Shown here piece after piece: positions 1 through 34,579 of a stretch of 34,579 bases of DNA (positions are counted from its first letter, which is position 1; the number at the start of each line of letters is the position of its first letter). The notes below the pieces were generated by a model. That model was given only the letters and a program-made list of their open reading frames with translations. It ran no database searches and was not told the DNA's origin. The DNA is taken from positions 1 to 34,579 of the IMG/VR virus record IMGVR_UViG_3300032294_003198; one strand, 5' to 3'. This DNA comes from a virus. The translations under genes were made by a program, and so were the position numbers.

Positions 1-2
1 CA

Positions 3-1805
3 GGAGTACTATTAGTATTTGGTGCTACTTCGTTAACTGCTGCGTCAATAATATTGAGCGTGGCAGCGATCACGATGGTAGCAGCAGCTACTATGTTGTT
101 GTTCGGTGCAACTATTTTTAACCGGGCCACTGATACGTATCAGGTAGCTTCAACAGAAATGCTCGCATCCTCCGAAGATTTATTGATAGCTTCTCAGAAG
201 CTATTGAGTGCAGTAGCAATACTGTTACCAGCATCGGTGCTATTGATCATCTCGGCAGCTAATATGATAGTCAGCGGTGGGCTGCTAATGACCGGCTCGG
301 TGTTGCTAGGTGTCGCTGCGTTGTCAATATCAGCATCCTCAGTGCTATTACTAATATCTCTTCCGGCTTTCACTGCAGCTTCGGTTGGGTACTTGCAGGC
401 ATCCACGATATTGTATCTAGCTTCTGGAATATTATTACAAGCATCTATACAATTATACGCATCAGCTGCACATCTGACTCCAGCAGCTATGATGCTGGTT
501 GTAGCAGGATCTTTCTTGTTGACTGGAGCCGTTTTATTAGTCGCAGCGGCACCTATCTTATTAGTCGGTGCGGCGACACTCTTATCGGCGTCCTCCTTCT
601 TATTACCGACATCCGTCCTATTATTTGCTGCCACAACGATATTGATACCAGCTTCAATGATGTTATTTGTGGCTAGTGCATTGATATATGCTAGCTCATA
701 TATGCTGCTGGCAGGTTCGGCTGTCTTACTCACCGGGTCTGTGGCAATGATCGTAGCGTCAACAATGTTGGCTTTGGCCATACCCATAACTATGCTGGCT
801 TCGGCAGGACTCGTATCAGCCGCTTCGATATTGATTACAGGCTCTACGATACTGATAGTGGCTTCGATCATGTTGTTGACAGCATCCACATCTATGTTGA
901 TTGGATCTTCAAACGTTTTGTATGCAGGTACTCTGCTGATCGTTGCCAATGCGATGTTGCTAGCCGCGTCAACCGGACTAGCAGTTGGAGCTATACTATT
1001 AATTACAGCTTCACTGTCATTAACTATGGGCGCATCAGCGTTGATGGTAGCTTCTTTGATACTTTTACCCGCTGCTTTTACATTGTATTTGGCATTATCG
1101 ATCATAGTCGGAGTAGTCGACCGATTCGCGAGTTCATTAGGAAATATTGCGGTTATGGGCAATAGCCTAAAGATGATGGCACAAGCATTCTCTGTGATGT
1201 CTGTGTTGTCGTTAACTGGCTTCCGAAGAACAGTAGACGAGGCACTATCTGCCTTACCCAGCATTAACAAGCTGTCATCTGGTCTTACTAGTTCAGCAGC
1301 TTTACTACAGAGTGCTGCCGATAAATTTACCAAACCGGTAGATCAGATATCGGACAGCTTGCTAAGACTAGGAACCACACTGGCTAGCGTAGGCGGTCAA
1401 GGTCTAACTGTCCAAGCTGATATGGACAAAGTCAGTGCTTTGTTGGAAGAGTATTCGACACTGCTAGAAGGCGCTGCCCAAAGAATAGAGATAGCAGTAG
1501 CTACCAAGGCTCAACCAGCGATGGCCACAGCTCGAGAAGAAGGACTAGAACAGGTAGTCAGATCTGAAGCCATCAACACCGTACAAGTAATGGATAAGAG
1601 GGAAGGCGGGCAGGTAAAAACGGACGAGAATACTGAGAATACTAAGGCATTGATAGTATTATTGACCAGCATAAATGAGAAGATGGGCAATATGGGCAAC
1701 ACCAATGACTTACGAGAGATACTTACTATACTACAAGGATACTTGCCAAATCTGGGCACAGGTACCGAGGGTCTGACTACTGAATTTAATTCATGGTCTA
1801 GATGA
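3..1805 (+). CDS. Giant hydrophobic heptad-repeat protein, 3' part (tape-measure-position tail protein)
   Basis: The frame is open from the left edge, so the real start lies outside the window; a TTG at 54 is only an internal codon. About 600 residues are visible. The first two thirds are an uninterrupted array of seven-residue units, roughly x-(A/G)-(S/A)-x-x-(L/I/M)-(L/I/V), almost free of charge. After it comes an ordinary soluble tail (from about nt 1110) rich in amphipathic helices, with an acidic/polar stretch near 1560-1660. No enzymatic motif is seen. The gene sits just upstream of the tube/hub adaptor, gp53, gp5, gp25 and gp6 genes, where contractile-tail phages usually carry the tape measure protein. 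I infer that role from position and from a long, helix-like repetitive structure; it could instead be another membrane-active virion protein. A good Shine-Dalgarno (GAGGAGG) for the next gene follows its stop directly, so it is in the same operon. Confidence 0.55.
   Translation, partial: GVLLVFGATSLTAASIILSVAAITMVAAATMLLFGATIFNRATDTYQVASTEMLASSEDLLIASQKLLSAVAILLPASVLLIISAANMIVSGGLLMTGSVLLGVAALSISASSVLLLISLPAFTAASVGYLQASTILYLASGILLQASIQLYASAAHLTPAAMMLVVAGSFLLTGAVLLVAAAPILLVGAATLLSASSFLLPTSVLLFAATTILIPASMMLFVASALIYASSYMLLAGSAVLLTGSVAMIVASTMLALAIPITMLASAGLVSAASILITGSTILIVASIMLLTASTSMLIGSSNVLYAGTLLIVANAMLLAASTGLAVGAILLITASLSLTMGASALMVASLILLPAAFTLYLALSIIVGVVDRFASSLGNIAVMGNSLKMMAQAFSVMSVLSLTGFRRTVDEALSALPSINKLSSGLTSSAALLQSAADKFTKPVDQISDSLLRLGTTLASVGGQGLTVQADMDKVSALLEEYSTLLEGAAQRIEIAVATKAQPAMATAREEGLEQVVRSEAINTVQVMDKREGGQVKTDENTENTKALIVLLTSINEKMGNMGNTNDLREILTILQGYLPNLGTGTEGLTTEFNSWSR
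18..1109 (+). repeat. 52 contiguous coding heptads (x-A/G-S/A-x-x-L-L)
   Basis: Reading the frame in blocks of 21 nt from 18 gives 52 successive seven-residue units without a single phase break. Examples are PASVLLI, TGSVLLG, QASTILY, SASSFLL, VASIMLL and TASTSML. Positions 2-3 are small (A, G, S, T) and positions 6-7 are large aliphatic residues. Pro or Gly recur mainly in the first three positions of the unit. Codons vary freely between units, so this is an old protein-level periodicity, not a recent DNA expansion. Confidence 0.9.
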
Positions 1806-1815
1806 GGAGGGCTAA

Positions 1816-2382
1816 ATGGTAGCTTATACTGCGCATGATAGGGCTTTAGCTGAAGAATGCATACTGAGGTTACCAGACGGAGTAGACGTTAAGTTTCAAT
1901 TCCCACCTAAGCTACTATCAGACAACAGAAGTGGAAACTGGAATGAGGGGGAGCTACCAGGCACTGAGCCAGTCGCAGTTTTTAAGAACTCTGGTCCAAG
2001 AGAGATGACATTATCATGGACGTATATAGTCGATGGTGCTCAGTGGACTACCGAAGTGATAGCGAATGAGATAAAAAGAGTTAGAGGGTATTTTGCTAAC
2101 GTCTTAGACGCCAAAGATGCCCAAAGATCCCTGATCTGTTATTTTAAATATGGCCTTTATGGCGATCAGTCAGTGTTCTCATCTAGAATCAAACGCATAG
2201 ATGTAAAGCATGGAGATAGCACGATAATACCAAGCACTCGAGGGATAATAAATACAACCCAGGCATTTCCACTGAGATCCGATGTTACAATAGATCTCCG
2301 GTTGTGGACTGCAGGAATGGCTGATCAGAAAAAACAAGATATAGATCAATTAAATCCCAAGCAATACTACGAGTGGTATTAA
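1816..2382 (+). CDS. Tail tube / baseplate hub adaptor-like protein (CIS-tube-like)
   Basis: 188 residues. The ATG at 1816 follows a strong AGGAGG (about 1804-1809). The N-terminal half has the pattern of the small domain in contractile-injection-system tube/LysM adaptor proteins: a hydrophobic strand, then a VKFQFPPKLLSD-type segment, a Trp after an Asn-rich turn, a G-x-E-P-V stretch, and GPREMTLSWTYIVDG, which resembles the 'aromatic-R-x-(I/L/M)-x-(F/L)-x-(F/W)-x-(F/Y)' core. In T4 terms it would occupy the gp48/gp54 place, bridging tube and hub. The call rests on this pattern and on position between the tape-measure-like gene and gp53. No LysM domain can be recognised within this short protein. 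Confidence 0.5.
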   Translation: MVAYTAHDRALAEECILRLPDGVDVKFQFPPKLLSDNRSGNWNEGELPGTEPVAVFKNSGPREMTLSWTYIVDGAQWTTEVIANEIKRVRGYFANVLDAKDAQRSLICYFKYGLYGDQSVFSSRIKRIDVKHGDSTIIPSTRGIINTTQAFPLRSDVTIDLRLWTAGMADQKKQDIDQLNPKQYYEWY

Positions 2383-2392
2383 GGAGACAACA

Positions 2393-2710
2393 GTGGGACC
2401 AATAGATGAATATTCAAGATATAGGTCTACTCAACGAATAGTAGTAGATCAGAGTGAAACCATAGGTGTTTGGAGTCAACCATCGTTTCTGCTGAATAGA
2501 CCCAAAGATGATTTAGTAGGGGTATTTAGAGTTACTTCCGCAGTGGAGGGCAGGCCAGATTTAATAGCCAACCAGCTATATGGCTCCCCGCTATTGGATT
2601 GGGTGCTGATATCATTCAATAATGCTAGAGAGGTACTTAATTGGCCTAAATCAGGGATGGCCATCGAGTATCCAGTTAGATCCGTAGTGATTCCGGAGAT
2701 AGTAGGATGA
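2393..2710 (+). CDS. 53: Baseplate wedge protein gp53-like
   Basis: 105 residues starting at GTG (2393), chosen because AAGGAG (2381-2386) lies at proper distance and no ATG fits. The middle carries the arrangement typical of gp53-type wedge proteins: GRPDLIANQLYGSPLLDWVL followed by SFNNAREVLNWPKSG and a final I-x-Y-P strand, reminiscent of 'D-x-(I/L)-(A/S)-x-x-x-Y-G-x-x-x-x-W-x-(I/L)-x-x-x-N' and 'W-P-x-x-G-x-x-(I/L)-x-x-P'. gp53 joins the wedge to the central hub in T4. The stop overlaps the start of the spike gene (ATGA at 2707-2710), indicating translational coupling. Only the core of the T4 protein is present, as in many large myoviruses. Confidence 0.7.
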   Translation: MGPIDEYSRYRSTQRIVVDQSETIGVWSQPSFLLNRPKDDLVGVFRVTSAVEGRPDLIANQLYGSPLLDWVLISFNNAREVLNWPKSGMAIEYPVRSVVIPEIVG

Positions 2711-4878
2711 GTGATAATATAAATGTGATATGGGGCAAGTTTTTCTCACATAGAACTCGAACATTATGGGACAGATTCCCAGGCTCATATCGGGCGTTGG
2801 TGGTAGAAACCAACGATCCATTGAATATGAATCGGGTCAGGTTTAAGTGCCCAGATATGCATGATTTCGACTTAGAACCAGACTGGTGTCCATGGGCTGT
2901 TCCTTGTTTTGATCTAGGGGGGAAGAGGGCAGGTCGTTGGGTGGCACCTTGTATAGGCGATTGGATATGGATCACGTTCGAGAGGCAGCATCCATATGGC
3001 CCGATATGGACCGGTTTTGCCGATCCTACCAGAAGGAGATTCTATGCATATCCACAAATATTCGGAATTACTCCATTAAGCGTCAAGGAGGATGGGAAGA
3101 AAGATGTAAAACCCCGAGACTATGATATTAGATATCTGCCCAAAGACGGAAGGCCGATGAGTCATGGGTGGTGTGATCGTTATGGCAATCTGGATATTCA
3201 TTCAGCTGTTGGTTTCTATCCTGCAGAACACACACAAGCACCGCCGCCACCAGATCATGACGCCATATCAGGCACCACATTTGAACAAAAGTCTCGTGCC
3301 CCTAAAGTCAATGACCCTGACCGGAAGTATATGGCTAGGGTAACCAAATATGGTCATATTTTCATTATGGGTGATCAAGGATATCATTGGCAAAAGTCCG
3401 AAGAATCAGAGGTGGGTGAGTTTCATGGTGATGTGCAGAAAGACGAGCGGTTTGAGATACGAAGGTGGCGGTTTCTCCAGCGGCTGTTGAATGATAACGT
3501 TCCCAAGGCGGGAATGAGAGGCGGCGACCAAAGAAAACAATTGATGATGACCAGGTATGGTCATAGGATAGAAATGCGGGATGCTGGATGGGCACAAAAA
3601 GGCCCTATTTTGTCGAGGTCAAGACAAGGCGAATTCGGACCATCGGCCATATTATCCAATGAGGAGAGAGATGACTTTAGATGGATCAAGATCAGGTCTA
3701 AGGGAGGTATGCTTTTTCAGACATACGACAAAGGATTTGACCCAAATGAGGACAAATTTGTTAAGAGGAAATTGCTAGAGGAATCGGGAGCACGGAGCGA
3801 GCTGGAGGACAAATACTGGGGCAACCGCGATGCTAGATGGATGAGAATGGTGACGAGACATGGGTTTAAGTTGGTCCTAGACGACCGTGGAAGCAACCAG
3901 ACAGATGCCCGGGGACGCGAGACCAGCCGAGGAATGGGCGTTCTGATCAAGGGCAGGAGAACCCCATCAGCCAAAATGATCAACAGACGAGGAAATAATA
4001 GGGGTTTTCAGTGGGAGATTAACGAGCGAGACGATGCAAACCATACGTCTTGGTGCACTCCGTTAGGCCAAACAGTCGAGATGAACGATAGGTATCAATA
4101 TGTTATTATGGCATCAGCTTTAGGGCGTAACTGGGTGCCCAAGTGGAGACACGTGAAAGATAACGAATTCTTAAGAAAACCAGTAATGTTACGTAATCCT
4201 GAAAGAACTACCCATCATCTGAAGCTAGACCATGATAATGAGTATGTTCGTCTCAAAACCAGAGCTAATAAGGGGAAGAAACCTGTTCAACCAGCTAATC
4301 AGAGCATGGTAGGCAGTGACGAATTGAATCAGGGACTCGAGGCAAGGGATGGGCGAAATGGTGATGGTGCATGGGTCGAGGTAGTAGATTGCCAGCATAG
4401 GGGGTTATGGTTTTCGAAAAGATATCGTATAGGGATCTGGAGGGCTAGGAAGAAGAGACAGATGTACCAGTGGATGGACGAGAAGACACGAAAGATAGTC
4501 ATATACAACGACGAGCGGAATGGACGGATAGAAATATATGCTAACGGTGAGGTAAACCTGATCTCAAACGACGATGTAAGCATTAGGGCCGATAGAAATA
4601 TATTCATGAGAGCCGGCAGGAGCATATTGATGCAGGCAGGCGGATCGAGATTTTCCATACTACCAAGTGGGAGGATCGATTCGAACACTCAGATTAATAC
4701 CAGAAGGGTTAATGCCAGGCTATGTGGTGTCTCACCTGGCCCAGGTGGTGGATGCCCTTCTCCTGGTGGTGCCTCTGTGACACGCAAGCCCCGCCCTCCT
4801 CTGCCTACCAAAAGAGAGCCTACTGATAGAGGTAAAACCTACAATAAACCATACCAAGTAGCCGAGGCTGTTAAATGA
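2707..4878 (+). CDS. 5: Baseplate hub/central spike protein gp5-like (no lysozyme domain)
   Basis: 723 residues. The ATG overlaps the preceding stop. Residues about 27-110 match the gp5/VgrG OB-fold: YRALVVETNDPLNMNRVRFK, then WCPWAVPC, a conserved GDWIWITFE strand and a GPIWTGFADP turn. Three copies of an R-x-T-(R/K)-(Y/H)-G-(H/F)-x-x-x-(M/L)-x-D-x-G motif follow (near nt 3340, 3550 and 3850), the strands that run down the needle shaft. Residues about 592-665 (RKIVIYNDERNGRIEIYANG, then NLISNDDVSIRADRNIFMRAG) are short alternating strands typical of the beta-helical spike. The tail is Pro/Gly-rich with paired Cys. No lysozyme domain with its E-x-D-T catalytic set is visible, unlike T4 gp5, so peptidoglycan degradation must reside elsewhere. 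Confidence 0.8.
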   Translation: MSDNINVIWGKFFSHRTRTLWDRFPGSYRALVVETNDPLNMNRVRFKCPDMHDFDLEPDWCPWAVPCFDLGGKRAGRWVAPCIGDWIWITFERQHPYGPIWTGFADPTRRRFYAYPQIFGITPLSVKEDGKKDVKPRDYDIRYLPKDGRPMSHGWCDRYGNLDIHSAVGFYPAEHTQAPPPPDHDAISGTTFEQKSRAPKVNDPDRKYMARVTKYGHIFIMGDQGYHWQKSEESEVGEFHGDVQKDERFEIRRWRFLQRLLNDNVPKAGMRGGDQRKQLMMTRYGHRIEMRDAGWAQKGPILSRSRQGEFGPSAILSNEERDDFRWIKIRSKGGMLFQTYDKGFDPNEDKFVKRKLLEESGARSELEDKYWGNRDARWMRMVTRHGFKLVLDDRGSNQTDARGRETSRGMGVLIKGRRTPSAKMINRRGNNRGFQWEINERDDANHTSWCTPLGQTVEMNDRYQYVIMASALGRNWVPKWRHVKDNEFLRKPVMLRNPERTTHHLKLDHDNEYVRLKTRANKGKKPVQPANQSMVGSDELNQGLEARDGRNGDGAWVEVVDCQHRGLWFSKRYRIGIWRARKKRQMYQWMDEKTRKIVIYNDERNGRIEIYANGEVNLISNDDVSIRADRNIFMRAGRSILMQAGGSRFSILPSGRIDSNTQINTRRVNARLCGVSPGPGGGCPSPGGASVTRKPRPPLPTKREPTDRGKTYNKPYQVAEAVK

Positions 4879-5603
4879 TAATTAGAGTCCCTACCGGGTT
4901 GTATGCAACCGAATTGCCAGTGGGTGACACAGATGCGGGTAATGTCACATATACCATAAGTAATAGGACCCCTCCACGGACCAATCTACTATTCCCAAAG
5001 ATACCGGTAGTTGTAATCGGCCAATCTAGAGACAAAAGACCTAGATCTTTGTTACCTAGACGTGCGGTTCTAGGCGAGTTAGCCTTCTCAGTAAACAAAG
5101 CTAATAGAGTAGAACTAGGCAACTCAGAGAAGGTGTATACCACTGGTCAAATATTGGAATTCGATAGTAGAGAGACTAGAACTATAGACCCCATGCTAGT
5201 GCCCGATAAGATGGAGATAGTCCATAACGACACGTTAATTAACTATGCCGGGTTGGATATCAAACCTGACGCTATAAATGCGATTGAGACCAACGCTATC
5301 AAGATATATGAGCGATTAAAAGGCCAACTCAATGATGTAATAGAGGAGCGTAAGAAAAGCGAAGAGTTGTTATTAAGCTATCAAAAAATAGTCAATGATG
5401 CAGAAAAAGCTATTAAGGCTTTGACCATAGTCAACAGCATTGAATATGATCAAGGTATAAACGAAATCATATTGAAAACGCAGGCAAAGAAAATGCAGGC
5501 ACTAAAAGATATAGAGTCAACGACCGTCAAGGCTAACCAACAGGCTACGAAAGCTAAGGGTATACAAGACCAAATTAGGGAAGTAGCGGCGGTGATCAAA
5601 TGA
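4875..5603 (+). CDS. Unassigned baseplate-operon protein with C-terminal coiled coil
   Basis: 242 residues, coupled on both sides by ATGA overlaps (4875-4878 and 5600-5603), so it is translated with the spike and gp25. The first ~115 residues look beta-rich with several Pro-containing turns (TGLYATELPVGDTDAG, RTPPRTNLLFPKIPVVV). From about residue 140 the sequence is highly helical and charged (YERLKGQLNDVIEERKKSEE, then long runs of K, A, Q and E) and should form a coiled coil ending in AAVIK. I do not recognise the family. Its place between gp5 and gp25 suggests a structural or assembly role in the baseplate hub or wedge. It has no catalytic motif, signal peptide or membrane segment. Confidence 0.75.
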   Translation: MIIRVPTGLYATELPVGDTDAGNVTYTISNRTPPRTNLLFPKIPVVVIGQSRDKRPRSLLPRRAVLGELAFSVNKANRVELGNSEKVYTTGQILEFDSRETRTIDPMLVPDKMEIVHNDTLINYAGLDIKPDAINAIETNAIKIYERLKGQLNDVIEERKKSEELLLSYQKIVNDAEKAIKALTIVNSIEYDQGINEIILKTQAKKMQALKDIESTTVKANQQATKAKGIQDQIREVAAVIK

Positions 5604-5989
5604 CGGCCACTTATTACGGGTTTAATCCGCCATTCATTGGCGGCCCCCAAAATATAATGTCCAGGCAGGAAGACGACAGAATCATCAAGAATGATATATT
5701 GCAACTGCTGTTGACTGTGCCTGGCGAAAGAGTAATGCGACCAGATTTCGGTGTCAATCTGAGAAACTTTGTCTTTGAACAGATGGTAGATAGGGATCTC
5801 AGCCAATTGCAACAAGAGATATACAGGGGTCTGGCTGAATTTGAGCCTCGAGTTAACGTCGAGGACGTGATACTGCAAAGGAAAGACGATCAGAATCAAT
5901 TGCTAATTAGGGTAATAGTAAATCTAAAGAAAGATCCCAGAAGGCAATTGACTATAGACCAATTGCTGAATCTGACGTCTCAAGCTTGA
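5600..5989 (+). CDS. 25: Baseplate wedge protein gp25-like
   Basis: 129 residues, close to the usual length of the GPW/gp25 family. The recognisable features are DIL-x-LLLT-x-x-GERVMRPDFGVNLRNFVFE (the hallmark 'G-E-R-x-x-x-P-x-F-G-x-x-L' sequence), a helix QLQQEIYRGLAEFEPRV, the strand VEDVIL, and a final LLIRVIVNLK strand. gp25 is the most conserved wedge component and, with gp6 and gp53, forms the core bundle of every contractile-tail wedge. Its start overlaps the previous stop, and the gp6 gene begins 8 nt after its stop. Confidence 0.92.
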   Translation: MTATYYGFNPPFIGGPQNIMSRQEDDRIIKNDILQLLLTVPGERVMRPDFGVNLRNFVFEQMVDRDLSQLQQEIYRGLAEFEPRVNVEDVILQRKDDQNQLLIRVIVNLKKDPRRQLTIDQLLNLTSQA

Positions 5990-5996
5990 GGAATCA

Positions 5997-7604
5997 ATGA
6001 GCGAACCCACATTATTCGATTTGCCGAGTGAGCCGGAACAGTTTGGGATCATACTGGCTCCTGCCAGATTGAGGCGGATAGACTTCAGCGGATTAGACTT
6101 TTCTACGGCTAGACGAGCTATAATCGAATATATTAAGACATATTATCCAGATCAATTTAATGATTATGTCGCTAGTAATGGCATAATCATGATGACAGAG
6201 ATCATAGCATCAGTAGTATCCAAGTTATCTCTTAGAGCTGATATTTTAGCCAATGAGGCTACATTGCCCACAGCAAAGACGGAACGGGCAGTCATCAACC
6301 ATCTTGCGTTGATCAATCAACGGATTAAAAGACAGACACCGGCCATCATAGATATCGAAATGTCAGTCGATGTACCGTTAACAACGGACGTGGAGATAAC
6401 CCCTGGCATAGTATTCACAGCCAATGGCCCAGACAATCTGCCTATATATTATGAGGCGTATAAGGCTCCAGGTGATTTTAATAGCAACATAATTATCCCA
6501 GCCGGCAAGAGGGGTGTGATTGCTTGGGGTATACAAGGCAGGTTCGCCGGACCAGTTAAAGCAATAAGCTCAGGGGGTGCTAACCAAGTCTTCGAAATAA
6601 CCGATAAATCGATATTAGAGGATCCAATTAGTGTGATGGTTTCCTTCGGTTTAGAGAAGGTAGAATGGACTGTGGTTAAAGATCCTATAGAGAGATATGG
6701 ACCCAATGATAAGGTGGTAGAAGTAAATTTTTTCGATGATAATGCTATATTTAGATTCGGCGATGATGTGACCGGATCTGCACCTAAGTCTGGGTCTGAG
6801 ATAGAATTTAGATATAGGACTGGTGGTGGTATAAGGGGCAGGATAGGTGTTGGTACAATCGATACACAACGACAGATCACTCCTAATCCGCCAGCTAACG
6901 CAGCTGTCTCCGTGCGTTTCCGTAACGTCTCAGCCTCAAGTGGTGGTACGGATAAGGAGACTATCGAACAGGCCAAGAAGAGGGCACCGAGAGACTTTTC
7001 CGTTCAGGGAAGCATAGTCACAGCTGGCGATTATGCCATAGCAGCTACCAACTTTTCTCATCCAGTGTTTGGCTCGGTATCTAAGGCTGTTGCCACTCTA
7101 AGGTCAAGCAAGAACGCCAATTTAGTAGAATTATACGTTTTGGCTGAGGGCCCAGACGGCATTCCGACTGCACCGAATGCCGGATTAAAGGTCGGTCTCG
7201 AAACTTATATTAGTGATCTAAACGTCTTCACTGATCATGTAAAGGTCGTGGACGCCAAGATCTTGCCAATAGATGTAGAATTCAATGTGGTAATTGATCG
7301 AAACGCTGATGCATCTGTGATCAAGCAGAAAGTAGAGGCCGCAACAACCAAATTTTTCGATTCTAGTAATTGGGAGTTAGGCCAAGGGTTGTACACATCT
7401 AATCTAATAGAGGCGTTAGAATCGATAGACGGTGTGTCTTATATTGATCTTTTCAAGCCTGCTGACAATATCTTACCGGCTAATATAGCATTCAATAATA
7501 ATGGCCTCACTGTTATAGAGTATAATCAGATGATAGTTGAGGGTAAGAGAACTACCAATTATTATTATTCAAAAAGTACGGCACCGGTCAATACTAATCG
7601 CTAA
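5997..7604 (+). CDS. 6: Baseplate wedge protein gp6-like (baseplate J)
   Basis: 535 residues; ATG with TGAGGA upstream, overlapping the end of gp25. The N-terminus (LRRIDFSGLDFSTARRAIIE, then YYPDQFNDYVASNGIIMM) is the signature of gp6/J-type wedge proteins, followed by a helical DILANEATLPTAKTERAVI segment, a beta-sandwich, and the conserved KRAPRDFSVQGSIVTAGDY motif that marks baseplate J-like proteins. gp6 dimers clamp neighbouring wedges into a ring in T4. It is somewhat shorter than T4 gp6 (660 residues), as in other distant T4 relatives. It ends the plus-strand tail operon; its last 11 nt overlap the tail end of the convergent cupin gene. Confidence 0.88.
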   Translation: MSEPTLFDLPSEPEQFGIILAPARLRRIDFSGLDFSTARRAIIEYIKTYYPDQFNDYVASNGIIMMTEIIASVVSKLSLRADILANEATLPTAKTERAVINHLALINQRIKRQTPAIIDIEMSVDVPLTTDVEITPGIVFTANGPDNLPIYYEAYKAPGDFNSNIIIPAGKRGVIAWGIQGRFAGPVKAISSGGANQVFEITDKSILEDPISVMVSFGLEKVEWTVVKDPIERYGPNDKVVEVNFFDDNAIFRFGDDVTGSAPKSGSEIEFRYRTGGGIRGRIGVGTIDTQRQITPNPPANAAVSVRFRNVSASSGGTDKETIEQAKKRAPRDFSVQGSIVTAGDYAIAATNFSHPVFGSVSKAVATLRSSKNANLVELYVLAEGPDGIPTAPNAGLKVGLETYISDLNVFTDHVKVVDAKILPIDVEFNVVIDRNADASVIKQKVEAATTKFFDSSNWELGQGLYTSNLIEALESIDGVSYIDLFKPADNILPANIAFNNNGLTVIEYNQMIVEGKRTTNYYYSKSTAPVNTNR

Positions 7605-8049
7605 TTCTAATAGCTGGTTGGTGGAGCAGTGGGCCGCCTTCAGTCAGGCGATATATGTCATCTATAGAGCAGGTTTGGTTGCTCGCGGTCCAATAGATCT
7701 CCAATACTTCTCCGGCCGATAATACGAAGAACCTGTGGTATGTCTGCGGTGCCACAACATAGTGTTGCCCAGGAGATAAGTAATGAGTGACCATGGGCAT
7801 ACTGCTGGGTATGATAGCAGGATTAGTGTTTTTACTCCAAACCTCTATGGCGATCAAAGCAGTGGTTGAAATAAAGGCATTATACCTATGTTCATGCTTA
7901 TGTATTGAGCATTGCCATCCTTTATTGACCTGAAGGATGCTTGCGTTGATATTTTGGTCTTGAAATTTATGAAGTATTTTACCCCAACATTTATCTTGCC
8001 AGATCTGATATCCGAACCAATTAGCTATTTTTTGCTTTAGTGAAGCCAT
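7594..8049 (-). CDS. Small cupin-fold protein, function unknown
   Basis: 151 residues if started at the ATG ending at 8049 (MASLKQK...). The frame also extends to an ATG at 8133, but that start would overlap the ribosome site and start of the divergent gene at 8126, so I prefer the internal one. After a Trp-rich helical N-terminus come strands with cupin character: HKHEHRYNAFISTTALIAIE (a His-x-His-x3 cluster like cupin motif 1), then TPxxx-like L-S-P-G-Q-H-Y-V-V-A-P-Q-T-Y-H-R and EVLEIYW (motif 2). The His cluster could bind a metal. Cupins of this size include sugar-phosphate isomerases, epimerases and dioxygenases; the substrate cannot be told. It is the first gene of an alternating-strand accessory patch and overlaps the gp6 stop by 11 nt. 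Confidence 0.6.
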   Translation of the reverse strand: MASLKQKIANWFGYQIWQDKCWGKILHKFQDQNINASILQVNKGWQCSIHKHEHRYNAFISTTALIAIEVWSKNTNPAIIPSSMPMVTHYLSPGQHYVVAPQTYHRFFVLSAGEVLEIYWTASNQTCSIDDIYRLTEGGPLLHQPAIRISD

Positions 8050-8125
8050 ATAGCCCCGACGAGATGGTGTTACTTTGAGAATATTTACTTGGATACGTAA
8101 AGTATGATCGAACCAGGAGCGTATA

Positions 8126-8506
8126 ATGGACATATTTAAAGATAAAGTGATACCTATTTATTCTATTTGCTATAATGGTGAACCTGACCAGATCTATACT
8201 TTTACCAATTTTGAGAAAGCGGTATCTTCTATAGAAGGGTCAGTCAGAGGATATTATGGACATAACGATAGGTCATTTGATGACTTTTGTGCGGAGGTCA
8301 GATCGAGGATACATGAATTAAGAAAATCTCCATGCATACCGCTAAAATTCGATGGATTATATGCGATACTATATAGTTGGGAATTAGACCACACTAACCC
8401 TATGCACCTTATTCTCTCACAATGCCACCAACAAGCCATGATGGGAAATAATATTGGCTTAGCCGAGCAAATAGAAAAACTATTTATGGAGCCGGCTAGA
8501 AGCTAA
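8126..8506 (+). CDS. Hypothetical protein, 126 residues
   Basis: ATG at 8126 with an AGGAGCG ribosome site at 8115-8121. The product begins with a beta-like segment (VIPIYSICYNG...QIYTFTNFEKAVSSI) and continues with helices. Several Cys and His residues are present (C-H-Q-Q near the end, two further Cys) but with no zinc spacing I trust. I do not recognise the family. The gene is divergent from the cupin gene and convergent with the next one: its TAA shares bases with the minus-strand TAG (8503-8506). Confidence 0.6.
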   Translation: MDIFKDKVIPIYSICYNGEPDQIYTFTNFEKAVSSIEGSVRGYYGHNDRSFDDFCAEVRSRIHELRKSPCIPLKFDGLYAILYSWELDHTNPMHLILSQCHQQAMMGNNIGLAEQIEKLFMEPARS

Positions 8507-8796
8507 TTTTTGGCGGCATCTATGTCCAGATCTGACAATATCTCTCGCTTGATTTGTCGTAAAACATCTGCCATCAGTGTGGCCGCGTCTAATATATGTT
8601 CGCCTCGATAGAACACCATCGGCTCATCATGATCTGGGTGTTTAGCAATAGCGATTGCGCATGAAATTTTTAATTCTTCACACTGTTGGCCAAATCCATT
8701 CATGAGTTGGTTGAATGTCTGTTCAAAGATCACTTGGCGATCGGGTACAGCTTGTTGTAGCACGGGTTCGGCATCATGTTGGTCAGTAGATTGCAT
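8503..8796 (-). CDS. Hypothetical protein, 97 residues
   Basis: The reverse-strand ATG ends at 8796; the Shine-Dalgarno is weak. The product is a small acidic protein: a Gln-rich N-terminus, a helix QTFNQLMNGFGQQCEELKIS, the strand CAIAIAKHPDHDEPMVFYRG, then a helical C-terminus (AATLMADVLRQIKREIL). No domain was recognised. It overlaps the preceding plus-strand gene tail to tail by 4 nt and lies head to head with the gene at 8835, so the short spacer around 8797-8834 must contain promoters for both. Confidence 0.55.
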   Translation of the reverse strand: MQSTDQHDAEPVLQQAVPDRQVIFEQTFNQLMNGFGQQCEELKISCAIAIAKHPDHDEPMVFYRGEHILDAATLMADVLRQIKREILSDLDIDAAKN

Positions 8797-8834
8797 TGTT
8801 AGGCTTTCGCTGTTGGGTGTGTATTAATACAATT

Positions 8835-9482
8835 ATGAATACGCTAGTGAGTGATGAAGATAAAGTGATGATTGTGTGGAATTGGTGCTCAGATGCATAT
8901 TTACAGCACGGTATTAGGCTCAAATTGCCTGCCAATACAGATCCGGCTACCACCTATCAATGGCGATATGCTAAAGCTATAGCTAATAAGTTCGAAGAAT
9001 GGGGGTTTGATGACGCTACATCTCAGAAATTTATTCAAGTCGCAGTCAACCATTGTAAACGTGCGGGAGTTATCCATAAGGGTTTAGCATCTCTTCATCA
9101 AGCAAATATGTTGAGTGTATGCCTGGCTCAGATGAAGAAAAGGTCTGATTCAAATACCCAATCTATCGATTCAATCAAAGGCATACACCAATGGTTATCC
9201 AGACGAATAGGTGTAGATGCTCTAAAAGGGTTGTTACATAGAAGCGATACACATGAACTATGCAATATCGTTAAATGGTATAAAGCTAATCGGATCTCTA
9301 GGCTGTATTTAGCTTTATCTAGGCCATGTCTCAAATCTTTGGATATTCTTAAGCACACCAATCAGGAAGAACGCGACTTATTACCATCTAAGCCTTCCCT
9401 ATTTCTGTTAAGGTCGGAATTTCTCGAAGAAGCCAACAACGTTCAAAGTGTCAAGCAGATCCTTGGAGAAGAATGGAGATGA
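8835..9482 (+). CDS. Hypothetical protein upstream of RNR, 215 residues
   Basis: The frame is open from a TTG at 8796, but that would lie inside the minus-strand gene start; the ATG at 8835 (MNTLVSDEDK) is the likelier start. The product is helical, with Trp- and Lys-rich segments (VWNWCSDAYL, QWRYAKAIANKFEEWGFDD) and a central region of conserved look (FIQVAVNHCKRAGVIHKGLA). There is no membrane segment or catalytic signature. It overlaps the RNR gene by 10 nt and carries the RNR ribosome site (GGAG near 9464), so the two are co-transcribed. It could be a replication or host-takeover accessory protein; no function can be assigned. Confidence 0.65.
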   Translation: MNTLVSDEDKVMIVWNWCSDAYLQHGIRLKLPANTDPATTYQWRYAKAIANKFEEWGFDDATSQKFIQVAVNHCKRAGVIHKGLASLHQANMLSVCLAQMKKRSDSNTQSIDSIKGIHQWLSRRIGVDALKGLLHRSDTHELCNIVKWYKANRISRLYLALSRPCLKSLDILKHTNQEERDLLPSKPSLFLLRSEFLEEANNVQSVKQILGEEWR

Positions 9483-12400
9483 CAGTGCCATCAGCTAAAG
9501 TCAACGATAATATCAATGTCACCGAAGAATATTTCGGAAATATCTATAACACTAATGAAGAACCTTTTAAGTTAGATGAGCAGTTTTTGCTCAAGTACCA
9601 AGGGCGTAAACCCAAGTTCGGGTTCAATGGCTTAGGTGAGTTCGTATATTATAGGACGTACTCACGGCTTAAGGATGATGATAACAAGGAGAAATTTATA
9701 AATACACTGATTAGAGTCGTTGAAGGCTGCTACGAGATACAAAGACAGCACTGCAAGAAGATGCATATCCCTTGGGACTATCAAAAGGCACAGGCATCAG
9801 CACAGGAAATGTTCGTCAGAATGTGGGACTTTAAATTTCTCCCACCGGGTCGAGGATTGTGGATGATGGGTACTGACTTCATGTGGAAACGAGGCAGTGC
9901 GGCATTAAATAATTGTTTTGATGGCAGTACCGAATACATTACTAGAGACGGTATAAAGTCACTTAAGGATACAGTAGGCACGACGCAGAAAGTCTTGTCG
10001 ACTGGTGGCAAATGGGTGGATGCTAAGATTAAGTCCTTTGGCGAACAAGAACTACTCAAGATTACAATGCATCGTGGTAGGTACACCAAGATCATATATG
10101 CCACTGCTGACCACAGGTGGCTGGTTAAGTCTAAATCAAGGTTATTGAGCGTCGTGCATGGAGTTGAAGACACAGATAAGAAACCCATATATAAAGTAAG
10201 AGAGACGAATACTCTCGGGCTAAAACGAGGTATGCGACTTGTGGTTAATTTTGGTTCTGGTATTGCCAATAACTTGAGACCCAGTGTCGTAGGAATAATG
10301 CATGGGATATGTCTAGGTGATGGTACCACAGGGTCTGATACTAATAGTCATGGAACTTATTTATATTTATGTGGCGACAAAGATAAACAATTGTTGAAGT
10401 ACTTCCGGGAATTCCACGTAACAGACGCCCCGGAACGTGGAAGTTTAGGAGCTAAAAGAGTAGCCGATCTGCCAAGATTCTTTCGGCAGGTTCCTAACCT
10501 ATCAGAAGCTAGCACATATCTTTATGGTTGGTTGGCGGGGTATTTTGCCGCTGACGGCAGGGTATCTAAGTGTGGCTCGATACAGATATCGTCCAAAGAC
10601 AGATCTAATCTAGAAACTGTCAAGTCGGTTTGTGCCATATTGGGAATAGGCACACATGATATAATTAGTGGCCTACAGACAGTGGTCTACAAAGGTGTGA
10701 CTAAAAAATTCCTGCAATATAGGATAACACTATTTGCCGATCACTTGCGTGATGATTTCTTTTTGATCGAAGATCACTTAAAGAGGTACCAGCAGATAAG
10801 AAAACCTAACCGGCAGAAGATCCCCCAATATTGTTATTGGGTAGTGGATAGCGTAGAGTCTACTGGTAGAAGAGAAGAAGTGTATTGTGCGCAAGTACCT
10901 GATTATCACACATTTACACTAGAAGGGAACATACTTACTGGTAACTGTGGGTTCGTCTCTACAGACGATTCTATCGAGTCAGATCCAGCCGAACCTTTTT
11001 GCTTTTTGATGGATATGTCGATGTTGGGAGTCGGAGTGGGTTTTGATACTAAAGGCGCGGGCAAAATAGCTATAAATCAACCCAATGAAGAAAGTACTTG
11101 GCGGTACCAAATCCCAGATTCACGCGAGGGGTGGGTTGATTCAGTCCGGTTCCTTATTTGGTCATATACTAAATATTCGGATCGAGGAATAGTTGATTTT
11201 GATTACAGCCTCATCCGCGCGACCGGTAGCATCATCAAGGGATTTGGCGGGAAGGCTAGTGGGTCAGGCATACTGGAAGAACTTCATGACTTAATAAGAG
11301 GCCATCTAGACCGTAGGGTCGGAGGTACGCTTTCCAGCGTTGACATTACTGACTTAATGAACTATATTGGCAGATGCGTGGTAGCAGGCAACGTTCGCCG
11401 CACAGCCGAAATAGCATTCGGAGAGCCAGACGATAAGCAGTACTGTTCGATGAAAAACCCGATGGCTACTTTAGTAGAGTCTGATTATGCGGATTTCTAT
11501 AAGGCAACCGGTCAATTATATTCTCAAAATCGAAGCCAAGCCGAGCTTAACGATTTTGCTGACGGTAATGGAGGTTATATTATACCAAAGGAGAGGCTCG
11601 CACCTGCTATTGAGACTTGGAACGCACTCAACCATCATAGATGGTCGTCTAATAATTCGATCTTTGCTTATATCGGAATGAATTATGACTTTATAGGTCG
11701 TCAAATAGCCGCAAATGGTGAGCCTGGGTTGATGTGGCTTGACAATATGCGTGATTACGGTCGAATGATTGATGGTAGGCAGCCAGGCATAGACGGCAGG
11801 GTTAAGGGAGGGAATCCTTGTTTTGCTGGCAATATGCGTTTATTTACAGAACAGGGATATGTTAGCCTATATGACCTCTGGTTGACAGGTGGCAGCCAAG
11901 AATATAAAGGAACAGATAACTCGATAGCAAAGTACGGTGTTCAAAATATCGTCAACAAACATGGCGTGGTGCAAGCATCTAAAGTCTATAGAACAGGCAC
12001 AGATGTGGACGTATATCGCGTGAATTTGAGCGATAATTCACATATCGAAGCTACTGAGAACCATACTATGATTAAGATCAATAAATCTCCTAGCAAAAAA
12101 GCAGGCAAGACCAAGTATCAGGAAGTGAGAATCCCGTTAAGAGACTTAGTGGTTGGTGACTTAATACCAGTCAATAATACAGTTCATTTTGGATCTATCC
12201 ATAACCCAACATATGCAGAATTAGCTGGATGGTGTATAGGTGATGGTTCTCTCTCCAAGAAGGCCGATGGTCAGATTAAAGCAGAATGCACTTGTTATCA
12301 ACAAGACATTATAGAGGCGAGACCCAAAATATCGTGTCTTCTGACCGAATTATATTACGTTCACACCCTATCGACTAATCAGAAACCAGTATATGCCGGT

Positions 12401-13912
12401 TGGGATAGAAAACAAGCACATTTCAAGCATACAGAGTGCCGTCAGGGCTCAAATGTATTGGGCAGGATGCTCAATCAAGATAATATTAAGCCTGGTGACA
12501 AGCACAAGGTGCCAATGTCCATATGGAGTGGTACCAAGGCAACTGTGGCAGCATTTATCAGAGGCTTGGCTTCTGCTGATGGATGGGTGCAAGCCAGCGA
12601 TGAAAAAGCAACGATATCAGTAAGAATCAAACAGTCCAATCAGAAGCTACTAGAAGACTGCAAGTTGTTATTAAACCAGTTTGGCATACATTCGAAAGTC
12701 CATTACCGACATGGAGGTGGTCATCAATTGATGAATAATGGTAAGGGTGGTAAGAGCAATTATCGTCGTCGACCTGGATATGAATTGATAATATCTGGTA
12801 TAAAGCAAGTCGGCCGGTACATGGACGACATTGGATTCATCCAACCTTCAAAGGCCAAAAAGGCTGTTGAATGGCTACATGCCCATCATGGCTCAAATAA
12901 CTCGGACACTGGGAAGTATGTCAAGGTCATGTCCGTTGAATATATTGGTCGGCAAGATACATTCTGTTTGACTGAGCCGCAAGATAATCGAGTGGTAATA
13001 GAAGGCTTACAGGTTGGTCAATGCTTGGAACAATCGTTGGAATCATACGAACTGTGCAATTTGGTGGAAACCTTCCCGGCGAATCATGACGATGCAGAAG
13101 ATTACATGCGTACACTCAAGTTCGCTTATCTTTATGCTAAAACTGTGACTTTGCTCCCAACGCACAATCCACGGACTAACCAGGTAACACTACGAAACCG
13201 GAGAATCGGGCTATCACAAAGCGGGATCGTGCAGGCATTTGCTAAATTTGGAAGGCGTAAGATGCTACATGATTTCTGCGATGCGGGATATAATGAAATC
13301 CGCAGATGGGACCAGGTATATTCTGAATGGCTATGCATCCAACGCTCTATCAAAGTCACATCGGTTAAGCCTAGTGGTACTGTGTCTTTAGTAGCTGGGG
13401 CTACTCCTGGTATTCATTATCCCGAAGCGAGCACATATTGGCGACGGGCTAGATTGGCTAAAGACAGTCCTTTGGTCAAAATCTTGGAGGATGCGGGATT
13501 TCATATAGAGCCTGATGTCAAGGATCAAGATAGGACCGTAGTAGTCAAGTTTGGGATCAGCGATGAAAGAGTTAAACCTGTCGACCAAATTAACATATGG
13601 GAACAAATGGCTAACGTCTGTGATTATCAAAGGTATTGGGCAGATAACCAAGTATCTTGTACTATTAAGTTTAAGGCGGAAGAAGCTGATCAGATATCTC
13701 GTGTGCTTGAGGCATACGAAGATCAACTTAAAGGTATTAGCTTTCTACCGTTATCCAACCATGGCTATACACAGGCCCCATACGAGCCGTGCTCCCCTAC
13801 TGAGGTGGCTGAATATAATGCCAAAATAACTGACACTGACTATTCGTCTTTTATTGGTCAGGAGGCTGAAGGTGCCAAGTTCTGTGACTCAGACAAGTGT
13901 ATTATTACTTAA
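9473..13912 (+). CDS. nrdJ: Class II (B12-dependent) ribonucleoside-triphosphate reductase with two inteins
   Basis: A 1479-residue precursor. Removing two inteins (344 and 401 residues) leaves 734 residues, close to the 739 of Lactobacillus leichmannii RTPR, the type monomeric class II enzyme, which reduces NTPs to dNTPs using adenosylcobalamin. Visible extein landmarks: FLPPGRGLWMMGT; NN-CGFVST, whose Cys corresponds to C119; NP-CLEQSLESYELC, where the first Cys (thiyl radical, C408), the Glu two residues later (E410) and the Cys 11 residues later (C419) have exactly the RTPR spacing; the SVKPSGTVSLVAGATPGIHYP phosphate/nucleotide segment; and the C-terminal C-x4-C pair (FCDSDKC) that relays electrons from thioredoxin. 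The start is either ATG at 9473 or ATG at 9479. It overlaps the upstream gene by 10 nt. It supplies dNTPs for phage replication. Confidence 0.93.
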   Translation: MEMTVPSAKVNDNINVTEEYFGNIYNTNEEPFKLDEQFLLKYQGRKPKFGFNGLGEFVYYRTYSRLKDDDNKEKFINTLIRVVEGCYEIQRQHCKKMHIPWDYQKAQASAQEMFVRMWDFKFLPPGRGLWMMGTDFMWKRGSAALNNCFDGSTEYITRDGIKSLKDTVGTTQKVLSTGGKWVDAKIKSFGEQELLKITMHRGRYTKIIYATADHRWLVKSKSRLLSVVHGVEDTDKKPIYKVRETNTLGLKRGMRLVVNFGSGIANNLRPSVVGIMHGICLGDGTTGSDTNSHGTYLYLCGDKDKQLLKYFREFHVTDAPERGSLGAKRVADLPRFFRQVPNLSEASTYLYGWLAGYFAADGRVSKCGSIQISSKDRSNLETVKSVCAILGIGTHDIISGLQTVVYKGVTKKFLQYRITLFADHLRDDFFLIEDHLKRYQQIRKPNRQKIPQYCYWVVDSVESTGRREEVYCAQVPDYHTFTLEGNILTGNCGFVSTDDSIESDPAEPFCFLMDMSMLGVGVGFDTKGAGKIAINQPNEESTWRYQIPDSREGWVDSVRFLIWSYTKYSDRGIVDFDYSLIRATGSIIKGFGGKASGSGILEELHDLIRGHLDRRVGGTLSSVDITDLMNYIGRCVVAGNVRRTAEIAFGEPDDKQYCSMKNPMATLVESDYADFYKATGQLYSQNRSQAELNDFADGNGGYIIPKERLAPAIETWNALNHHRWSSNNSIFAYIGMNYDFIGRQIAANGEPGLMWLDNMRDYGRMIDGRQPGIDGRVKGGNPCFAGNMRLFTEQGYVSLYDLWLTGGSQEYKGTDNSIAKYGVQNIVNKHGVVQASKVYRTGTDVDVYRVNLSDNSHIEATENHTMIKINKSPSKKAGKTKYQEVRIPLRDLVVGDLIPVNNTVHFGSIHNPTYAELAGWCIGDGSLSKKADGQIKAECTCYQQDIIEARPKISCLLTELYYVHTLSTNQKPVYAGWDRKQAHFKHTECRQGSNVLGRMLNQDNIKPGDKHKVPMSIWSGTKATVAAFIRGLASADGWVQASDEKATISVRIKQSNQKLLEDCKLLLNQFGIHSKVHYRHGGGHQLMNNGKGGKSNYRRRPGYELIISGIKQVGRYMDDIGFIQPSKAKKAVEWLHAHHGSNNSDTGKYVKVMSVEYIGRQDTFCLTEPQDNRVVIEGLQVGQCLEQSLESYELCNLVETFPANHDDAEDYMRTLKFAYLYAKTVTLLPTHNPRTNQVTLRNRRIGLSQSGIVQAFAKFGRRKMLHDFCDAGYNEIRRWDQVYSEWLCIQRSIKVTSVKPSGTVSLVAGATPGIHYPEASTYWRRARLAKDSPLVKILEDAGFHIEPDVKDQDRTVVVKFGISDERVKPVDQINIWEQMANVCDYQRYWADNQVSCTIKFKAEEADQISRVLEAYEDQLKGISFLPLSNHGYTQAPYEPCSPTEVAEYNAKITDTDYSSFIGQEAEGAKFCDSDKCIIT
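9914..10945 (+). mobile_element. Intein 1 in RNR (LAGLIDADG, 344 residues)
   Basis: An in-frame intein inserted between extein residues Asn-Asn and the C119-equivalent Cys. Block A begins C-F-D-G-S-T-E-Y (Cys1 at 9914). Block B has the T-x-x-H set in YATADHRWLV. Two dodecapeptide motifs of a LAGLIDADG homing endonuclease are present: VVGIMHGICLGDGT (about nt 10280-10322) and YGWLAGYFAADGRV (about 10522-10563), each with its acidic residue. Block F/G reads VYCAQVPDYHTFTLEGN and ends Gly-Asn before Cys+1 (10946). The penultimate residue is Gly instead of the usual His. Confidence 0.93.
11819..13021 (+). mobile_element. Intein 2 in RNR (LAGLIDADG, 401 residues, ends in Gln)
   Basis: An in-frame intein inserted between Asn-Pro and the C408-equivalent radical Cys. 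Cys1 (11819) opens block A (C-F-A-G-N-M-R). Block B has T-x-x-H in EATENHTMI. The endonuclease motifs are YAELAGWCIGDGSL (about nt 12208-12249) and VAAFIRGLASADGW (about 12547-12588). Block F/G reads DTFCLTEPQDNRVV and ends in Gly-Gln before Cys+1 (13022). A terminal Gln replaces the usual Asn, so cleavage would need glutamine cyclisation. Confidence 0.93.
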
Positions 13913-13938
13913 TGTTATATAATCAGCTATACACAGTA

Positions 13939-13944
13939 TATAAT
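13939..13944 (+). promoter_or_regulatory. Possible -10 box upstream of SANT-like gene
   Basis: The spacer between RNR and the next gene (13913-13980) is unusually AT-rich for this packed genome and contains TATAAT at 13939-13944, about 37 nt before the ATG. No TTGACA-like -35 is seen at the right distance, so this is a weak candidate for a host-sigma or middle promoter. Confidence 0.25.
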
Positions 13945-13980
13945 GCAGACATACACCACTATAGATAGTTAGAGTGACAT

Positions 13981-14820
13981 ATGGCTCAGACAGTATCAAG
14001 TAAACGGTCTGCCAAGCCATGGACTAAAAGAGAGATCACCTTACTCAAATTGATGGTGTCAGGCGCGCCAAGGATACGAATAGCGGGCCGTACACACATA
14101 GCCATACTGGGAAAAATCAGAGAACTAGGGTTAAAGAAGGGTAGAAAATACCTAAAGTGGACATATGATGAGTTACAGGCGATAAGGTCCGGTGTTATCG
14201 TAGAAGGTAGGACCTTATCGACTATCCAGCGATGTAAGACCAGGTTATTAAGGTTACTTAAAAGACCCCACAGATGTAGGTGGTCGTCGAATAACATTGA
14301 TTTGCTCATAGAATCGCATAAACGAGGACTTAGTGCCAGAGATATGCACAGTCAGAAGATATTACCACCTAGTTTATCTATAACAGCTATACAAAAGAAA
14401 TTGTGTCGATTGGGGTTGGTTAAACGAAATCGAAGTGGATTAGTTTACCGACGATTCGACCCGGTCACTCGAGAGGCTTTTGAAAGATTCTTAATTCAGC
14501 ACTGGAAAGGTAAACTACCTATAGAATTGGCTGAGATGTGGAACGATAGTCAACGGTTTAAGGTAACAGATAAGAAGGTATCCAATTATCTAGCTAAATT
14601 AGGGATAAAGATCTCGTGTTATGAGGTATACCATATCAAAAAACAACGTGAATATGAGAGACAAATAATCGATCGGATAGGCTTAGAAGCTCCGAGCATT
14701 TTGACAGATCAGATCAAGGCATATAGGGTCAAAATGATGTCAAGGAGATATACACATGGATTGGATATATGGACCGGGCTAAAGTTAGAGATACCGCTAT
14801 ATATTGATATAGATGACTAG
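13981..14820 (+). CDS. DNA-binding protein with three Myb/SANT- or GcrA-like helix-turn-helix repeats
   Basis: 279 residues, very basic. Three related segments each begin with Trp and end near a basic helix. The first is residues about 14-50 (WTKREITLLKLMVSGAP, then GRTHIAILGKIRELGL). The second is about 60-90 (WTYDELQAIRSG, then GRTLSTIQRCKTRLL). The third is about 100-146 (RWSSNNIDLLIESHKRGLSA, then SITAIQKKLCRLGLV). The spacing and the R-(T/S)-x-x-(A/T)-I-x-x-(K/R) recognition-like helix resemble Myb/SANT or GcrA-type DNA-binding domains. The C-terminal 130 residues are helical with no nuclease signature I can see. It probably binds phage or host DNA as a regulator, and it heads the helicase-sigma-terminase gene cluster. 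A degenerate free-standing homing-endonuclease DNA-binding module is the alternative. Confidence 0.6.
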   Translation: MAQTVSSKRSAKPWTKREITLLKLMVSGAPRIRIAGRTHIAILGKIRELGLKKGRKYLKWTYDELQAIRSGVIVEGRTLSTIQRCKTRLLRLLKRPHRCRWSSNNIDLLIESHKRGLSARDMHSQKILPPSLSITAIQKKLCRLGLVKRNRSGLVYRRFDPVTREAFERFLIQHWKGKLPIELAEMWNDSQRFKVTDKKVSNYLAKLGIKISCYEVYHIKKQREYERQIIDRIGLEAPSILTDQIKAYRVKMMSRRYTHGLDIWTGLKLEIPLYIDIDD

Positions 14821-14835
14821 CCGTATTGAATAATT

Positions 14836-16434
14836 ATGCGAGCTACGATAAAAGACAATAAGTGGATATGGTTCGATAATATAACGCAGGCAGAGGACGA
14901 GGTGTTGTGGACACAGTTTAGTGTGTCCAGGCCAGGAAGATACGTCGATCCTTCACAAATGGGCAATTGGGATGGCGTATTCAGAAAATATAATCGCGCC
15001 AAAAGAAGATTAGCCAGACCATTATTAAGCATGCTAAGGGGAGTATGCACTAAATTTAACATACCACTGGTAGTCATTGACCAAAGACCAACGTGGCCAT
15101 ATGTCAAAGCGACTCCTGAGCAGATCACCCAAGATTTTTTAGATGGCATAAAGCTAGACCCACATCAGGTTAGATCAATACAGGCGGCATGTAAGGCAGA
15201 GTGTGGTATCATAGATGTGCCGACTGGTGGGGGTAAAGGAGAGATAATAGCAGGCATATGCAAGGCTATTACATGTCCAACGGTGATCATAGCTGACCAG
15301 AGGGTGGTGGTTGAACAGTTAAAAGCACGGTTAGAATTACGAGATGTGATAGATGAGGTAGGATTATTCTACGCTGGTGAAAAGCCAAATGGTGAGCGGA
15401 TAGTTGTCGGTACAGTACAATCTCTTACTGCTCCATCTAAACCTCCAAAGACACCAGATAGGACCGCCAAGGATACAGAGAAATCATACGCGAATAAGTT
15501 AAAGAGGTGGGATGCATCATATAAAGCATTCAAGACACGTAGGTCTAATTGTAAGATACTTCAACAATATATCAAAGAAGCAGAAATGATTCTTGTAGAC
15601 GAGTGTGATAAAGCTACGTCTGAACCTTTCAAGAATCTATTCAGATATATGTTCAATGGCAGAAGGCGATATGGATTTAGTGGCACACCTTTTGACGATT
15701 CTAAACCAGTTGAAGGGCTGGTAATGCAGGAACATTTAGGTTCCGTGATAGCCAAAGAGTCGAGGCATGAATTACAAAGAATAGGCAGAATTATATCTTT
15801 TGATTATCATATGATGGCATTTGGTATGGAGGGAGATAAGGATAACAGGTCAGCGTATGATATTGCCTATGATGAATGGCTAGTCAATAATCCGAAATTC
15901 CATAGACTGATATGTTCGATATGTGCTAAATATAACCATGGCCAAGATGGTACATTAATATTAGTAGACAGAGAGACACTAGGTGCTAACTTAGAGCGAT
16001 TATTAAATGAACAGGGCATCAAAGCCCATTTCATATATGGTAAGACAGACAAGCGTCGTCGCAATGAAAGGTTACGGAGCTTTGAGAGTAGGGAATTTAA
16101 CGTACTTATAGGAGGAAAAATAATAAATCGAGGACTAGATCTTAAAGGCGGATGCGAGAATCTGATAGTTGCGACCGGTGGAAAGTTAAGGTCGGATTTC
16201 ATCCAAAAAGTTGGGCGTGCTGTGAGGCACAATAGCAGAGGTAAAAGCAGGGTTTTTGACTTTTTCTTTAGGTGTAACAAATATTTGTATGACCATTCGA
16301 GATCAAGGCTAAAGACCATTCTAGCTGAAGGCTATCCGGCCACCATTCATTTTCCAGGCGGGAGTGTCGATGGAGAGCAACTCATCCAAAGTCGATTTAG
16401 AATCCCAAGAGGGATTATGTGTAGAAGCCGGTGA
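14836..16434 (+). CDS. uvsW: UvsW-like superfamily 2 DNA helicase
   Basis: 532 residues with SF2 motifs in order: motif I PTGGGKGEI (K134); motif Ia region VIIADQRVVVEQL; motif II DECD (about residues 255-258); motif III SGTPFD (about 282); motif V-like GGKIINRGLDLKG; and motif VI QKVGRAVRHN (about 457-465). The N-terminal 105 residues form the substrate-binding part found in T4 UvsW, an RNA-DNA/DNA helicase that promotes branch migration and fork regression and helps replace origin-dependent by recombination-dependent replication. In the P-loop the residue after Lys is Gly, where Thr or Ser normally coordinates magnesium. The 3' end overlaps the sigma-factor gene by 65 nt in another frame, including that gene's ribosome site. 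Confidence 0.88.
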   Translation: MRATIKDNKWIWFDNITQAEDEVLWTQFSVSRPGRYVDPSQMGNWDGVFRKYNRAKRRLARPLLSMLRGVCTKFNIPLVVIDQRPTWPYVKATPEQITQDFLDGIKLDPHQVRSIQAACKAECGIIDVPTGGGKGEIIAGICKAITCPTVIIADQRVVVEQLKARLELRDVIDEVGLFYAGEKPNGERIVVGTVQSLTAPSKPPKTPDRTAKDTEKSYANKLKRWDASYKAFKTRRSNCKILQQYIKEAEMILVDECDKATSEPFKNLFRYMFNGRRRYGFSGTPFDDSKPVEGLVMQEHLGSVIAKESRHELQRIGRIISFDYHMMAFGMEGDKDNRSAYDIAYDEWLVNNPKFHRLICSICAKYNHGQDGTLILVDRETLGANLERLLNEQGIKAHFIYGKTDKRRRNERLRSFESREFNVLIGGKIINRGLDLKGGCENLIVATGGKLRSDFIQKVGRAVRHNSRGKSRVFDFFFRCNKYLYDHSRSRLKTILAEGYPATIHFPGGSVDGEQLIQSRFRIPRGIMCRSR

Positions 16435-17353
16435 GATCCCAATATCTATTGATAAGATAGAAAAGCCTAAAAGGAAACTATATTTTATAAATGAAATAGT
16501 AGAGTGGCAATTAACAAAATATATGTGGACTGGTTGCACCAATATAGAACTACGCGACCAGATAATGTCCAATGCTACCGAGTTGATAAGACAGATTATC
16601 AGGAAGCAAGGACTGCATACAATATACCCAGGGCAAGATGATTCATCCTTCGCCGACCTATTGCAAACTGCATGGGTACAGATTGAAAGAACACTTTACA
16701 AGTATAGAGCCAGGCCGCACTGTCGTTCATGCTTTAATCCTGATAATCCTGCTAAGTCATTATTGTATACCCCATCCGCCAAAGAGTATGGCATCAAAAC
16801 ACTCGAAGAAGTTATTGATCTCCAGGATGGAAAGAAATGCCCATATTGTAAGCACAAACTGTTGGCTACACCAATTATTGAACCGGAACAGGATTTATAT
16901 GCAGGGTCAGAGACTATATTATATCGAGGCATGTCCAAAGTCTTTAATATGTGGTCGCAAATAGCTAGGACAGTGATATTAGCATATATAAAAAAGGAAG
17001 GACGAGATAGAAAGAATTCAACATCATATGTTACACATCTAGGTAACAAGTCTAGACCATTAAGTGATATGATGACCAGGTTTATAGGTGAGGCCCGAAC
17101 AATATGCCAATATAATGACGATCACCTTAAGATAGTAGATGCTTTAGAGTGGCTAATGTTTCAGGACGAACGCCCACATGATGGCACCATAGGTAAACTA
17201 GTCGAAAGGACAGGATTATCCAGAGCTGTGATAACACATTTCATGAAGATAATTAGACTGAGGAGTATGGAATTCACTGACTCTCCGATAAATAAAAACG
17301 TGTCAGAGCCTAAGGATAGGAGAAGAATAAGTATAGATTTTGATGAGGAGTGA
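16370..17353 (+). CDS. 55: Late sigma factor gp55-like with zinc-binding insertion
   Basis: 327 residues from ATG 16370, preferred over GTG 16364 because GGGAG (16360-16364) is then 5 nt away. The segment SSFADLLQTAWVQIERTLYKYR matches the sigma-70 region 2.1-2.2 polymerase-binding helix ('D-L-x-Q-x-(A/G)-x-x-x-(I/L)-x-x-A-x-x-(K/Y)'). The following helices (YRGMSKVFNMWSQIARTVIL, then AYIKKEGR) continue region 2 after an interruption. That interruption holds C118-x2-C121 and C157-x2-C160, a zinc-ribbon-like insert. The C-terminal GTIGKLVERTGLSRAVITHF resembles a helix-turn-helix. T4 gp55 is the divergent sigma that directs host RNA polymerase to TATAAATA late promoters, and perfect copies of that sequence occur in this window. 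I therefore infer late-promoter recognition. Confidence 0.78.
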   Translation: MESNSSKVDLESQEGLCVEAGEIPISIDKIEKPKRKLYFINEIVEWQLTKYMWTGCTNIELRDQIMSNATELIRQIIRKQGLHTIYPGQDDSSFADLLQTAWVQIERTLYKYRARPHCRSCFNPDNPAKSLLYTPSAKEYGIKTLEEVIDLQDGKKCPYCKHKLLATPIIEPEQDLYAGSETILYRGMSKVFNMWSQIARTVILAYIKKEGRDRKNSTSYVTHLGNKSRPLSDMMTRFIGEARTICQYNDDHLKIVDALEWLMFQDERPHDGTIGKLVERTGLSRAVITHFMKIIRLRSMEFTDSPINKNVSEPKDRRRISIDFDEE

Positions 17354-17371
17354 TTTTGCAAATATATCTAT

Positions 17372-17980
17372 ATGGTCAAGTGGGTAACTAGTTGTTGCGG
17401 CGTCCCGATATCAGAATGCCAAGGATGCCCAGACAGAATGGTCCTTATGACAGAGGAGCAGTATATGCGCAAGAAGGTCCAAAAGGAGCAGGAAGAATCC
17501 CTATTACTGCATAACGTACTATTAAAGATAGAAAATAAAACAGTCGCTAAGAGTGACTTTGATATGCTCATTCGGGAGGCTACCCCAGCTTCAGTATTAG
17601 AACGGGTCAGGCGTAAAATAAATCCCAAGAACCGTTTAAATCGCCGGCATCATAGTAAAGATGGCCATGCCTCAGGTTTACCTAAATTAGCGGCTCGAGT
17701 CAATCCCGCTAGGAAGAGATCAAACAATACACAGATGCAACATAGTGGCAAGCAGGGGCACAAAAGAAGCGTAAAAACACAAAAGAAGAATCGAGATGCC
17801 GGTCTTTACGAGGCCATAGATTATTTCCGTAAGAACATAGGCACAGATATCAGCGAAGAGAAGGTATCCTCGATGCCAGATTTGCATATTTATAAACAGG
17901 TGGCCATAAAATTGATGTCTCAACCCAACGCCAATCGTGATTGGTTGGCAAGATTTATAAGCTGCGTAGAGAAGGCATGA
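17372..17980 (+). CDS. Basic hypothetical protein with N-terminal Cys cluster
   Basis: 202 residues from ATG 17372. The N-terminus carries CC-x6-C-x2-C (SCCGVPISECQGCPDRM), a possible small metal site. A helical segment follows (EEQYMRKKVQKEQEESLLLH), then a strongly basic, His/Arg/Lys/Asn-rich linker of low complexity (about residues 85-140). The C-terminus is a compact helical domain (AIDYFRKNIGTDISEEKVSS, then DWLARFISCVEKA). It lies between the late sigma gene and the small terminase, 18 and 1 nt away respectively. A nucleic-acid-binding role in packaging or late transcription is plausible from charge and position only; I do not recognise the family. Confidence 0.6.
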   Translation: MVKWVTSCCGVPISECQGCPDRMVLMTEEQYMRKKVQKEQEESLLLHNVLLKIENKTVAKSDFDMLIREATPASVLERVRRKINPKNRLNRRHHSKDGHASGLPKLAARVNPARKRSNNTQMQHSGKQGHKRSVKTQKKNRDAGLYEAIDYFRKNIGTDISEEKVSSMPDLHIYKQVAIKLMSQPNANRDWLARFISCVEKA

Positions 17981-17981
17981 T

Positions 17982-18497
17982 ATGTCAGAAGCAGACGATC
18001 AAGAATTGAACCAGTTGTTAAGTCAGCTAGATGCAGGTGACGTAGAGGAAGCTGATCTTCCTAAACCTACTACCGAGGCTTTACGACCGATCGAGGAGCC
18101 GGTGGTAGAAGTACAACCTGCGGATTCCGCCGAGACACCTTCAGTAGATGTCCTCAGATATCTCGACAAGATGGAGGGGGTAGCGGAGGAAGTGCTTCAA
18201 GCATGTCGTTCTGATAGGCAAGAGGCACAAGAAGTCATAGATATGTTACGTCAGCAGTGCTCACTGGCCCAAAACAAGAACCAATCACCCGCAAGAATGT
18301 ACGTGGACGGGTTAGTCAAGGCAGTTGAGGTCAAGGCCAACATTAACACCAACGCAGTAAAGGTCATGGAAGGCGTAGCCAAGATGATAGCGGCTACAAA
18401 GGTAGGCAGCCTGAATATCAATAATAATAACGTGACTGTCTCTGGTAGTGAACTAGACGAGATACTAAAGAACCCAATTAATGGCGAGCTAGATTGA
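17982..18497 (+). CDS. 16: Small terminase subunit gp16-like
   Basis: 171 residues with an acidic, Pro-rich N-terminal arm, a central helical hairpin (DVLRYLDKMEGVAEEVLQAC, then EAQEVIDMLRQQC) and a second helix region (MYVDGLVKAVEVKANINTNA, then VKVMEGVAKMIAATK). The end reads NNNNVTVSGSELDEIL. The layout (disordered arm, central coiled-coil oligomerisation region, late helix with AR-x-Y/MYVDGL-type entry) is that of gp16 proteins, which form rings that stimulate the packaging ATPase and mark DNA for cutting. The assignment leans on direct coupling to the large terminase gene: its TGA overlaps that ATG (TGATG, 18495-18499). Confidence 0.68.
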   Translation: MSEADDQELNQLLSQLDAGDVEEADLPKPTTEALRPIEEPVVEVQPADSAETPSVDVLRYLDKMEGVAEEVLQACRSDRQEAQEVIDMLRQQCSLAQNKNQSPARMYVDGLVKAVEVKANINTNAVKVMEGVAKMIAATKVGSLNINNNNVTVSGSELDEILKNPINGELD

Positions 18498-20452
18498 TGG
18501 GCAAGCTCAATACCCAACAACGAGAAATAATCAGAAGATCACAGCAGTCAGCTTGTTGGTGGTTGAGCAATTTCGCTAAGATAAAGCATCAGTCGGCAGG
18601 TATTCTGCCATTTAGACCATTCAATTATCAGCGGCATGCTATCAAGTGCTTTAGAAAGCACCGCCTAAATATATTCCGCAAATGTAGACAGGCAGGTATA
18701 TCGAAAGTCTCAGGCGGATTCGCTACATGGTTCGCCATGATGAATTCTAATAAAACGGTGCTGATAGTATCAAGGAGGAATGAAGATGCGATGGGGTTTC
18801 TCAGGGAGAATGTCGTATTTATATATGATAACCTACCCCCATGGATGAGAGAGCTTTGGAAGCCTAAAAAACAGACCGAGCACGAGATCATATTCCCTAA
18901 CGGTTCACGTATACAGTCGTTAACATCCCATCCTGATGTGCTGCGGAGTAATTCGTCCTCTTTAAATATCATCGACGAGGCGGCGTTCATTCAAGGTATG
19001 GATTCAATGTGGGCAGCTGGATGGCCCACGTTACAGCATGGTGGTAGCTGTATAGTCATCAGCACAACTAACGGCATCGGTGGATGGTACTGGTCTACAT
19101 GGACCGATGCTGAAGCTGGGGTTAATGGATTTAACCCTATAATGGTTAACTGGTGGGATATGGATTGGGCAATAGAATATAAAGATGCGATGTCTGCTGA
19201 GTGGCGGAGAATCGCTCCTTGTGATGGTATCCGTAAATGCGTAGACGAGAAAGAGACGTCGAAATTTGGGCCCTTTTGGTCACCTTGGTTACAGACCCAG
19301 TATAACGCCCTACAGGATCAAGGGGAGGGGTGGAAGTTTGAGCAGGAGGTCTTAGCGTCGTTTATAGGTTCTGGTAACACAGTGCTATCCAAAGAAGTGA
19401 TAGCTAAGGTCCAGACTACCGTTCAGGCACCGGCACAAAAGGTAACGGCGTATCAGACGTATGTTCATCCGGTGAGCGGAGAAGTCGAAGATCTTAACTT
19501 CGATTTTGATGATCCTGAGCAAGGTTTATGGGTATGGCACAAGCCGGTAGTAGCAACGCCGGCTAAGCGGAAGGGCACACAAATCATAGATCCAGGATCG
19601 GCTGCTCACTCATATGTTATGGGTGTGGACATAGCTACTGGAAAGGGCCGCGATTTCAGCACCATTGAAGTGTTTGATATAGATGAAATGGAGCAGGTGG
19701 CCGAGTTCATGGCTAGGTGTTTGCCTAGAGAATTGGTCAAGTATATCGACAGAATAGGCCGATGGTATAATTGTGCATTGGCAGTGGTAGAACGAAATAA
19801 TGGTGGTGACACTTTAATAGATAGCTTAAGATATGATGTGATGTATCCACGAATATGGAGGAAAAAGGATATTAATGACAGGCCACGTGCGACTAATGCT
19901 AGCGGACAGCGGGCACTTAAAGTGTCACAGTATGGATTTTCGACGAGTCTTGCCAGTAAACCTACTATAAACAAGTACTTGATGGACTTTTTGTCCGCTA
20001 ATGAGGGTGAGGGGTACCGCATTAATAGCACCAGACTGCTAAAGCAATTACAAATATATGTAAGAAAAAGAGACCGAACTGGCCGAGACACCAACAAAAC
20101 TGAAGCTGAAGATGGCGCAGGCAACTTTGACGATCTTGTGATAGCTTGCGGCTTAGCATTTATTGGTGCAGCCGACGCTCTGACCATCGACAGTGCCAAT
20201 CTAATACCAATAGGTGCAGCAGAAGATTTTGTGCCTGACGAAGCGAGTAGAGACAAAAGTGCAGAAATGTATATAGAACAGGGTGGCCAGACGTTATTGA
20301 TGCCTTTTGCCATGACCCCTGACGAAGTACCCGATGTGAGCCGTCAGCGGTACTTGGATGAGTTTACTTTGCAATTAGGCGCTGTACCCATAAGTAATGG
20401 CAGACCAATAGTGGCCCCTACTAAGGATTTTTATCGCAGGAAGAAAAAATGA
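18497..20452 (+). CDS. 17: Large terminase subunit gp17-like (packaging ATPase and nuclease)
   Basis: 651 residues from ATG 18497 (a TTG just upstream lies in the previous gene). The N-terminal ATPase has the terminase-type deviant Walker A in KCRQAGISKVSG (residues about 63-74), a Q-motif-like region before it (RPFNYQRHAIKCF), Walker B LNIIDEAAF (about 156-164) and the coupling motif ISTTNG. The C-terminal RNase H-fold nuclease supplies acidic residues in GVDIATGKGRDFS (D near 378), VVERNNGGD (E near 431) and NFDDLV (D near 545). It translocates DNA into the prohead through the portal and cuts the concatemer. The gene ends in an ATGA overlap with the small membrane-protein gene. Confidence 0.95.
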   Translation: MGKLNTQQREIIRRSQQSACWWLSNFAKIKHQSAGILPFRPFNYQRHAIKCFRKHRLNIFRKCRQAGISKVSGGFATWFAMMNSNKTVLIVSRRNEDAMGFLRENVVFIYDNLPPWMRELWKPKKQTEHEIIFPNGSRIQSLTSHPDVLRSNSSSLNIIDEAAFIQGMDSMWAAGWPTLQHGGSCIVISTTNGIGGWYWSTWTDAEAGVNGFNPIMVNWWDMDWAIEYKDAMSAEWRRIAPCDGIRKCVDEKETSKFGPFWSPWLQTQYNALQDQGEGWKFEQEVLASFIGSGNTVLSKEVIAKVQTTVQAPAQKVTAYQTYVHPVSGEVEDLNFDFDDPEQGLWVWHKPVVATPAKRKGTQIIDPGSAAHSYVMGVDIATGKGRDFSTIEVFDIDEMEQVAEFMARCLPRELVKYIDRIGRWYNCALAVVERNNGGDTLIDSLRYDVMYPRIWRKKDINDRPRATNASGQRALKVSQYGFSTSLASKPTINKYLMDFLSANEGEGYRINSTRLLKQLQIYVRKRDRTGRDTNKTEAEDGAGNFDDLVIACGLAFIGAADALTIDSANLIPIGAAEDFVPDEASRDKSAEMYIEQGGQTLLMPFAMTPDEVPDVSRQRYLDEFTLQLGAVPISNGRPIVAPTKDFYRRKKK

Positions 20453-20703
20453 AGGATAAAGAAGAAGTAGGCGGTTCAAGATCAATAGAATTATGGCTCA
20501 CCGCCATTACAGGTGTTATACAGATCATTATGGTGCCGACTGTCTCATCAGACACAGCCATGGTGGTGGCTATTTGTCTGACTATAGGTTCTACTGTATA
20601 CCTTGTATGTAGGACATGTTTTAAGATCGCCAAGATGAAATATGCGCCCGATTCAGCTGTAGAGTTTTCAGCACAAAAAGCCGATAAAACAATTATTGAT
20701 TAA
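20449..20703 (+). CDS. Small two-helix membrane protein, holin candidate
   Basis: 84 residues, coupled to terminase by ATGA (20449-20452). A short charged N-terminus (MKDKEEVGGSRS) is followed by two hydrophobic segments of about 20 residues, WLTAITGVIQIIMVPTV and AMVVAICLTIGSTVYLVC, separated by a small polar turn (SSDTA), then a positively charged and finally mixed tail (KIAKMKYAPDS...). This layout fits class II-type holins, which form lethal membrane lesions at lysis. Nothing else in the window is an obvious endolysin, so another membrane role is possible. It overlaps the 3' end of the convergent CAP-like gene by 11 nt. Confidence 0.55.
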   Translation: MKDKEEVGGSRSIELWLTAITGVIQIIMVPTVSSDTAMVVAICLTIGSTVYLVCRTCFKIAKMKYAPDSAVEFSAQKADKTIID

Positions 20704-21271
20704 TATATATTGGTGATGATACTAGTAGATTGGCTATATGTTGATGTCTTGGTATTTTATTGGCTATGTTAAGATGACTAGAGAATATGACGCACCACCT
20801 ATCGCTATAAATAGCTACGCCTATTTCTTTAAATTGCTTTTTGACTATATTATCCACATCATTCTTGGACGCAGTGAAATAACTCATCGCTGTGGTTGGG
20901 TCTTTGGCACCAATGGAAGTGTTAAGACCATAGATAGACCCTTTGTAGCCTAATGATTGAATCGTAGGTATCACATTATCTGGTGGCATTTGGTCCTTTG
21001 CTATTTGGGCGGCAGCTTGGCAGAGCTTATTGTTTAATTTTAACGGGTTGGCACCAGTGCTAAGCCTTAAGTGATTGTGTAGCATGAACATAGCCCGTAC
21101 TTCCGCTTCAGAATCACCGGGCAGTTCCACGCTCTCGATGGGGCTAGATTGTGAACTCAGATCATCGCAACGCCCTTGGTCTGATGGGGGAATATAAGCG
21201 ACATCTGGGAACAATAAGATATTAGAGACGCGATCCACGCAGAGTCGATATAATTTGGTCAGTGAAAGCAT
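20693..21271 (-). CDS. CAP/SCP-like domain protein
   Basis: 192 residues from the ATG ending at 21271, with GAGGAG 10 nt upstream; the open frame to 21289 has only TTG. After an N-terminal ~50 residues lacking a clear signal peptide, the pattern of CAP (SCP/PR-1/YkwD-like) domains is visible: MFMLHNHLRLSTGANPLKLN (L-N-x-x-R-x-x-x-G-x-x-P-L), LCQAAAQIAKDQM, then SLGYKGSIYGLNTSIG, DVDNIVKKQFKEIGVAIY and RWCVIFSS. The His normally found before D/N-N-I-L is Asp here, and the first conserved His aligns with N-H-L-R, so the metal/cavity site may be altered. Bacterial CAP proteins are secreted and linked to cell-wall or matrix interactions; their role in phage is unclear. It is the only minus-strand gene between terminase and portal. 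Confidence 0.6.
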   Translation of the reverse strand: MLSLTKLYRLCVDRVSNILLFPDVAYIPPSDQGRCDDLSSQSSPIESVELPGDSEAEVRAMFMLHNHLRLSTGANPLKLNNKLCQAAAQIAKDQMPPDNVIPTIQSLGYKGSIYGLNTSIGAKDPTTAMSYFTASKNDVDNIVKKQFKEIGVAIYSDRWCVIFSSHLNIANKIPRHQHIANLLVSSPIYINQ

Positions 21272-21332
21272 AGTGGCACATCTCCTCAAATCTAACGTAT
21301 GTTTAATATATGTTTGGAAATAGATATCCTTC

Positions 21333-21340
21333 TGTAAATA
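21333..21340 (+). promoter_or_regulatory. Near-consensus late promoter upstream of portal
   Basis: TGTAAATA at 21333-21340 differs by one base from the T4-type late box TATAAATA. It lies 19 nt before the portal ATG, in a spacer left by the divergent minus-strand gene, where a new promoter for the capsid genes is needed. Confidence 0.4.
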
Positions 21341-21359
21341 TACTTAGTGAGGGGCCGAT

Positions 21360-23351
21360 ATGCCTAGCAATTTTTTGGCTTTCGACAGGATCAGGGCTTT
21401 AACGCGTTCTAGTAATGTATATCAAGCAGAGCGAATATTTCAAGATCAGTCTAATCTTGATGCACTGATAGCCGGCGGGCAGTTCTTAGATATCAATGAC
21501 CAATCTCTGATCTTAGATCAGACTAATTTGCAGATAAACAGATTGGAGAGATACAAAGACTATGAGCAGATGGATCAGACTGGAGAGGTGAGCCTGGCCT
21601 TAGATCTATATGCTGACGAAGCCAGTCTTGTTGATCCAGAGCGGAAGCATACATTGATCATTAGAGCACAAACCAAGAGGATCAAGAGAGAATTAGAGGA
21701 ATTATTCTACAATACACTCCAGTGGGACACATATTGTAGGCCAACCATTAGATATCTATGCAAGTATGGTGATATGCCTTTCGAGATAGTCATGAATAGC
21801 TCAAGAGAAGGTATATCATCGCTCAGATTTATGAATGTTTATAATTTTACCCGTATCGAAACAAGGCATGGAGATTTGGTAGGGTTTTTCTATATGGACC
21901 CAATGGTTTCAGAGCCACAGTTTTTTCACCCGTGGCAGGTAATGCATTGCAGACTGACCAGCTTTGAAAATCTATATCATCCATACGGTAGATCGATATT
22001 GGACGGTGGACGAAAAGCTTTCAAGCAGCTCAGATTGATGGAGGACTCAGCCTTAATATATCGGATAACTAGAGCCCCGGAGAAACGTAAATTTACTATT
22101 CCCGTAGGGATGATACCTCCCAAGGAGGTCCCAGAATATATGCAAATGATAGCTAGGAATTTTAAGAGGCATAGGTTTTACAACCCTACTACTGGTACAT
22201 TCGATGAAAGATACTCGCCACTGGTGCAAGAGGATGACTTCTTCTTACCCAGAAGGCCAGACGGCTCTGGACCTGATATTGATACATTGCCCGGTGCTGA
22301 GAACTTAGACCAGATTAAGGATATAGAATATTTCAAGAAGAAGATGATAGCACCTACCAAGATACCTTTTGCCAGAGTGGGAATAGGCGACGGTGCAGGT
22401 GAATCCAATGAAAAATCCTTATCTATGTCGCACTCGGAATTTGCCAAAGCTGTGCAGTGGATACAGCGAGAAGTGGCTACGGGTCTTACCAAAGTAGCCA
22501 TCGTGCACTTGGCATTGCGTGGGTTTACGACCAGAGAATTAAAGGGTTTTGAGATATCATTGACAGCTACTTCGGCCATGGAGGAGTTATATCGCATAGA
22601 GACATGGCAGACGAGAACTGGTGTGATGTCAGACCTTAAAGACTTAGGGTGGTTTCCCAAAGAATGGATAGTCACCCACTTCACAGATTTATCTCCCGAC
22701 GAAATCGAGGAGATAAAGGATATGGAGGATGTGGAATCTAACGGTGGTGGTGGCGGCGGCAAGCCAATGGGCCTTGGCGGTGGGCTAGATTTAGGCGGGC
22801 CAGATCTTGGTGGGCCAGATCTTGGTGGGCCACCAGAGGAGGGAGAACCGCCAGCTGGGGCCGAGTCGGACGCAATGGATGCGGGGGCGGGTCAAGACGG
22901 TGCAGCTACACCTCCGCCGACAGCCGGTGGAGCACCTATAGAGGGATATGATTATACAGCAGAGAGAAGACTATTGTTAGAGATGAGAAAACAACAAGAT
23001 AGAAAAGGTGCGAGAAAGATCGTAGACAAGTGGATGGAGCGTTTGGGCAAGACTGCATTCACGGATAGAGAATACCATAGCGGGTTTGATCATCTTCTCG
23101 AATCTAAAGAATTGGATGGGCTAACGACTAGCCCCATGGAGGATAGTAGTGGTGCAAATATACAAAACCCGAATGACACAGAAGGTCTGTTAGTCGAATG
23201 GTCTGTGTCTGATCAGGAACGCCATGAAGCTATAACCGAGGTACTTAATGTCCTTACCGTGGACATTTCAGAGGGATCTCCGATCGATGAGAACATGGTT
23301 ACTGATGAGGACGTGACCACATCAACCATGGGACTCATGACAGAAGGATAA
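21360..23351 (+). CDS. 20: Portal protein gp20-like
   Basis: 663 residues; GAGGGG ribosome site before ATG 21360. T4-family portal features run through the first 430 residues: YKDYEQMDQTGEVSLALDLY, ADEASLVD, LFYNTLQWDTYCRPTIRYLC, YGDMPFEIV, ALIYRITRAPEKRKFTIPVG (the highly conserved 'R-x-x-R-A-P-E-R-R-x-F-x-(V/I)-D-V-G' region), then PTGTFDERYSP, FFLPRRPDGSG, IDTLPGAENL and DIEYFKKKMIAPTKIPFARV. Dodecameric portals form the DNA gateway, nucleate prohead assembly and dock terminase. Residues about 461-527 are a Gly/Pro/Ala-rich linker not present in T4 gp20, followed by an extra C-terminal domain of about 135 residues. This makes it longer than T4 gp20 (524 residues). Confidence 0.92.
   Translation: MPSNFLAFDRIRALTRSSNVYQAERIFQDQSNLDALIAGGQFLDINDQSLILDQTNLQINRLERYKDYEQMDQTGEVSLALDLYADEASLVDPERKHTLIIRAQTKRIKRELEELFYNTLQWDTYCRPTIRYLCKYGDMPFEIVMNSSREGISSLRFMNVYNFTRIETRHGDLVGFFYMDPMVSEPQFFHPWQVMHCRLTSFENLYHPYGRSILDGGRKAFKQLRLMEDSALIYRITRAPEKRKFTIPVGMIPPKEVPEYMQMIARNFKRHRFYNPTTGTFDERYSPLVQEDDFFLPRRPDGSGPDIDTLPGAENLDQIKDIEYFKKKMIAPTKIPFARVGIGDGAGESNEKSLSMSHSEFAKAVQWIQREVATGLTKVAIVHLALRGFTTRELKGFEISLTATSAMEELYRIETWQTRTGVMSDLKDLGWFPKEWIVTHFTDLSPDEIEEIKDMEDVESNGGGGGGKPMGLGGGLDLGGPDLGGPDLGGPPEEGEPPAGAESDAMDAGAGQDGAATPPPTAGGAPIEGYDYTAERRLLLEMRKQQDRKGARKIVDKWMERLGKTAFTDREYHSGFDHLLESKELDGLTTSPMEDSSGANIQNPNDTEGLLVEWSVSDQERHEAITEVLNVLTVDISEGSPIDENMVTDEDVTTSTMGLMTEG
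22785..22829 (+). repeat. 15-bp tandem repeat in portal linker
   Basis: Three 15-bp units encode LDLGG, PDLGG, PDLGG. The second and third units (22800-22814 and 22815-22829) are identical at DNA level; the first (22785-22799) is diverged. This is recent slippage expansion inside the flexible Gly-rich linker. Confidence 0.85.
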
Positions 23352-23367
23352 ATCACCTCTATCCTTC
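23343..23367 (+). terminator. Hairpin at end of portal gene
   Basis: GAAGGATA (23343-23350) pairs perfectly with TATCCTTC (23360-23367) across a 9-nt loop, the stem including the portal stop codon. No U-tract follows, so it is more likely an mRNA-stability or attenuating hairpin than a strong intrinsic terminator. Confidence 0.4.
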
Positions 23368-23416
23368 ATTCAAAGTTATAGTGGTTGTAGTTAGGTGAAT
23401 AAGTAGGAGTAAATCA

Positions 23417-26400
23417 ATGGCTCAGAATCAGAATCAGTCGGCTACCCAGAGCATTAAAATGGATAGCCGCAAATTTCTGGGGGCTTTGAACGATTCAGCT
23501 CAAGCTAGGGTCGCATACTTCGAAGATAAGATTGCCAACATGGGCAAGCATGCCGGCAAGAACTATCGGCTAACAGCCCTCCACGCCAAGAATTTGTTTT
23601 TTGAAGATGTGGATGCTAATGCATTCTATGTGGCCGACCATATTCGCGATAAGGGTGACAAGGTAGTCATTTCTAATATTCGACAGGTGGATATCGTAGA
23701 GGAGCAGAAGGCTTCGTTATTTAGCGATTCCTGCCTTAAGCTGGTTAGTGCTATCGAGGAGAACGACCAAAAGGGTATGGGAACAGCGTTTAGACGCATG
23801 AGTTCCCAGAGATTCTCTAGCAGAGCAGTGCCTTTCTCAGGTGTTGTCAAGAGCAAGGACAACGTCACTAGAAAGATCACAGTAGCGGGCAAGGACCTTG
23901 GCGAAGATGTCCGCAACAGGCTGATAGGCACCATAGTCGAGAGTCTACGTGACAAGGTGATAGTAGAGAACGGGCAGGTGGTTGCCGGCCAATTTGTCGA
24001 TGGCGAACCTGTCAAGCTGCCGGTCACTAAATGGGCTTCACGCAAGTTAGTAGCCAGAAGAATGCGTGACGCCGCGGTAAACGCATACTGGTCAGAAGGC
24101 TTCCAGAAGAGAGTAAATCACGCTGCTCGCTTAGTGGCAGATGGTAAGATAAGTGAAGCAGTGTCCTCGGTCATTCCATTCCTCAATGAGAATGAAGAGT
24201 TCACTCTGTTAAGGCGTGATCAGGTTCAGACGCTGATCGAAAATGCTTTAGCAGCTAAGGCAGTGTTTAATGATCAGCTTGCCACCGATACGGCCACATT
24301 GTTCTATCGGACTAACATGCGGGTTAGTCGTCAAAAGATCCTTGATGAATGGCGGAGTATCGCTCGTAAGGCTGAGCATGCTGTATTAGCAGAGAATGTG
24401 CAGATTCTCGAGGCTGCGAATAGTTTCGAACCTGCTTACGATAAGTTTCTGACCCTGATTTTCGAGGCTTTTAGCAACAAGGACGTGGCTGCATCAGCGT
24501 TGGCCACCACGTTATCTACGTTGCGTGATAAGACGCCCAAGATCAAGGAATCTAACGAGCTGTCTACCAAGTTAAATGGTCTGATCAGCCGCCTTTCAGG
24601 CAAGGAATGCGACGATGCCGCCATCTACGAGGCGGAGGATTTGATCGCCACGATTCAAGAAGAATTGGCCGCTGCAGACAGTCTGAGCAATTTTGACATG
24701 ATCCCCGGAGATGATACGGCCATGGCAGATACATCTGGCCAGGGCCAGGGACAGGGTCAGCCACAGATAATCATCAATTCGCCACTCATCCAGATCGGTG
24801 GCAAGAGCGGTGCCCAAGGATCGGCGGAGGATGATTTGGATCTGGACGCAGATGACCAGGGTGAGGATGAGCTGAGTGCATTGCTTGGGGCCAATGACCA
24901 AGAACCAGCCACCCCTGCCCCTGCACAGCAACCTGCTGCAGCTCCCGCTGTACCGGCACCAGCCGCTCCAGGGGCACAGGCACCAGTAAATCCATTCGAG
25001 AGCCGTGGAACCAGAAAATCAATTAATGAGATGATGGTGGACCATGACGACTTACCAATAGAAGTTAGGCAGGTATTAGATGATGTGTCACTGCCTATTA
25101 GTATAGAGGATCTGCTCGATTGGTCATATGATAATCTTAGTGCATCAGTGGCATCGGATTATCAGAGAGAGATTTATGAATATTTGTTAGCTCGTGGTAT
25201 GATTGCAGGCAGAGCCGACGTGAATGAAGGGCGTGACCCCTATGCTATATCCAATGGTGAGTTGGGTATAGCGGAGGGTACTCGTTCTATGGCCGATTAC
25301 GGAGCCCCTGTGATCAACGATTCGACGGATGTTCGTCAGATCGTACGCATCATGGGCAAATTGGCACAACAGCACAATCTCGAGGGGCAGCAGCTAACGG
25401 ATAATTTGACCAACATGGCTGAGGCAGCCATTAAGGCAGTTGGTTTAAGAATACCTGAAGGTAGAATGAACGTGGCCGTAGGCCAGTGCCTTGAGATGTT
25501 CGAATCTGAGATGCCTGACTTCATCAAGGCCAAGATGAAGGACCGCCAAGATGACAGTGACGAAAACGTAGAAGATGACGATGAGGATTGCGACGTAGCC
25601 GAGGACCAGTTCAAGGGTCCAAGGATGAGAAGAAGAGGCTATCGCCGTAGCTCATATGGTAGTAAGGATCTCAAAGAGTCGGTCCAGTGGGACCAATCGC
25701 AGGATGACGGTGTGCTAGGCAGGATGTCTGGCGTAGGGTTCATTTTCGATCATGGTGGTGATGCCTCGCTCAACCCCGTAATACTTTCAGAGGATGGGTC
25801 TGTTGAGATCCCGATTCCCGAAGAGATAGTAGAAAGTGCCTACGCTAGTGCTGGTCTGTTGGACGGCGACGGCAGTCAGTTTGAAGGGTGGCTTAGGGGT
25901 TCACTCGAGCAACTCCGTCCTATCGGTGAAGACGAGGATATGGCACTAGCGGAGGCCATGGCAACCATCAAGACCAACCCAGATGGTTCGTTGTCAGTCG
26001 AAGTTACCGACGATGTTGATGTTCAGGATATGGGCGATATCGGAGACGAGTCGATGGATATGGCTCCTGTCGATTCGATCTCGCCAATAGCATCGGATGA
26101 TTCTGATGGTGAAGACTCGATGCCTGACTTCGAATCGTTAGGTGACGATGACTCTAACGAAGATTCCGAAGATGCGGACGTTGGTGCAGATGATACAGAT
26201 GAGGATGGTGGTCTAGAGGACTTGGGTTCAGATGAGGAAGAGGAAGATGCGGATGAGTCGGAGGATGATGACGACGTCTTTGAAGACAAGGATGTTACTG
26301 AGCCCAAGAATAGCAAGTATTCTAAGCATGTCAAAGGCGATCTCCGGGACATGCCCAAACCCAAGTTGCCTAAGGATAGCGACGATAGCCTAGAAGGTAT

Positions 26401-26473
26401 AGGCCCGGATCTAAAGCAGGATGACGGCACCGGTACCAAGCCGCCCACTGCTAAACCAATGAGCAAGCAGTAA
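23417..26473 (+). CDS. Large acidic prohead core / internal protein (gp67-68 position)
   Basis: 1018 residues; TAGGAG upstream of ATG 23417. Residues 1-430 are helical and balanced in charge (LNDSAQARVAYFEDKIANMG, ...RRMRDAAVNAYWSEGFQKRV...). Then come a GQGQGQ turn and a Pro/Ala-rich linker (about 495-530), a second helical domain to about 700, an acidic patch (about 713-730), a short domain, and a long Asp/Glu/Ser tail (about 890-970) ending in a basic KPxxP segment. In T4 the portal-to-protease interval holds small acidic core proteins gp67 and gp68; this giant protein occupies that place and shares the extreme acidity of gp67. I infer a prohead core or packaged internal role, possibly processed by the downstream protease. 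No catalytic motif was found and I do not recognise the family. Confidence 0.75.
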   Translation: MAQNQNQSATQSIKMDSRKFLGALNDSAQARVAYFEDKIANMGKHAGKNYRLTALHAKNLFFEDVDANAFYVADHIRDKGDKVVISNIRQVDIVEEQKASLFSDSCLKLVSAIEENDQKGMGTAFRRMSSQRFSSRAVPFSGVVKSKDNVTRKITVAGKDLGEDVRNRLIGTIVESLRDKVIVENGQVVAGQFVDGEPVKLPVTKWASRKLVARRMRDAAVNAYWSEGFQKRVNHAARLVADGKISEAVSSVIPFLNENEEFTLLRRDQVQTLIENALAAKAVFNDQLATDTATLFYRTNMRVSRQKILDEWRSIARKAEHAVLAENVQILEAANSFEPAYDKFLTLIFEAFSNKDVAASALATTLSTLRDKTPKIKESNELSTKLNGLISRLSGKECDDAAIYEAEDLIATIQEELAAADSLSNFDMIPGDDTAMADTSGQGQGQGQPQIIINSPLIQIGGKSGAQGSAEDDLDLDADDQGEDELSALLGANDQEPATPAPAQQPAAAPAVPAPAAPGAQAPVNPFESRGTRKSINEMMVDHDDLPIEVRQVLDDVSLPISIEDLLDWSYDNLSASVASDYQREIYEYLLARGMIAGRADVNEGRDPYAISNGELGIAEGTRSMADYGAPVINDSTDVRQIVRIMGKLAQQHNLEGQQLTDNLTNMAEAAIKAVGLRIPEGRMNVAVGQCLEMFESEMPDFIKAKMKDRQDDSDENVEDDDEDCDVAEDQFKGPRMRRRGYRRSSYGSKDLKESVQWDQSQDDGVLGRMSGVGFIFDHGGDASLNPVILSEDGSVEIPIPEEIVESAYASAGLLDGDGSQFEGWLRGSLEQLRPIGEDEDMALAEAMATIKTNPDGSLSVEVTDDVDVQDMGDIGDESMDMAPVDSISPIASDDSDGEDSMPDFESLGDDDSNEDSEDADVGADDTDEDGGLEDLGSDEEEEDADESEDDDDVFEDKDVTEPKNSKYSKHVKGDLRDMPKPKLPKDSDDSLEGIGPDLKQDDGTGTKPPTAKPMSKQ

Positions 26474-26485
26474 TAGGAGATGGGC

Positions 26486-27229
26486 ATGCTACCTACCAGA
26501 AGAAAAGTGTCTAGCGTTGTATCTGAGTCCAGAACACTGTTGGACCGCAGGCTCATAGCTGAAACCGGCGTTGTGCCAGATGGGTTCAAGTTGATCAGAG
26601 ACACATTTTCATTCGACATCATCGATAAGAAAAATGTAGTAGTCGAAGGCAAGAATGGGTCAGAGGTCCACGTAATGAGGGTCTCTGGCCTGATTCAAAT
26701 GGGCGATCGCGAGAACGCCAATGGCAGGCTTTACTCAACAGCTGATGTGTTGAGACCAGCCGTTCAAAATATACAGGAAGACGTGCAGTCGAGAGCGGTT
26801 ATGGGAGAGTACGATCACCCCGCAGACGCTAAGATACACCTTGATAGGGTCAGTCACCTGATGACAAAGGTCTGGATGGATGGCCGCAAGGTGTATGGTG
26901 AGGCAGAGATTCTTCACAATTTGCCATGTGGTGCCTGCTTACGTGGCTTGTTTGAGCACAAGGTTCGTGTAGGCATATCCTCTAGGGGTGTTGGCGACAT
27001 GGAGGTCGTTGAGAGTTCCGGTAAAGAACTGTATCGGGTCATGCCAGGATATACGTTCGTGACATGGGATGCAGTCGCAGAGCCATCAGTCAATGGGGCC
27101 ATCCTTAACATTCAAGAGGGATTATCTCGTAGAATCAAGCCTCTAAACCAGATCAAGCATAAGTTTAAACCTGAGGTATATCAGAGTATGCTAGTTAAAG
27201 AGATAAATAAATATTTCGGGTTAAAATAA
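26486..27229 (+). CDS. 21: Prohead core protease gp21-like
   Basis: 247 residues from ATG 26486; an ATG at 26480 abuts AGGAG (26475-26479) with no spacer, so the second ATG, 6 nt away, is preferred. Landmarks of the T4 gp21 serine protease family: NANGRLYSTADVL, then GEYDHPADAKIHL with the catalytic His, the strand RKVYGEAEIL, GVGISSRG-type VRVGISSRGVGDM containing the catalytic Ser, and VTWDAVAEPSVNGAIL. The enzyme sits in the prohead core, matures itself and cleaves capsid, core and scaffold proteins before DNA packaging. The last ~150 nt are repeated in degenerate form at 28939-29072. A hairpin and the nuclease-fusion gene follow directly. Confidence 0.92.
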   Translation: MLPTRRKVSSVVSESRTLLDRRLIAETGVVPDGFKLIRDTFSFDIIDKKNVVVEGKNGSEVHVMRVSGLIQMGDRENANGRLYSTADVLRPAVQNIQEDVQSRAVMGEYDHPADAKIHLDRVSHLMTKVWMDGRKVYGEAEILHNLPCGACLRGLFEHKVRVGISSRGVGDMEVVESSGKELYRVMPGYTFVTWDAVAEPSVNGAILNIQEGLSRRIKPLNQIKHKFKPEVYQSMLVKEINKYFGLK

Positions 27230-27244
27230 ATAGTTTGGTTTAAC

Positions 27245-27269
27245 CTCGTTTAGTATATAACTAAGCGAG
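27245..27269 (+). promoter_or_regulatory. Hairpin overlapping ribosome site of the nuclease-fusion gene
   Basis: CTCGTTTAGT (27245-27254) and ACTAAGCGAG (27260-27269) pair over 10 bp with one G-U pair and an ATATA loop. The 3' arm includes part of the purine-rich GCGAGAG that precedes the ATG at 27276. Fully formed, it would mask the ribosome site. An AATAAATA late-like box (27225-27232) lies just upstream. Confidence 0.55.
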
Positions 27270-27275
27270 AGTTAT

Positions 27276-28814
27276 ATGATAGATTGGGATTCTTCAGAGC
27301 ATAACATAAATGATATTAAGAATAAATGTATAGTTATTGTGGTTTGTGAATCTTGTAATAACAAACGAGAGCAGTTGTATCAGGTGGCCAAGAGGAAGTC
27401 AACACACATATGTATGTCATGCGTAAAATCTTCTAACAAGCATGGAAGCATGAGAACAGGCCAATTGGTCACCTATAGGTGTTCCTGTGGGGCAGAAAAG
27501 GAGATGAAGTATAGACCTAGCCGATATGAAAAATGGCAATGCCATCATTGTGCTATGGTTGGTGCCCATAAAGAAGGCAAGATAAGATCAGTACACAATA
27601 CTCCATCAATAGAGGGTAGGGAGAGACTGTCTGAATTGGCTCGACAAAGATGGGCTGATCCTGAATATCGTCTTAGCATGGCGACCAAGAAAGCTCTTTC
27701 CAAAGCTAGAAGATCGGATATATCTAAACAATTGTGGAAGGATGAGGATAGATTACGAGCGTTGTCGGAATCCATTAAACGTGTGTGGTTGCAGGATGAG
27801 TATAGAAATACTAGAAGTAGACAAAGCAGGGAATGTTGGAAATCTGAAGGATACCGAATCCGGCATGCTAATGGCATGCTTAGGGACGACGCCAGACAGA
27901 GAATGCTTGCTGCGAGGGGTGCACAAAAAGGAGCAGTGAGCAATATTCAAAGGATGCTGTATTCTTTTTTGCATGATCTGAACGTCGATTTTTACGAAGA
28001 GGGAGACAAAACCAGGTTAGGATATTATTCGTTCGATTGTTTGATTCCCGCCAAATCGGGTGGTAAAGGCGGATTACTAGAATGTCAAGGAGATTACTGG
28101 CACACTCTATCCAAGACACAAGTTAAAGACCGTTCTAAATTCTCGTATATTAGCAGATACTTTCCAGAATATGAGATAATGTATATTTGGGAACACGAAT
28201 TCTATGCCAAAGACAAAGTGATAGGGCGGCTTAAGTCGAAGTTAGGGATTGAAGTAAAAGTAGAAGATTTCGACTTAAAAGATTTGGTGATAGTAGAGGA
28301 CATTAAAGTTGCAGATATAAACAGTTTTTTGGATGCTTATCATTATATAGGTAAGGGTCGATCGGGTAAAACATTTGGGGCGTATATAAATGATAAATTA
28401 ATAGCATGTGCTGTATATTCTAATTTAATAAGACAAAATATAGCACATCAATTTGATGGTGACAGTCTTGAATTGGCCCGATTGTGTATACATCCTAATT
28501 ATCAAAAACGTAATCTAGCCAGTTATTTCTTGTCTAGGACCTTCAAGAATTTGAATGTAACCAATGTGATAAGTTATTGTGATACTACTGTGGGTCATAC
28601 TGGTGCTGTTTATAAATCTTTAGGATTCATGCTGCACCATGAGGTGGATCCAGATTATTGGTATATTGACACTAATGGATGGGTAATGCACAAAAAGACA
28701 TTATATGAACGTGCCAGGAAGATGGGCACGACGGAGGCAGACTATGCCAGCCAGTTTGGATATATAAGAAAATATGGCGGTAGGAAATATTGCTTTTTAA
28801 AGAAGCTGAACTAG
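27276..28814 (+). CDS. Zinc ribbon / NUMOD-like / VSR-like nuclease fused to Mom-like acetyltransferase
   Basis: 512 residues in four visible parts. (1) Two zinc-ribbon-like sites: C24-x2-C27 with C46-x2-C49, and C69-x-C71 with C89-x2-C92. (2) About residues 108-225: repeated short basic segments with W-x-D/S-x-(E/D)-Y-R (RWADPEYRLSMATKKALSKA, LWKDEDRLRALSESIKRVW, LQDEYRNTRSRQSRECWKSE), like the NUMOD-type DNA-reading repeats of homing endonucleases. (3) About 245-330: YYSFDCLIPAK then GLLECQGDYWH, the F-D-x-x-(I/L)-P ... (L/I)-E-x-x-G-x-Y-W-H signature of VSR-like/PD-(D/E)xK nucleases. (4) About 345-455: a GNAT-like domain with ELARLCIHPNYQKRNLASYF, VISYCDTTVGHTGAVYKSLG, resembling phage Mu Mom-type DNA-modification acetyltransferases. 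Its position in a capsid operon next to duplicated protease sequence fits a homing element. Codon usage is more AT-rich than that of its neighbours. Confidence 0.78.
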   Translation: MIDWDSSEHNINDIKNKCIVIVVCESCNNKREQLYQVAKRKSTHICMSCVKSSNKHGSMRTGQLVTYRCSCGAEKEMKYRPSRYEKWQCHHCAMVGAHKEGKIRSVHNTPSIEGRERLSELARQRWADPEYRLSMATKKALSKARRSDISKQLWKDEDRLRALSESIKRVWLQDEYRNTRSRQSRECWKSEGYRIRHANGMLRDDARQRMLAARGAQKGAVSNIQRMLYSFLHDLNVDFYEEGDKTRLGYYSFDCLIPAKSGGKGGLLECQGDYWHTLSKTQVKDRSKFSYISRYFPEYEIMYIWEHEFYAKDKVIGRLKSKLGIEVKVEDFDLKDLVIVEDIKVADINSFLDAYHYIGKGRSGKTFGAYINDKLIACAVYSNLIRQNIAHQFDGDSLELARLCIHPNYQKRNLASYFLSRTFKNLNVTNVISYCDTTVGHTGAVYKSLGFMLHHEVDPDYWYIDTNGWVMHKKTLYERARKMGTTEADYASQFGYIRKYGGRKYCFLKKLN

Positions 28815-28859
28815 TCCTCCTACTCAAATATATTCTAGATCAGTCAAGCTCACGTTATT

Positions 28860-28891
28860 GGTGAGCACGGATGGTGGTGAGCACGGATGGT
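28860..28891 (+). repeat. Perfect 16-bp tandem direct repeat
   Basis: GGTGAGCACGGATGGT occurs twice head to tail (28860-28875 and 28876-28891). The first GTGAGC can also pair with GCTCAC at 28848-28853 to form a small hairpin downstream of the fusion-gene stop. It lies in a gene-free stretch (28815-29086). Confidence 0.9.
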
Positions 28892-28904
28892 TCGGACATA
28901 AACC

Positions 28905-28938
28905 AATAAAATACCTGGATCTGATCAAAAAATAAATA
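28905..28938 (+). repeat. Degenerate copy of the late-promoter block found before the scaffold gene
   Basis: About 34 bp (AATAAAATACCTGGAT, then CTGATCAAAAAATAAATA) match 32717-32751 with one substitution and one missing base. The missing base falls in the late box, turning TATAAATA into AATAAATA, so this copy is probably weakened or dead. The gp21 remnant starts immediately after it. Confidence 0.85.
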
Positions 28939-29072
28939 CAGAGCCATCAGTCAATGGGGCCATCCTGAACATACAAGAGGGATTATCTCGTAGAATCAAG
29001 CCTCTCAACCAGATCAAGCATAAGTTTAATCCTGAGGTATATCAGGGTATGAATATTTCGGCTTAAAAATAA
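28939..29072 (+). pseudogene. Duplicated 3' end of prohead protease gene
   Basis: This stretch copies the protease 3' end (27078-27229) with few substitutions and one deletion of about 19 nt near the end that shifts the frame. Of six codon differences before and around the deletion, four are synonymous third-position changes. There is no start or ribosome site, so it is a non-coding remnant. It ends beside the convergent stop of the 1000-codon gene. Confidence 0.88.
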
Positions 29073-29086
29073 TTCCTGAATATTAG

Positions 29087-32000
29087 TCAACTGCCGCCAT
29101 ATCTACCCCATATATCATCAAGCTCTTCTGGCGAAAAACCAAAGAGATCGGCATCAGTCACTTGGTCGTCGAGTGGCTGCTCATCATGTGGAGCTGGGTC
29201 GTTCATCAAGCTTAACCCGCCAAAACCCAAACCAGCATTGAATTGGTGCACGTATGTCTCCATATCAGGATCTTGTATACTATAGATAGATATACCACAA
29301 GGGATACCTTCTATCATCTTGTAGGCGGTAATAAGCAAGGCAGCATCACGTTTCAATTCTTGCAGTTCGTATTCGTTATCTTCTACAGGTGTGGCTGATG
29401 CATCATACTGAACAAAGCTAAGTGCTCGATGCAACTGCTCGGGGTTGATGTCCAAATACTCTTGAGTGGTTATCGGACGGCCATCTACTATTTTAGTGAC
29501 TATCAGGTTTAGATTATTGAAATCAGCTTCCTGATGCTTACCGTGTATCTCGTCAACGGTGAAGCCGGAGTGCTCTAGCCAATGTAGTATTCTACGGAGA
29601 TCTACCCCCTCAGATTCATATAATACATGTTCAGTCAGCAGCGAGGATAAAACATTGACATCCATCCACTCACGTTGAGGTATTTGGTCCAACCGGATAT
29701 GCCACCAGTCTTCATCCACCCGCTTAGCACCCAAGTTTTGGGCCACCTTGTCATAAGCCCGATAATATACGCTACCCTCCTCATCTTCCTTGCCACTGGC
29801 CTTGCCCCATAGTTTACCGATCTTGGTGCTGGATATAATATAGACATCCTTGATCTGTTGCATGCGGGCGGCATTAAAGCAAGCATGATAGAAGGCTTCA
29901 ATCCAATCCTTATAAAAGTTTTCTACCTTGGATTTAAATTGCGAGAAATTAGTGAGCTTGAACCTACGTTGAGCGTTGGTAACGGCTGTCGCCAAATCTT
30001 TAGTGGCCTGATTAATCTCTTGAGCCAGGCGTAAACGGATACTTGCTGGTGCGTGCGTGTACTCCCTTTTGGTCATTGCCAATTCTCGCCGCTTGTGGGC
30101 GATCAAGGACTTAGTATCTTGGATGGTCTTGGCATTCTTGGCATTAAACTGTTCTTGATTGGTCAATTCGATAGTTCGTTGTAGCAAATCTGATTGCACC
30201 TCGTTGATGTACATGCTAGTGCCATCCACGCTGCCGCCTATCCAACCCAAGTGCTTGTAAGAAGGTTTCAGAACGGAACCAGAACCTATCCTGTGCAGAT
30301 CCATAGAACTAAAGATCTCATCGGGGATATCAATATCACGGGCACCAATAGCCAGAGTAAAAGACTTACCACTCGATACTTGCCTGCCGGGTATCTTGCG
30401 GTCCAGATGATGCACGTCGTGTGGGAAAAAAGAGGAATTAGGAACCTCCTTGGTACTAATTGTCATAGGTTTAACAGGAGCCGCTCGTGCGGGTCTACGC
30501 TCACGCTGAGCATTAGCATCACGGGGAGCGCGGACCACTTTGGGTTTTTTACCCGCTATCCAATTGCTAATACTAGACTCAAGTTGAGCATCATCCATAA
30601 CTTGTATCTTGGTGCCGCCATACGAACCCACCAACAACACATCATCACCTGACAGCAAGATATCCAGAGGCTTCTTGGCCAGAGGATGGGACAATGTGAA
30701 AAGGCCATGCATCTTACCCTTTTGAACATAATTGCTGTGCTTCACATGTAACTCAGGATGCAGCCGTAACACATCCTTGAGCACTTCTCTAACCTGTGCT
30801 GCAAGGTCTTGTTCAATATCATCATTATCGTTGCCCGACGCGACATCATCTTCCCGTAAGATCCTATCCAGCTTGCGTTGGTAATTCTCACCTACTATGC
30901 TCTTCTCGAGTATGGTATGCACAGTGTTAAAAATATCTAAAGCCTGCTCATGGGTGATACGAGCAGTCAGGTGCTGGTCATTGGCGATGCCGTCTGCCTG
31001 CTTGGGGATTATTTGGATTGTATACATACCATATAAATCAGGTTCATGGATCAGTACCTGCACGTGACCGTAATCCGTATTCATCTCGATGGTCAACTTA
31101 TCATACGTTGCATGCGCTGAATTAACATTGGGAAGGTAGTCCTTAATCGTGGCCAAGATGGGTTTGGCCCAATTATTATCTCTAGCATATCTAACATTAG
31201 TAATAGAATCTGGAATAGAGATTACAGGTACATCCCGACCAGTAGCTACCATATGTAATACCCGCCATAAATTTTTACCAGCGTAATCCCTCAACTCGTC
31301 TTCGGGTACAAGCAAAGCAGATGAATAAGATGAATAATCAAAATTACCATAGATAGCTAATTTATTAACCAATTTGGCCAACCCAGCAGAAACTCGTTCA
31401 TAAGATACCGCGTCTCGGAATAATTTCTCAAGTGAGGCAGGTTTTACTATATTGTTGCCCTGGAGCGTAATCGAACTATTTGCAGATCCAGGCCATACTA
31501 CTATTTGCACATATATCTTTGTAGAAGTAGCACGGACAGACTGTAAGGGAAGATGAATTTCAACAGAAACGGATACCCTACTGATGTCGAGATCCTTATT
31601 AGCATGGGCATCCATTGGAAGCTTAAACTGATAGGACCTAATACTACGATTATCGTAATGATGGTCATTAACACTAGTAGATACACCACTATCTGCAGCC
31701 CGAGACCAATAGCCATTAAGCAGCTCATCCAAGCCCTTAGCATTATCCACACGAGCTGCAGCCTTACTAGCCAACCGCAATTCCTTAGCTATACGCTGTT
31801 GGATGAGCTGCTGTACTTGTGACCATGAATCAGCATGACCAGTTTGTTGCACCCGTAGACCAGGCTTACCATTAACCACACCAATATCTAGATCAGCCCC
31901 CGCCCACTTAATAGGATTACCACCCTTTGGCACCACCCTGGCAAACCAAGCCACAGCATTATACGTACTATGGTGGTTCATAGGAATAAATTTAAATCCT

Positions 32001-32089
32001 GCAGGTAACTGCACCCGCTGCACCAACCTATCATATAACAGAGACTGGATATCATCTCGAGGACCCTCAACAATAGTATCTAATCTCAT
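29087..32089 (-). CDS. 1000-residue minus-strand protein with EvQSD-type region, probable virion or injected protein
   Basis: 1000 residues; the reverse-strand ATG ends at 32089, with TTGAGGAAG upstream. The N-terminal ~430 residues appear to hold repeated mixed alpha/beta domains (KLDRILREDD closes this part); a second part (about 430-540) ends in an Arg/Pro-rich basic linker (RAPRDANAQRERRPARAAPV). From about 590 there is a distinct domain with GWIGGSVDGTSMYINEVQSD (near 615-635), a long helical hairpin (about 640-715), and FYKDWIEAFYHACFNAARMQ followed by VYIISSTKIGKLWG. The E-(V/I)-Q-S-D box followed by a W...A...A helix and a short strand is a recurring arrangement in large polyvalent proteins of phages and plasmids, some of which enter the host with the DNA. 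The tail is acidic. No catalytic residues are assigned. It interrupts the capsid operon in opposite orientation. Confidence 0.7.
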   Translation of the reverse strand: MRLDTIVEGPRDDIQSLLYDRLVQRVQLPAGFKFIPMNHHSTYNAVAWFARVVPKGGNPIKWAGADLDIGVVNGKPGLRVQQTGHADSWSQVQQLIQQRIAKELRLASKAAARVDNAKGLDELLNGYWSRAADSGVSTSVNDHHYDNRSIRSYQFKLPMDAHANKDLDISRVSVSVEIHLPLQSVRATSTKIYVQIVVWPGSANSSITLQGNNIVKPASLEKLFRDAVSYERVSAGLAKLVNKLAIYGNFDYSSYSSALLVPEDELRDYAGKNLWRVLHMVATGRDVPVISIPDSITNVRYARDNNWAKPILATIKDYLPNVNSAHATYDKLTIEMNTDYGHVQVLIHEPDLYGMYTIQIIPKQADGIANDQHLTARITHEQALDIFNTVHTILEKSIVGENYQRKLDRILREDDVASGNDNDDIEQDLAAQVREVLKDVLRLHPELHVKHSNYVQKGKMHGLFTLSHPLAKKPLDILLSGDDVLLVGSYGGTKIQVMDDAQLESSISNWIAGKKPKVVRAPRDANAQRERRPARAAPVKPMTISTKEVPNSSFFPHDVHHLDRKIPGRQVSSGKSFTLAIGARDIDIPDEIFSSMDLHRIGSGSVLKPSYKHLGWIGGSVDGTSMYINEVQSDLLQRTIELTNQEQFNAKNAKTIQDTKSLIAHKRRELAMTKREYTHAPASIRLRLAQEINQATKDLATAVTNAQRRFKLTNFSQFKSKVENFYKDWIEAFYHACFNAARMQQIKDVYIISSTKIGKLWGKASGKEDEEGSVYYRAYDKVAQNLGAKRVDEDWWHIRLDQIPQREWMDVNVLSSLLTEHVLYESEGVDLRRILHWLEHSGFTVDEIHGKHQEADFNNLNLIVTKIVDGRPITTQEYLDINPEQLHRALSFVQYDASATPVEDNEYELQELKRDAALLITAYKMIEGIPCGISIYSIQDPDMETYVHQFNAGLGFGGLSLMNDPAPHDEQPLDDQVTDADLFGFSPEELDDIWGRYGGS

Positions 32090-32188
32090 GATGCGACTTC
32101 CTCAACGATCATAGAAATAAAGAGCACCTACCCACGTATATTTGTCTATATGGTCATCATATGACAGCACCGCCTTCTCTCCAGTCGG

Positions 32189-32330
32189 CTAATGGATGGG
32201 TTATGTATAAAAGACATTATAGGAGCGTGCTAAGAAAATGAGTATCAAAGAGAATGATTACGCTCATCGATTTGGATATATAAGGATATATGGCGGCAAG
32301 AAATATTGCTTTGTCAAGCAATTATATTAA
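32189..32330 (+). pseudogene. Decayed 3' end of a second nuclease/acetyltransferase fusion gene
   Basis: Nucleotides 32189-32330 resemble the end of the fusion gene (about 28671-28814): NGWVM-K-R is readable first, then after a one-base frameshift DYAHRFGYIRIYGGKKYCFV, against DYASQFGYIRKYGGRKYCFL in the intact gene. The copy is more diverged than the protease remnant and has no upstream coding part; the 1000-codon gene lies where that would be. Confidence 0.82.
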
Positions 32331-32344
32331 TATCATCTGTCAAA

Positions 32345-32352
32345 TATAAATA
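32345..32352 (+). promoter_or_regulatory. Consensus late promoter TATAAATA before small gene
   Basis: A perfect TATAAATA, 18 nt before the ATG at 32371 and just upstream of AAAGGAG (32358-32364). By analogy with T4 late promoters, transcription would begin close to the ribosome site, giving a very short leader. Confidence 0.7.
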
Positions 32353-32363
32353 TAACCAAAGGA

Positions 32364-32390
32364 GAATTATATGAATTATATGAATTATAT
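32364..32390 (+). repeat. 9-bp tandem repeat spanning the start codon
   Basis: GAATTATAT occurs three times in a row, from the end of the Shine-Dalgarno through the first codons, giving three in-frame ATGs (32371, 32380, 32389) and an M-N-Y-M-N-Y-M-N N-terminus. Confidence 0.9.
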
Positions 32391-32718
32391 GAACGGACCT
32401 TTACATATGAATATGTTGGCTTCTGGCATTAATAAGACGATTAAAGCAGCATATTTTTGGATAATGAATACTTTAAATCCCAATGATTTTATCACATTTG
32501 GGTTTGAGCATGATTCGGTTTATGTGGGAGCTAGGGCTGACGTCGTCGATGGGTCATCTGGGGTGTATGGTTGGGCATTGATAGCCCACCGAGATGGAAC
32601 TGCGACACTTCAAGTTAGAGATGAAAAAGGTGGTGCAGTAACAGTAGACTTACTTAAGGCTACCAGAGTCTTAAAAAATCTTATTGATGCAGTGGATGTT
32701 AATAAAGGCGTCGAATAA
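32371..32718 (+). CDS. Hypothetical protein, 115 residues, own late promoter
   Basis: ATG 32371 has an ideal ribosome site (AAAGGAG, 6 nt away) and a perfect late box. The N-terminus repeats Met-Asn-Tyr because of a DNA slippage repeat, so the mature start may vary among the three ATGs. The rest has a helix (LASGINKTIKAAYFWIMNTL) and a beta-rich core with a GWALIAHRDGTATLQVRDEK sheet and a final helix TRVLKNLIDAVDV. No family is recognised. It lies between the fusion-gene remnant and the scaffold promoter, with no counterpart in the T4 capsid operon. Strong expression signals suggest a late product, perhaps a virion or prohead component. Confidence 0.72.
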   Translation: MNYMNYMNGPLHMNMLASGINKTIKAAYFWIMNTLNPNDFITFGFEHDSVYVGARADVVDGSSGVYGWALIAHRDGTATLQVRDEKGGAVTVDLLKATRVLKNLIDAVDVNKGVE

Positions 32719-32751
32719 TAAAATACCTGGATCTGGTCAAAAATATAAATA
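32717..32751 (+). promoter_or_regulatory. Late promoter block of the scaffold gene (intact copy)
   Basis: A perfect TATAAATA at 32744-32751 ends a 35-bp block that is repeated, in damaged form, at 28905-28938. It would start a leader of about 56 nt ahead of the scaffold ATG (32813) and drive scaffold and capsid expression. Confidence 0.72.
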
Positions 32752-32812
32752 ACGAATAGGGAATGCATTGCTCGGCAAAAATAACATTAAACGCGATTAG
32801 GAGATGAAAGCA

Positions 32813-33529
32813 ATGGATAAGATTAAGGCTCTTCTTGAGAAGGCGGGCGTCAAGCCAGAGCTGGCTACGCAGATATGCGAGTCATTGGTTCAGTATAAGT
32901 CATCTCTACGTGAACAATTCAACAAGGAGTATGCTGCCAAGGTTAAGCAGGCCAAGAAGGTCTGCCTTGAAGAGACCGAGGCGCATAAGAGAGAACTTGC
33001 ACGTCGGGTGCAGATTTTTTGTGAGACGAAGAGCGCAGCGATCGAGGCACAAATTGCTAGGCAGTCGGCCCTTAACGAAACCGAAGCCATGTCCAAGCTT
33101 ACCCGCATAGTAGGATTACTAGAGGGTGTTGAGCCAAATGGCGGGCAAAGCGGTGACGTTACAGCCACAATTGATAAGCTCAAGCAACAGGTCAAAGTCG
33201 CGACTGAGGGTAAGAAGCAGGCTGTTGAACTTGCTAACCGCAAGACTGCAATAGCTGAGAAGGCTCTAAAGCGTAACAGAGAGTTGGCTACGGCTCTGAA
33301 GACCATCGAAGAGCGTAAGCAGTCGACTCGTGCTGGTGCTGTGACTGAAAGCAGACAAGCGCCAGCATCTCGAAGAATCGATATGTCACGCGTTTCTGGT
33401 CGGGCCAGATCCACTAGGGCTACCCTTACGGAGAATCAGGATCGTCGTCCAGTTCAGCAGCGAAGACCGTCGAGCGGTGGTTTTAGCATCGACAACATAG
33501 CTGCTGGGATGGATAGCGACCTATCGTAA
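32813..33529 (+). CDS. 22: Prohead scaffold/core protein gp22-like
   Basis: 238 residues from ATG 32813; an ATG at 32804 abuts the AGGAG (32799-32803), whereas 32813 is 9 nt away. The product is almost all helix: ALLEKAGVKPELATQICESL, then a long coiled coil rich in K, E, A and Q (EQFNKEYAAKVKQAKKVCLE ... VKVATEGKKQAVELANRKTA), then a basic, disordered Arg/Ser-rich stretch and a short C-terminal GFSIDNIAAGMDS. This architecture and the position between protease and capsid genes match gp22, the main scaffold of T4-type proheads, which is degraded by gp21 during maturation. It is followed after 50 nt by the capsid gene, probably on the same transcript. Confidence 0.8.
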   Translation: MDKIKALLEKAGVKPELATQICESLVQYKSSLREQFNKEYAAKVKQAKKVCLEETEAHKRELARRVQIFCETKSAAIEAQIARQSALNETEAMSKLTRIVGLLEGVEPNGGQSGDVTATIDKLKQQVKVATEGKKQAVELANRKTAIAEKALKRNRELATALKTIEERKQSTRAGAVTESRQAPASRRIDMSRVSGRARSTRATLTENQDRRPVQQRRPSSGGFSIDNIAAGMDSDLS

Positions 33530-33579
33530 TTGATTTGAATTGACCAAGTACCTGAGCAAAGCACGAGGAGCTAGAAAAA

Positions 33580-34579
33580 ATGGCACTGCCTAGAACAATC
33601 AGAACGGGTGACAGAACCATGCAGCGTGGCATCCCACAGCGTGGCATCCCACAGCGTGGCGTATCGCAGCGTGGTTTTGCACAGCGTGGCGTATCGCAAG
33701 GTCGCCACCTCCAAAGCCAGATGGTAACCGAGGCTGCGGACCCGCACCGGGCCACGGTGCTGCAGGAGTCCAAGAAGAATCAGCTGGTGAGAAAGTGGTC
33801 GCCAGTTCTTAACAAGTGCCGCGAGGTGCCCAAGGCCAAGTTTGGTCTTATGGCATCCATCCTGGAGAACCAGTACAACGCCTGGAATCCAGAGAATCGC
33901 ACGATGTTTCTCGAGGACCAGACCACCACGGCTAATATTGCCGACTTCACGCGGTTTGCCCTCCCCCTGATTCGCAAGTCGTACCCCAAGCTCATTTCAG
34001 ACAACCTTGTCGGCGTTCAGCCGATGAGCCAGCCTGCGAGCTTGATCTTCTACATCAGATACCGCTATGCTCTGTCCAAGGGCCAGACGGTTGCTGGTAC
34101 GCAGATCATGCGGCAGAACACGGCCCAGAGCTACTCCCGTTCTAACGGGTGGGCTTTGGACCCGTACTACAGCTCGCAGGAGGTCCATGGTGAGCCTGCA
34201 ACGGTTACCGGTGACCTTCTGAGCGTCACGGCGACCCTGGCTCATCGCCCGGTCCTAGCTGGCACGGTGGTGGTTGAGGTCTTCGCTAGCGAGACAGATG
34301 CCAGCCCCAACTGTGATGACGCAGTGCCCTGCCTCAGAGTGGGCTTCGGCCACGATGGCGAGCCTGACACGGTTCTGATCGGCGACTGCACCGAGTTCAC
34401 TTCGACGCTCGCCGTGAACGAGGCTGGTTCCAGCTTCAATCACTCGAACGGTGCTGTGACCGTTGCTCTGTCTGCCGGTTCATTCCCGGCTGGTGCGGTG
34501 GCTAGGGTTAACTACGAGTATGATCTCGAGGCAAACCCCTTCCAGCCAGAGGTCACCATGAGCATCGACAGTGATAGCG
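33580..34579 (+). CDS. 23: Major capsid protein gp23-like, 5' part
   Basis: The frame from ATG 33580 (GAGGAG at 33565-33570) is open to the window edge, giving 333 residues of the N-terminal part. After a short start, five Q-R-G-x-x repeats form a basic arm. Then come QLVRKWSPVLNKCREVPKAK, ASILENQYNAWNPENRTMFL, and LIRKSYPKLISDNLVGVQPM, the hallmark of gp23-type capsid proteins, followed by FYIRYRYALSKG. The T4 protein loses its N-terminus by gp21 cleavage at an (L/I)-x-E site; FLE followed by DQTTTAN lies in the corresponding place and may be cut. An extra beta-rich segment appears after the PYYSSQEVHG region. Codons are conspicuously G/C-ending compared with all other genes here, as expected for the most abundant protein. 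Confidence 0.92.
   Translation, partial: MALPRTIRTGDRTMQRGIPQRGIPQRGVSQRGFAQRGVSQGRHLQSQMVTEAADPHRATVLQESKKNQLVRKWSPVLNKCREVPKAKFGLMASILENQYNAWNPENRTMFLEDQTTTANIADFTRFALPLIRKSYPKLISDNLVGVQPMSQPASLIFYIRYRYALSKGQTVAGTQIMRQNTAQSYSRSNGWALDPYYSSQEVHGEPATVTGDLLSVTATLAHRPVLAGTVVVEVFASETDASPNCDDAVPCLRVGFGHDGEPDTVLIGDCTEFTSTLAVNEAGSSFNHSNGAVTVALSAGSFPAGAVARVNYEYDLEANPFQPEVTMSIDSDS
33622..33696 (+). repeat. Five 15-bp tandem units in capsid N-terminus
   Basis: The five units (33622, 33637, 33652, 33667, 33682) share CAGCGTGG and encode QRGIP, QRGIP, QRGVS, QRGFA, QRGVS. The first two are identical and units 3 and 5 are identical. They encode a positively charged repeat arm upstream of the probable maturation cleavage site. 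Confidence 0.9.

What the first reader, a model, noticed from the sequence alone, without database searches (positions are those of the whole stretch)
27276..28814. Fusion of homing-type nuclease with a Mom-like GNAT domain
A single 512-codon gene joins two zinc ribbons, NUMOD-like repeats, a VSR-like catalytic core and a GNAT domain whose E-L-A-R-L ... H-x-G-A-V-Y-K-S-L-G-F pattern recalls the Mom adenine-modification enzymes. A nuclease that carries its own DNA-modifying domain could mark or protect the resident copy while cutting competitors, a compact restriction-modification-like homing system. That reading is inference; the domains themselves are visible.
Basis: partly seen in the sequence, partly recalled or inferred. 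Interest (0 to 1): 0.8.

Follow-up and report, generated by a model that had tools for sequence, protein, structure and literature searches.

The report
Homing endonuclease carrying a Mom-type domain
This phage gene makes a DNA-cutting enzyme that copies itself into related phages and also carries a domain closely resembling Mu's DNA-marking enzyme Mom; the combination is real and widespread in large phages, but what the marking domain does there has not been tested.

Summary
Confirmed. Window 27276-28814 encodes an intact 512-aa protein. A family profile matches only two sequences in the whole PDB at E<=0.1: the homing endonuclease structure 3r3p (nuclease part) and phage Mu Mom 8bv8 (C-terminal part). 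Mu Mom is also the best fold match. The serine mutated in the inactive Mom structure (S124A) aligns with S416 here, which is S or T in 63/63 family members. The gene is a free-standing homing gene: it sits just after gp21 in this phage and five relatives, while 14 of 15 loci found by a gp21 search run straight into gp22. Here it lies between two copies of the gp21 tail, upstream of the remains of an older, L006-type allele. It belongs with the 'Hef-like' phage endonucleases, where I find the same nuclease-plus-GNAT layout. Nuclease-Mom fusions were already reported in jumbo phages and read as restriction-modification (PMC7824862). So the protein is a new member of a known kind. New here: the link between Hef homing genes and Mom fusions, the active-site test, and the allele-replacement footprint. 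Whether the Mom domain modifies DNA, and whether that protects the resident phage, stays open and is testable in E. coli K-12 phages.

The parts
27276..28814 (+). Hef-like homing endonuclease gene with C-terminal Mom-type GNAT domain (512 aa)
27327..27431 (+). zinc ribbon 1 (residues 18-52; C24, C27, C46, C49)
   Evidence: sequence; strands in the model
27462..27560 (+). zinc ribbon 2 (residues 63-95; C69, C71, C89, C92)
   Evidence: sequence; strands in the model
27603..27932 (+). helical W-x(2-4)-YR repeat region (residues 110-219), probably DNA-binding; among the most variable parts
27933..28280 (+). Vsr-like / EDxHD nuclease core (residues 220-335; D254, E269, Q271, H276, D285)
28281..28811 (+). 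Mom-type GNAT domain (residues 336-512; H356, Y357, R402, S416, D436, Y446)
26480..27229 (+). gp21 prohead protease (Peptidase_S77), upstream neighbour and probable target gene
27078..27190 (+). gp21 tail, first copy (part of the working gene)
   Evidence: 113 nt, 96% identical to 28939-29051
28905..28938 (+). copy of the spacer that precedes gp22 (matches 32717-32751, 94%)
28939..29073 (+). gp21 tail, second copy, a decaying fragment (internal deletion after 29051)
29087..32089 (-). 1000-aa gene of unknown family lying between the gp21 tail fragment and the old endonuclease relic
32189..32324 (+). relic of the 3' end of an older, L006-type copy of the same endonuclease
   Evidence: 187-nt match from 32190 on, 95.2% to the L006 gene end and following spacer; 77% to the intact window gene
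32371..32718 (+). 115-aa ORF found only beside this endonuclease (here and in L006)
32717..32751 (+). native pre-gp22 spacer, second copy
32804..33529 (+). gp22-like scaffold gene, which directly follows gp21 in empty-site relatives

Best explanation
This is a free-standing homing endonuclease of the Hef-like, EDxHD/Vsr-like kind. Its zinc ribbons and W-x-x-YR repeats (inferred to bind DNA) direct the nuclease to the gp21-gp22 region of a co-infecting phage that lacks the gene; the cut is repaired from the donor copy, so the gene and the adjoining gp21 tail spread. The occupied and empty sites, allele replacement and footprint are shown by comparison; cleavage itself is inferred. The C-terminal Mom-type GNAT domain is very likely a working enzyme domain and most likely modifies adenine in DNA as Mom does (inferred, about 0.6). 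That this shields the resident phage's uncut gp21 target from its own nuclease is a further, weaker inference (about 0.35).
For: Family profile against all PDB sequences hits only 3r3p, 'Mobile intron protein' (E 3e-11), and 8bv8, Mom (E 4e-10) at E<=0.1. Whole-protein fold search ranks Mu Mom first, E 8e-8, above all ordinary GNATs. Mom active-site positions align and are kept: H356, D436, Y446 in 63/63, R402 in 62/63, S416 (= Mu S124, mutated in the inactive 8bv8) S/T in 63/63. Nuclease D254 and H276 63/63, E269 62/63. Mobility: same site occupied in L003-L007 and the window, empty in L020-L033; old L006-type relic and tandem two-allele structure. Variable N-terminus against conserved nuclease and GNAT (mean pairwise identity 0.12-0.15 / 0.41 / 0.45). 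Low dN/dS (0.065-0.10) in every part in L003/L007.
Against: No activity data. The GNAT could be kept for substrate binding or another acyl transfer. T4-type Hef relatives match Mom only weakly (Pfam E 0.0015, 0.085 or none; hhalign E 0.0075 with probability 5%) and carry N where this protein has D436. The tandem footprint rests on one contig (one search found no second assembly).
Confidence: 0.78

Rival explanations
1. A phage restriction-modification enzyme: the Mom domain modifies the phage genome and the nuclease attacks unmodified host or rival DNA; its position is not due to homing.
For: Published prediction for jumbo-phage Mom-REase fusions (PMC7824862); both active sites kept.
Against: Patchy occupancy at one exact site, a displaced older allele, several copies per genome with different N-termini and a PDB best match to a homing enzyme fit a homing gene better. 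No PADLOC match.
Confidence: 0.15
2. The GNAT domain is catalytically silent here and serves as an extra DNA-binding or structural domain of a plain homing endonuclease.
For: Large phage homing enzymes often use added DNA-binding modules (PMC3943268); no activity known; T4-type Hefs have drifted from Mom.
Against: The GNAT is the most conserved part while target-reading parts should vary between sites, and its invariant residues fall on Mom active-site columns including the S124 that inactivates Mom.
Confidence: 0.2
3. The two-copy arrangement (gp21 tail, endonuclease, pre-gp22 spacer, twice) is an assembly artefact joining two strains rather than a recombination footprint.
For: Seen in one metagenomic contig only; no second assembly with the junction.
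Against: The copies differ (96%, 77%, 94%) and the join at 28938/28939 has about one base of shared sequence, so no shared k-mer is visible that could have misled the assembler. Tail copies also flank relatives in L016, L017, L058, L060.
Confidence: 0.12

Closest known systems
Hef-like free-standing homing endonucleases of T4-type and Campylobacter phages (Hef of phage U5; NCTC12673 gp167 'Hef168'; Acinetobacter phage 133)
   Same: Same nuclease + GNAT order and key residues; free-standing between phage genes; FL18 copy lies between nrdA and nrdB where U5 hef is reported; phage 133 and RPN226 copies lie between gp23 and gp24.
   Different: About 27% identity over the shared part; different N-terminus; D436 is N in the T4-type copies; different target gene.
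EDxHD homing endonuclease I-Bth0305I (PDB 3r3p; that the entry is I-Bth0305I is my own knowledge)
   Same: Only significant PDB sequence relative of the nuclease domain.
   Different: Intron-encoded by my knowledge; the solved 105-residue fragment has no GNAT domain.
Phage Mu Mom (PDB 8bv8, Pfam PF25680)
   Same: GNAT domain above the Pfam cutoff, best fold match, active-site positions aligned.
   Different: Mom is a separate single-domain protein with no nuclease; about 21% identity.
Mom-REase fusions of jumbo phages (Iyer et al. 2021, PMC7824862)
   Same: Same domain combination, described in one paragraph.
   Different: There read as restriction-modification; the passages I read do not link them to homing or to Hef.
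Fungal mitochondrial mobile ORFs with duplicated C-termini (PMC3630166)
   Same: Mobile endonuclease gene inserted at a gene's 3' end with a second copy of that gene's tail.
   Different: Different nucleases, organelle hosts; here the tails are 96% alike and the rear copy is decaying.

Membership tests
Mom protein family (PF25680) | Pfam Mom model above its curated cutoff | tested here: met
   57.2 bits vs 27.1, E 2.4e-15; 56 of 57 relatives match at E<=0.01
Mom protein family (PF25680) | Closest fold is Mom rather than another GNAT | tested here: met
   8bv8 ranks 1 and 2 among 350,542 PDB chains
Mom protein family (PF25680) | Active-site serine S124 and neighbouring H, R, D, Y positions kept | tested here: met
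   the functional roles of the H, R, D and Y positions are from memory
Mom protein family (PF25680) | Adenine methylcarbamoylation of DNA | not testable with these tools
   needs purified protein and mass spectrometry
EDxHD homing endonucleases | Vsr-like core homologous to the solved EDxHD enzyme | tested here: met
   3r3p, E 2.7e-11
EDxHD homing endonucleases | The letter-by-letter E-D-x-H-D active-site motif | tested here: inconclusive
   D254, H276, D285 invariant or nearly so, E242 90% or more in A1; the published motif positions could not be read, and the crystallised chain has A opposite D254 and H276
Hef-like free-standing homing endonucleases | Homology over nuclease and C-terminal domain to annotated Hef | tested here: met
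Hef-like free-standing homing endonucleases | Gene between host genes with occupied and empty sites among relatives | tested here: met
Hef-like free-standing homing endonucleases | Site-specific cleavage and preferential inheritance | not testable with these tools
   needs cleavage assay and phage cross
Vsr mismatch endonuclease | Pfam Vsr match and Vsr residues D51, T63, H64, H69 | tested here: not met
   no Pfam Vsr match; hhalign E 6.9e-5 with D51 and H69 equivalents but E269/Q271 where Vsr has F62/H64
NUMOD repeat proteins | Match to a NUMOD model | tested here: not met
   none for this protein at E<=10; none among the 25 most frequent families of 57 relatives
Restriction-modification system | Modification and cleavage activities sharing one recognition site | not testable with these tools
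   needs biochemistry; no PADLOC match

The most novel reading that the evidence does not exclude
A whole family of phage homing endonucleases carries its own active Mom-type DNA-marking enzyme, so that each mobile gene can modify the target it leaves intact in its own phage while cutting unmodified rivals: self-protecting homing in a single polypeptide.
Probability: 0.3. Interest if true: 0.8.

Novelty: new member of a known kind. Interest (0 to 1): 0.52.

Why it matters
Two lines of work that I did not find joined in the papers searched meet here: Hef-like homing genes, described as unlike other homing enzymes, and Mom-nuclease fusions, predicted to be restriction-modification enzymes. If they are one family, an open question (why would a homing enzyme carry a base-modifying domain, and how do free-standing homing genes spare their own phage when the insertion does not split the target?) becomes directly testable in T4-type phages of E. 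coli K-12.

Tried and rejected
NUMOD label: no model match. Vsr proper: two of the Vsr active-site residues are replaced. PADLOC and single-sequence phmmer against PDB: nothing. Deciding which gp21 tail copy is native: informative differences split 2:2 against L006 at DNA level, so not claimed. Gene-tail duplication as a general rule: found in 5 of 66 loci tested, plus one weak case (L088), so it is a recurring footprint, not a defining feature. L016/L017 empty-site test: the search returned only the same two contigs and one remote hit. Second assembly of the junction: none. Sandegren 2005 (Hef) and the Mu Mom mutagenesis paper are not held. First structure model (pLDDT 72) replaced by a deeper one (86.5); pTM stayed 0.48, so domain placement is not trusted.

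Full report
OBSERVATION. The ORF at 27276-28814 is open for 512 codons. Pfam places residues 340-500 in the Mom family well above the curated cutoff. PHROGs matches the protein almost end to end to HNH/homing endonuclease families and its C-terminal part to 'Mom-like DNA modification protein'. No single-sequence match to PDB exists, but a profile of 57 family members finds exactly two PDB sequences at E<=0.1: 3r3p 'Mobile intron protein' over the nuclease part (E 3.3e-11) and 8bv8 'Methylcarbamoylase mom' over the C-terminal part (E 4.3e-10). The nuclease part alone gives 3r3p at 2.7e-11. The predicted structure (mean pLDDT 86.5) has Mu Mom as best PDB fold match, ahead of all ordinary acetyltransferases.

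ACTIVE SITES. In 63 full-length proteins (62 relatives plus this one) D254 and H276 of the nuclease and H356, D436, Y446, Y461, Y463 of the GNAT are invariant; E269, R402 and H472 fail in one sequence each; S416 is S (57) or T (6). The patterns used to collect relatives contain nuclease or GNAT motifs, so conservation inside those motifs is partly selected for; S416, R402, D436 and Y446 lie outside them. Profile alignment to Mu Mom (E 2.3e-11) pairs H356-Y357 with H58-Y59, R402 with R111, S416 with S124, D436 with D149 and Y446 with Y159. The PDB entry 8bv8 is named 'inactive mutant S124A', and comparison of its sequence with Mu Mom shows that the changed residue is this S124. Against E. coli Vsr D254 and H276 match Vsr D51 and H69, while E269 and Q271 stand at F62 and H64; the core is Vsr-like, not Vsr.

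DOMAIN HISTORY. The N-terminal part varies strongly (zinc ribbons, helix-turn-helix, 0-12 repeats) with mean pairwise identity 0.12-0.15, against 0.41 for the nuclease and 0.45 for the GNAT. Nuclease and GNAT distances correlate at r=0.78, N-terminal distances with either at only 0.40-0.46. Nuclease and GNAT therefore travel as one unit behind exchangeable DNA-reading parts (inference from these numbers). In the close pair L003/L007 dN/dS is 0.065-0.10 in every part, the GNAT included.

MOBILITY. Five relatives carry the gene directly after gp21. Searching with gp21 instead gave 15 loci; one (L019, the same contig as L006) is occupied and 14 run from gp21 into the gp22-like gene with 49-100 bases between. 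Two of the empty ones carry a relative elsewhere downstream (L020, L022), and L006 has a second copy after the gene that follows gp22. The Campylobacter phages listed hold 5-11 matching places per genome.

FOOTPRINT AT THIS LOCUS. Three repeat pairs lie in the same order: gp21 tail 27078-27190 / 28939-29051 (96%), endonuclease 3' end 28672-28802 / 32189-32318 (77%), pre-gp22 spacer 28905-28938 / 32717-32751 (94%). The window thus holds two alleles of one locus head to tail: an intact new one, then an older one whose endonuclease is reduced to a 3' stump. The stump matches the L006 gene end and following spacer at 95.2% over 187 bases and the intact gene at only 77%. A 1000-aa gene on the other strand fills the place of the lost body. 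A simple account (inference): a break in gp21 near 27077 was repaired on one side from a donor carrying the new allele, and the far end was joined directly, leaving the recipient's gp21 tail behind. That would put the cut inside gp21, in sequence that the resident phage still has whole, which is why a protecting modification would be useful. Tail copies of the upstream gene also flank relatives in L016, L017, L058 and L060; the same kind of footprint is known from fungal mitochondrial mobile ORFs (PMC3630166).

WHAT IS KNOWN. Hef of phage U5 is reported to cut nrdB and to lie between nrdA and nrdB (PMC2988022, PMC3322345), and Hef-like genes form a recognised group (PMC3296691). The gene at that position in E. 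coli phage FL18, and Hef-like genes between gp23 and gp24 in phages 133, RPN226 and Apostate, show the same nuclease-GNAT layout with the nuclease D, E, H and the GNAT H, R, S, Y kept. One record already names the product 'putative nuclease/acetyltransferase'. I could not read the original Hef paper and do not have the U5 sequence, so the identity of U5 Hef itself with this layout rests on position and annotation. Iyer et al. (PMC7824862) reported Mom-REase fusions in jumbo phages and proposed restriction-modification. Literature searches in the open library found no paper linking Mom or GNAT domains to homing endonucleases; subscription journals are not covered.

VERDICT. Shown: the fusion, its relation to Mom and to a homing enzyme of known structure, preserved active-site residues in both, mobility by comparison, allele replacement in one contig. 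Inferred: target in gp21, cleavage, DNA modification by the GNAT, self-protection. The protein is a new member of a known kind; the link between two separately described families and the active-site test are the gain.

Noticed in passing
window 29087-32089 (-): A 1000-aa gene with no match in PHROGs, PADLOC or the phage collection and no significant Pfam family; a 39%-identical relative lies beside the second endonuclease copy in L006.
   Followed up: partly
window 32371-32718 (+): A 115-aa ORF occurs only next to this endonuclease (here and in L006) and is missing from the empty-site relatives.
   Followed up: partly
L016 5976-6044 / 7568-7636; L017, L058, L060: Relatives of the endonuclease sit between two diverged copies of the upstream gene's tail; in L058 the 13 residues are identical despite several base changes.
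   Followed up: partly
L120-L123 (Lokiarchaeota MAG contigs): Close relatives of the nuclease-Mom fusion, some in several copies, lie on contigs binned as Lokiarchaeota; archaeal virus or mis-binning was not resolved.
   Followed up: no
window 9473-13912 (+): Ribonucleotide reductase gene interrupted by an intein with a LAGLIDADG endonuclease domain.
   Followed up: no
L052 3512-5797: A 762-aa member with 12 W-x-x-YR repeats, useful for working out what the repeat reads.
   Followed up: no
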